From: an uncultured Methylococcaceae bacterium
GTDB taxonomy: Bacteria; Pseudomonadota; Gammaproteobacteria; Methylococcales; Methylomonadaceae
DNA: 64,000 nt
NCBI GenBank assembly: GCA_903917345.1
Contig: CAIXAE010000045.1
Location: 62,001 to 126,000 of the forward strand
Direction: 5' to 3'
Shown: one piece after another, positions 1-64,000 of the stretch
Layout: every line of letters begins with the position of its first letter
Numbering within the stretch: position 1 is the stretch's first letter
Made by a program: the position numbers and the translations under genes
Notes under the pieces: generated by a model
Told to the model about the DNA's origin: nothing
The model's database searches: none
The model's input: only the letters and a program-made list of their open reading frames with translations

Positions 1-1
1 T

Positions 2-109
2 TACACTTCAAGTAACAAAGACTACGCTGATGATGAGTCAGCGCACTCTGACGAAACGGCTAACGGCCTGAGTGATGCTAGCCAAAGTGGCAAGTTTGAA
101 TTGTTTTAA
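2..109 (+). CDS. C-terminal tail of an unidentified protein, 5' end outside the window
   Basis: An open frame enters from the left edge and stops at TAA 107-109. The visible 35 residues are acidic and polar (many D, E, S, N) and end in GKFELF. That end resembles other chemotaxis-protein tails in this window (CheD ends GDIELFN, the helical protein at 26.5 kb ends GDVELF), so it may be the flexible tail of a chemoreceptor or another chemotaxis protein; this is inference only. Its stop codon overlaps the stop codon of the convergent gene on the other strand. No domain is visible. Confidence 0.45.
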   Translation, partial: YTSSNKDYADDESAHSDETANGLSDASQSGKFELF

Positions 110-720
110 ACGACTATGATACTGAGAGGTTCAGAATAATCTGAAGTACCTGATGATGTCACACTCGCAAATATAAATTCATACGTACTGCCGGGGGTTA
201 GGTTATCTATTAAACAATGAGCAACCGTGGTGATTTCAGCCTCTACCCACGCATTTACAGCACCTGTAGCCACTTTTATTCTAAACTTAACTCTATAAAC
301 CACCGCCCCTACTACCGCTTTCATCACCACATTAACCGAGCCACTATGCTCTGCATGCGTTAAGGCTATGGCTTGTTTCTCAAAAGGAATGGGTTGATGA
401 GACGCATGAAATCCACTTTTAAGAATAATGGTTACATCACCATCAGCCACCTTATTAACATAAAGGGCTAAGGTTCTAAAAAGATCATCTGCAATTTTTT
501 CTTTATCATGCATCTCAGAATTGAGGCTGCGTGCACCGTCTTTAGCTGCTAACACTGCCTGCTCAAAATCATCAATTATTAAATTAATGGTCGCTAATGG
601 CACCGGAAGCATAGGAAAGACGAGCGCATCAGCCAGTTGTATCGCACTGTATTTATAGAATGCCAGCTTATCATTCACTGAATACCCTATAAAATCGAGT
701 AACGTTGTTATTTTTTTCAT
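106..720 (-). CDS. fibronectin type III-like hypothetical protein
   Basis: A 204-residue protein of unknown function. Residues 1-95 are largely helical, with an ADALVFPMLPVPLATI stretch and repeated AKDGARSL/DKEKIADDL segments. Residues 100-204 look like a beta-sandwich close to a fibronectin III fold, ending in a YEFIFASVTSSGTSDYSEP strand pattern typical of FN3 G-strands. No signal peptide is evident. Proteins of this two-part build (helical half plus FN3-like half, about 200 aa) occur scattered in environmental bacteria without assigned function. It stands alone, converges on the partial gene at the left edge, and has a 16-bp palindrome about 45 bp upstream of its start. Confidence 0.7.
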   Translation of the reverse strand: MKKITTLLDFIGYSVNDKLAFYKYSAIQLADALVFPMLPVPLATINLIIDDFEQAVLAAKDGARSLNSEMHDKEKIADDLFRTLALYVNKVADGDVTIILKSGFHASHQPIPFEKQAIALTHAEHSGSVNVVMKAVVGAVVYRVKFRIKVATGAVNAWVEAEITTVAHCLIDNLTPGSTYEFIFASVTSSGTSDYSEPLSIIVV

Positions 721-764
721 AAATACCCTTTAATAATTAAGTTTAAGAGTCACCGACTATAGGC

Positions 765-780
765 CTATTTAATTAAATAG
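765..780. promoter_or_regulatory. 16-bp perfect palindrome upstream of the FN3-like gene
   Basis: CTATTTAATTAAATAG reads identically on both strands and lies 44 bp upstream of the start codon at 720. It is flanked by GC on the left and CG on the right. It could be an operator for a dimeric regulator or part of an AT-rich promoter; no partner is identifiable. Confidence 0.35.
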
Positions 781-1247
781 CGAGCTTTATTATTAAAAAA
801 TATTTAAAAATCAGATATTTATGCGCACAACAAAGGGTAACTGACTGTAAACGTAGACTATTAAATACAATTAGACCTTTTAATTTTATTGATATTTATG
901 TCACATTTGGTGATGAGTCGACTTTAAGTGACCATTCCAGCCCCCATTTTTTAAATTAATGGCATAATTCTGGAAATTTGAGCTGAAAAAATCCGAATAG
1001 GATCATCAATTTAAAAAACAGCGGCTGGAATTAGCTAAATTGGCCGTAAAGAAAGTTAAATTTAAGCTTAAAAAATCACACTAGGTCGTTATATTCGGGA
1101 AATTGAACAAGGAAAAAACCAAATAGCCATGCTAATTTGCAGAATTTTAGGCACAAAAAGCCGAATTGAAGCTCTGATTTTGGGAATTAGAGGTAAATTT
1201 TGCGAAATAAGAGGGGTTGTTGTCATCTGTCATACGGTTCTACTACT
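781..1247. other. intergenic stretch without a recognisable gene
   Basis: AT-rich sequence between the FN3-like gene and the glycosyltransferase. A short lysine-rich frame from 1001 to a TAG at 1081-1083 has no start codon or ribosome site and is stop-bounded at both ends. I see no RNA gene or insertion-sequence end; it may be a decayed gene. Confidence 0.4.
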
Positions 1248-3755
1248 CTAATGCTCCACAACAATATGATCCGGCGTTAAGCCATCATGATAGCGTTGTA
1301 CCATTGTTTTATAAGCGGATTCTAAATGCTGAGTGAACAAAGGGGTGTTGTATAAAGGCGCTGTGGGTAAATGGGCTAATAATTTAGCTTTTATGGCCGC
1401 CAACTTTTCAGGATGTGTAGCTAGGTCTATAGCTAGCGCTTCATAATCAGTAGGATTTGTGGTGATTAACTCCGGTAACTTAACCGCATTTAATAAACTC
1501 GCAGCCACACGACTGGTAAAAGACTCCCCCATACACGTTAAAACAGGCAAGCCCATACGTAAAGCATCACTGGCGGTGGTATGAGCATTAAATGGTAAGG
1601 TATCAAGAAATAAATCTGCCAGTCTCAATCTATTCAAATGATCTTCAATGGATGGCATATGCGGAGCAAATATTAAGCGATCTTCTGCGACACCTTGTTT
1701 TACAGCTTCGGCTTTTAAGTTCTTAATAGCCGTTGAGTTACTTACAGGCAACCACAAAACACTGCCCTGCACACTATTTAATAATCGCATCCATATACTA
1801 AACACTTCGGGCAATATTTTATAAGTTTGGTTAAAACAACAAAATACAAATCCCTTCGATGGTAGGCCTACACTCTCTCTTGTTAAAGTACTATCGGGCA
1901 CCCTTAATTGGCTATCCGTCACCATATAACTATCAGGCATGTACACCACTTTCTCAACATAGTATTCTTTTTTATCTTCTGGGATAATCGTATTATCAGC
2001 AATAATATAATCAATATAATCTGCCCCCAAGGTACCCGGATAGCCTAAATAATTAACCTGTATAGGGGCTGCACGATAAGCAAAAATACCTGTCCTAGAA
2101 AACTGCGTATGGCCAGTTAAATCAACAATAATATCAATTTCTAATACTCTGGCGAGTAATGCTACTTCTTCATCTGAGAAGTTCTGAACATCATAAAGAT
2201 GGTCAAAACTCGCCTCAAAACGGACACGCATAAAATCTCGAATATTTAACCCTATTGAAAATGCAATGACTTCAAATTGGTTTCTATCGTGTAAGTCATA
2301 CAATTCTGCACTTAAATGAGCAACGGGGTGATTTTTAAAGTCTGCTGAAACATAAGCAATACGGATTTTATTATGCTTAGCATAAGGGGTAATGGGGGGC
2401 AACTTTGTATTAACCGGAAATTTTACATCCACATACTGTTGTGCAATTTTCTTATGTACACTTAAACGATCAGTTAATGCCTGCATCATAAAGGGATTTG
2501 AGAGATCATTATGGGTGTTAATCGCTTCTATTATTTCTTCAAGATTAATTGTAAAATCATCCCAAAAGCAGTTATACATTCTTGCACCCAATCGCAACAA
2601 GGGTAAAGTACCAAGATAAGGTGCTAACTTAAGAGCACACTCATAATCGGCAAGTGCTTCTTCATTTCGAGTCAAATTAGATAACGTTATCCCTCGATTA
2701 TAATAAGCTTCTGCATAATCGGGATCCAATTCAATTGATTTTGTGTAACTTAATTGTGCCTCTTCTAATCTTCTTAAATCGGTAAGCAAATGACCCCTAT
2801 ATAAATAGTGCTCAGGATTAGTTGGCTCTATTATAATGGCCTTATCATAACTATCTAAAGCTTGATCTGACCGCCCTAAACACCGAAGAACCTGCCCCCT
2901 GATCACTAATACTTCAACAAATTCAGCATTAAATGAAATAGCCTGATCCAAAGCTACCAGTGCTTCTTCAAACCTTAACAAAGCAAAAAATATATTACCT
3001 TGATTATAATAAGCGTCAACAGACGCAGGGTTTATTTCTATAACACGTTGATAGCAAAAAAGTGCATCATCAAAATGATTTAATGCACGTAAGATATTCC
3101 CTTTATTTGTATGTGCTTCCACATAATCGGGATTACAAGTTATAGCTTGATTATAATCATCTAATGCTATATCAAATTTTAATAATGCTGTATACGAATT
3201 ACCTCTATTAAAGTAAGCTTCTGCGAAATTAGGTTTACATCTTAAGGCTTGATTAAAGCTATCAATTGCGTCATCAAATATCTCTAAATTATTTAATACA
3301 ACACCCCGATTTAAATAAGCTTCAGCATAATCAGGATTAAGCGAAACAGCCTTATCATAACTTTCCAAGGATTTTTTAAAATCCTTTACTATTTGTAGCG
3401 TATTACCTCTGTTGAAATAAGCTTCTACGTAAACTTTATCTATTGATATAGCACAATTAAAACTGGATAAAGCTTCAGTGTATCGTTCTAATGCAGTTAA
3501 AGCATTTCCTCGATTATTTAAAGCAATAGGTTGTTGGAATGATTTTTCTAGTGATTGATCAAACCATTCAACAGCCATTGCGTAATTGCCTCTCTGCAAT
3601 GAAATAGTACCTAAATTGGTTAATAATGCTGTCTGATGAGGGAAATCAAGTAATAGTGTTTGATAGATGGACTCTGCCAAATCGAGTTGACCATCTTGAT
3701 GGAATGTTGTGGCTTGTTGTAGCAATAAATTTTGTTTAGATAAAGATGTCATCAA
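1248..3755 (-). CDS. TPR-repeat O-GlcNAc transferase-like glycosyltransferase (GT41)
   Basis: An 835-residue SPINDLY/OGT-type enzyme, expected to transfer a sugar from a nucleotide-sugar to Ser/Thr of protein acceptors in the cytoplasm. Residues about 5-400 are tandem 34-residue TPR repeats (many AYYNRG/AYFNRGN and NPDYAEA units) that would hold the acceptor. Residues about 463-825 are the GT41 catalytic region. Visible hallmarks are VSADFKNHPVAHLSAE (the His matches the conserved HP histidine of OGT), CFNQTYKILPE (conserved nucleotide-binding Lys) and DTLPFNAHTTASDALRMG. It lies next to the flagellin, FliS-like and methyltransferase genes, so flagellin glycosylation is the likely job, by inference. 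No signal peptide. About 175 bp separates it from the gene upstream, so it probably has its own promoter. Confidence 0.88.
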   Translation of the reverse strand: MMTSLSKQNLLLQQATTFHQDGQLDLAESIYQTLLLDFPHQTALLTNLGTISLQRGNYAMAVEWFDQSLEKSFQQPIALNNRGNALTALERYTEALSSFNCAISIDKVYVEAYFNRGNTLQIVKDFKKSLESYDKAVSLNPDYAEAYLNRGVVLNNLEIFDDAIDSFNQALRCKPNFAEAYFNRGNSYTALLKFDIALDDYNQAITCNPDYVEAHTNKGNILRALNHFDDALFCYQRVIEINPASVDAYYNQGNIFFALLRFEEALVALDQAISFNAEFVEVLVIRGQVLRCLGRSDQALDSYDKAIIIEPTNPEHYLYRGHLLTDLRRLEEAQLSYTKSIELDPDYAEAYYNRGITLSNLTRNEEALADYECALKLAPYLGTLPLLRLGARMYNCFWDDFTINLEEIIEAINTHNDLSNPFMMQALTDRLSVHKKIAQQYVDVKFPVNTKLPPITPYAKHNKIRIAYVSADFKNHPVAHLSAELYDLHDRNQFEVIAFSIGLNIRDFMRVRFEASFDHLYDVQNFSDEEVALLARVLEIDIIVDLTGHTQFSRTGIFAYRAAPIQVNYLGYPGTLGADYIDYIIADNTIIPEDKKEYYVEKVVYMPDSYMVTDSQLRVPDSTLTRESVGLPSKGFVFCCFNQTYKILPEVFSIWMRLLNSVQGSVLWLPVSNSTAIKNLKAEAVKQGVAEDRLIFAPHMPSIEDHLNRLRLADLFLDTLPFNAHTTASDALRMGLPVLTCMGESFTSRVAASLLNAVKLPELITTNPTDYEALAIDLATHPEKLAAIKAKLLAHLPTAPLYNTPLFTQHLESAYKTMVQRYHDGLTPDHIVVEH

Positions 3756-3880
3756 AGAACCCTTGTTTTATTTTTTGCCCATTATCAATGAATAATAAGC
3801 AAACAATAGCTTGAATTGATGGTTTTTTTGCCTCTAGTTTGTTACATAGAAGCCAATATCTAAATTGAATAGGGGAAATT

Positions 3881-3910
3881 AAAAAAAGCGTAGTTTAACT
3901 ACACTTTTTT
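3881..3910 (-). terminator. intrinsic terminator after the flagellin/FliS-like unit
   Basis: Read on the minus strand, an A-rich arm leads into GTAGT-TAA-ACTAC and then a run of seven T. The outer AG/CT and A/T pairs extend the stem around one mismatch. It lies 20 bp after the stop of the 121-aa gene and ends that transcript before the glycosyltransferase. Confidence 0.65.
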
Positions 3911-3930
3911 GTTTTGAAACCCATACTAAG

Positions 3931-4296
3931 CTATAGCGCTTCATCTTTAACATTGTATGGAGCGATTACTGTTTTTAATGATGTCACGACTATTTCAAGA
4001 TAATCCATATTTTTAGTTTGTATTGCCCCATTAATAATTTGGATACTGTTACTAAAAATACCTTTCAATAATGTTCTATGCTGTGAATTTAACTTTTCGT
4101 TTAGGTTTTCTTGTATCCACCCTAAACCATCACAGACTTCTATTAATTTAATATGGGCATCAACAGGGGGGTAATGATTTTTTTGAATCAACTGCAACAC
4201 CATAATGACAGATTCATACCATTTCTTTTCGAAATCAGCCCCGCTGACGTTTTCATTTACGTCACCATAAGCCGCTAAAGGATTTTTTTTATACAT
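3931..4296 (-). CDS. FliS-like flagellin chaperone (divergent)
   Basis: A 121-residue, mostly helical protein. Its N-terminus, PLAAYGDVNENVSGADFEKKWYESVIMVLQ, is split here as PLAAYGDVNENV and ADFEKKWYESVIMVLQ; it resembles the FliS start (A-Y, a polar turn, then a helix with Y-x-x-x-I). The rest is predicted helices with few charged loops, as in a four-helix bundle. FliS binds the C-terminal end of flagellin in the cytoplasm and stops early polymerisation. The gene sits directly downstream of flagellin, where fliS-type genes are common. Sequence similarity alone is weak, so a different small flagellar chaperone is possible. Confidence 0.5.
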   Translation of the reverse strand: MYKKNPLAAYGDVNENVSGADFEKKWYESVIMVLQLIQKNHYPPVDAHIKLIEVCDGLGWIQENLNEKLNSQHRTLLKGIFSNSIQIINGAIQTKNMDYLEIVVTSLKTVIAPYNVKDEAL

Positions 4297-4314
4297 AGTT
4301 CACCTATATAAGAA

Positions 4315-4334
4315 AAGGGGGATTACTCCCCCTT
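4315..4334 (-). terminator. hairpin between flagellin and the FliS-like gene
   Basis: AAGGGGG and CCCCCTT form a 7-bp stem around a 6-nt loop, followed on the minus strand by TTTTC. It starts 12 bp after the flagellin stop. It probably works as a leaky terminator or 3'-end stabiliser that gives much more flagellin mRNA than chaperone mRNA. Confidence 0.6.
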
Positions 4335-4346
4335 CCCTAATTTACA

Positions 4347-5279
4347 TTATCTAAAAATAGTTAATACACCTTGTGCTTCTTGGTTCATTTGGTTAATCAA
4401 GTAGTAATTCATAGACTGTTGATTATTCAAATTTTGTAACTGAATTTGCAATGCAGCAGCATCAGGTTTTTGAATACTATCAATGGTATTTTGCAAATTT
4501 TGCGAAATAGAACTGTTAGTACCATCAACCGTGGTTAACGATAACTGATCTGCAGCAACACTAGATTGATTAGTAGACACAGTATCTAATGCAGTTTTTA
4601 ATGCTGCAATAACAGCTGCCGCATCCGTCGCATTACTAATATTTGCAGCTGTAACAGCAGCAGCAGAAGCAACAGCAGCAGCAGAAGCAATAGAAGCATT
4701 AGTACCAACAGCAGCAGCAGAAGCAACAGCAGCAGCAGAAGCAACAGAAGCATGTGTTGTAATACCAGTAAGGCCTAATGATGCTATATCTGAATTTACA
4801 GTACTGATGTTTGTAATATCAGTATTAGTTAATCCCGTTTGGATCGCAAGACTTGCTGTGGTACCGTTATTTAGCAAGCCAGTACCGTCAACTTTTGCAC
4901 CTGCTGCTGTTGATTGAACTTGCAACAATAAATGTTGAAAAGTTTGATTCAACTTCGCCGCATCAGAAGATGTCATAGTTGAATCATTTGCTTTATTCGC
5001 TAAATCTTGCATTTGTGTTAACAATGAAGAAATAGAAGTTAAAGCAGTTGATGCAACATTCAACACATTTTGCGCTTTAGCAATATTGTTCTGAGCCGCA
5101 TTAAAACCCGTTACTTGAGAAGATAAACGCGTTACAACCCCTTGTTGAGCAGGATCAAGTACCTTTTTATTAGTACTTAATTGAGTTTGAATATCAGTGA
5201 TCGAACTCGCACCTTTTGATAAAGATTGTAAAATGCCAGATTGTGCAGAAGCACCAGATGTTAAAGAGTTAATAGACAT
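4347..5279 (-). CDS. fliC: flagellin, atypical
   Basis: A 310-residue filament protein exported by the flagellar type III system. The N-terminal D0/D1 coiled region is recognisable: QTQLSTNKKVLDPAQQ, then AQNNIAKAQNVLNVASTAL and ISSLLTQMQDLANKAND, matching the flagellin pattern of LSTG-K-x...A, an I-x-x-A helix and M-x-x-LA-x-A. The C-terminal helix ends in NQMNQEAQGVLTIFR. The opening MSINSLTSGASAQSGILQSL differs from the usual INTN-x-x-A-x-x-AQ start. The middle is short and alanine-rich (ASAAAV repeats), with no large D2/D3 domain. Clustered Ser/Thr in the middle could be glycosylated by the neighbouring GT41 enzyme. A possible sigma-28 promoter lies about 90-115 bp upstream. Confidence 0.82.
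   Translation of the reverse strand: MSINSLTSGASAQSGILQSLSKGASSITDIQTQLSTNKKVLDPAQQGVVTRLSSQVTGFNAAQNNIAKAQNVLNVASTALTSISSLLTQMQDLANKANDSTMTSSDAAKLNQTFQHLLLQVQSTAAGAKVDGTGLLNNGTTASLAIQTGLTNTDITNISTVNSDIASLGLTGITTHASVASAAAVASAAAVGTNASIASAAAVASAAAVTAANISNATDAAAVIAALKTALDTVSTNQSSVAADQLSLTTVDGTNSSISQNLQNTIDSIQKPDAAALQIQLQNLNNQQSMNYYLINQMNQEAQGVLTIFR
4653..4742 (-). repeat. in-frame 18-bp repeat array inside flagellin
   Basis: Five 18-bp units lie end to end. Units 1, 2, 4 and 5 (starting 4653, 4671, 4707, 4725) are identical copies of AACAGCAGCAGCAGAAGC; unit 3 (4689-4706) is diverged. On the coding strand each copy gives A-S-A-A-A-V. The unit length is a multiple of three, so copy-number changes keep the reading frame and change only the length of the exposed middle of flagellin. 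Confidence 0.9.
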
Positions 5280-5367
5280 GATTTTATTCCTTTTAGTTTG
5301 ATTAATTTATCAAGTTACCCTACGTGGTGTAACTAACTAAAAGCAGATGCGGACTGTAACTTAGACA

Positions 5368-5394
5368 GTTTCGACATCACTTTGTACTACTTTT
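5368..5394 (-). promoter_or_regulatory. possible sigma-28 promoter for flagellin
   Basis: On the minus strand AAAAGTAG (-35 side) is followed after 11 nt by GTCGAAAC (-10 side). The known FliA consensus is TAAAGTTT-N11-GCCGATAA, so the spacing is right, with five of eight matches in each half. It lies about 90 bp before the flagellin start. Confidence 0.35.
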
Positions 5395-5472
5395 TTATAT
5401 TTACGCACATCGCGTATTAAATGGTCTTTGACCACGGTGATAGAGTACGTGTAAATCTAAAAAACAAATGGA

Positions 5473-5493
5473 TAAATAGAAGGCAATATTGGC
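5473..5493. promoter_or_regulatory. weak copy of the FlhDC-box-like motif
   Basis: TAAATAG then AAGGCAATATTGGC, matching the motif at 14114, 29785, 38732 and 41757 (7-nt TAA element, AAGGCA, then GCC or GGC). It lies between divergent flagellin and methyltransferase genes, 74 bp before the methyltransferase ATG. Confidence 0.35.
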
Positions 5494-5566
5494 ACTTATT
5501 CTAATAATAGAAACTTATATCTATGGCGGTAAACTTTAGTCTTTATAACAGATTGGATTGATAAAA

Positions 5567-6073
5567 ATGAAGCTGCATATTGGTGGTGAAACTATAAAAG
5601 AAGGCTGGAAGATTCTAAACATCTCTCAAAAACCTGGCGTTGATTATATGGGTGACATTAGTGACTTATCAATATTTGATGATGATAGTTTTAGTGAAAT
5701 CTATGCGAGTCATGTATTTGAGCATGTACCCCAAGCTAATGTATTAGAGACACTTAAAGGGATAAGACGTATTTTAAAACCCGAAGGTAAGTTTTATGTT
5801 TCTGTCCCAGATTTAGATGTGCTTTGTCATACATTTATCAGCCCTATCGCGTCTTTTGATACTAAATTTCATGTCATGCGAATGATGTTTGGTGGACAAA
5901 CCGATCCCCATGATTTTCATTTCTTTGGTTGGAATAAACAGTTTTTGTTTGAATTTTTAATTCAAGCTGGTTTTACCGACGCACAACAAGTGGAATCTTT
6001 CGGTTTATTTAATGATACGAGTGACTACAAACCTTATGGCTTTAACATCAGCCTTAATGTAATTGCTTGGTAG
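5567..6073 (+). CDS. class I SAM-dependent methyltransferase
   Basis: A 168-residue cytoplasmic methyltransferase of the type-11 group. It has a shortened N-terminus (KLHIGGETIKEGWKILNI), then DYMGDISDLSIFDDDSFSEI and YASHVFEHVPQANVLETLKG, which match the motif where the S-adenosylmethionine pocket and post-II helix meet, and LKPEGKFYVSVPDLDVL (motif III strand). Such small enzymes often act on sugars in surface-glycan loci. Its place beside flagellin and a protein glycosyltransferase suggests methylation of the flagellin glycan, by inference. I chose ATG 5567 over an in-frame TTG at 5558 because the family begins MKLHIGG-like. Confidence 0.75.
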   Translation: MKLHIGGETIKEGWKILNISQKPGVDYMGDISDLSIFDDDSFSEIYASHVFEHVPQANVLETLKGIRRILKPEGKFYVSVPDLDVLCHTFISPIASFDTKFHVMRMMFGGQTDPHDFHFFGWNKQFLFEFLIQAGFTDAQQVESFGLFNDTSDYKPYGFNISLNVIAW

Positions 6074-6109
6074 ATTTTTAAAAAATAAACTTGAATATAG
6101 ATACGAAAA

Positions 6110-6128
6110 AGCCACTAAAGTAGTGGCT
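6110..6128. terminator. bidirectional intrinsic terminator
   Basis: AGCCACTA-AAG-TAGTGGCT is a perfect 8-bp stem with a 3-nt loop. On the minus strand it is followed by TTTTTCG, so it best ends the transcript from the zinc-ribbon gene at 6392; it could also end the methyltransferase transcript 36 bp upstream. Confidence 0.65.
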
Positions 6129-6391
6129 TAGGTTAGTTTTGAATATGTTGGCTCTACTTGGGTTCAAGTGGGATATATCATCGAACAATCTTGGACAAAA
6201 TGGTTCTAGCATGCCAATCTTTTTCTTTTGATAACCCATTAAATTATATTAATTTTATGTTTTATAGTGATTTTATCTTGGTGAGTGTTAAATATTTGCC
6301 GATCTTATGGCTTAAATCCTCTTATTCTTCAGATTAACAATAAAGCACTTTATTAACAATTTAAGAAGAAACCACGCCGTGTATATTTTTA
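6129..6391. other. intergenic, no feature seen
   Basis: AT-rich sequence between the terminator and the zinc-ribbon gene. I see no start codon with a ribosome site, no repeat and no RNA-like structure. Confidence 0.4.
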
Positions 6392-6967
6392 TTACGAAAA
6401 AAACTTACCTAATAAGCCTTTGGGTTTTGGGCGCTGTTGTTCAATAAGGTTGGCCAGTGCAGTGCCTTTAGTGGCGTATTTTTCTACTTCACTAGAGACT
6501 AGTTTTGAGTTTCTGTCATAGATCTCTAATAAATTAAATAACAGACTGTCTATTAAAGACTTTAATTGGGGCAATACTAGGCCTTGATTTCGGTAGGTGA
6601 GTCCTTTAATAAGACCAGAAACTAATATTTCTGTGTACTGTGCATCCGCTGATATTTTGCAGGTGTTTAAAGACTCCAGTCTTTCTAAGCCATTAATAAG
6701 ATCATTGGAGGCGGAGTAAGCTGCATTCTTGTTTCTGCCCTGCTTAATAAAAATTGCATCTGCCGCATCAAAATACAAGCCAGACAGGGCTTTTATACAG
6801 GCAATGGCTGTCAAGCTGTCTTCTGAACTAGTACCAAAACTGGCTTTACTAATTACCTCTTTATAGTGATCTTCATCCACATTAATGGTGCTGCATGAAT
6901 GACAGACAAAAGTATGTAAAGGAGGGGTTTTGGGTGATGTCTCCCCACAATTACCACAGATATTCAT
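6392..6967 (-). CDS. zinc-ribbon protein of unknown function
   Basis: A 191-residue protein that I do not recognise. The N-terminus is a two-knuckle zinc ribbon, CGNCG (residues 4-8) and CHSC (about 22-25). The rest is predicted helical with no membrane segment; it ends in a basic KPKGLLGKFFS tail. It lies 52 bp after flgJ on the same strand, where flgK and flgL would usually follow in this gene order, so it may belong to the flgB-J transcript. Zinc-ribbon-plus-helix proteins of this size are often adaptors or regulators, but nothing in the sequence fixes a role. Confidence 0.65.
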   Translation of the reverse strand: MNICGNCGETSPKTPPLHTFVCHSCSTINVDEDHYKEVISKASFGTSSEDSLTAIACIKALSGLYFDAADAIFIKQGRNKNAAYSASNDLINGLERLESLNTCKISADAQYTEILVSGLIKGLTYRNQGLVLPQLKSLIDSLLFNLLEIYDRNSKLVSSEVEKYATKGTALANLIEQQRPKPKGLLGKFFS

Positions 6968-7019
6968 TATTAACCTCGAGTTGTTTCTTTAAAGGGAATT
7001 TATATAGTTAAAACGGGGG

Positions 7020-7994
7020 TTAACCCGCTTCAACTCTTTGTATTACTTTAAGTAACTTATCCGCATAAGCGGGATCCGTTGCATAACCGGCTTGCTGTAA
7101 GCCTTGAGCAAAATCTTGGGCGCTTTGGCTATTAGCCAGTACGTGTTTATAGCGCGGATTATTAGCCAAAAACTGCGCATAATCCTGAAAAGCTTCGGCA
7201 TGTGAGTCATACGCTCTAAACTTTGCCTGCACTTTTCGGGGTGCGCCATCTACATATTCCGTAGTAGTCACTTCTGCTACCGGGCCTTTCCAATGACTGT
7301 CCGCTTTAATACCAAATACGTTATGACTAGAAGTCCCATCGGATAAGGTGATTTCTCTTTTACCCCAGCCACTTTCAATCGCCGCTTGCGCTAAGATAAA
7401 TGACGACGGTATACCGGTCAATTGTTCTGCCTGCTGTGCATGGGCTTGCATCTGAGTTGTAAATTGGTTTGCAGAACTACCCGCATTATAAGTTCTGGCG
7501 GCCCTGATGATTTCATCTGGATCATTATCATGAGTACTGTCACTCGGTACTGCGCTTAATGCCGCTTTTTTATAAACCGCCGATCTAGGCGTCGGATGAG
7601 CTAATTCAGACGCTAACGTTAAAGGGACAAAATTTGCGCCCTTCCCTGCTGTTGATGTATTGGCATTCCCCGCCGCTAAACTAGGATCGGTCTTGACTAA
7701 CTGTGACACTAACATATCTGCCAAGCCCATCCCCTTTTGCGCCAGGTTTTGACTGAGCTGTTGATCGAGCATACCGTTATAAATAGGGCGATCATGACTA
7801 GCGAACAATCCACCATCGGGTGTGGCATCGCGCATACTTTTTAACATCATGTTAATAAATAAGGCTTCAAATTGTTTTGCCGATTCTTTTAACGCCGCAG
7901 GTGAGTTCTGCTTAGCCATCGCCTTTAATTGACCCACGCTCTGTACATCAACGGCGAGGTCATTAGTGCTATTTAAAGGCAAGCTGCTTTTCAT
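7020..7994 (-). CDS. flgJ: flagellar rod cap and peptidoglycan hydrolase FlgJ
   Basis: A 324-residue two-domain protein that caps the growing rod and cuts the peptidoglycan it must cross. Residues about 30-110 are the rod-scaffold domain (AKQFEALFINMMLKSMRDA, GMLDQQLSQNLAQKGMGLADML). Residues about 170-324 are a GH73 glucosaminidase (FILAQAAIESGWGKREI with the catalytic Glu, then FGIKA, AKFRAYDS, QAGYATDPAYADKLL). The linker is Ala/Pro/Thr-rich. It starts 3 bp after the flgI stop and is the last gene of the rod/hook cluster. Confidence 0.96.
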   Translation of the reverse strand: MKSSLPLNSTNDLAVDVQSVGQLKAMAKQNSPAALKESAKQFEALFINMMLKSMRDATPDGGLFASHDRPIYNGMLDQQLSQNLAQKGMGLADMLVSQLVKTDPSLAAGNANTSTAGKGANFVPLTLASELAHPTPRSAVYKKAALSAVPSDSTHDNDPDEIIRAARTYNAGSSANQFTTQMQAHAQQAEQLTGIPSSFILAQAAIESGWGKREITLSDGTSSHNVFGIKADSHWKGPVAEVTTTEYVDGAPRKVQAKFRAYDSHAEAFQDYAQFLANNPRYKHVLANSQSAQDFAQGLQQAGYATDPAYADKLLKVIQRVEAG

Positions 7995-7997
7995 ACC

Positions 7998-9029
7998 TTA
8001 AATAATCTCTAGATCCGCATGCAATGCGCCAGCCGTCTTCATGGCTTGTAATATAACTAACAAGTCCTGAGGTGATGCACCGATTTTATTTAAAGAATTA
8101 ACCACCTCAGACAATAATACCCCGGCCTTAAGAGGAATTAACTTGCCTACTGATAAGGGCATAGGTTGTGTGCCTAAGGGTGTCTCACTAATCACGACCG
8201 ATATATCCCCGTGCGAAACCGCGCACGCATCTAACTTAACCGCCTGATTCATCACCACCGACCCCGTTTTAGCATTCAGCACTACTTTAGGTAATGCCGC
8301 TTCAAAAGGTACATCAATGCCTTCAATGCCGCCTATGAGACTGACGCGATAGTTTTGATTAGCGGGTGCTTTTACTTTTATCACCCGGCCATTCTGGGCC
8401 AGTGCCACGCCAGCGCCATATTGCAAATTAATAGCTGAGGCAATACGACCCGCGGCAGCGAAATCTGAATTCTTAAGCTCTAAGGTAATAGACGTATCAT
8501 CACCTAGAGGTGTGTTAACGGCCCTTTCAACTGTTGCCCCTCCCATAACCATCGTCGGTTTCGCAAACATACCCGTTGCTGGCAAGCCCGCACTCACGGT
8601 TAATGGTCCTTGAGCCATGGCATAGATTTGGCCGTCCGCGCCTTTTAGAGGTGTCATTAGTAAGGTACCACCCCGTAAACTTTTAGCGGTACCCATTGAA
8701 GACACCACGACATCTAAAGTTTGACCGATCTGAGAAAATGCCCCCAGAGAACCCGTTACAATGACAGATGCGACATTTTTAGACTTTGGGTTAGTGCCCG
8801 GCGGTAAATACACGCCCATCTGTTGCAAGGTATTTAAGATGGTTTGGTTGGTGAAAGGCGTCTGGTCACCCGTTCCCCCTTCTAATCCCACCACTAAGCC
8901 ATAGCCCATGAGTTGGTTGTCTCGTACGCCTTGTATATCAACTAAATCTTTTACATAGACGGCCTGCACTGCGTGCGCATAAACGAGCACGAGTGAAATC
9001 AATGCTATTTTTAAGGCGTTAACTGTCAT
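7998..9029 (-). CDS. flgI: flagellar P-ring protein FlgI
   Basis: A 343-residue periplasmic protein that forms the P ring around the rod in the peptidoglycan layer. A Sec signal peptide covers about residues 1-23 (MTVNALKIALISLVLVYAH, then AVQA). The family start VKDLVDIQGVRDNQLMGYGLVVGL is present in pieces, and VVSSMGTAKSLRGGTLLMTPL is also conserved. The ATGA overlap with flgH suggests translational coupling. Length is normal for the family. Confidence 0.97.
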   Translation of the reverse strand: MTVNALKIALISLVLVYAHAVQAVYVKDLVDIQGVRDNQLMGYGLVVGLEGGTGDQTPFTNQTILNTLQQMGVYLPPGTNPKSKNVASVIVTGSLGAFSQIGQTLDVVVSSMGTAKSLRGGTLLMTPLKGADGQIYAMAQGPLTVSAGLPATGMFAKPTMVMGGATVERAVNTPLGDDTSITLELKNSDFAAAGRIASAINLQYGAGVALAQNGRVIKVKAPANQNYRVSLIGGIEGIDVPFEAALPKVVLNAKTGSVVMNQAVKLDACAVSHGDISVVISETPLGTQPMPLSVGKLIPLKAGVLLSEVVNSLNKIGASPQDLLVILQAMKTAGALHADLEII

Positions 9030-9688
9030 AAGAGTAATACTGCAGAGAAAATACGACCAATAGATTTAGCCAATTCAGCGGGATCCATTTGGCTGTTGGT
9101 ACGATACTCAACCCGTGCATCCGCTAACTGCGTTGAAGGAATGGTGTTACCCGGCTGTATTGTTATGGGTGCCACAACACCTGATAAGCGGATAAACTCT
9201 GCGCCTTTATCCATGCCTATTTGCTTTTCACCACTCACCAACAGATTTCCATTGGGTAAAACTTCAAGCACTGTTACGGCCACGCTACCGGTAAAGACGT
9301 AATTGGCACTGCCGGTGGCTTGATCACTTTGATTGATGGCAGCTGATTCAGTGACTTGTAGGTTCTTTATATTAAGGCCCATTAAATTACTTAATTGAGC
9401 GTTAACCGAACTGGCATATTTATCAGATACTTTATTGCTTTTATTAGCGGATACCGTTTCATTGATGGTAACCGTTAACACATCACCCACCCCTTTCGCA
9501 CGATAATCACTGAACACAGGACGGTACGTAGCCGCCTGAAAGATTGAACCATTTTGAGCAACAGGCACAATAGGTGCGGCAGTAGAGCTGGTTGGATGCG
9601 GCACTATTGAACTCGGTGCTATGGAGCAAGCACTTAAACTTGCAACTAACACCCAAGCAAAATACCCCGTACATTTATTCATACACAT
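9026..9688 (-). CDS. flgH: flagellar L-ring lipoprotein FlgH
   Basis: A 220-residue outer-membrane lipoprotein that forms the L ring. The lipobox LSAC ends at Cys21. The mature part has FSDYRAKGVGDVLTVTINE and NGNLLVSGEKQIGMDKG, both typical. The start may be Met1 or Met3 (MNKC); neither has a strong ribosome site. It lies between flgG (5-bp gap) and flgI (4-bp overlap). Confidence 0.96.
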   Translation of the reverse strand: MCMNKCTGYFAWVLVASLSACSIAPSSIVPHPTSSTAAPIVPVAQNGSIFQAATYRPVFSDYRAKGVGDVLTVTINETVSANKSNKVSDKYASSVNAQLSNLMGLNIKNLQVTESAAINQSDQATGSANYVFTGSVAVTVLEVLPNGNLLVSGEKQIGMDKGAEFIRLSGVVAPITIQPGNTIPSTQLADARVEYRTNSQMDPAELAKSIGRIFSAVLLL

Positions 9689-9693
9689 AGTAA

Positions 9694-10479
9694 CTAGAGT
9701 TGTGACAATGTTTGCAACATTTGGTCAGAAGTGGTGACTGCTTTACTGTTAATCTCATAAGAGCGTTGTGCTTGAATCATATTGGTCATTTCTTCAACCA
9801 CGTTAACGTTAGATGTTTCTACGTACTTTTGATTTAATGAGCCTAAGCCATTGGTTGTGGGTTGACCCGTTATAGGGGCGCCCGAAGCGCTAGTCTCAAC
9901 ATATAGATTTTCTCCTTTGGCCTCTAATCCAGCTGGATTAATAAAACTAGCTATATCGATCGTGCCAACATTACTTGTTGTGGGAGGATTACCAGGTTGT
10001 GTAACGGTAACAACGCCATCACTGCCAATCGTTAAACTTTGTGCATCTGCGGGGATAGGGATGGAGGGTTGTAACTGATAACCACTGGATGTCACTAAAT
10101 ACCCTTGGTTATCCAATTGAAACTCACCATCACGGGTATAAGCCGTAGAACCATCTGGCATTAATATCTGGAAAAATCCAATACCTTGTATAGCAACGTC
10201 TTTATCATTACCGGTTTGTTGTAAATTACCTTGGGTAAATAAGCGCTCTGCAGCGACTGGCTTAACGCCGGTACCTAATTGCAAGCCTGATGGTAATTGT
10301 GTTTGCTGAGAAGACTGCCCTCCCGGTTGTCTTACATTTTGATAAAGCAAATCTTCAAATACCGCCCGAGAACGTTTAAACCCCGTGGTATTAACGTTAG
10401 CTAAGTTATTGGTTATAACATCTAACTGGGTTTGCATTGCATCTAAACCCGTTTTAGCAATTAATAAAGAACGTATCAT
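9694..10479 (-). CDS. flgG: distal rod protein FlgG
   Basis: A 261-residue axial protein of the distal rod, exported by the flagellar type III system. N-terminal [20 protein letters not shown] and [13 protein letters not shown], plus C-terminal [19 protein letters not shown] and ending in QMLQTLSQL, are the standard rod/hook terminal helices. Length equals that of typical FlgG. Confidence 0.97.
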
Positions 10480-10501
10480 TTGTCTATCCCTTAAATAAGT
10501 T

Positions 10502-11245
10502 TTATTGCGTGAGATTCATCAGTTGACTGGCTTTTGATGCATTACCATCCACATTCTTAAGCAATGTCATATTCATTTCGAATTGTCGACCTAAACCAAT
10601 CATATTAACCATGGCCTCAACCACATTGACATTACTGTCTTCTAACGCCCCACCCTTTACAACAACATTAGAGTCCTTTGCTGCCGGAGTTCCACCCTTA
10701 GTTCTAAACAAACCGTCTTCTCCGCGTGTTAAATTATCTTTTGCGGGATTAACCAATTTAATTTGCTCTATTGCTTCCATAGTGACAGGGATACTATTGG
10801 GTGTTTCTTGTGAGATTGTGCCATCTTTGCCAATCATTAACGCGGTGTTATAAGGAATAGAAATAGGTCCACTTTCCCCTAAAACCAAATCTCCCGCTTC
10901 AGTTTGTAATAAGCCATTTTGATTAATTTTTAATGACCCCGCACGGGTATAAGCTTCTTTACCATCACTGCCTTGTACCGCTATCCAGCCTTGGCCATCG
11001 ATAGCCATATCTAAACTGCGTCCGGTTTCTGTTATGGCGCCTTGGCTAAAATCTGCGCCACTCGTTTCATCAACAACTTGCGTACGAGTGGGTAAGCCTT
11101 TACCTAGCACAGGCACAGAGCGAAAACTATCTAATTGAGCACGAAATCCGGTTGTAGAAGCATTTGCTAAATTGTGAGATACCGTCGCTTGTTGCTCCAA
11201 GACTTGCTTGGCACCTGTCATAGTGGTGTATATCAACCTATCCAT
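10502..11245 (-). CDS. flgF: proximal rod protein FlgF
   Basis: A 247-residue rod protein. [19 protein letters not shown] followed by [18 protein letters not shown] is the FlgF N-terminus, and [20 protein letters not shown] is the C-terminal helix. It sits between flgE and flgG as in most bacteria, 22 bp before flgG. Confidence 0.97.
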
Positions 11246-11272
11246 AATTAGATTCTCAAATAATTAAAGTGA

Positions 11273-12442
11273 TTAATGACCTAATTGTGAAATTTCTTGT
11301 AATATTTGGCTTTGCGTATTGATCACTTGTGACTCTGCCTGGAACGCACGTTGTGCAGATAATAAATCAACCATTGCCGCTGTCGTGTCCACATTAGAAC
11401 CTTCTGTAGCACCGACCTGTATAGTACCTGCCCCCTTATCTCCGCCAGGATAAGTGGCAGTGGGCGTTCCAGAAGCCATACTTTCTGCCCACTGATTGAC
11501 GCCAACCGGCTTTAAGCCTGTCTCGAAGGGGAATACATAAACACCCAACTTTAGATTCATTGGAATAGATACAGGCTGATTATTGATAACATAACTTGGC
11601 GTAATGGTGCCATCAGTGCCTACCGTAACACTCGCCATTGCAGGTGTTGAATAACCATCAGCTGTAGAAATTGCAGTAAATGGACCTTTAGTTTGAGTTG
11701 GATTATCGAAAGTAAAAGTCACTCCAGGGGCACCTGCAAGCGTAATATCAACAGTAGGATTACCCAGACTATCTTTTGTTACCCCTGTTTTACTGACACC
11801 TGTACCTGTAGCCGATAAAGCACCCTTAGCGTCATAACTTAAACTGGCATCAAGGGTTGTAGTTGCCGGAGTAGCCGAGTTAGCACTGTATATATTCCAA
11901 CCCGCTGTTGTTTTTACATAGTAACTAGTCACCGTTGAGGCTGTTCCAGTTGCGTCGTACACTTTAGTCGTTGTTGATTCGTTGTAAGATGTATCGTCAG
12001 TAGGGCTGAATGTTGTTGTTTTAGGCACATCAGCACTCGAGTCTAAATTAAGCGTCATAGTAGCTTTGGTAGATGCCTTGGGTGAAACACTTGGCGGAAT
12101 TGATATAGGTGTACCTGTCGAACTCTGAACAATATTACCTTCACTATCCGTTAAATTATTATTAGCATCCAACTGAAAACGTCCATCTCGCGTATAAAGT
12201 GACTGCCCACTGGCCGATTGAACTTTAAAAAAACCCTTCCCTTCTATAGCGACATCTAAAGGATTATTATCAACCGTAATACCTCCTTGTTTAAAATTTT
12301 GAACGGAAGTGGTTTGACCTAATATCTCTTGAAAGCTAGTGCTTTTATAACCAATGGTGTTTTGGTTTGATATATTTTTGCCTAATAGCGTCAATTTTGA
12401 ATACGCTGCCGTGATTGCTGATGTATCTATACTCATACCCAT
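11273..12442 (-). CDS. flgE: flagellar hook protein FlgE
   Basis: A 389-residue hook subunit. It has the axial-protein start (YSKLTLLGKNISNQNTIGYK), a Thr/Ser-rich surface domain in the middle and the ending TTAAMVDLLSAQRAFQAESQ. Length is close to enteric FlgE (about 400), so it carries no large insertion. The hook-length control protein FliK and hook-filament proteins FlgK/FlgL are not nearby. Confidence 0.96.
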   Translation of the reverse strand: MGMSIDTSAITAAYSKLTLLGKNISNQNTIGYKSTSFQEILGQTTSVQNFKQGGITVDNNPLDVAIEGKGFFKVQSASGQSLYTRDGRFQLDANNNLTDSEGNIVQSSTGTPISIPPSVSPKASTKATMTLNLDSSADVPKTTTFSPTDDTSYNESTTTKVYDATGTASTVTSYYVKTTAGWNIYSANSATPATTTLDASLSYDAKGALSATGTGVSKTGVTKDSLGNPTVDITLAGAPGVTFTFDNPTQTKGPFTAISTADGYSTPAMASVTVGTDGTITPSYVINNQPVSIPMNLKLGVYVFPFETGLKPVGVNQWAESMASGTPTATYPGGDKGAGTIQVGATEGSNVDTTAAMVDLLSAQRAFQAESQVINTQSQILQEISQLGH

Positions 12443-12459
12443 AATATTTTCCTTATGCT

Positions 12460-13152
12460 TTAATTAGTGATTTCATAGATATTGGATAAAGCAACATCTG
12501 ATATTTTATTTACGGCATTCGTGACATTTAGATTCGTTACACCACCTGCCATAGAAATATTATTAACGGTAGCTACTGCTAATGGCTTGATAGCTGTTTC
12601 TGGTAATGCGCTACCCCCTTGGGTTGCAGTTACACTGAAGGTATAAGGCGGATTAGTTGCCGGTGTTCCAGTATTAGTGGTGCCATCCCAGGTTAAATTT
12701 TGTAAGCCTGCACCCATTGAACCGAGGTTCTGACTATTGATGACAGATCCCGTGCTATCAAGAATATTGACTTGAACATCATCAGCCGCTTGCCCTAATT
12801 GCACACCCATCGTTGCGCTACCATTGACTAATTGCAAACCAGTACCCGGTACTAATACGCTACGCCCTATGAGTGATGCGGCTTGCATTGCTTCATTGGT
12901 GTTAATGTTACCTGCTATGGAAGATAATGTTGTGTTGAGCTGATTAATCCCAGAAACTACATTTAATTGAGACATCTGCGAGGTCATATCTGACGATGTC
13001 ATCGGCTTGGTAGGATCCTGATTTTCAACTTGTGCAACTAACAACTTCATAAAACTATCTTGAATTTGTCCCGCGCTAGAAGATAAAGCACTGCTGGCAG
13101 GGGCAGTCGTTTTTGCAGTTATTGGCGTTTCGGAAACACTTGTTATGCTCAT
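12460..13152 (-). CDS. flgD: hook-cap protein FlgD
   Basis: A 230-residue scaffold that caps the hook during assembly. SSAGQIQDSFMKLLVAQVEN followed by QDPTKPMTSSDMTSQMSQ is the conserved FlgD core; a FlgD Ig-like/Tudor region follows (LTWDGTTNTGTPATNPPYTF). It is expressed with flgB and flgC (32-bp gap). Confidence 0.96.
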   Translation of the reverse strand: MSITSVSETPITAKTTAPASSALSSSAGQIQDSFMKLLVAQVENQDPTKPMTSSDMTSQMSQLNVVSGINQLNTTLSSIAGNINTNEAMQAASLIGRSVLVPGTGLQLVNGSATMGVQLGQAADDVQVNILDSTGSVINSQNLGSMGAGLQNLTWDGTTNTGTPATNPPYTFSVTATQGGSALPETAIKPLAVATVNNISMAGGVTNLNVTNAVNKISDVALSNIYEITN

Positions 13153-13184
13153 AATTAAACCTATTAATTTAATACTGTTTGTAA

Positions 13185-13589
13185 TTATTGACCTAAGGTC
13201 AGTGTTTTAATCAACATCGTTTTAGCGGCATTCATGGTGTCGACATTATTTTGATAAGAACGTGATGCGGATAACATATTCACCATTTCTTCAGTCACAT
13301 TGACATTAGGTGTTTCCACATAACCGTTAGCATTTGCATTAGGATGTCCTGGCGAATACACCATCTTGGGTGGCGTTTGGTCTTCTATTACCTTGGCCAC
13401 CTTAACGCCGGCTTCTTTATTGCCATTCATAGGCACTGTCATAAACTCAACTTGCTTTGCGCGATATGCCTTACCATTGGGCCCTGTTGTACTATCCGCA
13501 TTGGCAATATTACTGGCCACTGTATTTAAGCGCTGGCCTTGAGCCGACATACCCGAACCCGCAATATTAAAAATATTTAACAACGACAT
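13185..13589 (-). CDS. flgC: proximal rod protein FlgC
   Basis: A 134-residue rod protein. [20 protein letters not shown] followed by [13 protein letters not shown] and the C-terminal [20 protein letters not shown] are diagnostic. It starts 5 bp after flgB. Confidence 0.97.
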
Positions 13590-13594
13590 AATAA

Positions 13595-14005
13595 TTACCC
13601 CTGAATAACGCTTAATAACCCTTTGATTTCACTTTGGGCAAAACTGACATCCGCCTCATAGTGCATGGCATTTTGGACAAACTCATTACGCTCAACATCC
13701 ATATCCACCGTATTTCCATCTAAATTATTTTGTGTGGCTTTGCGTAAGAACGTATTCGGCAATTGCGCACTTAACTCACCCGACAAATGACTTGTATTAG
13801 TTTGCGATAATGACCCTGCCGCTTGACTCGCATTGCGTCCTTGAAGTAATGCAGACTGCATCGCTTTGCCAAAGTCCATATCTTTAGCTTTATAGTGTGG
13901 CGTATCCGCATTGGCAATATTGGATGCTAATAGCTGTTGCCGCTGCGCACGCAGACGTAAGGCATTTTCATGAAATCCAAACACTTCATCTAATTTACCG
14001 GCCAT
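13595..14005 (-). CDS. flgB: proximal rod protein FlgB
   Basis: A 136-residue rod protein: [20 protein letters not shown] and MDFGKAMQ at the N-terminal side, [20 protein letters not shown] at the C-terminal side. I chose ATG at 14005, which gives the family start [18 protein letters not shown], over an in-frame GTG seven codons upstream. It is the first gene of the flgB-J operon. A FlhDC-box-like site lies 108 bp upstream. Confidence 0.95.
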
Positions 14006-14113
14006 AACAACTACCCACGCTCTCACTCTGCATTAAGATCACGATCACATCCTTAAACTTAAAGGATTTTCTATGAGTTACATTCTAGATAATTAAATGT
14101 ACAGTCAATTTAT

Positions 14114-14134
14114 TAAGCACAAGGCATAAATGCC
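14114..14134. promoter_or_regulatory. FlhDC-box-like motif between flgB and flgA
   Basis: TAAGCAC followed by AAGGCATAAATGCC. The reverse complement, GGCATTTATGCC, resembles the known FlhD4C2 half-site (CGCTATTTCTGCC-like). It lies 108 bp before flgB and 86 bp before flgA, a position able to serve both. Close relatives occur at 29785, 38732 and 41757. Confidence 0.55.
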
Positions 14135-14220
14135 CTGTTTTTAATCTTTAGACATTTTTGTTGTCTTTTTTGAGTCTGCTATACTCATTTATCCTTAATT
14201 TGAGTCTTTTTTATTGCCCC

Positions 14221-14928
14221 ATGAAAGCCCTGTATTACCTTATATTTCCTGTTTTCATTGGTTTGATAACCCCACGGTTCGCTGCGGCTGATACTGAAAT
14301 GGCATTTCAGGACCTCGAAAAAATTAGAGTTGAAGCATTAGGGTATCTGCAAGACTTACCGGGGTTTGATAAATCGGCTCGTGTAACAATGGGGACTATT
14401 GATACTCAATTAAAATTGGCCGCTTGCCCCCATTTAGAGTTTTCTTTACCTGGTAATGGCAATTACCGAGGACATATTCGCTTAGGTGTTCGATGCCCTG
14501 AGCCCAACGCATGGTCGCTATTTTTGAGTGCCACTGTTTTAACACCTAAAACTTATTACATCACCCGTAATGAGCTTAGTAAAAATCATCCTATTCAAAA
14601 AGAAGACATCATTGCGACTGAAGTTTTTCAGGCCAATACACCCCAAGGCGCTATCAATGACCCACTGCAACTGATGGGGCGGACGCTTACTCACCCATTA
14701 TTGGCCGGCGCCACGGTGCGTAATACTGATTTACAAACAGAACCTAGTTTGGCTAGGGGACAAACCGTCCAAATTGTTGGCGTAGGCACTGGCTTTCAGA
14801 TAACACGTACGGGTCAGTTATTAGCCAATGCAAATGCCGGCGAACCCGCCCAAGTTAAAACCGCTTCTAAGCAAATCATTACGGGTATTGCACGCTCTGG
14901 CGGCATTGTTGAAGTCAAATTGCGTTGA
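14221..14928 (+). CDS. flgA: P-ring assembly chaperone FlgA
   Basis: A 235-residue periplasmic chaperone that helps FlgI assemble. It has a signal peptide of about 23 residues (MKALYYLIFPVFIGLITPRF, then AAA), then an SAF-type domain with LKLAACPHLEFSLPG, RVKCPEP-like GVRCPEPNAW, and the C-terminal RGQTVQIVGVGTGFQI and ANANAGEPAQVKTAS. ATG 14221 was preferred over an upstream start because it gives a clean signal peptide. Divergent from flgB, as in many Proteobacteria. flgM and flgN, often next to flgA, are absent. Confidence 0.95.
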   Translation: MKALYYLIFPVFIGLITPRFAAADTEMAFQDLEKIRVEALGYLQDLPGFDKSARVTMGTIDTQLKLAACPHLEFSLPGNGNYRGHIRLGVRCPEPNAWSLFLSATVLTPKTYYITRNELSKNHPIQKEDIIATEVFQANTPQGAINDPLQLMGRTLTHPLLAGATVRNTDLQTEPSLARGQTVQIVGVGTGFQITRTGQLLANANAGEPAQVKTASKQIITGIARSGGIVEVKLR

Positions 14929-14964
14929 TGCCGCAATAATCATATTTCCCTCCGTCCCTTAAAT

Positions 14965-14986
14965 AGCGGGCAAATTACCGCTTTTC
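14965..14986 (+). terminator. weak terminator after flgA
   Basis: AGCGG and CCGCT form a 5-bp stem around an 8-nt loop followed by TTTTC. It lies 37 bp after the flgA stop and ahead of flhB. The short stem makes this tentative. Confidence 0.35.
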
Positions 14987-15069
14987 TCAGCCGTTCCTCA
15001 ATTTAAAAAGCCTCGATAATAGCCCCATGTAAAGTGCCTTACTACGGCATTTAACCCTAGGATTGCTTC

Positions 15070-16218
15070 ATGGCTGAAGACAGCGACGCAGAAAAAACCG
15101 AAGACCCGTCATCCAGACGACTGGAGAAGGCTCGTGAAGAGGGCGACGTACCTCGCTCGCGAGAACTTGCCACGTTTACGGTATTGATGGCGGCTAGCGC
15201 GGGATTTTGGTTATCGGGTGAAACAATTATTCGTCAACTCAAACACATGCTATCGGAAGGACTCAGCTTTAATCGCCAGCAAGTGATGGATCCTGCTCAA
15301 TTAGGAGCGGGGTTGTTGGCGCAATTTTTAGATTTGGTTTTAACCTTGGCGCCTTTTATTGCATTAATAATGGCTGCGGCATTAGTCTCACCTATGCTCA
15401 TTGGGGGTTGGTTATTTAGCGCAAAAGCGTTTTCACCTAATTTTGGCAAAATGAATCCTTTAAGCGGTTTAGCCAACATGGTTTCAGTCCATGCGTTAGT
15501 TGAGCTATTAAAGGCTATAGCAAAAACGGTGTTAGTGGGGGCTGTCGCTTGGGCTATTTTAAGCACTCAAGTTGATGATATTTTCACCCTATTACTTCAG
15601 CCACCTGCGGCATCGGGAAGTCATCTTGGGCATTTATTATTAATAACCTTTACTGCTTTAGTAAGCGCATTGGCCCTAATTGCGTTAATAGATGCGCCTT
15701 ACCAAATGTATCACTATGCCCAAAAAATGAAGATGACTCGCCAAGAAGTTCGCCAAGAAGCAAAAGAGACCGATGGTAATCCAGAAATTAAAGCGAAAGT
15801 TAAGGCTATGCAACGAGAAATGGCGAGACGCCGCATGATGGCAGAAGTACCCACCGCTGATGTAGTTGTCACTAACCCTACCCATTACGCCGTGGCGATT
15901 AAATACCCAGAAAACTCTAATCAGGCTCCTATCGTAATAGCTAAAGGCGTGGATGAAGTCGCTGCAAAAATTCGAGAAATAGCAACCGCGAATAAAGTGG
16001 TCATTATGGAGGCCCCTCCATTAGCACGTGCTCTATACAAACACGCTGAGCTGGGCGATGAAATACCCGCGCCTTTATATACGGCTGTAGCACAAGTATT
16101 AGCTTACGTTTTTCAGTTACGCAGCTGGTATGAGGATGGTGAAATCCCCCCTGTTTATCCGGATTTTGTAGATGTGCCTGCTGACATGGATCCCTTAAAT
16201 GCAGAGGCTAGCGCATGA
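15070..16218 (+). CDS. flhB: flagellar export switch protein FlhB
   Basis: A 382-residue inner-membrane component of the flagellar type III export gate. Its start (EKTEDPSSRRLEKAREEGDV, then PRSRELATF) is typical of beta/gamma FlhB. Four membrane helices span about residues 30-210. The cytoplasmic domain carries the autocleavage motif NPTH starting at Asn269, the same numbering as in E. coli. First gene of the flhBAFG-motCD run; it overlaps flhA by 4 bp. Confidence 0.97.
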   Translation: MAEDSDAEKTEDPSSRRLEKAREEGDVPRSRELATFTVLMAASAGFWLSGETIIRQLKHMLSEGLSFNRQQVMDPAQLGAGLLAQFLDLVLTLAPFIALIMAAALVSPMLIGGWLFSAKAFSPNFGKMNPLSGLANMVSVHALVELLKAIAKTVLVGAVAWAILSTQVDDIFTLLLQPPAASGSHLGHLLLITFTALVSALALIALIDAPYQMYHYAQKMKMTRQEVRQEAKETDGNPEIKAKVKAMQREMARRRMMAEVPTADVVVTNPTHYAVAIKYPENSNQAPIVIAKGVDEVAAKIREIATANKVVIMEAPPLARALYKHAELGDEIPAPLYTAVAQVLAYVFQLRSWYEDGEIPPVYPDFVDVPADMDPLNAEASA

Positions 16219-18284
16219 ATCTAAGTCAATGGATGGCTAACATCAATTCCAAAGCGATAGCTGCACCGGGCTTGGTTATTATCATGTTATCGCTGATGAT
16301 ATTACCTATCCCACCGTTTGCACTGGATATCTTTTTTACATTTAATATTTCTATCTCAGTCATTGTTTTACTTACTGCGCTGTATACCATAAGTCCTTTG
16401 GATTTTATGGTGTTCCCTGCGATCTTACTGATGACCACCATCTTGCGTTTATCGCTTAACGTGGCTTCTACACGTATTGTATTAACGGAAGGTCATAACG
16501 GCTCTGATGCTGCCGGCAAGGTGATTGAAGCCTTTGGGCACTTTTTAATTGGCGGTAATTATTTAGTCGGTGTGGTTGTCTTTATCATTCTGACCATTAT
16601 CAATTTTATGGTAATTACCAAAGGTGCTGGCCGTATCGCAGAAGTGGGCGCTCGATTTGCTTTAGATGCGATGCCAGGCAAACAAATGGCGATTGATGCC
16701 GATTTAAATGCGGGCTTAATTGGTGAAGCAGAGGCGCGTTCACGTCGTAAAGCGGTCTCTCAAGAAGCTGAGTTTTATGGTGCCATGGATGGTGCGAGTA
16801 AATATGTGCGGGGGGATGCGGTTGCGGGCATTATTATCGTTATTGTGAACATGGTCGGTGGACTGATCGTGGGCATGGTCCAGCATGACCTAAATTTTTC
16901 TGAAGCCATAGAAACTTACACTATGCTGGCTATTGGGGATGGTTTGGTTGCTCAGCTACCGTCTTTAGTTATCTCTGTGGCGGCGGGTTCTGTTGTGTCA
17001 CGCGTGGTGAGTGATGAAGACATCGGCACTCAGATGGTTACTCAGTTATTTATGAAACCCCAAGTGCTGTTCATTACTGCAGGTATTGTGGGTGGCTTAG
17101 GGATGATCCCAGGCATGCCCCATATCGCTTTTTGGTTATTGGCAGCACTTATTGGTTACTGTGGATATTACTTTAAAAACCGCCCTGCTGTTGTAACTGA
17201 AGAAGAAGTAGCCGCTGCAACCTCAGTGACACCGGATATGGAAGAAGTCAGTTGGCATGATGTGGTCCCTGTACAAGCGCTGAGTTTAGAAGTGGGTTAT
17301 CGCTTAGTGCCTTTGGTCGATAAAAACCAAAATGGGGAACTGTTTAGGCGCATAAGAGGTGTACGCCGAAAATTTGCGCAAGACATGGGCTTTTTACCCC
17401 CCGGTATTAACATAGTTGATAATTTAAGCTTAACGCCCACGGGCTATCGCATCACGTTAAAAGGCGTTGAAATTGGTAAAGGCGAATCCTATCCTGATCA
17501 AGTATTAGCCATTAACTCGGGGATGATTAGCGAAGATTTACCCGGCATAAAAGTCACCGACCCTTCTTTTGGATTACCTGCTGTATGGATTGGCATACCG
17601 TTACGTGAGCAAGCCCAAAGTATGGGATATACCGTGGTTGATGCCAGTACGGTGGTGGCCACTCATCTGAATCAATTATTAATGGAAAGTGCTGCTGAAC
17701 TTTTAAATAGACATGCGCTACAAGCGTTATTAGATCATTTAAATACCAATGCCCCTGGATTAGTGGACGATATTATCCCCAAAATAATCCCCTTACCTAT
17801 ACTACAAAAAATATTACAAAACTTATTATCTGAAGATATTCATATCAGAGATATGCACACTATTCTTGAAACGATTGCTGAATATGGCCCGCAAACTCAA
17901 GATGCTACTTTATTAACAGCTATGGTACGCATTGCATTGGGCCGTAGCATTCTTGAACAAATAATTCCTGGCAGCCAAGAAATACCCGTAATGACATTAG
18001 ATAATCGACTTGAACAATTGCTGCTTCAAACTTTACAGGCCGGAGGCATAGAAGGCGGTATAGAACCAGGCTTAGCTGAAACATTAGTGACTCAAACGGC
18101 TAAAAAAGCGCAAATGCAAGAAGAGCTAGGCTACCCACCCATTTTATTAGTCCCTGCCCCACTACGCGCTATGTTGGCAAGATTTTTACATCGTTCTGTC
18201 CCCGATCTTAAAGTGTTATCTCAGGCAGAATTACCCGATTCATACACTATCAAAGTCACTAATTTTGTCGGAGCAGCTGCATGA
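16215..18284 (+). CDS. flhA: flagellar export gate protein FlhA
   Basis: A 689-residue export-gate protein with about eight N-terminal membrane helices and a large cytoplasmic domain from about residue 330 that binds chaperone-substrate pairs. Conserved pieces include RLSLNVASTRIVL, GFLKGAGRIAEVGARF-like VITKGAGRIAEVGARFALDA, DADLNAGLI and YVRGDAVAGIII (FHIPEP family). Overlaps of 4 bp with both flhB and flhF suggest coupled translation. Confidence 0.97.
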   Translation: MNLSQWMANINSKAIAAPGLVIIMLSLMILPIPPFALDIFFTFNISISVIVLLTALYTISPLDFMVFPAILLMTTILRLSLNVASTRIVLTEGHNGSDAAGKVIEAFGHFLIGGNYLVGVVVFIILTIINFMVITKGAGRIAEVGARFALDAMPGKQMAIDADLNAGLIGEAEARSRRKAVSQEAEFYGAMDGASKYVRGDAVAGIIIVIVNMVGGLIVGMVQHDLNFSEAIETYTMLAIGDGLVAQLPSLVISVAAGSVVSRVVSDEDIGTQMVTQLFMKPQVLFITAGIVGGLGMIPGMPHIAFWLLAALIGYCGYYFKNRPAVVTEEEVAAATSVTPDMEEVSWHDVVPVQALSLEVGYRLVPLVDKNQNGELFRRIRGVRRKFAQDMGFLPPGINIVDNLSLTPTGYRITLKGVEIGKGESYPDQVLAINSGMISEDLPGIKVTDPSFGLPAVWIGIPLREQAQSMGYTVVDASTVVATHLNQLLMESAAELLNRHALQALLDHLNTNAPGLVDDIIPKIIPLPILQKILQNLLSEDIHIRDMHTILETIAEYGPQTQDATLLTAMVRIALGRSILEQIIPGSQEIPVMTLDNRLEQLLLQTLQAGGIEGGIEPGLAETLVTQTAKKAQMQEELGYPPILLVPAPLRAMLARFLHRSVPDLKVLSQAELPDSYTIKVTNFVGAAA

Positions 18285-19480
18285 AGACACAACGATTTTT
18301 CGCCATGACTGCACGCGATGCTTTAAGTCAAGTGCGTGAAGCTTTAGGCCCTGATGCCATTATTTTATCGAATCGATCAGTCAATAATGGGGTAGAAATT
18401 TTGGCCTCACATGAGCGTGACTTTGCTTTAGCGATTGAAGAATCAAGAACGATTGCCGCACAACAAGCTGAACAAAATCCTGATAATTCAATACTCGATG
18501 CGCCACTATCTAATGACATTAATGTCATTATGGATGAGATACGTGCCATGCGAGGCTCATTAGAAAACCAACTGTCTGCTTTATCCTGGACGAATCAACA
18601 GCAGCAACATCCGGCAAAATCAGGGATATTACGTGAGTTAATCGCCATGGGCTTTAGCGCAAGTTTATCGCGCTATTTAGCAACCAAGGCCCCTGCAGAA
18701 AGTGAATTGGAAGAAGGATTACAGTGGTCAAAAGATACCTTGCAACGTAACTTATCCACGATTAATAACGAAGATCAGTTTTTAGAAGAAGGCGGAGTAT
18801 TTGCCTTAATAGGCCCTACTGGGGTGGGTAAAACGACGACCACAGCAAAACTGGCGGCTCGTTGTGTTATGCGACATGGGGCATCTAAGCTGGGATTAAT
18901 TACGACCGATAGTTATCGTATTGGCGCTCATGAGCAATTAAGAATTTATGGAAAAATACTCGGGGTAATGATTCATTCTGTTCGAGATGAAACCGATTTA
19001 CATATTGCCTTGGAAGAATTACAAAACAAACATACAGTCATTATTGATACCGTTGGGATGAGCCAGCGTGATCAAATGGTCGCTGAACAAATAGCGATGT
19101 TATCGGGTGCAAGAAAACCGATTAAGCGCATTTTATGCCTTAATTCGACCAGTTCAATTGAAACCTTAAATGAAGTGGTCACCTCGTATCGGGGCTCTGG
19201 TTTAACCGGCTGTATTTTAACCAAGCTGGATGAAGCAGTCACTTTAAGTAATGCAATCGATGTTGTGTTACGCCAAAAATTAAAACTGTATTACGTTGGT
19301 ACGGGGCAGCGGGTTCCTGAAGATCTACATTTGCCTGATACGGCTCAATTGGTTGATCGCGCTTTTCAACACCGTCATGCAAAAAGCGTTACCCGCTACG
19401 AAGATGATGAACTTGCGCTGTTAATGAACAACGAAAACCACCATTACAACTCAAGTACGCAGCATAATCATGGCAAGTAA
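18281..19480 (+). CDS. flhF: SRP-type GTPase FlhF
   Basis: A 399-residue GTPase that marks the site, usually a cell pole, where the flagellum is built. The N-terminal basic region (residues 1-100) carries MKTQRFFAMTARDALSQVRE and GPDAIILSNRSV. The NG domain starts near residue 150; G1 is GPTGVGKTT at residues 178-186, followed by TTDSYRIGAHEQLRIYGKIL, DTVGMSQRD (G3) and TKLDEA (G4). All nucleotide motifs look intact. Its partner FlhG overlaps by 11 bp. Confidence 0.96.
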   Translation: MKTQRFFAMTARDALSQVREALGPDAIILSNRSVNNGVEILASHERDFALAIEESRTIAAQQAEQNPDNSILDAPLSNDINVIMDEIRAMRGSLENQLSALSWTNQQQQHPAKSGILRELIAMGFSASLSRYLATKAPAESELEEGLQWSKDTLQRNLSTINNEDQFLEEGGVFALIGPTGVGKTTTTAKLAARCVMRHGASKLGLITTDSYRIGAHEQLRIYGKILGVMIHSVRDETDLHIALEELQNKHTVIIDTVGMSQRDQMVAEQIAMLSGARKPIKRILCLNSTSSIETLNEVVTSYRGSGLTGCILTKLDEAVTLSNAIDVVLRQKLKLYYVGTGQRVPEDLHLPDTAQLVDRAFQHRHAKSVTRYEDDELALLMNNENHHYNSSTQHNHGK

Positions 19481-20297
19481 CTCCCGCGTTGATCAAGCCG
19501 ATGGTTTGAGACGATTAATTGGCGAAAATTCAACTCAACATATTGCCTTTTTATCGGCCATTGCCGCCCCACAAAAGAATGCGATTTTAAATAATCTAGC
19601 GGCGGCCTTAGTTAATAAAGGTAGCGATGTGCATTTATTAGATGCCAGCCTACATTCACAGGGTATTAGTTGTATTGCAGAGAAACCCATTGAGCACTAT
19701 TTATCTGATGTGGCCGAACAAAATGCAGATATCGACTCTTTTCTTTTTGAACAAAGTAAGGGTATTTACTTTAGTAAATTGTCACGTGCACCTGTTAAGA
19801 ATTTGGGGGATCAAGCTTCATTACTGGAACAGTTATCTAAATCATTATCTGAAATTAAACCGGATATAAATTTCTGTATCAGTGATATCTATTTAGATAA
19901 TGATAATCCTTTTGTACTGCCAGAACTGGCAAAGGCAGATGTTATCGTTTTAACGAGTAATACAGCAGACTCTATCACTTCAGCGTATCTACAAATAAAA
20001 GCCTTACACGCTCAACTAGGTAGACGTCCCTACCATGTATTAGTCGTTGACTCGACCTTAGAGCAAGCTAAAAAAATACAACATAACATGAGCCAAGCCG
20101 CCAAAGTGTATCTGGCCGTCCCTTTACTTTCGTTAGGTGTCATACCACGTGATGATTTTTTAGACCGTGCGGGACAAATGGGGAGAACCGTCATTGATGC
20201 GTTCCCAACGGCAACGTCGGCAAATGCATTTAGATCAATAGCGACGCAATTGGTTGAGAAAACGCATAGCTTGCCATCTGCAGCACTCACAAATTAG
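19470..20297 (+). CDS. flhG: FlhG/FleN-type flagellar number regulator with lost P-loop
   Basis: A 275-residue MinD/ParA-family protein that overlaps flhF. The N-terminal DQADGLRRL (residues 8-16) is the DQAxxLR activator motif by which FlhG stimulates the FlhF GTPase. The Walker A position, expected as GKGGVGKT, reads SAIAAPQKNAILNN (residues 29-42) and has no GK[T/S]. The LLDAD strand is LLDAS (residues 56-60), and the DTxAG Walker B region is replaced by SDIYLDNDN. The fold seems kept (ADVIVLTS, LVVDSTLEQAKKIQHNM), but ATP binding and ATP-driven dimerisation look lost. It may be a constitutive FlhF activator. Length is typical (270-300). Confidence 0.88.
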   Translation: MASNSRVDQADGLRRLIGENSTQHIAFLSAIAAPQKNAILNNLAAALVNKGSDVHLLDASLHSQGISCIAEKPIEHYLSDVAEQNADIDSFLFEQSKGIYFSKLSRAPVKNLGDQASLLEQLSKSLSEIKPDINFCISDIYLDNDNPFVLPELAKADVIVLTSNTADSITSAYLQIKALHAQLGRRPYHVLVVDSTLEQAKKIQHNMSQAAKVYLAVPLLSLGVIPRDDFLDRAGQMGRTVIDAFPTATSANAFRSIATQLVEKTHSLPSAALTN

Positions 20298-20345
20298 GCC
20301 CACTATGATCTCACTGTCATCTAGCACCAAACAAAGGAGCCGATA

Positions 20346-21107
20346 ATGGATTGGGGAAGTATTGCGGGCTTAATCTTAGGTTTGATTGTCATCATTTCTG
20401 GACAATGGGTTGATGGTTCATCAATTAGCTCATTGATTCAACCCACTGCGATCATTATAGTGCTGGGGGGGACTTTAAGTGCTGTTTTATTACAAAACGG
20501 TATCGCTAATTTAATACGGGGCTTTCGTATGTTGCGCCGTGCTTTTGTGCCTAATGGTGACTTTTATCCAGAACTGATGACAACCATTCAAACCTGGAGC
20601 TCGACTGCACGTATGGAAGGTTTTCTAAAATTAGATAGGCATATAAACTCATATCCAGATCCCTTTATTGCCAAAGGACTTCGCTTAGTGGTTGATGGCA
20701 TCGAAGTAGCCAAAATCCAAGAAATTCTTGATATTGACATCAACAGTTATGAGCGAAATCAACGTCAAACCATTAAGGTGTGGGAGGCAGCTGGTGGTTA
20801 TTCGCCTACGATGGGCATTTTAGGTGCGGTACTGGGGCTCGTGAATACTATGGAGAATTTGACTGATCCTCATTTGATAGGCCCTGGTATTGCGATTGCT
20901 TTTGTCTCGACTATTTATGGGGTCGGCTTAGCCAATTTAGTATTTTTACCTATCGCTAATAAACTTAAACAACATGTTGAGATAGAAATTTTAAAACGTG
21001 AAATGTTAGCGGATGCCCTACTGTGCATAAAACAAGGTATGCATCCTATGATTATTACTGAACGCATGAGCAGTTATTGGCATCAGGATCGTAATTATGG
21101 CTCGTAA
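20346..21107 (+). CDS. motC: flagellar stator subunit MotC (MotA family)
   Basis: A 253-residue inner-membrane stator protein with four membrane helices (residues about 5-25, 30-50, 150-172, 180-205). The start, MDWGSIAGLILGLIVIISGQ, and GGYSPTMGILGAVLGLVNTM are typical of the MotC/PomA group. It pairs with MotD, which overlaps by 11 bp. A second stator, MotAB, lies at 30-31.6 kb. Confidence 0.92.
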   Translation: MDWGSIAGLILGLIVIISGQWVDGSSISSLIQPTAIIIVLGGTLSAVLLQNGIANLIRGFRMLRRAFVPNGDFYPELMTTIQTWSSTARMEGFLKLDRHINSYPDPFIAKGLRLVVDGIEVAKIQEILDIDINSYERNQRQTIKVWEAAGGYSPTMGILGAVLGLVNTMENLTDPHLIGPGIAIAFVSTIYGVGLANLVFLPIANKLKQHVEIEILKREMLADALLCIKQGMHPMIITERMSSYWHQDRNYGS

Positions 21108-22005
21108 ACGTTTAACAGATGAACCCGACAATCATGATCGTTGGTTGATATCTTATGCCGACCTAATGACCACTATGTTTGCTTTTTTTGTAGTGTTATA
21201 TGCTATGTCTTCAGTTCAAGAAATGAAGTTTCAAGAACTATCTAGCTCATTAGGCACGGCCCTTGGTAATACAATTCCTCCACACCCCAGTTCAGATACT
21301 ATTACTAACGTTCCCTCATTGCCAGAACAGACATCAACACCTTTACCCACAGCATCTCCATTAACTGATCCCACACTTGAACAGGAGCCTTTTAGTTTTG
21401 AAACGCAAAGTACCGATCCAGAGCCTCAAACATCGACGGCACCTGTTGAAGAAAAGCCGAAATTGACCGACGATGACATGCTTCAACAACTCGAAATAAA
21501 AAAAGAAAAGTCACAAATGCAAGCCATTGCTACTGAACTAGAAAAACGTTTAGCACCCTTAATAAACCAAGGCAAAGTACACGTTAACCTATCTAATTGG
21601 GGCATTAGTGTTGAGCTGAATGCCAGTATCTTATTTCCAGCGGCTGAAGCTAAGTTAAATCCAGAATCATTTGAAACCTTACGTTCCATTGCTAGCATAC
21701 TTAAAGATCAACCCCAATCAATTCATGTGGCGGGACATACTGATAATAAGGTGATTAAAACGCCTAGCTTTCCTTCAAATTGGGAGCTCTCCTCTGCGCG
21801 TGCAGGTAGTGTCGTTAGACTGCTTATTGATGCGGGTATTGAACCTAAACGCTTAGCCGCTATCGGTTTTGCTGATAATCAACCCGTTGACACTAACTCA
21901 ACCAATGAAGGACGGATGCGAAACCGCAGGGTACAATTATCTATTATGGCTAAATCGAGTGAAGAACTCGAATCAATCACTCAGAAAGACATAATTGTCG
22001 AGTAA
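21097..22005 (+). CDS. motD: flagellar stator subunit MotD (MotB family)
   Basis: A 302-residue protein with one N-terminal membrane helix (DRWLISYADLMTTMFAFFVV, containing the ion-conducting Asp), a Pro/Thr-rich linker (about 60-130) and a C-terminal OmpA-type peptidoglycan-binding domain (LFPAAEAKLNPES, VAGHTDN, NWELSSARAGSVVRLL, GFADNQPV). With MotC it forms a complete torque unit. The longer linker separates it from MotB at 29.9 kb. Confidence 0.92.
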   Translation: MARKRLTDEPDNHDRWLISYADLMTTMFAFFVVLYAMSSVQEMKFQELSSSLGTALGNTIPPHPSSDTITNVPSLPEQTSTPLPTASPLTDPTLEQEPFSFETQSTDPEPQTSTAPVEEKPKLTDDDMLQQLEIKKEKSQMQAIATELEKRLAPLINQGKVHVNLSNWGISVELNASILFPAAEAKLNPESFETLRSIASILKDQPQSIHVAGHTDNKVIKTPSFPSNWELSSARAGSVVRLLIDAGIEPKRLAAIGFADNQPVDTNSTNEGRMRNRRVQLSIMAKSSEELESITQKDIIVE

Positions 22006-22012
22006 TGACATC

Positions 22013-23596
22013 ATGTTTAAACGAACGCAAAAAATCTGGCACAAACACTTTCTTTCTCATGCCATGTTATTGTTTAACAATAACCATACAGAAAGCGTCA
22101 TTATTACTGATAGCGAACGACATATTCTTTTTACTAATGAAGTTTTCACCAACACTACCGGCTATAGTGCTAATGAGGTACTGGGTAAAACACCTAAGTT
22201 TCTCCAAGGGATATTGACGGATAAAGATTCATCAAAAAAACTCAATACAGCTATACAGAATAAAGAATCAATTACTATTGAATTGATAAATTATCGTAAA
22301 GATGGAAGTCCGTTCTGGAATTCATTTTCCATTACCCCCTATTTTAATCCACTGGGAAAACTACTCTATTGGATAGGTATACAACGAAACATAACGCAGC
22401 AAAGACAATTAGAACAAGAACTCTTAGAAGCAAAAAACAAGGCTGAGCAACTCGCCTTTACTAAGAGCCAATTTCTGGCGAACATGTCTCACGAAATCAG
22501 AACACCTATGAATAGCATTCTGGGATTTTCTGAATTATCCCAAGAAAGTAATGATCTATCGGAAATAAAACAATATCTAGCCAATATAAACACGGCCTCT
22601 TCTCATTTGATGGCTATACTGAATGACATTTTAGATTTAAGCAAAATTCAAGCAGAAGGATTTACCTTAAATAAAAAACCTTTTTATCTGAAAAACTTAT
22701 TAGATTCTATTCAATTACTCTACCCAACCACGGGTAGAAGCTTCACTTTAGAAGCTAATTGTAATATCAATAATCCATTCCTACCTTTTTTAATAGGCGA
22801 CGAGTTACGCATAAAACAAGTATTACTCAATTTACTTAACAATGCTTTTAAATTCTCCCCTCACGGTTCAGTAAAACTAATAGTTGATTGTGAAAAAATT
22901 AATGTTTCAGGCACACGTTTTATACAACTTAAATTTTCTATCGTCGATACGGGCATAGGCATATCTGAGGAACAACTCAAATCAATATTTAAACGTTTCA
23001 CGCAAGCTGACACTAGCATTAGCAGGAATTTTGGTGGAACCGGTTTGGGTTTAGCGATTTCTCAACAACTTATTCAATCGATGGGTGGAGAAATACAGGT
23101 GCAAAGCACCCTAGGAAAAGGCTCTACTTTCAGTTTTGAACTACCGTTAGAAATATCAAATGATGCTATCAAAAACCCATCTCTAAATACGGACATCGAG
23201 CAACTCACTCTCTACGATAATAGCGTGTTCCCTAATAAACGCATCTTAGTCGTTGATGACGATAAAATGAGCCAGGTGGTTGCAAAACTGATGCTTAAGA
23301 AATTAGATTTCGGATTTGAAGTGGCTGAGAATGGTGCCATTGCCATCGATTTAATTAATAAAAAACGTTTTGATCTTGTTTTAATGGATATTCAAATGCC
23401 TGTCATGAATGGCTTACAAGCGACGCATAACATTCGTAAAAGCTATACAGAACAAGACCTCCCCATCATAGGCATGAGTGCTGGAATATTGCTACACGAT
23501 CAAATGGCCTGCTTTAATGCAGGTATGAATAGCTTTTTACCAAAACCCCTTGATTTTGAATCTTTAAAAAATGAATTGGTCAAACTACTGAGTTAA
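22013..23596 (+). CDS. PAS hybrid sensor histidine kinase
   Basis: A 527-residue cytoplasmic kinase without membrane segments. Residues about 25-140 are a PAS domain plus PAC (FTNTTGYSANEVLGKTPKFL, NYRKDGSPFWN, GIQRNIT). About 155-220 are HisKA (FLANMSHEIRTPMN with the His), 265-385 HATPase (LLNNAFKFS, DTGIGIS, GGTGLGLAIS), and 405-525 a receiver (LVVDDDKMS, LMDIQMPVMNG). The PAS has LOV-like surroundings but Pro replaces the photoactive Cys. ATG 22013 lies 8 bp after motD; an in-frame TTG 18 bp earlier is less likely. It shares the motCD transcript and is followed by an Hpt protein, so the phosphorelay probably feeds flagellar or chemotaxis control. Confidence 0.88.
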   Translation: MFKRTQKIWHKHFLSHAMLLFNNNHTESVIITDSERHILFTNEVFTNTTGYSANEVLGKTPKFLQGILTDKDSSKKLNTAIQNKESITIELINYRKDGSPFWNSFSITPYFNPLGKLLYWIGIQRNITQQRQLEQELLEAKNKAEQLAFTKSQFLANMSHEIRTPMNSILGFSELSQESNDLSEIKQYLANINTASSHLMAILNDILDLSKIQAEGFTLNKKPFYLKNLLDSIQLLYPTTGRSFTLEANCNINNPFLPFLIGDELRIKQVLLNLLNNAFKFSPHGSVKLIVDCEKINVSGTRFIQLKFSIVDTGIGISEEQLKSIFKRFTQADTSISRNFGGTGLGLAISQQLIQSMGGEIQVQSTLGKGSTFSFELPLEISNDAIKNPSLNTDIEQLTLYDNSVFPNKRILVVDDDKMSQVVAKLMLKKLDFGFEVAENGAIAIDLINKKRFDLVLMDIQMPVMNGLQATHNIRKSYTEQDLPIIGMSAGILLHDQMACFNAGMNSFLPKPLDFESLKNELVKLLS

Positions 23597-23657
23597 CTAT
23601 AGAATGCAAATCTGTCGATAAAATCACAATTTACCTAACCCAAAGTAAGTTAAACAC

Positions 23658-24050
23658 ATGATAAATAATAACAGCATTGATAAAACCCTTGACGGCGAAA
23701 CGGAGCCATCTTCACCAGCGCTAATTGATTTAAATCAACTGATTCTAATTATAGGAGATGATCAGGCACAACTAAAAGATTTGTTAACGATGTTCTATCA
23801 AGATTATTTTCTTAAAAGCGTACAAATAAAAGAGGCGCTGCAAAATCATGAACTCGCGACCGCTCAGCAACTCGCTCATAATATTGCAGGATCAGCACAA
23901 ATGATAGGTGCCGAATCATTACTATTCGCCAGTCAGGCTTTTGATAGTTCACTCAAACAAGGACTTTATGAACCCGCACTCAGTGAACGTTTCTATCTGA
24001 GCTTAGAACATACGTTATTCGCATTAAATACTCAGATTGAAGCCATCTAG
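23658..24050 (+). CDS. histidine phosphotransfer (Hpt) domain protein
   Basis: A 130-residue helical protein. The phosphotransfer motif is AQQLAHNIAGSAQMIGAESL; the usual HxLKGS reads HNIAGS, so the Lys at +3 is Ala. The active His and Gly-Ser are kept. It lies 61 bp after the hybrid kinase and is the only free-standing Hpt in the window, while three hybrid kinases with receivers but no Hpt domain are present. It therefore is a candidate shared relay. Confidence 0.8.
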   Translation: MINNNSIDKTLDGETEPSSPALIDLNQLILIIGDDQAQLKDLLTMFYQDYFLKSVQIKEALQNHELATAQQLAHNIAGSAQMIGAESLLFASQAFDSSLKQGLYEPALSERFYLSLEHTLFALNTQIEAI

Positions 24051-24066
24051 AGTATGAATTTCCAAC

Positions 24067-26121
24067 TTATAATCCAGTGCGCGTGTATTGACTGCTGAGT
24101 AACTCACTGACATCAATAATTAACGAAACACTACCATCACCCATGATAGTGGCGCCTGATACATTCGAAATTTTTCTAAAATTCGATTCTACATTCTTAA
24201 CCACAATTTGTTGTTGGCCTACTAACTCATCAACTAACAACGCAGCTCTTTTATCTTCTATCGCTATCACGACTAAAATGCCGGATACAGGTTCTTTATA
24301 TCGTTGTTCAATGCCAAATACCTCATATAAAGGTATTATGGGTAAATATCTATCGCGAACAAAAATAACACTACTTGTCCCATTAATCTCTTTAAGATTA
24401 ACAGCCGCAGGTTGAAATGACTCTAGGACATAGTTAAGGGGCAAAATATAGGTTTCTTCGCCTATCTTTATAGACATGCCGTCCATAATAGCCAATGTTA
24501 AAGGTAATGATACCGTCGTGATTGTCCCAACGCCCGCTACTGACTTAATACTGACAATCCCACCCAAATTGTTAATATTGCGTTTAACCACATCCATGCC
24601 AACACCACGTCCTGATAAATCAGTGACTGTTTCTGCTGTGGAAAATCCTGGCGCAAAAATCAACTGCCAAACCTCATCATCGGTCATACCTTCTCGAACA
24701 GGGATGCCTTCAGCTTGTGCTTTATTTAGAATTCTGTCCCTATTAAGCCCTGCCCCATCATCACTAACTTCTATTAATACATGTCCACCCTGATGACTCG
24801 CTGACAAACCTAAACGCCCCATGGCGGGTTTACCTTTTTGCGTGCGTATCTCTGCTGTTTCTATACCATGATCTATGCTGTTTCTAACTAGATGCGTCAG
24901 TGGATCGATAATACATTCAATCAAACCTTTATCTAATTCAATGTTATTACCTTGGGTCACTAAGTTTATCTGTTTACCTAATTTATTAGATAACTCACGT
25001 ACCATCCGAGGAAAACGAGAAAACACAACCTCAATGGGCATCATACGCATCGACATAGCTGTTTCTTGCAAATCACGACTATTCTGGCCTAGCTGAGTGA
25101 TCCCATTAAGTAAACTTTCGTACAAACCTTCATCCAGACCTTCTGCACGTTTTGCTATCATGGCATGCGTTATAACTAATTCACCGACTAAATTTATTAA
25201 CTGATCTACCTTATCAACACCTACTCTAATCGTTGATGCTTCGGCATTTGCAGCGGGCTTATCGGGTGATGTAGGTGCTACTTTCTTATTTTCGACAGGT
25301 TGATCAGTCACAGCAGCTATTTTTTGTGTCTCAACGGGGGGCGGAATGGGATCAGACTTTATCACTTCCGGTGTTTTCTGAACAACAGGTGGTTCTGGTT
25401 CATCAAAAAAACCAAAACCTTCATCTTCAATTTCTTCAACTAGAGGAGCTTCGGCTTTATGCTGAACAACCTTAACTAGGTCAGGGTCTAGAACGAATGA
25501 GCATAAAGCTAGGATATCATCTGCACTTTCATTAGTTGCTAATTCTAAGATGGCTCCTTTATCAGGTGCTTGTGTAAGTTTTAGCTCACCTAATAATGAG
25601 AGTTCTTCTATCAGGGCTTCTACATCTTTTGCTGACATGACAGGCAACTCAATATGAAATTGTTTTTCATATTGATTAACGGATGTTTCAACGTCATTAC
25701 TGGCTAATATCTGAGGTGCTGGATGTAATGCCTCTTTATCAATCATTGATTCCAACACCATTTTGATGTCGGCCGCTTTTTCACTATCAACGGGGGTGTT
25801 ATGTCTCAGACCATCTAACTGCATTTTTAAGACATCACGAGATTGCAACAATACCTCTTGATGGTCAGCTGTAAATTCATCTTCACCATGCCGAATCTTA
25901 TCCAACATAGATTCTAAAACATGAGTGATATCTATTAAATCTGAATATCCAAAGGTTGCAGCCCCCCCTTTTATACTATGAGCAATACGAAAAATAGCGT
26001 TGATATCTTCAAGGTCAGGCTCATCAATATTAACAGTCAGCAATAACCGCTCTAAATCAGCCAAAAGCTCTTCTGTCTCATCAAAAAACATTTCAGAAAA
26101 TTGACTGATGTCGATTGCCAT
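24067..26121 (-). CDS. cheA: chemotaxis histidine kinase CheA
   Basis: A 684-residue kinase. P1 Hpt domain with His48 (FRIAHSIKGGAATFG). A middle region about 145-225 resembles a P2-type CheY/CheB docking domain. A Pro/acid-rich linker spans about 240-300. P3 dimerisation follows (VDQLINLVGELVITHAMIA), then the P4 kinase (LVRNSIDHGIETAEIR, SDDGAGLNRDRI, GRGVGMDVVKRNI) and P5 CheW-like (LPLNYVLESF, VDELVGQQQIVVK). All catalytic boxes look intact. It ends the flhDC-mot-che gene run, 11 bp after cheY2, and converges on the Hpt gene. Confidence 0.97.
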   Translation of the reverse strand: MAIDISQFSEMFFDETEELLADLERLLLTVNIDEPDLEDINAIFRIAHSIKGGAATFGYSDLIDITHVLESMLDKIRHGEDEFTADHQEVLLQSRDVLKMQLDGLRHNTPVDSEKAADIKMVLESMIDKEALHPAPQILASNDVETSVNQYEKQFHIELPVMSAKDVEALIEELSLLGELKLTQAPDKGAILELATNESADDILALCSFVLDPDLVKVVQHKAEAPLVEEIEDEGFGFFDEPEPPVVQKTPEVIKSDPIPPPVETQKIAAVTDQPVENKKVAPTSPDKPAANAEASTIRVGVDKVDQLINLVGELVITHAMIAKRAEGLDEGLYESLLNGITQLGQNSRDLQETAMSMRMMPIEVVFSRFPRMVRELSNKLGKQINLVTQGNNIELDKGLIECIIDPLTHLVRNSIDHGIETAEIRTQKGKPAMGRLGLSASHQGGHVLIEVSDDGAGLNRDRILNKAQAEGIPVREGMTDDEVWQLIFAPGFSTAETVTDLSGRGVGMDVVKRNINNLGGIVSIKSVAGVGTITTVSLPLTLAIMDGMSIKIGEETYILPLNYVLESFQPAAVNLKEINGTSSVIFVRDRYLPIIPLYEVFGIEQRYKEPVSGILVVIAIEDKRAALLVDELVGQQQIVVKNVESNFRKISNVSGATIMGDGSVSLIIDVSELLSSQYTRTGL

Positions 26122-26132
26122 ATCTTAACTTC

Positions 26133-26501
26133 CTAAGCTTGATTAGTGACTTTATTCACTACTGCAATTAAACGATCTGGATCAAATGGTTTTACCAACC
26201 AACCGGTTGCCCCCACTGCCCGACCTTTTGCTTTCATTTCATCACCCGCTTCTGTGGTTAACATTAAAATGGGGGTCTTTTCATAGGTAGGCAAAGCCCG
26301 TAAATTTTGGATTAATGTTAAACCATCCATTCTTGGCATGTTTTGATCAGTTAACACCACATCAAACACTTGTTTTTCTGCTAAGGCCAACGCATCAACG
26401 CCATCCTCTGCTTCAGTTATCTGATAACCAGCCGTTTTAAGACTGAATACAACCATTTGTCTTAACGACCGAGAGTCGTCGACTGCTAGGACGGTTTTCA
26501 T
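26133..26501 (-). CDS. CheY-family response regulator (second copy)
   Basis: A 122-residue single-domain receiver. Acid pair at Asp8/9, phosphorylated Asp52 (LTDQNMPRMDG), switch Thr (MLTTEAG) and Lys (LVKPFDPDRL) are all present. It lies directly before cheA. Proteins of this type differ from motor-binding CheY and often act as a phosphate sink or feed a separate output. The classical CheY is at 27.0-27.4 kb. Confidence 0.93.
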   Translation of the reverse strand: MKTVLAVDDSRSLRQMVVFSLKTAGYQITEAEDGVDALALAEKQVFDVVLTDQNMPRMDGLTLIQNLRALPTYEKTPILMLTTEAGDEMKAKGRAVGATGWLVKPFDPDRLIAVVNKVTNQA

Positions 26502-26534
26502 ATTATTCGCTCCATATTTTGACTCTTTAAATGA

Positions 26535-27014
26535 TTAGAATAATTCAACATCACCACTCTCCATGTGTTGTTGATTTAAAGACTGATTAAACTTTTTGTG
26601 TAAACTTTTATTTAGTTCTGATGCTTGTGAATTAAGCCTAATTAATTTATCTATGCAAATATCTGTTTTATTGTTTTGCATAGACTGCGCTGACTTCACA
26701 ATATCACTCATGCAGTTTAATCGCTTAAGCAAACGGCTCGATAGTTGAGTGGTTAAATCATGAAATTGCAAAGCAGTAATCGCTTGATTCACAGCAGGAT
26801 TAATATGATTAAGAGCCTCATCACCCAGGCTATTACGATACATTTCTAAACTATCATGGATAGAAAAAAAACTGCTATTTAAAGCGACAACGGCTTCGTC
26901 TAATATTAAGTTAATCTGCTTTAGATCAGCCATAGCTTCAAGCACATGCGTATCAACTGATTGTAAAAAGCCATTTAGCTCAGTACATATAGATAATTCA
27001 TCTGAATGATTCAT
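26535..27014 (-). CDS. helical chemotaxis-cluster protein with QFHDLTTQL motif
   Basis: A 159-residue all-helical protein without a named family that I can assign firmly. Its centre, ITALQFHDLTTQLSSRLLKR, resembles the CheZ active helix (AQDFQDITGQIIKKI in this window's CheZ) and similar helices in receptor-like proteins. It lacks the CheZ C-terminal CheY-binding peptide and ends in ESGDVELF. It lies between two CheY genes (8 and 33 bp), so a CheY-directed phosphatase or adaptor role is plausible. Confidence 0.7.
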   Translation of the reverse strand: MNHSDELSICTELNGFLQSVDTHVLEAMADLKQINLILDEAVVALNSSFFSIHDSLEMYRNSLGDEALNHINPAVNQAITALQFHDLTTQLSSRLLKRLNCMSDIVKSAQSMQNNKTDICIDKLIRLNSQASELNKSLHKKFNQSLNQQHMESGDVELF

Positions 27015-27022
27015 GTATTCAA

Positions 27023-27415
27023 TTATTTATTGTGCTTCTCAAGAATTTTAGTGATCTTTTCATCTAAAGTGGCTGCCGTAAACGGCTTGACAATATAACT
27101 ACTTGCACCGGCTTGAGCGGCCGCAATTATATTTTCTTTTTTTGCTTCTGCAGTGACCATCAGCATAGGAAGATGGGATAACTTAGGATCAGCTCTTACC
27201 GCTTGTAATAATTGAAGACCATCCATTCCAGGCATATTCCAATCTGAAACAATAAAATCAAACTTATCTCGATTAAGTTTGGCTAAGGCCATATTGCCAT
27301 CCTCAGCTTCATCAACGTTGTTATAGCCTAACTCTTTTAATAAATTTCGAATAATGCGGCGCATTGTTGAAAAGTCATCTACTACTAAAAACTTCATTTC
27401 ATTTAAATCAGCCAT
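27023..27415 (-). CDS. cheY: chemotaxis response regulator CheY
   Basis: A 130-residue receiver that binds FliM at the motor switch when phosphorylated. Asp13/14, phosphorylation site Asp58 ([11 protein letters not shown]), Thr in [10 protein letters not shown] and Lys in YIVKPFT match classical CheY closely. It lies between cheB and the helical protein. Confidence 0.97.
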
Positions 27416-27462
27416 GATTACTCCAAAAATATCCTGTATCTATTAATTAACAATTTGTATCT

Positions 27463-28542
27463 CTATACTCTAAGTGCCGGTGAGCCATGCTTTCTGAAAT
27501 GATCAAGCACTAAGCCCGCCAATTGACTTAATGGAGCAACCTCATGGACTGCCCCAATGGCTATTGCTTCTTTTGGCATACCGAAAACGACACAAGAAGA
27601 TTCATCTTGGGCAAAATTTTGTGCGCCAGCATTTTTCATTTCTAATAAACCTACAGCCCCATCTTTACCCATACCCGTTAATATAATTCCTATAGCGTTT
27701 TTACCTGCAAATTGCGCAGCAGATTTAAATAGCACATCAACAGAGGGTCTATGTCTATTAACCGGTGGCGCCTGATCCAATTCGGTTACGTAGTTAGCGC
27801 CACTCTTTGCCAAACGCATATGTGAATGTCCAGGTGCAAGATAAGCATGACCCGGTAAAATACGCTCGCCTCCTGATGATTCAACTACGTTGATTTTGCA
27901 TAAACGATCCAATCGCTGAGCAAATGATGTCGTAAAACCTTCTGGCATATGTTGTGTAATCAAAATACCCGGACAATCTGAAGGCATTTGAATTAAAAAT
28001 TCTTTTATGGCTTCAGTTCCACCAGTAGATGCTCCAATAATGATGAGTTTTTCACTACTTAAAAAACGGTTACCGACGACGGGTAACACTTGTGAGGGTT
28101 GTTTTTGTTTTGCTAATTTAGCGTGATACGCAATATTTGATTTTGCAGAATATGCGGTTCTAATTTTATCGGCTAGTAAATCAGCATAATCAAACATACC
28201 TGACTTTATCGCCATTTTTGGTTTAGTAATATAATCAAGCGCTCCTAACTCTAAAGCGCGTAATGTAATTTCAGAACCATATTCAGTTAGCGACGACACC
28301 ATAATCACAGGCATCGGTCTTAACCTCATTAATTTTTCAAGAAAGTCTAAGCCATCCATGCGTGGCATTTCGACGTCTAATGTCAAGACATCAGGATTGG
28401 TTTGTTTAATAAGCTCTCTGGCGACCAAAGGATCGGGCGCTACTCCAACCACTTCCATATCTGGCTGACTTTTTATGATTTCTGTCATGACACTACGAAT
28501 TAACGCAGAATCATCAACAATCAATACTTTTATCTTTTCCAT
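27463..28542 (-). CDS. cheB: chemoreceptor methylesterase CheB
   Basis: A 359-residue protein: receiver with Asp56 ([12 protein letters not shown]), a linker, then a methylesterase domain with [10 protein letters not shown] (catalytic Ser), [17 protein letters not shown] (His) and [13 protein letters not shown] (Asp). It removes methyl groups from, and deamidates, chemoreceptors. It lies 4 bp after cheW. Confidence 0.97.
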
Positions 28543-28546
28543 TTAT

Positions 28547-29065
28547 TTAGACCAATGACGAGTCTATCAAGCCCATTTCATCACTAGACATTAACTTATC
28601 AATATCTATCAAAATCAGCATCCGTTCATCTATAACGCCTAGGCCCATTAAATAATCGGCATTAAAGGCCGAACCTAACTTTTCTGGTGGTGGCTTAATT
28701 TGATCATGGCTTAACATCGTTACGTCAGTCACACTGTCTACAACAATTCCCATGATTCGATTACTGATATTTAAGATAATGACCACGGTCAAAGCATCAT
28801 AAGTAGGTTCGCCTAAGTTAAACTTTATACGCATATCTAGTATAGGCACGATGATGCCACGCAGATTGACCACCCCCTTTACAAACTCCGGTACATTGGC
28901 AATACGGGTTACTGTTTCATACCCTCTTATTTCCTGTACTTTCAAAATATCAATGCCGTATTCTTCTTCACCTAAAGTAAACGACAGAAATTCTTTGCCA
29001 CTACCCTGGACCGCTGTAGTTTCGGAGTTTCTATAATCTAATGTGGTTGTACTCGATTCAAGCAT
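28547..29065 (-). CDS. cheW: chemotaxis adaptor CheW
   Basis: A 172-residue CheW-fold protein linking receptors to CheA. FTLGEEEYGIDILKVQEIRG, NVPEFVKGVVNLRGIIVPIL and DSVTDVTMLSHDQIKPPP are canonical. Confidence 0.96.
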   Translation of the reverse strand: MLESSTTTLDYRNSETTAVQGSGKEFLSFTLGEEEYGIDILKVQEIRGYETVTRIANVPEFVKGVVNLRGIIVPILDMRIKFNLGEPTYDALTVVIILNISNRIMGIVVDSVTDVTMLSHDQIKPPPEKLGSAFNADYLMGLGVIDERMLILIDIDKLMSSDEMGLIDSSLV

Positions 29066-29107
29066 CGTAATTACTCTATTTAATTAATAATTATTTAATT
29101 TGACTAA

Positions 29108-29725
29108 TCAAAATCCTAAATCAGCTAACATACTGTCAACATCATCTTGTTCCATCGCTAAATCAGGAACAGCAGGACCCGCCAATAAATCAACAGGTTT
29201 ATCAACAGACACTGTTGTCGGAGCATAATCTCTTAATATTTGCGCTAACTCTATTTCTAACTTTTGCGTCAATTCGACAATTTTTTTAATTATTTGCCCC
29301 GTAATATCTTGGAAATCCTGCGCCATCATAATTTCCATCAATCTTGTTTTCTCGCCTTCTGAATTATCAGCAACTCGATTTACAAAACTCAAAGTTTCAG
29401 ACACCAATTCACTAAGCTCATTCGGTACTGCTGAGTTTTCCAGCATGACTTGCCATCGATCTGCAATGCCTTTTGATTGCAATACTTGCTCTGTTTGAAT
29501 AGGTATACTTTCATCCACGGCATTCAGTACTTTATTAGCCGCTTGCTCCGTCAACGTTGCGATATATAACAAACGATCTTGCGAACTCGTAATTTCCCTT
29601 AAGGTTTCATCGAGAACTCTCTCATAACCCAGTTCGCGCATCGCTGTATGAAGTTGCCGAACCGTTGAGCCTAAACGATCGTATAGGGCTTGCTCCCTAT
29701 TTTGCACTTTCACTTTTTCGTTCAT
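29108..29725 (-). CDS. cheZ: CheY-P phosphatase CheZ
   Basis: A 205-residue helical phosphatase. The active helix contains MAQDFQDITGQIIKKI with the catalytic Asp/Gln pair, and the C-terminal peptide DDVDSMLADLGF is the conserved CheY-binding tail. A FlhDC-box-like site lies 60 bp upstream in the 132-bp gap after motB, so the cheZ-to-cheA genes probably have their own promoter. Confidence 0.95.
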   Translation of the reverse strand: MNEKVKVQNREQALYDRLGSTVRQLHTAMRELGYERVLDETLREITSSQDRLLYIATLTEQAANKVLNAVDESIPIQTEQVLQSKGIADRWQVMLENSAVPNELSELVSETLSFVNRVADNSEGEKTRLMEIMMAQDFQDITGQIIKKIVELTQKLEIELAQILRDYAPTTVSVDKPVDLLAGPAVPDLAMEQDDVDSMLADLGF

Positions 29726-29784
29726 TAGACTGTCCTATCATTCATTTTCGACAATTCTAAAATAAAATATCTAAAGCAAATACA

Positions 29785-29805
29785 TAAGAACAAGGCAGAA
29801 ATGCC
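29785..29805 (-). promoter_or_regulatory. FlhDC-box-like motif upstream of cheZ
   Basis: On the plus strand TAAGAAC then AAGGCAGAAATGCC; in the direction of cheZ it reads GGCATTTCTGCC, close to the known FlhD4C2 half-site. It lies 60-80 bp before the cheZ start. Confidence 0.55.
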
Positions 29806-29857
29806 ATGAGATTGAGCCTTAATAAATAAGGATATTAATAACGCATAACCACAGAGA

Positions 29858-30790
29858 TTATTTTGGACTATCAAGAGGCTCTGTCGTATCCCAATTTGAT
29901 TCGGGTGTTTTATTTAAATTTATAGTGGGCCGACTGCCTTCACTTTCAGCTGCTTCTTCAGCATGCTTATTTAATAAAATAATACTGATACGGCGATTAA
30001 TTGAATTCAACGGATCTTGAGCATCTAATAACACAGCTGAAGATAGACCAATCACCCGTAATAACCTGCCTTCCTGCAAACCGCCCTGAATTAATACGCG
30101 TCTCGCTTCATTCGCTCGCTCTGATGAAAGCTCCCAGTTGGTGTACTCTAGGCTACCATTAGCAAAAGGCTTTGCATCGGTATGCCCAGACAAACTAATT
30201 TTATTAGGCATCTCATTTAAGGTAGGTGCTAATTCTTTAATAATAGATTTAGCCGTTGCCGATAACTCTGCACTTGATAAAGCGAACATGGGGCGGTTTT
30301 GCTCATCAACGATTTGCACGCGTAAACCTTCACTCGTGACGTCAATTAATAACTGATTTTTAAAAGGTGTTAATTTAGGATTACTATCAATCAAGTCTTC
30401 TAACGCTCTCTTCATATCCTGCATTTTCCGCTCTTCTTCTTTTTTTAATGCGGACTCTGCTTTTTTAATATTTATTTCTTCTTTTGACTCATTTGTTTTT
30501 TGTATAGCACCGGCTTTCATCTTAGAATCCTGGCCACCGCCTTTAATATTGATTGCGCTAGGACTTGCTCCACTTCCGGTTAACGCAACTTTCACAGGCA
30601 TTTTGAAGTATTCAGCGATACCCCCTCTAACATCCCCATCAATTGAGCCTAATAGCCACATCAATAAAAAGAAAGCCATCATCGCTGTCACAAAATCGGC
30701 ATATGCTATTTTCCAAGCGCCACCATGAGCACCACCTGCAATGATTTTTTTACGTTTTACAATAATGGGTCTGGGCGCTTCTTCAGCCAT
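29858..30790 (-). CDS. motB: flagellar stator subunit MotB
   Basis: A 310-residue stator protein. The membrane helix AWKIAYADFVTAMMAFFLLM holds the ion-carrying Asp, followed by the plug region IAEYFKMPVKVAL, a coiled Lys/Glu-rich linker (about 90-140) and an OmpA-type domain (ISLSGHTDAKPF, NWELSSERANEARRVL). It starts 2 bp after motA. Confidence 0.96.
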   Translation of the reverse strand: MAEEAPRPIIVKRKKIIAGGAHGGAWKIAYADFVTAMMAFFLLMWLLGSIDGDVRGGIAEYFKMPVKVALTGSGASPSAINIKGGGQDSKMKAGAIQKTNESKEEINIKKAESALKKEEERKMQDMKRALEDLIDSNPKLTPFKNQLLIDVTSEGLRVQIVDEQNRPMFALSSAELSATAKSIIKELAPTLNEMPNKISLSGHTDAKPFANGSLEYTNWELSSERANEARRVLIQGGLQEGRLLRVIGLSSAVLLDAQDPLNSINRRISIILLNKHAEEAAESEGSRPTINLNKTPESNWDTTEPLDSPK

Positions 30791-30792
30791 AA

Positions 30793-31659
30793 TTAATTGG
30801 CCTTAGTCTTTGATTGCCTAATGGCATCATCAAACTCTGTAAATGTGGGGCGCTCACTTGAAAACAATACCTTTCGACCGAATTCGACCGCTAAAGGAGG
30901 GGGATAGCCGTTCATACTCGCAATCAACGTAACTTTTATGCAATGGAGCGGTTTTGAAGATTCATGAAGCTTTTGTTCTGACAAGCTCGCTAAGGGCGCG
31001 ACAAATCCATAAGCAAGCAATATTCCTAAAAATGTACCTACTAAGGCGTGGGCAATTAACATACCCAATTCTGCAGGCGGCAAACCGACAGACTCCATGG
31101 TATGTACAACACCCATTACAGCTGCAACAATACCAAAAGCAGGCAAACCATCACCTAATTTGGCAATACAATGCGCCGGCGTCTCTCCTTCCGCATGATG
31201 GGTATCAATTTCATTGTCCATTAAATTTTCTATTTGGAATGGATCCGCTTTACCTGACACCAATAAGCGTAAATAATCCGTTAGAAACTCTACGATATGA
31301 TGATTCTCTAAAACGATAGGATATTCTGAAAACAAAGCACTTTCATGAGGTCTTTCGACATCTGATTCAACAGCCATCAAACCATCTGTACGAATTTTAT
31401 TAAGCAACCGATACATCAACAATAATAATTCAATATATAACTGACGATCGTATTTACCGCCTTTAAATAATGTGGGCAAAGCTTTTATAGTGGCTTTGAT
31501 GGACTTCATATCATTACCCACAAAAAAAGCGCCCACTGCGGCACCACCGATCATGAGTAATTCTAACGGCTGAAACAATGCCGCAACATGACCACCTGCC
31601 AAGACGAAGCCTCCAAACACAGAAGCCATGATAATGACATAACCTATTGCTACCCACAT
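30793..31659 (-). CDS. motA: flagellar stator subunit MotA
   Basis: A 288-residue four-helix stator protein of the long MotA type (GGHVAALFQPLELLMIGGAA start, PAFGIVAAVMGVVHTMESVG, HALVGTFLGILLAYGFVAPL). Its start codon overlaps the stop of the CBS gene (TAATG), so the two are translationally coupled. Confidence 0.96.
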   Translation of the reverse strand: MWVAIGYVIIMASVFGGFVLAGGHVAALFQPLELLMIGGAAVGAFFVGNDMKSIKATIKALPTLFKGGKYDRQLYIELLLLMYRLLNKIRTDGLMAVESDVERPHESALFSEYPIVLENHHIVEFLTDYLRLLVSGKADPFQIENLMDNEIDTHHAEGETPAHCIAKLGDGLPAFGIVAAVMGVVHTMESVGLPPAELGMLIAHALVGTFLGILLAYGFVAPLASLSEQKLHESSKPLHCIKVTLIASMNGYPPPLAVEFGRKVLFSSERPTFTEFDDAIRQSKTKAN

Positions 31660-32093
31660 TAGTTATTGTTCCTTATAGTATAGGCAGCGGAAATCTGATC
31701 AAAATGGCGAAATATATCGCTACGAGTGATGATGCCAACTGGCGTATTATTTTCATCAACAATCGGTATACAACCGACACGTTTTGTTTTGAAGGTATCA
31801 ATGACATCAAATATGCACGCATTGATAGGGAGAGAGATGGGTTGTCGAGTCACGATCTCATGAACACGTTGATTTAACTTTGCCATGTCTCGTGTGTTAT
31901 AAACATGACTTTCTAAACTAGGACTTAAAGCCCTGAGTAAATCACGTTCTGATACGACACCAAATAGTTCAGCTTCTTCGACAACTATGATATGTCGAAT
32001 TTTACGGTGAGAAAAAATCTCTTTAATCTCATAAACAGCATCATCTAAACCAATGGTGACCACTGGCTTAGTCATAATTTCACTTATTTTCAT
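31659..32093 (-). CDS. tandem CBS-domain protein
   Basis: A 144-residue protein made of two CBS motifs (residues about 5-60 and 75-135): MTKPVVTIGLDDAVYEIKEI, VVSERDLLRAL, and TRQPISLPINACIFDVIDTF, PVGIITRSDIF. CBS pairs bind adenine nucleotides or related ligands. It sits between flhC (60 bp) and motA (stop-start overlap), which suggests that stator production or activity is tied to a nucleotide signal; that link is inference. Confidence 0.88.
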   Translation of the reverse strand: MKISEIMTKPVVTIGLDDAVYEIKEIFSHRKIRHIIVVEEAELFGVVSERDLLRALSPSLESHVYNTRDMAKLNQRVHEIVTRQPISLPINACIFDVIDTFKTKRVGCIPIVDENNTPVGIITRSDIFRHFDQISAAYTIRNNN

Positions 32094-32153
32094 GACTCAC
32101 CACCCTACCCTTTTTTGGTTTAGCTTTATTTACCTAAACTCATTCTCTAAAGC

Positions 32154-32705
32154 CTAACTCGCTATGAGCATTAACTCTTCACTGGCTTTACGCGTTTTGC
32201 CTGCCCGGCTAGGTACGTGACATAAACCACATACATTATGAATTCGATCATATGGCTGAAAGATGAATTTACCTGAGCAACATTCACACGTTGCAACGGT
32301 TAACATTGAACTATTAATAAACCGTATTAATGTCCAAGCTCTTGTTAACGATAGAACAGGTTCCTCACCTAACTCAGCCGGCATCTGCTCCAAATACAAT
32401 TTGTACGCCTTGATATTTGCTTCAATCCCTGTCAAAGATGTATTGGTAATCAATTGCTGATAAATTACAATAAACAAAGATGAATGGATATTAGGTTGCC
32501 ATGTTAGAAACCAATCCACAGAAAAAGGTAACATCCCTTTTGGTGGTGACTCACCGCGTAATTCTTTATAAAGTTTGATTAATCGATCTCTAGAAAGACC
32601 TATTTCCATTTCCAGCAATTGCAATCGGGCGCCAAATTTAATCAATTCTGATGCCAGTTGAATTTCTTTTAGTTCTTCCAGAATACCTTGTTGCTTTCTA
32701 GCCAT
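32154..32705 (-). CDS. flhC: flagellar master regulator subunit FlhC
   Basis: A 183-residue transcription activator that forms FlhD4C2 with FlhD. The zinc site is visible as CECC and CGLC near residues 138-160 (matching the C-x2-C ... C-x2-C of E. coli FlhC), and the N-terminus (ASELIKFGARLQLLEMEIGL, LYKELRGESPPKGMLPFS) is typical. It lies 28 bp after flhD. Confidence 0.95.
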   Translation of the reverse strand: MARKQQGILEELKEIQLASELIKFGARLQLLEMEIGLSRDRLIKLYKELRGESPPKGMLPFSVDWFLTWQPNIHSSLFIVIYQQLITNTSLTGIEANIKAYKLYLEQMPAELGEEPVLSLTRAWTLIRFINSSMLTVATCECCSGKFIFQPYDRIHNVCGLCHVPSRAGKTRKASEELMLIAS

Positions 32706-32733
32706 GACCTATCTCCATCGAGAGTTATAGTAT

Positions 32734-33051
32734 TTAGGAAATCTCTCTAACCGGTTGGTTAGCTAATAAAATAGTTGAATGCGCATGTGACATAGACAAT
32801 GACTTCTTATCGTGTGTTAACATTTCTAACATCATGACATCATCAAATCGGAAACTTGCAATCATAGTAGGCGTAGTAGCTAGTTTCATTAACTGCGCTG
32901 TACTCAAATTATTAATGATATTCGCAATTTCGAGACTAATACCCAATCTATAAATAGCCATATCAATATCTTCACGAATAATATGCTGCGCTAACATTAA
33001 ATAATTTAAATTAATATCGCGTATTTCTCGGATCAAATTATCTGTATTCAT
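32734..33051 (-). CDS. flhD: flagellar master regulator subunit FlhD
   Basis: A 105-residue all-helical protein with the FlhD pattern IRDINLNYLMLAQHIIREDI and YRLGISLEIANIINNLSTAQ. It activates class II flagellar promoters as FlhD4C2. Slightly shorter than E. coli FlhD. First gene of the flhDC-CBS-motAB run. Two 13-bp direct repeats lie upstream. Confidence 0.94.
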   Translation of the reverse strand: MNTDNLIREIRDINLNYLMLAQHIIREDIDMAIYRLGISLEIANIINNLSTAQLMKLATTPTMIASFRFDDVMMLEMLTHDKKSLSMSHAHSTILLANQPVREIS

Positions 33052-33215
33052 TTCTCACCTCATCAAGCTTTTAACGTGACAGCAATTGCAATTTTTTATT
33101 ATTGTTTTGCTGATTTATAATGACTGATTAAATAACTTCTAGACTGTTAATGTTTATTAACAATTGGTGACAATTTTCCATTAGCAACGCTAATCGGGGA
33201 ATAAGCCAAAGCCCA

Positions 33216-33251
33216 TTAATTAATACAGATAAAATTGTTTAATTAATACAG
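33216..33251 (-). promoter_or_regulatory. two 13-bp direct repeats upstream of flhD
   Basis: TTAATTAATACAG occurs exactly at 33216-33228 and again at 33239-33251, 23 bp apart start to start, 165-200 bp before flhD. Each copy has a TTAATTAA palindrome. Repeated sites about two helical turns apart suggest an operator for a regulator of flhDC, possibly the NarL-type protein encoded next door. Confidence 0.45.
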
Positions 33252-33334
33252 TCTTTGTCTTACAAGTATTGAGGGGTATGTTTGAAGGGTTATAGCTTTA
33301 TTAATGAAATACAGAGATATACACAATTTAAAGC

Positions 33335-33991
33335 CTATAGACCCACACCTAGTTCTACTAAGTTATGCTCCATGGCATAGCGCATTAAATCAGCATTGTG
33401 GCGTAACTCTAATTTATTTAAGACCCTAGCCCTATACATGCTGATAGTTTTAACGGACAAATTTAACTTTAATGCGATATCACCCACTGATAAACCGCTG
33501 GCAATCAATTGTAAAGTTTGTAATTCACGTTCTGAAAGCTTTTCATGTTCAGCAATTTCAAAATCATCTTGAACTCGATTGGCTAGCTCTTGTGCCAATG
33601 CAGGGCTAATATACTTTTTACCTAAAAACACACAATCAATAGCCTCAGCTAAAGACTGTATGGTTTGCTGTTTAGTTAAATATCCAGATGCCCCCAACTT
33701 AAGCGATCTAATGGCATATTTCATTTCCTCATGAGCGGAATAAACCAATATCTTCATATCACGAAACTCTTTTTTTAGTTGCTTAAGCACATTCAAAGAA
33801 TCTCCGTGTTGAAAGTTGATATCTAATAATAATAAATCTGGCGTATTTGTCCGACAAACTCCGATGATCATGCTGACATCATTAGTTTCTGCAACGATCG
33901 AATAATTCGGATTTTTTTCTAGCATGACCTTAATGGCGTAACGAATAATATCGTGGTCATCAGCTATGGCAATTTTCTTTGTAGAATTCAT
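33335..33991 (-). CDS. NarL/LuxR-type response regulator
   Basis: A 218-residue regulator: receiver with Asp57 (LLLLDINFQHGDSL) and Lys in YLTKQQT, then a C-terminal LuxR helix-turn-helix (LSERELQTLQLIASGLSVGD, LNLSVKTISMYRARVLNKL). It resembles the FixJ/UvrY/GacA group. No sensor kinase is adjacent. It lies just upstream of flhDC on the same strand, so control of flhDC is a fair guess. Confidence 0.92.
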   Translation of the reverse strand: MNSTKKIAIADDHDIIRYAIKVMLEKNPNYSIVAETNDVSMIIGVCRTNTPDLLLLDINFQHGDSLNVLKQLKKEFRDMKILVYSAHEEMKYAIRSLKLGASGYLTKQQTIQSLAEAIDCVFLGKKYISPALAQELANRVQDDFEIAEHEKLSERELQTLQLIASGLSVGDIALKLNLSVKTISMYRARVLNKLELRHNADLMRYAMEHNLVELGVGL

Positions 33992-34036
33992 TGGAACAAT
34001 TTCTTTGCTTTAAATATCACGTGTAATATTTTTATT

Positions 34037-34639
34037 TTAATTGAATAACTCAATATCGCCAGCAACTTCCGTAGTTTGTAAACTACTGCGATACCCTTGC
34101 TCTTGTATAATAATTTCCGAATGTTGAGCACCCATCATCTTCTTAACTAACACCCTGCCAGTGTGTGGGAAAAAATTAACTCTACGTGGATAAACATCTA
34201 ATAAATCGGATGACACCACTGGAATGCCTTCCATTTCCAAATAATCCAAACTGAACTTAGCATTTTTCTCACCAATATTAGTCGTTTTTAAATGCTTAAT
34301 AACAGCACCGCCTCCAAATAACTTTGCCTCCAATTGATTACGCTTAGCCCCTAATTTAAGCACATTATTTATCAACATTTCCATTGCATATGCACCATAG
34401 CGAGCTGAACTGCTTCCCCAAGCACTTGGCCCAGTTGCATTTTCTGGCAACATGAAATGATTCATCCCACCAATACCAGTTTGCTTATCACGGATACAGG
34501 CGGCAACACAGGAACCCAACACTGTAACAATCATCGTATCATCAGAACAAGCATAAAAGTCACCGGGCAACAATTTCACCGCCTTTATATCAAAAGCTCT
34601 ATCGTAATATAACTTCAGAGGTGTCGTAAGCGCTTTCAT
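34037..34639 (-). CDS. cheD: chemoreceptor glutamine deamidase CheD
   Basis: A 200-residue deamidase. The catalytic Cys is in VTVLGSCVAACIRD, and the His in GGMNHFMLPE; KLFGGGAVI is also conserved. I chose ATG 34639 because GAGGT lies 8-12 bp before it (34648-34652); an in-frame TTG at 34654 overlaps that site. The tail GDIELFN resembles the GDVELF tail of the helical chemotaxis protein. cheR lies 27 bp upstream. Confidence 0.95.
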   Translation of the reverse strand: MKALTTPLKLYYDRAFDIKAVKLLPGDFYACSDDTMIVTVLGSCVAACIRDKQTGIGGMNHFMLPENATGPSAWGSSSARYGAYAMEMLINNVLKLGAKRNQLEAKLFGGGAVIKHLKTTNIGEKNAKFSLDYLEMEGIPVVSSDLLDVYPRRVNFFPHTGRVLVKKMMGAQHSEIIIQEQGYRSSLQTTEVAGDIELFN

Positions 34640-34666
34640 AGCATAGTACCTCAAAAGTAATTGATG

Positions 34667-35497
34667 TTAACTAGCAATACCATAGATTGTGCGTCCCTTT
34701 TTTACCAAAATATCAGCTGCATGATAAAAATTTTCTGAATGACCCGCAAAAAGCAAACTCTCCTTGGTCATCAGAGGCACAAACTTTTTCAAAATACTAA
34801 GCTGTGTGTCTTTATCAAAATAAATCATCACATTTCTACAAAAAATCACATCAAATGGACCTTGAATATTCCAATTTTTCTCTAATAAATTAAGTGATTG
34901 AAAAGTTATCATGTTTTTTAATTCTGATCTGACACTGACATTACCCTGCTGATCACCTTTGCCTTTTAAAAAAAATCTCTTTTTTAATTCTGGTGACAAT
35001 TTCTCAATACGGTCGATACTATAAATACCTGCTTCCGCTGTCTTTAACACTTGAGTATCAATATCTGTCGCCAGTATCTGTACGCATGAACTTAAACTAC
35101 CTAAGGCTTCAATCGCTGTCATTGCAAGTGTATAAGGTTCTTCACCTGTAGAAGACGCACTACACCATATTTTAATGGTGCGATTTGATACAACACTACG
35201 TAAATAATCAGCTAAGATTGTGAAATGTTCGGGCTCCCTAAAAAAAGCCGTTAAATTAGTGGTCAGTGCATTAATAAAGGCTTCTCTCTCTGCACTTTGA
35301 GTTTGCACTATGCGCAAATACTCTTCAAAGCTAGTAACTCCAGTAACTCTCAATCGCCTAGCAACGCGGTTATATGCCATTTCACTTTTTGAATTGGATA
35401 AGTTAATACCCGCATGTTCATATATTAATTTACGAATCTGCTGGAAATCCTCATCAGTAAAATGAAACTGTCTGCCTTGTATCGTTGGAATATTCAT
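34667..35497 (-). CDS. cheR: chemoreceptor methyltransferase CheR
   Basis: A 276-residue SAM-dependent glutamyl methyltransferase. N-terminal helical part (FQQIRKLIYEHAGINLSNSK), then IKIWCSASSTGEEPYTLAMT (SAM motif I), LATDIDTQVLKTAEAGIYS and FDVIFCRNVMIYFDKDTQ. Together with CheB and CheD it gives complete adaptation. The receptor at 35.9 kb ends in DDWEEF, a possible CheR/CheD tether. Confidence 0.96.
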   Translation of the reverse strand: MNIPTIQGRQFHFTDEDFQQIRKLIYEHAGINLSNSKSEMAYNRVARRLRVTGVTSFEEYLRIVQTQSAEREAFINALTTNLTAFFREPEHFTILADYLRSVVSNRTIKIWCSASSTGEEPYTLAMTAIEALGSLSSCVQILATDIDTQVLKTAEAGIYSIDRIEKLSPELKKRFFLKGKGDQQGNVSVRSELKNMITFQSLNLLEKNWNIQGPFDVIFCRNVMIYFDKDTQLSILKKFVPLMTKESLLFAGHSENFYHAADILVKKGRTIYGIAS

Positions 35498-35889
35498 CTA
35501 TAGGGTATGCAAACCTAGGAAATGAAAAATATACATTTAGCCATATAAATAGCGTGACTCTATGCAATTATCATAAAAACTCTATTTTATAGAACCATTT
35601 TAAATTTTAAGCCGCGAATAAAGCACAGAATAAGTGTCTATTTGAACAATCAGAACGCCAATAAAGGTAGCGAATTAACTATGTATTTATTACTAGATTG
35701 AATAATATGAAATGGAAACTAAAAATTACAATCGACAAAAATGCCCTCTATTTAAATCTTTGAAATATCGCAAATCGACTAAACTCACGAATGTTTGGAA
35801 TGTCTTACTAAAACGCTCTGCATACAACGTTCATTGAGAATGCTTGCAGCAAGACATATATTTTCATTTCCTGAAAAAGGTGCTAAGCA
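35498..35889. other. divergent intergenic region between cheR and a chemoreceptor
   Basis: A 392-bp AT-rich region that must hold promoters for cheR-cheD (leftward) and the receptor (rightward). AAATAGCG at 35547-35554 resembles the core of a FlhDC half-site, and GCCGCGAA near 35610 matches six of eight bases of a FliA -10, but its -35 is poor. GCAAACC near 35508 is not part of a c-di-GMP riboswitch. Confidence 0.3.
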
Positions 35890-38340
35890 ATGGTATTGCG
35901 ATTTAATTTTACAAAACATGGGTTGATATTGCTTGGTCTCGTTCTAGTCGGGGTGACTGGACTTAGTGTAGGACAAGAGACAGCAGAAAAGCCAAATTCA
36001 AGCGTTTTTTATTCGACACTTTCAAGCGTTGAAAAAATAAATCAACTCAAATTCTTATTAATATCTGCTCAATCTCAATTACAAACAACACTCACAGACG
36101 TAAAGTTAATAACAACTAGCAATAAGAAAAGTGCCTTAATATTAGACAGAACTGCATCAACTAAAGCGATTGAAAGCATCAATAATAGTATTGACCTGAT
36201 AAGCAATGAACAAAACAGCTTAGAACAGCTATTAACCTCAAACGAGTCGAAAGACTCAAATAATCAACTATTACAGTCTCAGAAGTACTATATAGAGCAA
36301 GGTTTAAATCCTGTTAAAGTAGCATTACAAAAAAATACTTACACCGATATCAAACGAAATACTCAATTAGCGGCAGAATTATTACTGGTAGCAAATCATG
36401 ATCTAGATGCTTTATTAGCAACCCAAATAAGCAATGCACAAAAACAATATCAAGGGGCATTGCAAAGCTCACAAACAGTAATTGCACCTTCTGCTATATC
36501 AACGCCAATAATAAATAACATCTCAACATTACCCGCGACAGAAACAGAAAAGCCATTAACATTAGTACTATTGTTATTGGGAGGGTTGTTTGTTTTTGCA
36601 ACAGCTGTATTGTTAATCTCACGCCACTATAAACAGGTTATTAATAATGCTATTAAGGTAATTAAAGAACTCAGTAACGATAACTTCGACAATAAATTTC
36701 CTTCTTCAAATAAGAAAAAAACTACTGCTTTAACAGCAGTACTAAGTGAATTGCAACATAAAATGGATACAGACCATAAAGAATGTGCCCAAGAAATGTT
36801 TACTGTCAAGCAACTGCATATTGCTTTTGATTCCATATCGGTAGGAATAATGATTGCCGATAATGATCGTAATATCACTTATGCAAATAAAACTGTTAGC
36901 GAAACATTACGCCCCATGGAGGCCGCTATACGTCAACGTGTACCTCATTTTAATGTCGACAAATTAATAGGTATAAATATTGATATATTCCATAAAGCTC
37001 CCGCTCATCAAGCCGGCCTATTAAATAATCTAACCCATTCACATACCAGTGAATTTGAGTTATTTGGTAAACATAATCGAATTATCGCTACACCTATTAT
37101 TGATAAAGACAATAATCGCATTGGCACTGTTGCAGAATGGCATGATCGTACGATGGCGAAAACATCAGAGCTAGAAGTTATAAACATGATTAATAACATC
37201 ATGATTGGTGATTTTACAAATCGTATCCCTACAAAAGATAAGATAGGATTCTATAAAGAAACGGCTCGAGGTATCAATAATATAATTGATATTTTTGATG
37301 CCTGGATAAAAGAAATATTACGCGTATTTTCAGGTATTGAAGCCGGTGATTTAACGCAACGAATTGCTGATGATGGTGATGATGCCGGCACTTTTACTGA
37401 TTTAGCCAGACATACCAATGGGGCAATAGACAACTTACAAAACATCATTGCTCAAATACGTATCGCATCAGACTCCATTAACACTGCGGCCAGAGAAATG
37501 GCTGAAGGCAACACAGATCTTTCTCAGCGTACCGAAGAACAAGCAGCATCATTAGAACAAACCGCTGCCAGTATGGAACAACTGGCAGCTACTGTTAAAA
37601 CTAACGCGGAAAACGCTAGGCAAGCCAACCAAATGGCAACTGCTGCAACCAGTATTGCCGAAAAAGGCGGCTTAGTCGTTAAAAATGTCGTAGAAACAAT
37701 GAGCTCTATTAACGAGTCATCTAGAAAGATTGTCGACATCATCAGTGTTATTGATGGCATTGCATTTCAAACCAATATTTTGGCATTAAACGCCGCAGTA
37801 GAAGCTGCACGAGCGGGAGGTCAGGGCCGTGGGTTTGCAGTTGTCGCAGGTGAAGTTCGCATTTTGGCACAGAAAAGCGCAGCGGCAGCTAAAGAAATTA
37901 AACAGTTAATTTCTGACTCTGTGCTTAAAGTTGATACGGGGTCAAAACTCGTTAATGAAGCGGGGGATACCATGGAAGAGATCGTAAATTCAGTTAATCG
38001 AGTGACTGAAATTATGAATGAAATCAGTGCGGCATCTGTAGAGCAAAGTGCAGGTATTGATCAAGTCAACCTTGCCATTACCCAGATGGATGATGTGACC
38101 CAACAAAATGCTTCTTTGGTAGAAGAATCAGCTGCGGCCGCTAACTCTTTAGATGAGCAAGCGCATACTTTAAAAGAATCTGTAGGCACCATTAAACTAT
38201 CATCAGCTATTCTAGACACTATCAATTCACATGCTGTTACACGAAAACCAGCTACTAAACTGACTAGTAAAAAAACAACTAGCTTTAAACAAATGAATAC
38301 TGGCACTTCCGCTAGTCATGATGATTGGGAAGAGTTTTAA
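35890..38340 (+). CDS. methyl-accepting chemotaxis protein with PAS domain
   Basis: An 816-residue receptor. N-terminal membrane helix (about 11-28), helical periplasmic region to about 220, second helix ([20 protein letters not shown]), HAMP-like segment, PAS domain about 300-425 ([26 protein letters not shown]), further HAMP-like linkers ([13 protein letters not shown]), then the coiled signalling domain with tip [20 protein letters not shown]. Methylation-type Glu/Gln repeats flank it. It ends DDWEEF, like the CheR-binding pentapeptide of high-abundance receptors. A terminator follows. Confidence 0.94.
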
Positions 38341-38354
38341 TTGATTGAAACACG

Positions 38355-38407
38355 AAACTCTTCTCTATGGGTGACTAACTTAAAGCTATCACAGAGAAGA
38401 GTTTTTT
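38355..38407 (+). terminator. strong intrinsic terminator after the PAS receptor
   Basis: AAACTCTTCTCT and AGAGAAGAGTTT form a perfect 12-bp stem around a 26-nt loop and run into a six-T tract. It lies 15 bp after the receptor stop codon. Confidence 0.85.
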
Positions 38408-38446
38408 GAATAAAAATACTGAACTAAGTCCTTTTTGAGCGATTTT

Positions 38447-38635
38447 TTAATTAAGCAACATTGTTAATAGTATCGAGAAATGCGTATAGATTTGTATGAT
38501 TGCTAACAACATTACGTTCAATACGCAAAAATATAACAAGAAAAATTTTTTATTCGTTTTTTTCTTGTAAAAATTCATTATTTCATCAACTTTATTGGTC
38601 ACTTGATCATGCATATGTACTTTATCGTTGTACAT
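38447..38635 (-). CDS. small single-span membrane protein of unknown function
   Basis: A 62-residue protein: a polar, histidine-containing N-terminus (MYNDKVHMHDQVTNKVDEIM), a basic stretch FYKKKTNKK, then hydrophobic segments FFLLYFCVLNVMLLAIIQIY and FSILLTMLLN, so one or two membrane helices with the N-terminus inside. I chose ATG 38635 because AGGAGG lies 5 bp before it (38641-38646); the upstream ATG at 38656 reads through that site. A FlhDC-box-like motif lies about 100 bp upstream, which argues that it is a real gene of the flagellar regulon. No family recognised. Confidence 0.6.
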   Translation of the reverse strand: MYNDKVHMHDQVTNKVDEIMNFYKKKTNKKFFLLYFCVLNVMLLAIIQIYTHFSILLTMLLN

Positions 38636-38640
38636 TAATA

Positions 38641-38646
38641 CCTCCT
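38641..38646 (-). promoter_or_regulatory. ribosome binding site that sets the start of the small membrane protein
   Basis: AGGAGG on the minus strand, 5 bp before ATG 38635. It is the strongest such site I saw in the window and excludes the upstream ATG at 38656 as the main start. Confidence 0.75.
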
Positions 38647-38731
38647 GCTTATTCATTAAGCTATTTTATTTATTGATTACTCATCCTAATCATTACTCTT
38701 AGTCTATATTACTGTCGTCGAAGAGTTGCTT

Positions 38732-38753
38732 TAAGCAAAAGGCATTTATGGCC
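38732..38753 (-). promoter_or_regulatory. FlhDC-box-like motif upstream of the small membrane protein
   Basis: TAAGCAA then AAGGCATTTATGGCC on the plus strand. It shares the 7-nt TAA element and AAGGCA core with the copies at 14114, 29785 and 41757. It lies 97 bp before ATG 38635. Confidence 0.5.
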
Positions 38754-38787
38754 TCTACTCTTTAACTATTTTAGTCAGCGCTGATGC

Positions 38788-39528
38788 TTAATCAGTTATA
38801 CGGTAACAATACAACTGTGTTCTGGTGATATTATTGAGTTGTTTGATCAATTCTGGCTCCCATCCTGGCACTGGGAATGCAGCAGATATTAATAAACTTC
38901 CTGGACGCATATTATTCCTCAATATTACCCCTATTTCAGGCATTAAAACGGGTGATAAAAAGGTAAAAATCACGTCATATTGATCAAAATCACAGTCCCA
39001 CAGACTACTACAAAAACAATGACTGTTCTTATTAAGTCTATTCCGCCAGATGTTAATAAGCCAAGGAAGCGGTGCACGTTCCCAGGCATTAATGATTAAG
39101 TGAGGATATTGTTTCGCAAGTGGGACAGTAATAGTACCAATGCCAGCCCCCAACTCTGCAAAGGATACGGCAGATTCTCGATAAACGAGCTCTATAACGG
39201 CATTAGTGACATGCGTTGAAGATAAGAATAATGGCACATCACCTTTGATCGTACCCCAAAAAACAAGACCGAGTATGCAAAGCACCAACAAATACCAATA
39301 AGCAGATACTTGGAAACTCAATAGAAAAAAAACGCTTGGCAAGAAAAGACAATGAATCAGAATCCACCATCGAGGTTGTCTTAACACTAAAGAAATTAGA
39401 ATTGCAGCACTACTTTGTAATATAAAAAAATCAACGTTGTCATATGAAATATCTGGCAATAATGGGTCGGCAACTAAAGCAATAATTAAACCCAGTATTT
39501 GAGCCAAAAATGCTTTTAACAACCTCAT
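38788..39528 (-). CDS. membrane-anchored SAM methyltransferase-like protein
   Basis: A 246-residue protein. Residues about 5-95 have three to four hydrophobic helices (FLAQILGLIIALVADPLL, SAAILISLVL, FLPSVFFLLSFQVSAYWYLL, VLCILGLVFWG). Residues 110-246 form a Rossmann-like methyltransferase region with VSFAELGAGIGTITVPLA (SAM motif I), INAWERAPL and YDVIFTFLSPVLM. The substrate is unknown; a membrane or envelope substrate is likely from the architecture. It lies 24 bp after the poly-HAMP receptor on the same strand and is probably co-transcribed with it. Confidence 0.75.
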   Translation of the reverse strand: MRLLKAFLAQILGLIIALVADPLLPDISYDNVDFFILQSSAAILISLVLRQPRWWILIHCLFLPSVFFLLSFQVSAYWYLLVLCILGLVFWGTIKGDVPLFLSSTHVTNAVIELVYRESAVSFAELGAGIGTITVPLAKQYPHLIINAWERAPLPWLINIWRNRLNKNSHCFCSSLWDCDFDQYDVIFTFLSPVLMPEIGVILRNNMRPGSLLISAAFPVPGWEPELIKQLNNITRTQLYCYRITD

Positions 39529-39552
39529 AAGAATATATATCGAAAACGCTTA

Positions 39553-41676
39553 TCATCTAATACGAAAAGCACTGACTAAATTCTGTAACTGCTGTGCTTG
39601 CCCTTCTAATGCCTTAGCGGCTGCAGCTGACTCCTCAACTAAACATGCATTTTGTTGCGTTACAGAATCCATTTGCATCATCCCTAAATTGATTTGATCA
39701 ATACCGGTACTCTGTTCTGAAGATGCTGTAGTTATCTGTGCCATTAAATCAGTAACGCTATCAACAGCTCCTGATAATTCAAGCATTGATTTGCCAGCAA
39801 TATCAACTTGATTACTGCCATTCGTAGTTTGAGTGACTGACGTATTAATAAGGGTTTTAATTTCTTTAGCTGCCGCAGCTGACCTAAGTGCCAATAATCG
39901 AACCTCACTTGCCACAACGGAGAATCCACGACCATGCTCCCCTGCACTAGCAGCTTCCACTGCAGCATTTAAAGCCAATATATTTGTCTGAAAGGCTAAG
40001 CCATCAATCACTTCAACAATATCCATCATCGTAGTGGCACTTTTCGAGATACTGTCCATAGAATGGATAACCTCATTAACTGCGAGTCCACCTTTACGGG
40101 TTAAGCTTGAAGTATTTAAAACTAGATTATTAGCGAGCCTTGCATTATCGGCATTCTGTTTCACCGTAGCTGCAATTTCCTCCATACTAGCGGCCTGCTC
40201 TTCTAAACTAGCAGCCTGTTCTTCTGTTCGTTGGGACAAATCTAAATAAGCTGCCGCAATTTGTGAAGCCGAATCGTTTATCATTTCTACTGCGGCTACA
40301 ATTTCATTAATCAATGTCAAAAGAGAACTGCGCGTTATATTTATTCCCTCAGCCGCGACTCCATATGCGCCTAAATATTCTTTATCAATATGCTGAGTTA
40401 AATCCCCTTGAGCTAATGCATTTGCAATACGACCAATGTCACTTAATGCTTGTTCTGAAGTTGAGTTTGAACTATTTAAAAGTTTAGCGATCCGTTTACC
40501 AAATCCTTTGTGACGCTCTTCATCTAAGCGAAAACTAAAATCTCCTTGAGTTGCCGCTGCTACAGATCCATTTATATCAGTAATAATGGCCTGTAAACTT
40601 TCACTCATAAATGCCATAGCGGCAACAACACTTTGATTACATCCTTCACTGAGCTCAAGTTCTTTACTAAAATTACCATGGGCTATATTCATTGCCATAA
40701 CAGCCACATGATCAGGATTACCTCCTATTTTTTGAAGTAAGCTAGTATTGAGCAAATTAATAGTGCGACTTATTTCTAATTCAAATCCACTTTTATGGGT
40801 TAAATCGATATGTTTAGTAAAATCACCTTGCGCAACAAAATCAACATTTGTTTGTAATTGAGTGATAATGCGCTGTAATTCATCCTGCATTAAATTGATA
40901 GACGCCAATAAACTTTCATCGTCACCCGGCATAAGTTTAATCTTGTTATCTAAGTAACCCAATGCAATTTGTTTTGCAATAGTAACGACCTCTGTGGGTT
41001 CACCTCCCAATTGAGTCACAAAACTATGAGCTATTAGAAACCCCAAAATACTTGAGCCACCGAGAGTAACTAGCAGAATACCGAGCATTGATAAATTGCC
41101 AATATGCGTTTGTTCCGCAGCTAACGTTTCATCATCTGTAGTACGCTGAGTAATCATAGGGACAATCAAATCGATTACTTTTCGATGGTTTTTATATATT
41201 TTTGTTAATCGTGTTTGAATTTGAGATACTTCAACTCTATCTGAGATTTGAATTGCCGGAATAAGTTCGTCGAATGCAACCTCATAAAATTGCTTTGCAG
41301 ATTCATAAGAATCTTCTAAAAATAATTTTGCTAAATCGCCCGTTAAACCTTGCTTTAACCAATATTCCCGGCGGGTATCATATTCAGATTTTAGGGTATT
41401 AAGCTTCTTTATTAATGCTGCCTGATCTTGTTTATCTAATGCATTAGACAGCTCAACAGTCACCAAATAAGACTCTAATATATATTCTGGTGGAGGCAAT
41501 ACATCAGCGACTAAATCTTTGCCTTGAGTAATACGTTGATAAAGAGGGCTATTGATTTGTAATTCATTTAGCGTTTTAAAAGACCAGAGTCCATAAGCTA
41601 GCAAACCCATACTGAAAATAGATAGCAAAATGATAAAGCGCTGTTTAACTGATAGCTCGGTAATAAATTTATTCAT
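39553..41676 (-). CDS. poly-HAMP methyl-accepting chemotaxis protein
   Basis: A 707-residue receptor. Two membrane helices (about 13-33 and 190-212) enclose a helical periplasmic domain of the four-helix type. After the second helix come about five HAMP-like modules in tandem: LGGEPTEVVTIAKQIALGYL, FVAQGDFTKHIDL, IGGNPDHVAVMAMNIAHGNF, ATQGDFSFRLDEE and ANALAQGDLTQHIDKEY. The signalling domain has tip [20 protein letters not shown]. It lacks a CheR-binding tail and ends SAFRIR. I chose ATG 41676 over an in-frame TTG four codons upstream. A FlhDC-box-like site lies 80 bp upstream. Confidence 0.93.
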   Translation of the reverse strand: MNKFITELSVKQRFIILLSIFSMGLLAYGLWSFKTLNELQINSPLYQRITQGKDLVADVLPPPEYILESYLVTVELSNALDKQDQAALIKKLNTLKSEYDTRREYWLKQGLTGDLAKLFLEDSYESAKQFYEVAFDELIPAIQISDRVEVSQIQTRLTKIYKNHRKVIDLIVPMITQRTTDDETLAAEQTHIGNLSMLGILLVTLGGSSILGFLIAHSFVTQLGGEPTEVVTIAKQIALGYLDNKIKLMPGDDESLLASINLMQDELQRIITQLQTNVDFVAQGDFTKHIDLTHKSGFELEISRTINLLNTSLLQKIGGNPDHVAVMAMNIAHGNFSKELELSEGCNQSVVAAMAFMSESLQAIITDINGSVAAATQGDFSFRLDEERHKGFGKRIAKLLNSSNSTSEQALSDIGRIANALAQGDLTQHIDKEYLGAYGVAAEGINITRSSLLTLINEIVAAVEMINDSASQIAAAYLDLSQRTEEQAASLEEQAASMEEIAATVKQNADNARLANNLVLNTSSLTRKGGLAVNEVIHSMDSISKSATTMMDIVEVIDGLAFQTNILALNAAVEAASAGEHGRGFSVVASEVRLLALRSAAAAKEIKTLINTSVTQTTNGSNQVDIAGKSMLELSGAVDSVTDLMAQITTASSEQSTGIDQINLGMMQMDSVTQQNACLVEESAAAAKALEGQAQQLQNLVSAFRIR

Positions 41677-41756
41677 TAAGTAAACCAATTGGGTTTTATG
41701 ACCAGTAATACAAAGTTACATCACATAGTAATCGGAATACTTACCCAACAAAGAGC

Positions 41757-41777
41757 TAAACACAAGGCAAAATAGCC
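41757..41777 (-). promoter_or_regulatory. FlhDC-box-like motif upstream of the poly-HAMP receptor
   Basis: TAAACAC then AAGGCAAAATAGCC on the plus strand; in the receptor direction GGCTATTTTGCC, the closest match to the enteric FlhDC half-site in this window. It lies 81 bp before ATG 41676. Confidence 0.6.
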
Positions 41778-41959
41778 TTTAATTTGGTTTATATGATATA
41801 AATAATACCTATTTAATAAGCATGAACTAAATCAGCGCGTTAAATTCATCTTCATTTGTTTACTTTTCACTAAAGAAAATTATTCTAAACAAAGGCGACT
41901 GATATTATTAAACTTAGAATATTTTTACGCCACAAAAGTAATCAATTTTAGTTAAAAAT

Positions 41960-44476
41960 ATGGTTCAATTTTATAAGTACAAAAATATTATTTTTCCAGC
42001 CTGCCAATACATAATTATTGTATTCGCTTATGGTCTAATGGCTATTGCGACATTAAGATTGTTTGGCACACTCCCCATCCTGTTCTTACCTGCTGGTTTT
42101 GCTCTTGCCGTTACTTTAATTGGTGGAAGAAAATATGTTGGAGCAATATTTCTCAGTGCCCTCTTAGTAAACCTGAAACTTAATGAATCTTTTGCAATAA
42201 GCATTGCACTTGCTGTTTTTAGTGCTTTTGCCCCTGTACTCATTAGCTACCTTATTCAACTCTATCTTCGTAATAAAGAGCAGATTTTTGGCATACAGTC
42301 ATTCTCCCCAATATTAGTCATTAGCTGTGCAGCTTTAGGGCTAGTGATTACAGCGTTCCTCTCTAGTATTTTTTTATACTTGAGTGGACAATTACATCAT
42401 CAATACTTACTCTCTTATATTGTAAAATATTGGATGGGAGATATTTTAGGCGTAATGCTGATTACACCTTTATCAATTTCATTATGGGATCTTTTCAACG
42501 GCCCTCCTATTAAACTTTCTGTTTCAAATAGCCTAGAGTCTTTTGCTGTTTTAAGCCTCTCTTTTTTAATATCTTCATCGGTTTTTTTTAATATTGAGCC
42601 CAAACCTATCAGTAATGCTTATTGGTTATTTGCTCTTCTATGTTGGAGTGTAATAAGACTACAAAGATTAAACACGTTATTAGTCATTTTTACAGTTGTC
42701 CTAATGGGCTCCATAGCAACCTTTTACAAAGTTGGCTTCTTTTACCCAGCCACAAATATTGGGATTAATGACACGTCTATCGGGTTATCATCCTTTTGGT
42801 CTTTTGCATTCATCTACAGTAGTCTGGGAAATATTCTTAGTGATGTAGTAACGGAATACAAAATGCAGTCAACCCATTTACACGATCAAAACTCAGAACT
42901 ATATCAAGCTAATATAAAGATTAATGAACAGTTTGATAGATCCCAAGATCAATTCACTGCCATGATTGATAATTTGCCATTAGCCATGTGGTATAAGGAT
43001 AGAGATGGTCATCTACTAGCTGCCAATCAAGCGTTACTTAACAAATTAGGTATTGATAACTTTGCCGTAATATTTGGTAGAAACAACGCCGAGATTTTTT
43101 CGAAAACTGTAGCTAAAACTATCAATGAAGAAGAAATTGATGTTTTACTCAGTGGTAAAGAAAGAACCTTTGAAAAAGTGACTGAACAAAATGGACAGAT
43201 AAATTACCATGAAGTCCACTTATCGCCAGTTATTAATTCTCAGGGCGTTGTAACGGGTACGGTTGGATATCATCTAGATACCACGGAGAAAAAACTACAA
43301 GAAATTTTTGTAAAACAAGCCAAAGAAAAGGCTGAACAATTGAACATAGCAAAGAGCCAGTTCTTAGCTAATATGTCACATGAAATTAGAACCCCCATGA
43401 ATGGCGTCATTGGTTTATCAAAATTAGCCTTAGAAAGCAGTAATGTATTAGAAATAAAACAATTAGTTCAAAGAATCAATCAATCTTCCGAGAACTTAAT
43501 GTCAATCTTAAATGACATACTAGATTTGTCAAAAATTGAAGATACTGGGTTTTCATTAAACCTTAAAGATTTTTCTATTAACGAGTTGTTAAAACCACTC
43601 ACTGATCTTTTTACTCTAACAGCTCAACAGTCGGGTATATCTTTTAAGATTATTTGTGATGAACAGATCAAACAACACATTTGGGGTGATGAATTAAGAC
43701 TAAGACAAATTTTGGTCAATTTATTGGGAAACGCCTTTAAGTTTACTGAGCAAGGTGAAGTTATATTGACTATTAATGCTGTACACACTACTCATAGCCA
43801 TACCAATCATGTCAGGTTAAGATTCGCAGTCTCAGATACAGGTGTTGGTTTATCACCCGAACAAACAAGTTTTATATTTGATCGCTTTACTCAAGCTGAC
43901 ACCTCAACTACACGACGTTTTGGTGGATCAGACTTAGGGTTAAGCATCTCTCAGGAATTAGTTCGAGCAATGGGTGGAGAAATAAAAGTAGAAAGTAGTC
44001 TTGGTTTAGGATCAGTATTTAGCTTTGAAATTGACTTTAATACCATTGACCCTTCAGCTTCCAACTTAATAGTTAATAATGATTCTGGCTTAAGTTCAGT
44101 CGAAAACTTGCAAGCCAAACGTATATTAGTTGTTGAAGACGACAAGATAAATCAATTAGTCACTGGTTTATTCTTAAAGAAATTAAATATTGAATACGAA
44201 ATTGCTGAAAATGGGCTGATCGCAATTGATTGCATTAAGAACAATACCTACGACCTCATTCTAATGGATGTACAGATGCCATTAATGGGTGGTATTGAAG
44301 CTGCCCAACATATTCGTCAATTTGATGAATATAAAACACTACCCATCATCGCAATGAGCGCAGGTGTTATGTTAGAAGAGAAACAAGCCTGTCAGGATGC
44401 CGGTATGAATGGATTCGTACCAAAACCAACTAATATTGAGCAACTTACATCTGAACTTGTGAGACTGCTTCAATAA
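41960..44476 (+). CDS. MASE1 hybrid sensor histidine kinase with altered G2 box
   Basis: An 838-residue membrane kinase. Residues about 10-295 hold eight hydrophobic helices of the MASE1 type (ATLRLFGTLPILFLPAGFAL). Then PAS about 330-450 (MWYKDRDGHLLAANQALLNK), HisKA about 465-530 (FLANMSHEIRTPMNGVIG), HATPase 575-695 (LVNLLGNAFKFTEQ, DTGVGL, FDRFTQADTS) and receiver 715-838 (LVVEDDKINQ, LMDVQMPLMGG). The G2 nucleotide motif reads GGSDLGLS where the family and both other hybrid kinases here have GG[ST]GLGL. That Gly-to-Asp change may weaken ATP binding. No regulator is adjacent. Confidence 0.9.
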   Translation: MVQFYKYKNIIFPACQYIIIVFAYGLMAIATLRLFGTLPILFLPAGFALAVTLIGGRKYVGAIFLSALLVNLKLNESFAISIALAVFSAFAPVLISYLIQLYLRNKEQIFGIQSFSPILVISCAALGLVITAFLSSIFLYLSGQLHHQYLLSYIVKYWMGDILGVMLITPLSISLWDLFNGPPIKLSVSNSLESFAVLSLSFLISSSVFFNIEPKPISNAYWLFALLCWSVIRLQRLNTLLVIFTVVLMGSIATFYKVGFFYPATNIGINDTSIGLSSFWSFAFIYSSLGNILSDVVTEYKMQSTHLHDQNSELYQANIKINEQFDRSQDQFTAMIDNLPLAMWYKDRDGHLLAANQALLNKLGIDNFAVIFGRNNAEIFSKTVAKTINEEEIDVLLSGKERTFEKVTEQNGQINYHEVHLSPVINSQGVVTGTVGYHLDTTEKKLQEIFVKQAKEKAEQLNIAKSQFLANMSHEIRTPMNGVIGLSKLALESSNVLEIKQLVQRINQSSENLMSILNDILDLSKIEDTGFSLNLKDFSINELLKPLTDLFTLTAQQSGISFKIICDEQIKQHIWGDELRLRQILVNLLGNAFKFTEQGEVILTINAVHTTHSHTNHVRLRFAVSDTGVGLSPEQTSFIFDRFTQADTSTTRRFGGSDLGLSISQELVRAMGGEIKVESSLGLGSVFSFEIDFNTIDPSASNLIVNNDSGLSSVENLQAKRILVVEDDKINQLVTGLFLKKLNIEYEIAENGLIAIDCIKNNTYDLILMDVQMPLMGGIEAAQHIRQFDEYKTLPIIAMSAGVMLEEKQACQDAGMNGFVPKPTNIEQLTSELVRLLQ

Positions 44477-44580
44477 GACTATACAACCTATTCATATTAA
44501 AATCAGAGCGCAATAAAATAATGAATTCAGCTATCCGCATTCTTGAATAATAGCAGATATTGTCGACTTCGATGACCTTC

Positions 44581-44991
44581 CTAATATTTGCGGCCATTAT
44601 TTCTTGATCTCATTTCAATCGCAATATCTTTGTCGCTAAATTCTGGGAATACATTGTATTGGTCCAATCTAGCGTTGTGACCTTTTAATGGGTAAGTTTT
44701 GGGATTGGTTTTTACTGATAATGCTGGTTTTTTTACCGGATTTAATTCTGGTCTAGTCGGAAATGGCTTAACCGGTACTTTAGGTGTTAATGGCCTTCTA
44801 ATGATTGCTCTTGCCGGCCCGATTCTAGCAGGCATAACTATTCTTCTTCTGGGGGCTTGCCTTCTATAGGCATACCCTTCCGCTATATCATCGGTGGTAT
44901 CTTTATTTGTAAGCCTTTCCCAAATAGTGATATTCACCAGCGCCCATAAATCGAGCAATTGCTTGTCATCTAATAATTCGTTTATTCGCAT
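44581..44991 (-). CDS. basic proline/arginine-rich protein of unknown function
   Basis: A 136-residue protein that I do not recognise. A short helical start (MRINELLDDKQLLDLWALVN) is followed by a low-complexity basic middle rich in R, P, K (RRQAPRRRIVMPARIGPARA, PLTPKVPVKPFPTRPELNP) and a basic end (MRSRNNGRKY). It probably binds nucleic acid or another polyanion, by composition only. GGAG lies 8 bp before the start, supporting a real gene. It sits at the edge of the structured intergenic region. Confidence 0.55.
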   Translation of the reverse strand: MRINELLDDKQLLDLWALVNITIWERLTNKDTTDDIAEGYAYRRQAPRRRIVMPARIGPARAIIRRPLTPKVPVKPFPTRPELNPVKKPALSVKTNPKTYPLKGHNARLDQYNVFPEFSDKDIAIEMRSRNNGRKY

Positions 44992-45806
44992 TTTTTTATC
45001 TCCTTTACTTTATTTATCTTGTAAGACACAAAAACAGTAAAAAACGGCCTTTTCAGCTTCTTTTTGTATAACTTTGCTAAATAAAAGTAATAAAGAAAAA
45101 ATTAGGCACAACACTGTTGATTAACCCAGCTCAGGGAACTAAAAAGAGCGGTAAAACTTCCATCGATGGATGAGAACGAACACCAACGCGAACAACAGCG
45201 CGGAACTCAGCGACTATCCTTAACAGGACGATGATCGGATATGCCTTCATACAACCGGTTTCGCTGTTTGAATATACTAAAAAGGTTAAAAGATGGGGCT
45301 CTGATTGAAAAAGATATTCACCCCCACCATTCATACAGATGTTCAGTTCTTTGTATGAATGCTCCGTCGTTATTACGTTTTATCGTGATGAAGAAACTCG
45401 GCTAGTGGTACTTAGGACGACCGCCACAGTAATGCCGTAGAACTGGACAGCAAGATCACCTCACATCGCGTTGTGGTCTTATGGGCGAGAACTCACTTAA
45501 AGAGCACTCTATTCTTCTCCGTGCGGACGGGGAAGAAATGGGTCTTAAATCTACTTAAAGAGGTATTAATATTCTTAGTGGTTATTAGCATAATGACAGT
45601 AAAAAATTAACCTGAATGAATCTGAAAGAAGAAAATGGTGCTGACCGATAGGGAAGCACCAGTGAGCGACAGCTCACTCTCAAGTGTTCCATGATATGTT
45701 GGCATTATCACCATTAAAATCCTAATGCCCCAAATGAATAGCTACTTAAAAATTCAAGTTATTAGCTACAAATGATAAATACTCAGTCATACGAAGGAGT
45801 TTTATT
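44992..45806. other. non-coding region with multiple hairpins, unexplained
   Basis: An 815-bp stretch that looks less AT-rich than its surroundings and has no convincing gene. Structures seen: palindrome TCCATCGATGGA at 45159-45170; inverted repeat CATTCATACA/TGTATGAATG at 45328-45361; hairpin TTCTTCTCCGT-GCGG-ACGGGGAAGAA at 45512-45537 (one G-U pair); direct repeats ACTTAAAGAG at 45495 and 45553; adjacent hairpins TGGTGCT/AGCACCA (45636-45661) and GTGAGC-GACA-GCTCAC (45662-45677). None has a T tract, so they are not terminators. It may be a structured RNA or part of a decayed mobile element. Confidence 0.5.
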
Positions 45807-45971
45807 ATGAAACCAAGAAATAACAAAAATCTAATAGCAATGAGGGCTTATCGCTTTACCCCTACCCTGGCACATTCAGTTCATGCCACGGCAAGAAGTT
45901 TAAATATGAGTGAAAGCGAGTTTGTGAGAGTTGTGCTGCTTGATGCTGTTGATAGAATCCAGCAGAATTAA
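45807..45971 (+). CDS. small ribbon-helix-helix-like protein
   Basis: A 54-residue protein with ribosome site AAGGAG 7 bp before ATG 45807. MRAYRFTPTLAHSVHATARS fits a strand plus first helix, and LNMSESEFVRVVLLDAVDRI the turn and second helix of a MetJ/Arc/CopG-type ribbon-helix-helix DNA binder. Such proteins are common as antitoxins, plasmid or relaxosome accessory factors and mobile-element regulators. No toxin gene is next to it. It lies between the structured region and a tRNA-end-like sequence. Confidence 0.6.
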   Translation: MKPRNNKNLIAMRAYRFTPTLAHSVHATARSLNMSESEFVRVVLLDAVDRIQQN

Positions 45972-46106
45972 GAAAGACTGATTATTTATATTATCCGAGG
46001 AATACAACTGGTTGATAGATTGCGAACTCAAGTTCAATTCCTTACAGTGGAATTGAACAACCATAGATAGATACATTTATATTTAATCTATTATTACCAA
46101 ATATAG

Positions 46107-46130
46107 TTGCTGGTAAATTTGCTGGTAAAT
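46107..46130. repeat. 12-bp perfect tandem repeat
   Basis: TTGCTGGTAAAT is present twice, end to end (46107-46118, 46119-46130). Tandem short repeats beside a tRNA-end-like sequence could be integrase arm sites. Confidence 0.6.
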
Positions 46131-46187
46131 GTAAAAAACAAAAATACTAAATAATTGATTTATAATTATATAAATTTAATTATCATT

Positions 46188-46203
46188 AGTCCCGCCCCCA
46201 CCG
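46188..46203 (+). other. tRNA/tmRNA 3'-end-like sequence, possible attachment-site remnant
   Basis: AGTCCCGCCCCCACCG resembles the 3' acceptor end of a tRNA or tmRNA (…TCCCGCCxxCACCA) and is followed 12 bp later by a strong terminator, as after a real tRNA gene. No cloverleaf body precedes it. This is what the far end of an island inserted into a tRNA 3' end would leave. No integrase gene and no second copy lie in the window. Confidence 0.35.
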
Positions 46204-46215
46204 AACTAAGAATAA

Positions 46216-46251
46216 CCCCAAGTATGATTCATTAATACTTGGGGTTTTTTT
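46216..46251 (+). terminator. strong intrinsic terminator
   Basis: CCCCAAGTAT and ATACTTGGGG form a perfect 10-bp stem around a 9-nt loop, followed by seven T. It ends plus-strand transcription before the convergent SDR gene. Confidence 0.9.
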
Positions 46252-46297
46252 ATGCTTTACATAAACGCCTTTTACAGAATCCTGCTAATAAAAGCGA

Positions 46298-47059
46298 TCA
46301 AGGATAATCTTGGCGAGTAGGACGCACCATTATTTCACTGATGTGAACGTGAGCTGGTTGGGTAATCATAAAATGAATAGTATTAGCTATATCTTCACCG
46401 ATTAACAATGGCCCAAATTTTTCTGTAAAACCAGATACCATTGCTTCACTGTAGCCCGCTGCATCTTGAAAACCACTTAATAGTAAGCCCGGCTCAACTA
46501 ATGAAACCCGAATGCCTTTGGGACCTATTTCACGACGTAACCCTTCTGCTAAGGCATGTACTGCAAACTTTGTGGCACCGTACACGGCACTAAAAGGTGA
46601 AATATTACGCCCAACAACTGATCCTATAATAATGATGTCAGCAGTAGCACTAGGATGAAGACCCGCTTGTGATGCCACCATCAATCGAGCTGATTTTTGG
46701 AGTAACACCAAGGTACTGGTTACATTGATCTGCAGTATTTTTTGGAATTCTACTATGTCACTGTCCATAACTGATCCACCTAAGCCACGGCCCGCATTAG
46801 CAATGACAATATCAGGGTATTTTCCAAAACGAGATAACGCGGCTTCAAACAAAGCATCAATCACACTATCCTGTGTAATATCACCAGAAACACCATAAAA
46901 CTTCGCACCCAATTCGGCTTCTAAAGATGCTAGCTTTTCAGCATTGCGACCATTCCCAATAACTGAAACGCCCTCTGCAATTAATTTTCTGACAGTTGCT
47001 TCACCAATCCCAGATGTAGCGCCTGTTACAATCGCTATACGCTCAATCTGTTGTGCCAT
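46298..47059 (-). CDS. short-chain dehydrogenase/reductase
   Basis: A 253-residue NAD(P)-dependent oxidoreductase of the classical SDR type. TGATSGIGEATV (nucleotide-binding Gly motif, residues 13-24), NAG in VIANAGRGLGG, catalytic Ser in IIGSVVGRN and YGATKFAV (Tyr-x-x-x-Lys) are present. It resembles YdfG/serine-3-dehydrogenase-like enzymes; the substrate cannot be told. It is a single gene between the integration-like region and the pilus cluster. Confidence 0.9.
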   Translation of the reverse strand: MAQQIERIAIVTGATSGIGEATVRKLIAEGVSVIGNGRNAEKLASLEAELGAKFYGVSGDITQDSVIDALFEAALSRFGKYPDIVIANAGRGLGGSVMDSDIVEFQKILQINVTSTLVLLQKSARLMVASQAGLHPSATADIIIIGSVVGRNISPFSAVYGATKFAVHALAEGLRREIGPKGIRVSLVEPGLLLSGFQDAAGYSEAMVSGFTEKFGPLLIGEDIANTIHFMITQPAHVHISEIMVRPTRQDYP

Positions 47060-47191
47060 CTTATTTATCCTCTTCGTTTGAAATATTTATTAGAATCCTT
47101 GCTGACATTGTATCTTTCATGGATTTCACAGACAATCCTTGTGAAAGCAGGTTCGACAGATTTATAGTTGAGGCGCGCTTGTTAAAACCTC

Positions 47192-47626
47192 TTACCAGCA
47201 ATCATTAAGACCTACGCCATTCGCACTGTTCACAATACCTTTAACGCCCAGATCAGTCAGCGTCAGATCACCGCACTTATCATTTGCTTGAAGCCCAATT
47301 GGGATAGCTGTTAAGGTATAACTCATGGCGGTTGCCGCACTGATGGAGAGATTATAATAGGCGATACCACCTCCTAATGGAGACGTCGCTGAAAATATCC
47401 TAGCCACGCCCTTATCCCCAGATAATCCAGCACCCAAATACGTATAGTTTTGGGTATAGTAACGCTCCATCGCATTAGAAAATGCCATTAATGTGGCTTT
47501 AGCCTCTGCCCTTCTTGCTTTCTGAAGACTACTTATGAAACTGGGATATGAAATACCGGCTAACACGACAACTAATACCAAGGTAATCATGAGCTCAATC
47601 AATGTAAATGCGCCGTATCGTTTCAT
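47192..47626 (-). CDS. pilE: type IV pilin-like protein PilE
   Basis: A 144-residue pilin. The class III signal is MKRYGAFTLIELMITL; cleavage before Phe leaves Ala rather than Gly at -1. The helix continues KARRAEAKATLMAFSNAMER, followed by YYTQNYTYLGAG and a C-terminal disulfide region with two Cys. It is the last gene of the minor-pilin operon and overlaps pilY1 by 4 bp, so it is probably the PilE minor pilin rather than the major subunit. Confidence 0.88.
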   Translation of the reverse strand: MKRYGAFTLIELMITLVLVVVLAGISYPSFISSLQKARRAEAKATLMAFSNAMERYYTQNYTYLGAGLSGDKGVARIFSATSPLGGGIAYYNLSISAATAMSYTLTAIPIGLQANDKCGDLTLTDLGVKGIVNSANGVGLNDCW

Positions 47627-49824
47627 TGATTAAATATCTCTCGCCATGCAATTCGACCCATTTTGTCTGTCACGTTTTCTTGTTTAGGTGCCGTTACAGG
47701 AGATATAACTGTTTCTGGTAATGTCGTTAGTTCTGTCACCTTTTCACTTCCATCTCGAAATACCTGCTGAACAGTAATACTCCCATCATCTTGAGTGATC
47801 GTATTCACTACATAAATCGATAAATCACTGTACGTAGTAGTCGTCGCTTTTATATGACCAAAATTTGTTGTAATGACACTTTTAATGCTGAGTCCAACTG
47901 GAATAGTTGGCTCAATAATCTTAATAAGCTGGCTTCCAGATTGAAGCTCTAGATGAGAGAACAATACGCTATTAAGCGTAGTCGTCTGTAGATAGGTTGG
48001 CTGAGAATAAAACCCAGCGCCAAGATACTTAGCCACAGGAATACAGGGCGCCGTAACTGTTACCGTACAACTCGTAAACCGATCTAAATCTGTCAGTAGC
48101 CCATCGCCATTACTATCAAAAATGGGATGATCAGGAGAGCCCCCTGTATTAATATCCAGTTCATAAAACCAATGGCTAAAATTGCTTGTACCCTGAGCAT
48201 CAAAGGTGGCTAGTGTACTTACAAAATAGAAGCGCCCATTTTCCTTAAAAGGATTGTCTCCGATGACTTGCTCTCCCATGGGCAAAGCAAGTCGCCATGC
48301 CCGATGCTGTACACCCGTTGCATCCCATTGAGGTTGATAGGCTGTTACAGTTCGCCACGTGCTTGAACCTGAACCAACTAAACTTTGTTCTAATAGTGCT
48401 GCACTACCTGCAGGCGCCCCATCCCAAACCCCATAAACATAATGTACGGCGGACACATCAATATCATCTTCTGAAAGCACACGGCCAGTTGCAAAAACAA
48501 CTAACTGCCCCACTCCGCTTGGATGCGCCGTAATCACTGGTGCGGTGGTAATAGCTTGCAGTGGTGATGTCGTAAATAGCGAACCATAAGCTCCCACACT
48601 AAAGTCTAGTGAGGATAGACTACTTAGATTAAACTTCCACACTTGCCCATCTAAATCGCCTGCGTAGACATAATCAACTTTACCATCACCATTAGCATCA
48701 AATAATGTGGGTGATGACAAACCATTGGGACTTTGACTGTTTCCAGAACCGGTATCAATTGCTTTAATTAAGCCACCGGACTCTAAGTTGATCACATAAA
48801 GTATCGCATGACCACTACCCGAGTTTATATACCCGTTACCCGCAATAACCACAGCAGTGCCATCATTCAATCGACCTATTTTAGGCCGGCCATAGGTATA
48901 CCCTAAATCTGCAAAACCTATTGTATCTGGCGTAATTTCCCATTTAATATACTGAGTAGCACTGTACTCATCTTCAGCATTGGCATTCGTTACATCTAAG
49001 CTATAGAAACCTTTACCTCCCGCGCCTAAACCACCCACTAATATGGATTTATCACTATTTTGATAAGACACATTAGCAATGCTCATATTGCCGTCTACAA
49101 AATAACTGTGCACATAAGGCTTATTCGCTAAACGCTTTAAATTGGCGATTAACATGGAAGGAATGTAGGCGTATATCTCTTCTGCAGTTAAGGCATTAAA
49201 CACATGCAACAGACCATCGTTAGCACCCACATAAAGGTATGGGTGCGCTTTATCTTGTTGCCAATAGGTAATATTAGTATGAATAATATCGCCTAATACT
49301 GATGCTCTAACTCTATAAGCCTCTGGTGCATAACCCTCCGCACTACGATCACCCCGAATATAATCTACACGCTTCGGCCCAGAAATCTCATCGCCTAAAC
49401 TGGCTTGCTGATTTGCAGAGAGCTCTGTCCATCTAAAAGGAATTGAATGGCTCCCATTACGGGTGACTATTTTTCTACCCGTATCATAATTTAATAAATT
49501 TAAGCGACTGGCGACAGTCGATAAGCCCCACGGCCCCGTAGCTTGCACTTGAGCCAAATCATTAATGGCTTTAGCGCTCATATCGCCACTCCATTTTGTT
49601 TGATCAAATGTAAATGGATAAACTGTGGATTGATTAGACTGTAAATCGCTATAACTGATAGCGAGACTGCCTATACTTGCAATAGGTTGAAGTGCTGGAT
49701 CAAATAGCTCTGCCGCAAGCAACGAATGATTAAGGCCTATCAACACCGGCAATAATCTTAGCGACCTACTTTTAATAAACAAAGGCGGAAATAGGGACTT
49801 TAAAATAACTTTGTAACTGAACAA
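47623..49824 (-). CDS. pilY1: type IV pilus tip/assembly protein PilY1 (short form)
   Basis: A 733-residue exported protein with a long-n-region signal (hydrophobic LLPVLIGLNHSLLAAELFDP). The C-terminal PilY1 beta-propeller is clear: VDYIRGDRSAEGYAPEAYR, PYLYVGANDGLLHVFNALTA, AYIPSMLIANL, and the calcium loop DANGDGKVDY near residue 375. A second EF-like loop, DSNGDGLLTDLDRF, lies near residue 568. The N-terminal vWA-type half found in longer PilY1 proteins (over 1000 aa) is absent. It overlaps pilX by about 53 bp. Confidence 0.9.
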   Translation of the reverse strand: MFSYKVILKSLFPPLFIKSRSLRLLPVLIGLNHSLLAAELFDPALQPIASIGSLAISYSDLQSNQSTVYPFTFDQTKWSGDMSAKAINDLAQVQATGPWGLSTVASRLNLLNYDTGRKIVTRNGSHSIPFRWTELSANQQASLGDEISGPKRVDYIRGDRSAEGYAPEAYRVRASVLGDIIHTNITYWQQDKAHPYLYVGANDGLLHVFNALTAEEIYAYIPSMLIANLKRLANKPYVHSYFVDGNMSIANVSYQNSDKSILVGGLGAGGKGFYSLDVTNANAEDEYSATQYIKWEITPDTIGFADLGYTYGRPKIGRLNDGTAVVIAGNGYINSGSGHAILYVINLESGGLIKAIDTGSGNSQSPNGLSSPTLFDANGDGKVDYVYAGDLDGQVWKFNLSSLSSLDFSVGAYGSLFTTSPLQAITTAPVITAHPSGVGQLVVFATGRVLSEDDIDVSAVHYVYGVWDGAPAGSAALLEQSLVGSGSSTWRTVTAYQPQWDATGVQHRAWRLALPMGEQVIGDNPFKENGRFYFVSTLATFDAQGTSNFSHWFYELDINTGGSPDHPIFDSNGDGLLTDLDRFTSCTVTVTAPCIPVAKYLGAGFYSQPTYLQTTTLNSVLFSHLELQSGSQLIKIIEPTIPVGLSIKSVITTNFGHIKATTTTYSDLSIYVVNTITQDDGSITVQQVFRDGSEKVTELTTLPETVISPVTAPKQENVTDKMGRIAWREIFNQ

Positions 49825-50302
49825 AGGTGCTGCTATCCAAGCCCCATGCTATCGTGGTAATACGAAATGTTGCCAGTACTCTGCTGGTATCTGAGCTTTG
49901 CACTATATGCATTAACTCAATCACATACCGAGGAGCTTGCACGACATTTTTAAGCTGTCCACTGAATGCACGTCCTTTCTCTAACCAATTAAAATTGACT
50001 ACCGACCATAATGGCGTCCCTATTAAAGGACATAATCCTTGTACACAATCAGAGCCCTGAAAGGGCCCTGCACTTAATTTCAAAGGATTAAACGTTAAAT
50101 TATTACCGCTAATAAATGCTTCAGCCTCTCTTAATGATGACTCCGCAGCTTGCAATGCCACACTCCGACTGTAATAGTTTGCGCGCATCTTTTCTTCTAA
50201 TAGACTGGTTTCTAAAGAGGTCGTCGCAATTAATGTCAGTAAGAGTAATAAGATTAAACTCATCATTAAAATAATACCGCTTTGCGACTTCAACTTCAGC
50301 AT
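49772..50302 (-). CDS. pilX: minor pilin-like assembly protein PilX
   Basis: A 176-residue inner-membrane pilin-like protein. The N-terminus SQSGIILMMSLILLLLLTLI lacks the Glu at position 5, as PilX and GspK-type proteins do; ALQAAESSLREAEAFI is the PilX signature. Part of the fimT-pilV-pilW-pilX-pilY1-pilE operon. Confidence 0.9.
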   Translation of the reverse strand: MLKLKSQSGIILMMSLILLLLLTLIATTSLETSLLEEKMRANYYSRSVALQAAESSLREAEAFISGNNLTFNPLKLSAGPFQGSDCVQGLCPLIGTPLWSVVNFNWLEKGRAFSGQLKNVVQAPRYVIELMHIVQSSDTSRVLATFRITTIAWGLDSSTFVQLQSYFKVPISAFVY

Positions 50303-50312
50303 GACAGAGGGC

Positions 50313-51011
50313 TCATGAATGTCGATTTCTAAGCATAAAGGTTGAGCTATAAACGCGCCTTAAGCGTTTATCCGTTCTAATCGTGCCATTAAAGTTATAG
50401 GGGATGGCCTTGTCGATTAAATTGTCATCCATACTGCTCAGCAATAAACTGACTTTAATACTCACTACCTTCTCAAAGTCGACGCCTGAGTTATAGGTTA
50501 CGTAGACATTAGGTGCGCTATCAGCATCCGTATCCACACCATACAAAAACACCATTGCTTCAACACCTTCAACAATATCGTTGTTGATACTATTTGTATT
50601 TCGTCTTAACACCGCATTATTAAGAGTGTAAATAACAGTAGACGTTTTATCCCAATAATAACTCGCCGATTGATTAACACTGTCGCCGCAATTTGTCGTT
50701 GGCATTGCCACCACAAAAGCGGCTTTTAAGATGAGTCTTGCTTCATCACCGTATAGATCACCTTTACTCGGCATTAAACAGCCCCAATAGCCTGTTACTC
50801 GGATATCACGCCCTATCAACTCCAGCGCTAACCAACCGTTTTCTTGTAACCGCGACAAGTTATCTTGAATACGATAAGTTTGCTTAATATTAATAAAAGT
50901 AGCTATGGCACCGCCTAATAGAAAAGTGCCGATCAATATAGCTACCATCATTTCTATTAAAGACAATCCTCTCTGCCGCTGTCCATCATTTATATTTGGC
51001 AGCATCTTCAT
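50313..51011 (-). CDS. pilW: minor pilin PilW
   Basis: A 232-residue pilin-like protein: prepilin site RQRG-LSLIEMMVAIL, then IKQTYRIQDNLSRLQENGWL and IGRDIRVTGYWGC, typical of PilW. It overlaps pilV by 4 bp. Confidence 0.92.
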   Translation of the reverse strand: MKMLPNINDGQRQRGLSLIEMMVAILIGTFLLGGAIATFINIKQTYRIQDNLSRLQENGWLALELIGRDIRVTGYWGCLMPSKGDLYGDEARLILKAAFVVAMPTTNCGDSVNQSASYYWDKTSTVIYTLNNAVLRRNTNSINNDIVEGVEAMVFLYGVDTDADSAPNVYVTYNSGVDFEKVVSIKVSLLLSSMDDNLIDKAIPYNFNGTIRTDKRLRRVYSSTFMLRNRHS

Positions 51012-51475
51012 AGTAAGAAACTCATAGTGATATTTGCATCCAAGGCATTAACAGCCCCATCCCTGTTTTCATCCCATTGAATAGAAATGGTGTAAACGCC
51101 ATTACTATTTGTAATAGCACCGGTTGCATCAGTGGATAGCTTGGACAACTGCGCTTGCCAGTCACATAAATCCAAGGCAACAATTTGTTGAGGCGCGCAA
51201 AGATTCCCGCTGTCTTTACACTGATTACAAGGGGGATCTGCGCTATGCGTTGAAGCGGCGACAACAGTGGTTAAATACAACTGCTGGGCATGCGGATTGG
51301 CCCGAATCCTATCGATGACATCCATAGCCATTAAGTTTGCCTGCCCTCGCACATAGGTACTTTGATTATTCTTCAAACTGATGATTTGTAGACCAGCCAA
51401 ACCCAACAAACCTACTGATAATATAACCAAGGCGATTAACACTTCTATTAAGGTAAACCCCCGAGACTTTGTCAT
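51008..51475 (-). CDS. pilV: minor pilin PilV
   Basis: A 155-residue pilin-like protein with prepilin site SRG-FTLIEVLIALVILSVG and GLQIISLKNNQSTYVRGQAN, as in PilV. It lies 3 bp after fimT. Confidence 0.92.
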   Translation of the reverse strand: MTKSRGFTLIEVLIALVILSVGLLGLAGLQIISLKNNQSTYVRGQANLMAMDVIDRIRANPHAQQLYLTTVVAASTHSADPPCNQCKDSGNLCAPQQIVALDLCDWQAQLSKLSTDATGAITNSNGVYTISIQWDENRDGAVNALDANITMSFLL

Positions 51476-51478
51476 CCG

Positions 51479-52072
51479 TTAAAAGGGTGAGATCGTGCAA
51501 GAGACAATTTCACTGCCATCATCTCTTTCTGGAATACCATTATGATTAGCATCAATCCCTAAATGGATTCTGCCTGCCGCATTCACTGTGACTAACCTTG
51601 AGGTATAAGATTTAGGTAAATTATCACCGTCTCTATTATCACAAATCACAAAGCTACCAAAATTACTACTGGTGCCGTCTGATTTAAAGCGTATAAAGTT
51701 AGTAAAATTCTTGTTACCTCTTAACGTAAAGTTAGCGGGCAAAGCCGAATGCACCCGCAATAAAATATCAGTAGTATCTAATACATTCTTATGTGCTGAC
51801 GTTGATCGATCAATATCTACAAAGATTTGCCACCCTTGCTCCCATTGCAAGAAGGTTTTTCTTAAGACCACTTGTTGGCCGCGTTTTATCGCTTCACTGC
51901 GCGCATAATTAAGATCAGTGACCCACTCATTGATACTCGTGGTTAATCTATTCGTAGAAAGTAAGGTATTAAAACTTGGCATCGCTAAGCCAAACAGCAC
52001 AAGCCCGATGGAAAGCGTAATGAGTAATTCTAATAGCGTAAACGCCAGAGGATAGCTTGGAACATTTTGCAT
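51479..52072 (-). CDS. fimT: minor pilin FimT/GspH-type
   Basis: A 197-residue pseudopilin. The N-terminus is YPLAFTLLELLITLSIGLVL with Ala at the -1 cleavage position; TSINEWVTDLNYARSEAIKR is the GspH/FimT signature, and the C-terminus has a disulfide pair. First gene of the minor-pilin operon. Confidence 0.9.
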   Translation of the reverse strand: MQNVPSYPLAFTLLELLITLSIGLVLFGLAMPSFNTLLSTNRLTTSINEWVTDLNYARSEAIKRGQQVVLRKTFLQWEQGWQIFVDIDRSTSAHKNVLDTTDILLRVHSALPANFTLRGNKNFTNFIRFKSDGTSSNFGSFVICDNRDGDNLPKSYTSRLVTVNAAGRIHLGIDANHNGIPERDDGSEIVSCTISPF

Positions 52073-52238
52073 ACGACGCAGTCACTCCAAGACTCATGAT
52101 GAGAACCTTAACCGATAACGCTAAAAATCAGCGGACTCGAATTAGGTTATGTCGCAAATCTAATATTAATCAAAATAATGTTAGCTAAAGTAGATTTGCT
52201 TTAAGCCATACTAACATGGATTATTCAATCGTTATCAA

Positions 52239-52754
52239 TTAACTTAGCCACTGATAATGAACCATCAATAACAAAAGGCCACCTGCAAATACCGCCGCCA
52301 ATACGTCATCAATCATAATACCGAACCCTCCGGCAACATGACGGTCTAACCACCTAATAGGCCAAGGTTTTAAAATATCAAAGAGTCTAAACAATACAAA
52401 GCCAGCCACTATAGTTTGCCAGGTACATGGCACTAACCACAAAGTGATTAAATAGCCAGCCACTTCATCCCAAACAATACCACCAAAATCATGTTCGCCT
52501 AATTTATGAGCGGCAATACCACATATCCAAATACCGGCGACTATCGCCAAAGTAGTTAAAATGCTGTAAGTGATAAAGTTAGTTTGGGCAAATAACCAAT
52601 ACACGGGAATAGCCGCTAAAGTCCCCATGGTACCGGGGGCTTTCTTTGCGAGCCCTGAACCAAAACCAAACGCTAAAAACAAAAGTGGGTTAGATAATAT
52701 CTGCCTGGGGGTTAGCTTATTTTTACCGTAAGAACTATTTAGAAAAATGCTCAT
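52239..52754 (-). CDS. pgpA: phosphatidylglycerophosphatase A
   Basis: A 171-residue membrane enzyme that removes phosphate from phosphatidylglycerophosphate. FGFGSGLAKKAPGTMGTLAA, HDFGGIVWDEVAGYLITLW and DVLAAVFAGG are canonical. I chose ATG 52754, which gives normal PgpA length; a longer in-frame extension runs inside thiL. It overlaps thiL by 20 bp. Confidence 0.95.
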   Translation of the reverse strand: MSIFLNSSYGKNKLTPRQILSNPLLFLAFGFGSGLAKKAPGTMGTLAAIPVYWLFAQTNFITYSILTTLAIVAGIWICGIAAHKLGEHDFGGIVWDEVAGYLITLWLVPCTWQTIVAGFVLFRLFDILKPWPIRWLDRHVAGGFGIMIDDVLAAVFAGGLLLLMVHYQWLS

Positions 52755-53673
52755 AACCTTTATGTTCAAAAGTTTGGATAGCACCCGATTTACGCACGCG
52801 TAAACCCGGTGTGGATTCAATAACACCCATCTGAGTGTATTGGCCTTTGAGTTGATGTACTTTATCAGGACTAATGGTAAAACAAAGCTCGTAATCATCA
52901 CCTGCCGTTAAAGGCATCATCCAATCATTCGTCTCATTGACATAGGCCATTACAGACGCTGACAGGGGTAGACTTTCCCAATCTAGACAAGCACCCACAT
53001 GACTTTGATCCAGAATATGTCCTAAATCAGAAGCCAACCCATCTGATAAATCAATACACGCATTCGCTTTATCAATTAAATCTAAACCCGCAGCAACTCT
53101 AGGATCAGGCGTATTAAAGTGCTGTAAAGCAGAGTGAGGATCAGCGCATTCATAACCTAAGTTAATCTTTAATCCGAGTCCTGCATCACCCAAGTTCCCG
53201 GTCATAAATATTAAATCACCGACTTTAGCACCCGAGCGTAACAAAGCTTTTTGTTCTGGCACCAATCCCATGGCTTGTACGGTGAGCGTCAAGGGCCCAG
53301 CAGTGGTATCTCCGCCAATTAAATCAACACCATATCGCTCGGCAAGCGTTAAAAAACCTTTAGAAAAAGCCTGCAACCACTCAGCATCAACCGAGGGTAA
53401 CGTTAGGGCTAACGTCACCGAAAGTGGCTTTGCCCCCATACTGGCTAAATCACTTAAATTAACCGCTAATAATTTATGACCCAGTTGTTCAGGGTCTGCC
53501 TCTGCAAAGAAGTGCACCCCTTCAACCATCGTATCGGTAGTCACCGCAAGTTGGTAACCCACAGGCAACGACAACAACGCACAATCATCACCAATACCCA
53601 AACTAGTTGCGCTATTCTTACGCGATGGTTGCGCAAAAAACTGATGAATCAGGGAAAATTCAGTAAGTGCCAT
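52735..53673 (-). CDS. thiL: thiamine-monophosphate kinase
   Basis: A 312-residue kinase that converts thiamine monophosphate to the diphosphate. GIGDDCALL, VTTDTMVEGVHF, NLSDLASMGAKPLSVTLAL and DLIGGDTTAG are diagnostic. ATG 53673 (MALTEFSLIHQF) fits the family; an in-frame TTG nine codons earlier is less likely. It follows nusB. Confidence 0.95.
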   Translation of the reverse strand: MALTEFSLIHQFFAQPSRKNSATSLGIGDDCALLSLPVGYQLAVTTDTMVEGVHFFAEADPEQLGHKLLAVNLSDLASMGAKPLSVTLALTLPSVDAEWLQAFSKGFLTLAERYGVDLIGGDTTAGPLTLTVQAMGLVPEQKALLRSGAKVGDLIFMTGNLGDAGLGLKINLGYECADPHSALQHFNTPDPRVAAGLDLIDKANACIDLSDGLASDLGHILDQSHVGACLDWESLPLSASVMAYVNETNDWMMPLTAGDDYELCFTISPDKVHQLKGQYTQMGVIESTPGLRVRKSGAIQTFEHKGYEHFSK

Positions 53674-53705
53674 GGATGTTGTTTTTAGAGTAGCGAACAA
53701 GCCGT

Positions 53706-54176
53706 TTAGTGAGTGCCTGCATCACCTTTATGGCTGTCGGTTTTAGCAGCCATTTTAATCTTTACTTCAATTTGACGTTTTTGCTGAGCCAGTTTATCTA
53801 AGATACCATTCACATATTTATGACTGCCATCCGCACCAAAGCATTTAGCCAGATTAATGGCTTCATTTAAGATAACCTTAAATGGCATATCTGGCCGTTG
53901 CAACAACTCATAAGCACCGATTCTTAATATCGCGCGTTCAACAGGATCAATCTGATCTACAGGTCGATCAACAAATTCAGTTAAAGCCGCATCGATAACA
54001 TCAAGATTTTTAGGTACACCATGAAATAGCTCAACAAAATAACTTTTTTGCGCGTCTTTCAGGCGATCTTCTTCATTAAACTGACGTTCAATTTCGACTA
54101 AACTTTGCCCTGTCATTTGCCATTGATACAAAGCCTGAACACCGGCTTTGCGTGCATTCGTTCTAGCTTGACTCAT
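53706..54176 (-). CDS. nusB: transcription antitermination factor NusB
   Basis: A 156-residue helical RNA-binding protein needed for rRNA antitermination. RTNARKAGVQALYQWQMTGQ, RAILRIGAYELLQRPDMPFK and NEAINLAKCFGADGSHKYVN are conserved. Its start overlaps the ribH stop by one base. Confidence 0.96.
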   Translation of the reverse strand: MSQARTNARKAGVQALYQWQMTGQSLVEIERQFNEEDRLKDAQKSYFVELFHGVPKNLDVIDAALTEFVDRPVDQIDPVERAILRIGAYELLQRPDMPFKVILNEAINLAKCFGADGSHKYVNGILDKLAQQKRQIEVKIKMAAKTDSHKGDAGTH

Positions 54177-54652
54177 TAGGCTTCCAGGTTATTAAACAAA
54201 CTAACCATTTCGATCACTGACATTGCAGCTTCAGCGCCTTTATTACCGGCTTTAGTGCCTGCACGTTCAATCGCTTGTTCAATTGAATCAACGGTTAAAA
54301 CGCCAAAGCTAACAGGAATGTTATATTGTAAAGACACTGTCGCGATACCTTTTACACACTCGCCTGCTACATATTCAAAATGCGGTGTACCTCCTCTAAT
54401 TACTGCACCTAAAGCAATAATCGCATCATATTTTTTTGTGGCGGCCACACGTTGCACAACCACAGGTAATTCGAAAGCGCCGGGGGCTCTCACTACGCTA
54501 ATGTCAGCTTTATTTGCACCGTGTCTGACTAAGGCATCTATGGCACCCGCTTCTAATTGCTCAACAATAAAACTATTAAAACGAGAGGCCACAATACAAA
54601 ATTTACCACCGTTGACTAATAAATTACCTTCAAATGTTTTTATGGCTGACAT
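54176..54652 (-). CDS. ribH: 6,7-dimethyl-8-ribityllumazine synthase
   Basis: A 158-residue lumazine synthase, the penultimate step of riboflavin synthesis. [33 protein letters not shown] and [20 protein letters not shown] are present. Confidence 0.97.
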
Positions 54653-54711
54653 ATTATCTCTCTACTTTATTAATAAAAATTCTTACCGAAACAATCTACC
54701 TAAGCTCTGTG

Positions 54712-55815
54712 CTATGCAACGTGCTCAGAGACCTCAAGATCGAAACCTGACAAACCTACATACTTCTTATGCGTACCTAATACTTTTAATTTGTGTACAC
54801 CTAAATCTAACAATATTCTTGATCCCGTGCCTGTCATACGCCAATCAGAGGCATCCACAGTATTAACTGAACTGGGTATACCATTATCCTCTAACTGATA
54901 GCGGTGTATTAATTCTGCTAAAGATTTATTGTCTTCTGATTGTCTAATCACCACCAAAACACCCCGACCTTCTTCTGAAATCTTTTGCATGGCTGTTCTA
55001 ATAGACACACTGCCTTCATTTCTATTCGATGAAAATACATCATCCAATAAGTTGCGTGCGTGTACTCTAACTAATACAGGCTCATCAGCTGATACGTCGC
55101 CCATTACCAAGGCAAGATGTAGATTATTATCGTTTTTATCTTGATAAGCATACAAACGAAAATCACCAAACTCGGTGGGTAATACACATTCGCTAACGCG
55201 TTCTAAGGTATTTTCATGTTGAATACGATAATGAATTAAATCCGCTATCGTGCCCATTTTAAGATTATGTTCTTGGGCAAACACTTCTAAATCAGGGCGT
55301 CTAGCCATGGTGCCGTCTTCATTTAGAATTTCTACAATCACAGCAGAAGGATCAACGCCGGCTAATTTAGCAAAATCACACCCCGCTTCTGTATGTCCAG
55401 CACGACGTAAAACCCCACCGGCCTTAGCCATCAACGGAAAAATATGGCCCGGTTGCACTAAGTCTTCGGGTACAGCATTCAATGCAACAGCAGCTTGCAC
55501 AGTGCGCGCTCTATCAGCAGCAGAAATACCCGTTGTTACACCGGAAGCCGCCTCGATAGAGACCGTAAAATTAGTGGAGTGTGCTGTCTTATTCTCATTC
55601 ACCATTAAAGGTAAACGGAGTTGTTGGCAACGATCTTCAGTTAAGGTTAAGCAAATCAAACCACGACCGTAACGTGCCATAAAATTAATGTCTTCAGGTC
55701 TTGTAAAGGCCGCGGCCATCAACAAGTCACCTTCGTTTTCTCGGTCTTCATCATCCATGATGATGACCATTTTGCCTTGTTTTAAATCTTCAATGATTTC
55801 TTCAATCGTATTCAT
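54712..55815 (-). CDS. ribB: 3,4-dihydroxy-2-butanone 4-phosphate synthase with degenerate GTP cyclohydrolase II domain
   Basis: A 367-residue RibBA-shaped protein. The N-terminal RibB half (residues 1-205) is intact: MDDEDRENEGDLLMAAAF, RYGRGLICL, GHTEAGCDFAKLAG. The C-terminal half matches GTP cyclohydrolase II in outline (VRVHARNLLDDVFSSNR, EEGRGVLVVIRQ) but the three zinc-binding Cys of the CLTGDVFGSLRCDCG-type motif are missing. The second activity is therefore probably lost, as in RibBX proteins, and a separate RibA is expected elsewhere. One-base overlap with ribE. Confidence 0.93.
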   Translation of the reverse strand: MNTIEEIIEDLKQGKMVIIMDDEDRENEGDLLMAAAFTRPEDINFMARYGRGLICLTLTEDRCQQLRLPLMVNENKTAHSTNFTVSIEAASGVTTGISAADRARTVQAAVALNAVPEDLVQPGHIFPLMAKAGGVLRRAGHTEAGCDFAKLAGVDPSAVIVEILNEDGTMARRPDLEVFAQEHNLKMGTIADLIHYRIQHENTLERVSECVLPTEFGDFRLYAYQDKNDNNLHLALVMGDVSADEPVLVRVHARNLLDDVFSSNRNEGSVSIRTAMQKISEEGRGVLVVIRQSEDNKSLAELIHRYQLEDNGIPSSVNTVDASDWRMTGTGSRILLDLGVHKLKVLGTHKKYVGLSGFDLEVSEHVA

Positions 55816-56471
55816 TAGCCAAAAAACCCACTCTTTTGCAATAATTCTTCAGTCACACCACCCATCGATGTTGCGGCGGCTTCACCTAACATTAGGCGTT
55901 CCATATAACGAGCTAACAAATCTACTTCTAAATTAACCAAATCACCCACACTGAGTAGCGCTAAGGTTGTGTCTTTTAAGGTATAAGGCACAATATTAAC
56001 GTTAAATTGCGCACCTTTAACTTCATTGACCGTCAAACTAATACCATTGATACAAATAGAGCCTTTTTCCGCAATATATTTTGCTAAGTTATCAGGGGCT
56101 TTAAAGGTAAAACGAACTGAACGACCATCAGGCTTTTTCTCGAGTAATTGACCCATACCATCCACATGCCCACTGACTATATGCCCACCCATTCGTGTTG
56201 AGGGGGTTAAAGCCAACTCTAAATTAACGGGACTGCCAATCGTAGCGGTAACGAGTACTGTTCTAGAAAGCGTTTCGTTTGATACATCGGCACAAAAATA
56301 ATGTGGCCCGAGCTCTACAGCAGTCAAACACACACCATTCACTGCAATACTATCGCCTAACGCTGTGTCTTTTAAATCTAATGTACCGGTATCGACCGTT
56401 AAACGACAATCACCCGATTTTCGCTCAATAGCCGCTATTTTACCGATTGCTAAAATAATACCTGTAAACAT
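55815..56471 (-). CDS. ribE: riboflavin synthase alpha chain
   Basis: A 218-residue two-barrel enzyme that makes riboflavin from two lumazines. MFTGIILAIGKIAAIERKSG, SIAVNGVCLTAVEL, GGHIVSGHVDGMGQL and ICINGISLTVNEV show both repeats. Confidence 0.97.
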   Translation of the reverse strand: MFTGIILAIGKIAAIERKSGDCRLTVDTGTLDLKDTALGDSIAVNGVCLTAVELGPHYFCADVSNETLSRTVLVTATIGSPVNLELALTPSTRMGGHIVSGHVDGMGQLLEKKPDGRSVRFTFKAPDNLAKYIAEKGSICINGISLTVNEVKGAQFNVNIVPYTLKDTTLALLSVGDLVNLEVDLLARYMERLMLGEAAATSMGGVTEELLQKSGFFG

Positions 56472-56490
56472 TAAAACCCTTGTACTCTAG

Positions 56491-57588
56491 TTAGCGCGCA
56501 ATTGACGCTGATGATAATGTTAATTTTAAATCTGGTCCAACGTGCCTGACATCTTGCCATTTAAAGGTCTTTTTATCGGCCATCTGCTGTAACTGGGGCA
56601 GGTTAAATAGACCGCGACCTTGATCACCCAACACACAGGGCGCCATATAAACTATCCATTCGTCGACCCAATCTTCCGCGAGTAAAGCACCATTTAAAAC
56701 AGCACCCGCTTCAACCAGGACCTCATTAATCTGTTGTTCTGCTAAAAAGCCCATCACAGCTGACAAATCAATACGAGCTTGCTTAAGTGGTAATTGATAG
56801 ATCTCAAACCCCATGGCTTTTAAAGCAGACACTTTAACGTCATCTGTTGATGCCGTTAAAATGATACTGCGCCCTTCTAAACAGGCCATCTTTGCACTGA
56901 CTGGCGTGGCCAAATGCGTATCTAAAATAACTCTAATAGGCTGAGTCACAGACGCATCCATACGAGCATTTAAAGAAGGATCGTCAGCCAAAACGGTATT
57001 AACCCCCGTTAAAATAGCTGAGCTCTCTGCCCTTAATAGTTGCACATCTGCCCTTGCCTGAGCAGAGGTAATCCATTGACTCTCACCCGAGGCCATAGCC
57101 GTGCGACCGTCTAAACTCATTGCTATCTTGCTACGCACAAACGGTCTATGCCGCGTCATTCTAGAGATAAAGCCGCGATTTAGTGCGCTAGCAGCCTCTT
57201 CTAATACACCTAAAACTACCTCACATCCCGCTAGTTTTAATTTCTCCAATCCGCGTCCTGACACTAAAGGATTAGGGTCTTGCATAGCAACCACAACACG
57301 CTTAATGCCTGCGGCAATTAAGGCATCACAACAAGGCGGCGTTTTACCCTGATGACTGCACGGTTCTAACGTCACATAGGCAGTAGCACCTGAAGCATCA
57401 GCTACCTTTTTTAAGGCTTCAACTTCAGCATGTCCCTGCCCTGCTTTAACGTGCCAACCTTCACCAATAATCGTATTATCTCTGACTAAAACACACCCTA
57501 CGCGTGGATTAGGGTCCGTCGTATAAAGTCCTTTTTTTGCTAGCTGTATGGCTCTTGCCATGTAAAAAGCATCTTGTGTCGCAGACAT
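56491..57588 (-). CDS. ribD: bifunctional riboflavin deaminase/reductase RibD
   Basis: A 365-residue enzyme. N-terminal deaminase with zinc site HAEVEALKKV and EPCSHQGKTPPCCDALIAAG; C-terminal reductase with SKIAMSLDGRTAM and AILTGVNTVLADDPSLNAR. Its start overlaps the nrdR stop by one base. Confidence 0.97.
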   Translation of the reverse strand: MSATQDAFYMARAIQLAKKGLYTTDPNPRVGCVLVRDNTIIGEGWHVKAGQGHAEVEALKKVADASGATAYVTLEPCSHQGKTPPCCDALIAAGIKRVVVAMQDPNPLVSGRGLEKLKLAGCEVVLGVLEEAASALNRGFISRMTRHRPFVRSKIAMSLDGRTAMASGESQWITSAQARADVQLLRAESSAILTGVNTVLADDPSLNARMDASVTQPIRVILDTHLATPVSAKMACLEGRSIILTASTDDVKVSALKAMGFEIYQLPLKQARIDLSAVMGFLAEQQINEVLVEAGAVLNGALLAEDWVDEWIVYMAPCVLGDQGRGLFNLPQLQQMADKKTFKWQDVRHVGPDLKLTLSSASIAR

Positions 57589-58040
57589 TACTTGTTTTGC
57601 AGACTATTAATCATTTCAGTGAATTCGCTAACATCCTGAAAGCTACGATACACGGAAGCAAACCTAACAAAAGCCACATGGTCCAAAGTGCTTAATTCTT
57701 TCATCACTTTCTCACCTAAAAGCAAGACAGGGATTTCTCTTTCGCCCGTTTCCATTAACTCTTTTTTAATGCGCGTAATGGCAGATTCAATGGCATCACT
57801 TTCAACAGGTCGCTTTTCCAAGGCTTTTAGCATACCGGAGCGCAGTTTACGTTCATCAAACGGCTCACGATTACCCTCACGTTTAATAATGCGCGGTAAG
57901 TTTAATTCCACCATTTCAAAGGTAGTAAAACGTTCTTTACACCCGTTACATTCACGTCTACGACGAACTTGATCACCGTCATTGATCAATCTAGAATCAA
58001 GCACCCGTGTATCTTGTGCCGTGCAAAACGGACATCGCAT
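57588..58040 (-). CDS. nrdR: transcriptional repressor NrdR
   Basis: A 150-residue regulator of ribonucleotide reductase genes. N-terminal zinc ribbon CPFC...CNGC with [18 protein letters not shown], then an ATP-cone domain ([20 protein letters not shown]). First gene of the riboflavin operon, a conserved arrangement. Confidence 0.97.
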
Positions 58041-58173
58041 AACTAAACCAAGGTTAATAGCCGGAAGATCGGCTGATAAATTTACAACCGCGTATTTTAT
58101 AGCATTTACGGCTGATTCCTTATCTTTATTTTAGGGTCGACTTGATATACCTATGGGATTAACTAAGAAGCGG

Positions 58174-58179
58174 TATAAT
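58174..58179 (+). promoter_or_regulatory. -10 element for the RRM gene
   Basis: A perfect TATAAT lies 30 bp before ATG 58210. No good -35 is at 17 bp, so the promoter may depend on an activator or extended contacts. Confidence 0.5.
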
Positions 58180-58209
58180 TTCTGCAAACTAAAATGACAC
58201 GATAAATAA

Positions 58210-58446
58210 ATGAAAATATTAATACGCAATCTAGCACGTACAACAACAGAGGCAGAACTCCTCTCTCTATTTGAAGCACATGGCGCCGTGCAATCTTGCA
58301 CACTGGTACTAGACAAAGACACCCAACTATCAAAGGGCTTTGGCTTTGTAGAAATGCCCAAAGCGGGCGAAGCTAAAGTCGCCATTACTCAATTAAATGG
58401 CACTTTAGTAGCTGGATTTAAGATACGCGTAAAAAAGGGCGAGTAA
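58210..58446 (+). CDS. single-RRM RNA-binding protein
   Basis: A 78-residue protein that is one RNA recognition motif: RNP2 is ILIRNL (residues 3-8) and RNP1 is KGFGFVEM (about 40-47), ending in KIRVKKGE. Small RRM proteins of this kind in bacteria bind RNA and some respond to cold; the target is unknown. Its stop codon lies inside the loop of its own terminator. Confidence 0.92.
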   Translation: MKILIRNLARTTTEAELLSLFEAHGAVQSCTLVLDKDTQLSKGFGFVEMPKAGEAKVAITQLNGTLVAGFKIRVKKGE

Positions 58447-58456
58447 CGCCCTTTTT
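58432..58456 (+). terminator. intrinsic terminator overlapping the RRM stop codon
   Basis: AAAAAGGGCG and CGCCCTTTTT form a perfect 10-bp stem with loop AGTAA; TAA 58444-58446 is the stop codon of the RRM gene. The T tract is part of the stem end. Confidence 0.8.
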
Positions 58457-58480
58457 ATAACGACTACTCTCTAAGAGAGC

Positions 58481-58867
58481 TTAGCCTAACTTTTTTAAAT
58501 ACGCTTCAATGTCTTCACTGCTTTCGATATCACTGTAAGGTGCTATCGATTGTAGCTTTTCAAGAATTTTGGCTTCTACATCCGTAATGGGATAACCAAA
58601 TGTTGATGCAACCGCTTCATACGTTTCAGGGTTATATTCTTTTAGAGCCATCGCAAATAACTTACGCGGATCCACTTTAAGCACTTCAGCCAATTTAGGC
58701 AGTAAATACAAAGGCACCTTAATAGCGCCTTGTTTAATCATGGTGATTAAATTAGGTGTGTTAAAACCTAGTTGTTCTGATATTTGCTTTTGCTTCAGCG
58801 GACTTTTCTCAATGTGATACTTAAGATATTCAGCCGTTTTATTCACTTTAGGCGCGTATTTTTTCAT
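58481..58867 (-). CDS. helix-turn-helix (XRE-like) protein
   Basis: A 128-residue protein. Residues about 8-70 are an XRE-like HTH (YHIEKSPLKQKQISEQLGF, then NTPNLITMIKQGAIKVPLYL and LAEVLKVDPRKLF). The rest is helical and acidic, ending EDIEAYLKKLG. ATG 58867 (MKKYAPKV) gives the family start; an in-frame upstream start adds 13 residues. No target or neighbour gives its role. Confidence 0.75.
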   Translation of the reverse strand: MKKYAPKVNKTAEYLKYHIEKSPLKQKQISEQLGFNTPNLITMIKQGAIKVPLYLLPKLAEVLKVDPRKLFAMALKEYNPETYEAVASTFGYPITDVEAKILEKLQSIAPYSDIESSEDIEAYLKKLG

Positions 58868-58986
58868 AGTTGTATTTTCTTCACTTATGATTAGGTTAAG
58901 TAACAATTATTTAACTATAGCTATCATACAAGCAATGCCTTGAATGTCAATGAATGATAGGGACATTTAGATAAATAGCGTAAAAC

Positions 58987-59694
58987 TCACTCATCGTGAC
59001 TAAATCTAACCCTTTCTACAGCCGAACGACCCAATGCTTTGGCCATCCAAGGCGGTGGTGCATCAAATACTGATTGAAACTCAACTAACTGCGTCACCGC
59101 CTCAGTCACATCAGGTACTTTAATAGGATAAATATCCGCCCGAATAACCTTAGCAGCCGCTGGCCCACCGATAGACTGGACAAACATCACATGACAATCT
59201 TTAATCAGATTAGCCCGAAACAGATTTCTATCTTCCGCGCTATCGGCCTCAATAGTGGATCGAATATCGACTAAGCGATAATCATCACGCGATAATTGAT
59301 ACACTAAAAAACGGATGCAAGACCCAAAATGGCCATTAATCAAAGCCCCACTATTAGACCCTATGGCTACGCGTATAGAATCGGCTATATCGCCTTCTCT
59401 ATAAGGCATGATTTCTGGCAAATCTTCATCTTCAGCTTCATCGCCCCACAAATAACGCACGGCCAATTTAATATTGGCTAAACCAATCCCAATATCTTCA
59501 CCGTCTTCTTCACCATCTAAACTACCCAATCCAGTCTTAAGATTAGTCACCGTGACAGCCTTAAGTTTTTCGTCATCTAAGGGTGACCCTACCCGTTCAT
59601 GTAAGATGGCTAACAATCTGGGTATATCAATACCAGGAAGAATACGCGTAGCCAGAGCGATACGAAGGGCTAATTCACGTGGTAGTGCTTCCAT
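58987..59694 (-). CDS. NafY/NifX-type iron-molybdenum cofactor protein
   Basis: A 235-residue protein. Residues 1-90 match the NafY-type helical domain (ALPRELALRIALATRILPGI, AVTVTNLKTGLGSLDGEE). Residues about 115-215 are the NifX/NifB-C cofactor-carrier fold (RVAIGSNSGALINGHFGSCI with conserved His, then FVQSIGGPAAAKVIRADIYP). Family members bind nitrogenase cofactor or its precursors. ATG 59694 is set by AGGAG 6-10 bp upstream (59701-59705). No nif gene is in the window, so it may instead be a general metal-cluster protein. The rhodanese lies 72 bp upstream. Confidence 0.8.
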   Translation of the reverse strand: MEALPRELALRIALATRILPGIDIPRLLAILHERVGSPLDDEKLKAVTVTNLKTGLGSLDGEEDGEDIGIGLANIKLAVRYLWGDEAEDEDLPEIMPYREGDIADSIRVAIGSNSGALINGHFGSCIRFLVYQLSRDDYRLVDIRSTIEADSAEDRNLFRANLIKDCHVMFVQSIGGPAAAKVIRADIYPIKVPDVTEAVTQLVEFQSVFDAPPPWMAKALGRSAVERVRFSHDE

Positions 59695-59766
59695 TTTAAA
59701 CTCCTGCTTCAACGCATTTATGTAATAGTTTGAATAATGACATTCAATCCGAGACTTCGTTATTCC

Positions 59767-60075
59767 TTAGACCGCTTGATGCTTGTCTTTCCAACTGGAA
59801 TAACCGCCTGCTAAGCTATAAACATCCTTAAAACCAAAATCACTAAAAAACTCAGCCAAATGCTCACTGGCATGACCGTAGTAACAATAAATAAGCAAAC
59901 TACGCTCTTTATCACCCTTTTTAATGAGCGATTCTTTTAAACCTTCATGGACATGCAAGGCGTCATCTAAATGACCTTGACGATAATCCTTTAAATCTCG
60001 GCAATCCAAAATCATAGGCTTAACGTCAGTTATCAATGTCTCAGAATCTTCAACTGAAATTGTTTTGTATTTCAT
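59767..60075 (-). CDS. single-domain rhodanese
   Basis: A 102-residue sulfurtransferase. MILDCRDLKDYRQGHL and the active loop CYYGHAS with catalytic Cys (in LLIYCYYGHASEHLAEFF), plus VYSLAGGYSSW, are typical of GlpE-like proteins. It is just upstream of the NafY/NifX gene on the same strand, which may link sulfur transfer to metal-cluster work, by inference. Confidence 0.88.
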   Translation of the reverse strand: MKYKTISVEDSETLITDVKPMILDCRDLKDYRQGHLDDALHVHEGLKESLIKKGDKERSLLIYCYYGHASEHLAEFFSDFGFKDVYSLAGGYSSWKDKHQAV

Positions 60076-60445
60076 ATTTCACTTAATGACACACTAGCCA
60101 TCCCTTAAAATTGTTATAAACCTAACAATAAAAATCACATTGTTAGTGTTTAGTCGCTTGAAACGCCCTTAATACGGCTTAAAACGACTACTTATGATTA
60201 TGAAGCAAATCATTTGCCAACCCGCCGTTATCGGGATATTAAATTCAGGAATTTACACAAGGAAAAGGGAAAAGCGAAACAGCAGTCTTTAGAATTGATA
60301 AAAGATAAAAGCAGGGCAATCGATTAGAGTTTACTCGCTAGCTTTTTGTCTAGCGTTAATAACACTATCCGAGTTATTGAGCTATATGCATATTGATTGA
60401 TACGAATTAAATGGGTTTTCAATATACCCTAGCTGTTATAACTTA
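60076..60445. other. intergenic with inverted repeats
   Basis: 370 bp between the kinase end and the rhodanese start. Inverted repeats CTAACAAT/ATTGTTAG (60122-60146), about 50 bp before the rhodanese ATG, could be an operator; CGCTAG/CTAGCG (60336-60355) lies 90 bp after the kinase stop and lacks a T tract. No gene seen. Confidence 0.4.
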
Positions 60446-62863
60446 TTAGGTCAGCTTATAAAAGCCTAACAATCTACACAATTCCGAACTGAGTTCTTCA
60501 ATGCTCGTGGGTTTTGAGACAAAACCATTCATACCTGCCGCAGTGCACGCTAGTTTTTCGTCTGACATCACCCCTGCACTCATAGCAATAATGGGTAAGG
60601 TTTTATAACCCTCTAGCGCACGCAGTTCTCGCGTAGCTTGCAGACCATCCATCACAGGCATTTGTACATCCATTAATACCCAATCGTACGATTTGTTCTT
60701 AATGCACTCTAAAGCCATAGCACCATTTTCTGCGACATCATGTTCAATACCGAGTTTCTTTAACAATAAGCCTGTCACCATTTGATTTATCATATCGTCA
60801 TCCACTACTAAAGCTAACTTACCTTGCAACATAGTGTTGGAATTACTTTCATTGATGGCATGCGCCTGCTTAAACTCAGGCGTATGCCCACGCTCAAACG
60901 CCAATTCAAAACTAAATACTGATCCTTGGCCTAACGTGCTTTCAACGTGTATGTCTCCGCCCATCGCTCTAACCAACTCTTGAGAGAGGGTTAAGCCTAA
61001 ACCAGATCCTCCAAACTTCCGGGTAATAGAATCATCTGCTTGTGTAAAGCGCTCAAATATTAATTCCAATTGTTCTGTGGATAATCCCACGCCGGTATCA
61101 GCAACAGAGAACTTCAACTTAACGATATTGGGTTGTGTAGGCATGGCATCGATAAAGCTAATAGCCAAACTCACATAACCTTGCTCAGTAAATTTAAACG
61201 CATTCCCTAACAGGTTAATCAGCACTTGTCTTAACCGTAAATCATCACCTCTCAAATAGTCTGGGACACACGCATCACAAAGCAGATCAAATGACACTCC
61301 GGAGTGCTGGAATTTATGAGTAAACAAGTCATTGAGTGAGGTGAGTAAATCGTTCACTGAGAAGTTACGCTGCTCTATCGAAAAGCCTTGTTCTTGAATT
61401 TTAGATAAATCCAAGATGTCATTCAAGATCGCTAATAAACTCAACGAGGCTGTATTTATCTTTTGTGAGAAAGACTTAATCTCATCCAGATCATTACAAT
61501 CTAAGGCTAACGACGATAACCCGATCACACCGTTCATCGGCGTTCGAATCTCATGGGACATATTAGCTAAAAACTGTGCTTTTAAGAGCGTTAGTTGATC
61601 TGCCTGTTCCTTGGCTTGCCTGAGCTCAAGTTCTAATTGCTTTTGTTCTGTAATATCACGCTGTATGGCAATCCAATGTGTATACCAACCGTCGGCATTG
61701 GCAATAGGAAATATGTTTAAATTCTGCCAAAACTCCTCTCCCGACTTCGTATAGTTAAGCACGTCAACATTTACGGGTTGCCATCGACTGAGTGCTTTCC
61801 GAACTTTGTCTAAAGTGGCTCTATCCGTATTTGGCCCTTGCAAGAGTCTAGGTGTGCTTCCAATAGCTTCTTCTCGGCTATAACCGGTCACTTTGCAAAA
61901 CGTATCATTAACATAAACAATACGAGGCCCCGGAATATCAATAGTAGAAGTGTCACAAATAATGACGATATCACTCGTCGCTGACACACAGGATGACAAT
62001 AAACTCATCTGTTCTATTTGGTGCTTTTCTAAACTGATGTCGCTAATACTACCCAAAGCACGTAAGGCCCTACCCTTTGAGTCTCGTGCAATGATTGCAC
62101 CTCGACTCCGCACCCATATAATGCCATGCTCAGTAATCATTCGGTGCTCAGAAAAAAAGTCTTCACTGTCACCGGTAAGGAAAGAAAACATCTTATTAAT
62201 TACTAAAGATATGTCATCAACATGAATTGAATCTGTAATCCCTAGGGTTTGTTCTGTATTAAGCCCTAGCCTTTTAGTCCATTGCTCATCATAGAGCAAA
62301 ATATCGTTTTGAATATCCCATTCCCAAATACTTTCTTTAATAATTGAGAGAACGGTTTTTAATCGATGCTCACTCAGGCTCAGCTCATGAATTTGCTGTT
62401 TCTTTTCAGTCGTATTTAACGTGTAACCCACTAAGCCTTTTACAATACCGTGCTTATCAATAATGGGTTTTAAATGAACTTCATAACTCGTTAGTAACCC
62501 ATCAACCTCGTAATTTTTGTCAAACGCTTTAATCTGACCACTGGCCATAACGGCATGATCTTCGGCATCTAATAATGTAGCAACTTGAGCCGGAAAAAGC
62601 GCTGCATTGGTTTTACCTATGAGTGAAACAACGTCATTGGCACCTAGCAACGTAGCGAACTTCTGATTAGCCGCTAATAATCGACCGTCGCTATCTTTAT
62701 ACCAAATAGCCATCGGTAAATTATCGATCATGGCATAAGAGCGATTACGACTTTGATCGAACAACTCATTAAGATGTATATTCGACGGAGTAAGATCGTT
62801 ATCCTGATCTATAAACTTATATAAATGGGATTTAAATTTTGCAAGAATCTGGTTCAACAACAT
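60446..62863 (-). CDS. triple-PAS hybrid sensor histidine kinase
   Basis: An 805-residue cytoplasmic kinase with no membrane helix. PAS domains: about 40-155 (MIDNLPMAIWYKDSDGRLLA), 165-280 (IIKESIWEWDIQND) and 285-405 (GYSREEAIGSTPRLLQG, NYTKSGEEFWQN). HisKA at about 430 (FLANMSHEIRTPMNGVIG), HATPase 535-660 (LINLLGNAFKFTEQ, DTGVGL, GGSGLGLTLS) and receiver 680-800 (LVVDDDMINQ, LMDVQMPVMDG) all look intact. Its start overlaps the stop of the EAL gene (TAATG), so the two are coupled. Confidence 0.92.
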   Translation of the reverse strand: MLLNQILAKFKSHLYKFIDQDNDLTPSNIHLNELFDQSRNRSYAMIDNLPMAIWYKDSDGRLLAANQKFATLLGANDVVSLIGKTNAALFPAQVATLLDAEDHAVMASGQIKAFDKNYEVDGLLTSYEVHLKPIIDKHGIVKGLVGYTLNTTEKKQQIHELSLSEHRLKTVLSIIKESIWEWDIQNDILLYDEQWTKRLGLNTEQTLGITDSIHVDDISLVINKMFSFLTGDSEDFFSEHRMITEHGIIWVRSRGAIIARDSKGRALRALGSISDISLEKHQIEQMSLLSSCVSATSDIVIICDTSTIDIPGPRIVYVNDTFCKVTGYSREEAIGSTPRLLQGPNTDRATLDKVRKALSRWQPVNVDVLNYTKSGEEFWQNLNIFPIANADGWYTHWIAIQRDITEQKQLELELRQAKEQADQLTLLKAQFLANMSHEIRTPMNGVIGLSSLALDCNDLDEIKSFSQKINTASLSLLAILNDILDLSKIQEQGFSIEQRNFSVNDLLTSLNDLFTHKFQHSGVSFDLLCDACVPDYLRGDDLRLRQVLINLLGNAFKFTEQGYVSLAISFIDAMPTQPNIVKLKFSVADTGVGLSTEQLELIFERFTQADDSITRKFGGSGLGLTLSQELVRAMGGDIHVESTLGQGSVFSFELAFERGHTPEFKQAHAINESNSNTMLQGKLALVVDDDMINQMVTGLLLKKLGIEHDVAENGAMALECIKNKSYDWVLMDVQMPVMDGLQATRELRALEGYKTLPIIAMSAGVMSDEKLACTAAGMNGFVSKPTSIEELSSELCRLLGFYKLT

Positions 62864-64000
62864 TAACTTAAACTCAGCGACTTAGTTGATGCCAAACGGC
62901 ATAGCGTAGATGATTGCCATGCTGTATCAGGTTGCCATTCTCTTAACCAAGGTAAAACCTTATCAACGGGCATAGGCTTAGCTATCGCATACCCTTGGCC
63001 CACCTCACAACCGAGCTTTATTAACAACTCACCTTGCTCAATGGTTTCAACACCCTCAGCAATAACCTGTTTATCAATATCATTTGCCAAGCGAATGATG
63101 TTAACTACCAGCTTTTGATTATAGTCAGAATGGGTAATATCTGTTATGAAACTGCGGTCAATTTTTAAGGTTTTAATCGGCAATTCTCTCAAATAGGCAA
63201 TAGATGAATAACCGGTACCAAAATCATCCAAATCAAATTCAACCCCCAATGCGCGACAATGATTGATAACCTCAGTCACTTTAGCTCTATCATCAATCGG
63301 AGTAGTTTCTAATATCTCTATAATCAAAGAGCCCGGTTTAAAGTGTGAAAACGTGTTGAGTTCGGCCTCTAACTTTATTACAAATTGAGGGAGTTGTAAT
63401 TGTCTAGCGTCTACATTAATACTTAATGTAGTGTCTAAACCCTGTGCATGCCACTGCGCTAATTGTGCGAGTGCGGATTTCATGACCCACCAACCCAATT
63501 CAACACCTAAAACAGTATTCTGTATTAAGGGTAAAAATCGAGCGGGCTCTTCCAGTTCAGACTGATTTTTATTCCAGCGAATTAAGGCCTCAAACCCCAA
63601 TACTTTACCCGTGCGCATATTGGCTTGAGGTTGATAATAAAGTTCGAACTCATCTGCGTCTAAGCCTCGTTGTAAGGCATCATAAGCTAATAACTCGAGT
63701 TGTTTTACTTCCGTGATATCGACACCGAGCACACAAAAACCTTTAACTTGCCCCTTGTCAATATCGGGTACATATCGCGTTAAAGTATGAATTTTTTCGC
63801 CCGTATTGGCGTCAGTAAAGTGGCGCTCATATCGTTGTTCTTTACCATGCATGACACCATCGATTTCAGATGACAGACTTTTATAAAGCGCATCCCCCAA
63901 AATTTCACGAAGATGTTTACCCTTAATCTCTTCTGGCGATTGACCAAACCAGCGCGAATAGGCGGCATTACTAAATTGATTGATGAGGTAGTTATCCCAA
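62863..64000 (-). CDS. PAS-EAL cyclic-di-GMP phosphodiesterase, 5' end outside the window
   Basis: At least 379 residues are visible; the frame is open to the right edge, where a PAS domain begins (NQFSNAAYSRWFGQSPEEIK). The EAL domain covers the last 260 residues: FEALIRW, LSINVDARQLQLP, LIIEILETTPI, FDLDDFGTGYSSIAYL, LKIDRSFI, VIAEGVETIEQG. The catalytic Glu, Asn, both Asp, Lys and Glu positions are all present, so it should hydrolyse c-di-GMP. No GGDEF domain lies between the PAS and EAL. It is coupled to the downstream hybrid kinase. Confidence 0.92.
   Translation of the reverse strand, partial: WDNYLINQFSNAAYSRWFGQSPEEIKGKHLREILGDALYKSLSSEIDGVMHGKEQRYERHFTDANTGEKIHTLTRYVPDIDKGQVKGFCVLGVDITEVKQLELLAYDALQRGLDADEFELYYQPQANMRTGKVLGFEALIRWNKNQSELEEPARFLPLIQNTVLGVELGWWVMKSALAQLAQWHAQGLDTTLSINVDARQLQLPQFVIKLEAELNTFSHFKPGSLIIEILETTPIDDRAKVTEVINHCRALGVEFDLDDFGTGYSSIAYLRELPIKTLKIDRSFITDITHSDYNQKLVVNIIRLANDIDKQVIAEGVETIEQGELLIKLGCEVGQGYAIAKPMPVDKVLPWLREWQPDTAWQSSTLCRLASTKSLSLS

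Follow-up and report, generated by a model that had tools for sequence, protein, structure and literature searches.

It is likely, in our view, that the short tandem array in the flagellin gene described here represents a young repeat expansion, in frame and specific to its lineage, lodged in a surface slot of the protein at the position of the D2/D3 domains. In the window (by which we mean the whole 64-kb stretch of DNA analysed), the gene occupies 4347–5279 on the minus strand and encodes a 310-aa protein with a D0/D1 core and a repeat loop. When both strands of the window are searched for exact copies of the 18-base unit, the hits are confined to starts at 4653, 4671, 4707 and 4725; these four units encode ASAAAV and are identical as DNA. 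An earlier note had reported an in-frame 18-bp array in flagellin at 4653–4742, built of four identical units and a diverged one in the order 2-1-2, and both the exact copies and Tandem Repeats Finder (TRF) bear this out, except that the diverged unit (4689–4706) encodes GTNASI and not, as had been claimed for all units, ASAAAV. A sixth related unit, TTHASV at 4743–4760, extends the array, and residues 174–209 read, in coding-strand order, TTHASV, ASAAAV, ASAAAV, GTNASI, ASAAAV, ASAAAV. The array is best described as two 54-bp superunits on the minus strand, one at 4707–4760 (TTHASV-ASAAAV-ASAAAV) and one at 4653–4706 (GTNASI-ASAAAV-ASAAAV), which have 48 of 54 bases in common and a longest exact run of 38 bp. 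TRF places it at 4653–4752 with period 18, 5.6 copies and a score of 151, the highest of its 8 rows for the window (the second row is the same array again at period 9), and what is found is thus a set of tandem, near-identical units in frame, as one would look for in a variable repeat.

The codons of the array are strikingly uniform. All 18 Ala codons among its 36 codons are GCT, whereas the remainder of the gene uses 16 GCA, 9 GCG and 10 GCT, and every Ser is TCT and every Val GTT, with mixed codons in the rest of the gene. When codons were shuffled across the whole gene, or redrawn synonymously, the observed period-18 score was reached in 0 of 20,000 trials in either case, and shuffling within the array alone reached it in 4 of 20,000, since the array contains so few codon types. 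These controls therefore place the likeness of the units at the level of DNA and not just of protein constraint, and that likeness is probably recent. In our proposed history the 18-bp unit would have multiplied and a 54-bp X-U-U block (where X is TTHASV or GTNASI and U is ASAAAV) would seemingly have been duplicated. Expansion is favoured by the four identical units with their uniform codons and by the exact run that the superunits share. A single superunit duplication fits less easily, given that the X units have only 12 of 18 bases in common and differ at 6, while the U units are identical; after one such event, either U would have had to become homogenised or X to diverge.

That the gene encodes a flagellin, as the earlier note had called it, is supported by profile searches. 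Flagellin_N scores 39 bits against a curated cut-off of 26.6, and a profile of the protein's own family, searched against solved sequences at E 0.01, gave 51 distinct matches, every one named flagellin, flagellin homolog, FliC or flagella (a flagellin–FliD fusion is among them), the best being 273-aa Caulobacter-type flagellins (9cem, FljL, E 2.9e-20). All NCBIfam models stay below their cut-offs: flagellin equivalogs give at best 31 bits against 423, and the highest scorer, a hook-associated-protein-3 model, 37.9 bits against 337. Flagellin_C is matched at E 0.01 or better by 3 of 7 family members, the window protein not being one of them. The Flagellin_N hit, the solved matches and the sub-cut-off NCBIfam scores together mark the 310-aa protein, by its profiles, as a divergent flagellin. 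Two other identities were considered and set aside, namely FlgL (TIGR02550 gives 25.8 bits against a cut-off of 127.2, and 293.9 for the FlgL of the control genome G005) and, at 310 aa, a giant flagellin of over 1000 aa. In the window genome (G000; 2.48 Mb in 45 contigs, 99.8% complete) it is a single copy, the sole Flagellin_N protein over cut-off. Its AlphaFold model has a mean pLDDT of 46, with low-confidence helices over residues 178–189 and 193–212, and its quality is too low to locate the loop. Plasmid records hold no relative, and when a draw of 369 genomes of the class was searched strictly, its own genome alone came back. Among 237 genomes of the family, best matches run from E 8e-138 to 1.5e-61 in seven genomes and the next genome lies at 1.1e-18; at E 1e-5, 102 of the 237 match, and those beyond the seven were taken as other flagellin types. 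Given the class draw and this gap in E-values, the flagellin type looks restricted in distribution.

Comparison with its closest homologues shows where the array sits. Aligned with four 269-aa homologues (two copies in G008, one in G029 and one in G033; core identity 70–79%), the window protein carries a 39-residue insertion and otherwise matches throughout, and three long homologues, with core identities of 50–53%, have 375 aa (G080), 486 aa (G002) and 497 aa (G011). The slot measures 44 residues in the short homologues, 83 in the window protein and 155, 267 and 277 in G080, G002 and G011, which relative to the short homologues (+0) amounts to +39, +111, +223 and +233. It would begin after the last D1 segment of the N-terminal part and end where the C-terminal D1 helix starts. 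When the family profile is compared by hhalign with the 475-aa flagellin of G005, a canonical one (probability 97.5%, residues 15–310 against 12–475, the last residue), the array falls within the gap that the outer region of the latter occupies. D2 and D3 are the outer domains of Salmonella-type flagellins and stand in this same slot. The earlier note had placed the array in the exposed part of flagellin; the array does fall in the D2/D3 slot, and exposure of the loop is what flagellin architecture, in the accessible part of PMC8306008, would lead us to expect. That the outer region varies or has grown by duplication is described in the accessible parts of PMC8306008 and PMC6248924.

Neither ASAAAV nor the exact 18-base unit occurs in any of the seven other homologous proteins or genes (0 of 7, the best match being 14 of 18 bases), so what the relatives display is not an invariant copy number but the lack of the unit. 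In other members of the clade the same slot appears to be filled with Ala-rich low-complexity sequence. The slot of G002 has tandem repeats of its own (21 bp, 3.1–3.2 copies), the G011 gene has weak tandem repeats only, and the G080 insert has none at score 40, and repeat expansion is therefore not evident in every insert. Ala, Ser, Thr and Val together make up 62–70% of the slot in the three long homologues and already 61–70% in the four short ones, so that composition alone says little. In a tree of the core, short and long types are parted by a fully supported branch (100/100) with the window protein among the short, and one gain of the array on the window lineage would accordingly be the simplest history. 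The array may instead be older and have been lost in other lineages, a reading for which the unresolved branching order inside the short group leaves room.

On the reading that we prefer, a young expansion, changes in multiples of three bases would be tolerated in the slot because it lies outside the filament core, and the likely effect would be a surface loop longer by about 39 residues, weakly structured or helical. This overlaps with the idea of neutral drift, in which a GCT-rich repeat simply grew where length is free and has no functional effect, and to which we would give somewhat less than an even chance. The low complexity of the array, its single codon type and its lack in the homologues compared are all consistent with drift, which on its own nevertheless does not account for an Ala+Ser+Thr+Val content of 61–70% in the slot of all eight proteins. 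We consider it unlikely that the array is a contingency locus, whose copy number would change often by slippage or recombination to give loops of several lengths, and so a changing filament surface, within a population, serving phage escape or adhesion. Perfect identity of four units and uniform third positions do suggest recent turnover, and recombination between the copies of the 38-bp exact run, spaced 54 bp apart, could add or remove 18 residues in frame; yet there are just four perfect units, arranged in pairs, and the homologues lack the unit altogether where one would look for other copy numbers.

A further possibility, put forward in the earlier note, is that the array spaces glycans. 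Downstream of the window flagellin come a gene for a 121-aa protein and then, at 1248–3755 on the minus strand, one for an 835-aa protein with TPR repeats and an OGT-like glycosyltransferase family 41 domain (Glyco_transf_41 268 bits; human OGT 414 bits), which by its domains and its place is a candidate flagellin O-glycosyltransferase. The array with TTHASV included holds 6 Ser and 3 Thr, and a Ser every six positions might serve as acceptor for this adjacent transferase, with the repeat setting the spacing; in Caulobacter, FlmG, an OGT with a flagellin-binding TPR region, glycosylates flagellins (accessible part of PMC7591256). The same arrangement of flagellin, 121-aa gene and, further downstream, TPR-GT41 gene (cut by contig ends) recurs at three other short-type loci (G008 contig C199, G029 and G033), and these have no array. 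In the fetched flanks of the long-type loci of G002, G011 and G080 and of the second G008 copy, no TPR-GT41 gene was seen in frame lists inspected by eye, and the association therefore belongs to the short flagellin type and not to the array. Since short-homologue slots already hold 15–21 Ser/Thr in 44 residues, we regard a glycan-spacing role as rather improbable, and this part of the earlier interpretation is weakened. In favour of other parts of it, the gene is a flagellin by sequence, and the array lies in frame in the D2/D3 slot, whose length differs between species. An assembly artefact of the repeat is hardly credible, even in a draft of 45 contigs, for an ordinary short read is longer than the 108-bp array, which is anchored by its diverged units and lies with frame intact inside a contig of 152,914 bases.

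The setting of the gene is of at least equal interest. In G005 the canonical order is flgI-flgJ-flgK-flgL, pilin-type genes and then flagellin-flaG-fliD-fliS-fliT (FlgJ, FlgK, FlgL, FlaG, FliD, FliS and FliT assigned by profile, the others by eye). The flgJ of the window genome (7020–7994, minus strand; Rod-binding and Glucosaminidase domains) is followed not by flgK and flgL, as in G005, but by a 191-aa protein of unplaced family (6392–6967, minus strand; no Pfam family over cut-off and no NCBIfam model at E 0.1), a methyltransferase-like gene divergent from flagellin (5558–6073, plus strand; Methyltransf_11, 33 bits) and then flagellin. A similar methyltransferase-like gene was seen by eye, in frame lists, beside the G033 homologue. 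On the contig that carries flagellin, 187 bases separate flaG (61.6 bits) from the next gene, fliT (47.5 bits; the pair at C45:35429-36344), a gap too small for a gene of any size, and fliD and fliS are thus absent from between them at this locus, unlike in G005. This gene order agrees with a loss of flgKL and fliD. FliT is the chaperone of FliD, and its gene has been kept in the window genome although fliD is absent over cut-off. A 126-aa protein encoded divergently from flaG (C45:34781-35161) starts MSISSVSNLAS and belongs to no family over cut-off; that it might be a missing axial protein is a guess. The Flg_hook domain of the FliK C-terminus occurs in two proteins encoded in the same flagellar region (C45:36350-37315 and 43223-44239).

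A survey of 35 genomes of the genus with family profiles at cut-off extends the pattern. Of these, 7 have FliD_N, 5 have FlgK, 11 Flagellin_N and 4 FlgN, and the window flagellin type occurs in six: the window genome, G002, G008, G011, G029 and G033. All but the last of these (97–100% complete and at most 2% contaminated, with G011 a single 4.8-Mb contig) lack matches over cut-off to FliD_N, FlgK and FlgN, and their only Flagellin_N proteins at that level are of the window type (that is, no FlgL). G033 (480 contigs, 4% contamination) has both gene sets, and represents either two flagellar systems or a mixed bin. Below cut-off, the window genome gives a best FliD_N match of 13.9 bits (of 24.8 needed; E 0.155), no FliD_C match at E 10, and 41.4 of 170.75 bits for FlgK, whose weak matches fall on flgG (9694–10479), flgE (11273–12442) and a 147-aa unclassified frame. 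FliE, FliF, FliK, FlhB, FlhA, FlgA, FlgD, FlgE, FlgF, FlgG, FlgH, FlgI and FlgJ are all present. The profiles do work in this genus, since FliD and FlgK, along with two or more Flagellin_N proteins, are found in each of G005, G009, G027 and G032. Absence is nonetheless an unreliable sign in draft genomes: FlgK is missing from G034 (84% complete), which has FliD and flagellin, G001 (99% complete) has FliD and neither flagellin nor FlgK, and G009 has FlgK without FlgN. A 678-aa open frame that matches FliD_N once, and weakly a second time, was also observed in G001 (C121), G032 (C149) and G033 (C187). A further point against taking the absences as real comes from the accessible part of PMC6956133, a study that apparently does not include the genomes examined here: Methylospira mobilis is reported to have fliKTSD and flgLK, and other motile gammaproteobacterial methanotrophs most motility genes.

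The 121-aa protein (3931–4296, minus strand) is a probable flagellin chaperone, to judge from its predicted fold and its co-occurrence with flagellin. It occurs in 7 of 311 genomes of the order, the same seven that carry the window flagellin type among the 237 family genomes (the 74 order genomes outside the family being covered for flagellin just where they fell in the class draw). Its predicted model has a mean pLDDT of 78, and the first 10 rows of a Foldseek search are all flagellar chaperones (TMq 0.50–0.77), with a best E no better than about 0.05; a VIA search likewise returns flagellar chaperones in its first 10 rows (Z 11.3–14.3, the next at 10.9), on a scale where relative-less helical bundles typically reach a best Z of 14. 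By sequence no relation to FliS emerged: at E 10 Pfam assigns no family to the window protein, and the 4 Pfam families matched by any of the 7 members do not include FliS (the same library gives the FliS of G005 124.8 bits). No alignment to a canonical FliS was obtained (probability 0.2%), and no solved relative was found, the best E of 0.06 being taken as chance.

A simple reading of these gene contents is a loss of flgKL and fliD accompanied by a new flagellin and a new chaperone. Alternatively, the junction and cap proteins may be present and extremely diverged, or the flagellar system may no longer be making a filament. We would go further only tentatively, with a proposal that we think has perhaps one chance in three of being right as a whole: in these presumed methanotrophs a filament of minimal flagellin would sit directly on the hook, without FlgK, FlgL or FliD and with a new FliS-like chaperone, and the D2/D3 slot of this relaxed filament would be in the course of being refilled from scratch by codon-repeat expansion, with the window array as its youngest stage. 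If real, a flagellum that does without junction and cap proteins would be a novelty, but this is unproven. Such proteins are regarded as necessary: in the accessible part of PMC5072837 flagella are not formed without FliD, and modelling in that of PMC12221982 points to a need for FlgK at the joint of hook and filament. Near-complete genomes with a flagellin and without FlgK, FlgL and FliD over cut-off would directly test the need for junction and cap proteins.

The array alone is of modest novelty, and it is its genomic setting that deserves attention. Among the matches listed in our literature search, which covered few subscription papers, there was neither a comparable codon-repeat locus in a flagellin nor a naturally occurring flagellum that lacks FlgK, FlgL and FliD. 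In addition, flagellin outer domains vary widely from one bacterium to another and their origin is mostly inferred; the related proteins compared here show the slot empty, newly occupied by a repeat, and filled with long low-complexity sequence. Flagellins of the Caulobacter FljK/FljL type consist of D0/D1 only, without outer domains, and at 273 aa they resemble the short array-less homologues of 269 aa; the window flagellin differs from them in its single copy, its repeat-built loop and a genome with no FlgK, FlgL or FliD over cut-off. With FlmG-type transferases the 835-aa protein shares a TPR region and an OGT-type domain, a likeness of domain make-up, and here it is encoded close to flagellin. 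The 121-aa protein is like FliS in predicted fold and in its place beside flagellin, with no sequence relation found. The giant flagellins of Bermanella and Oleibacter, as presented in the accessible part of PMC6248924, have likewise grown their outer region at D2/D3 by internal duplication and new inserts; the difference is one of scale, with domain-sized duplications and proteins of over 1000 aa in those genera, and 18-bp units within a 39-residue insertion here.
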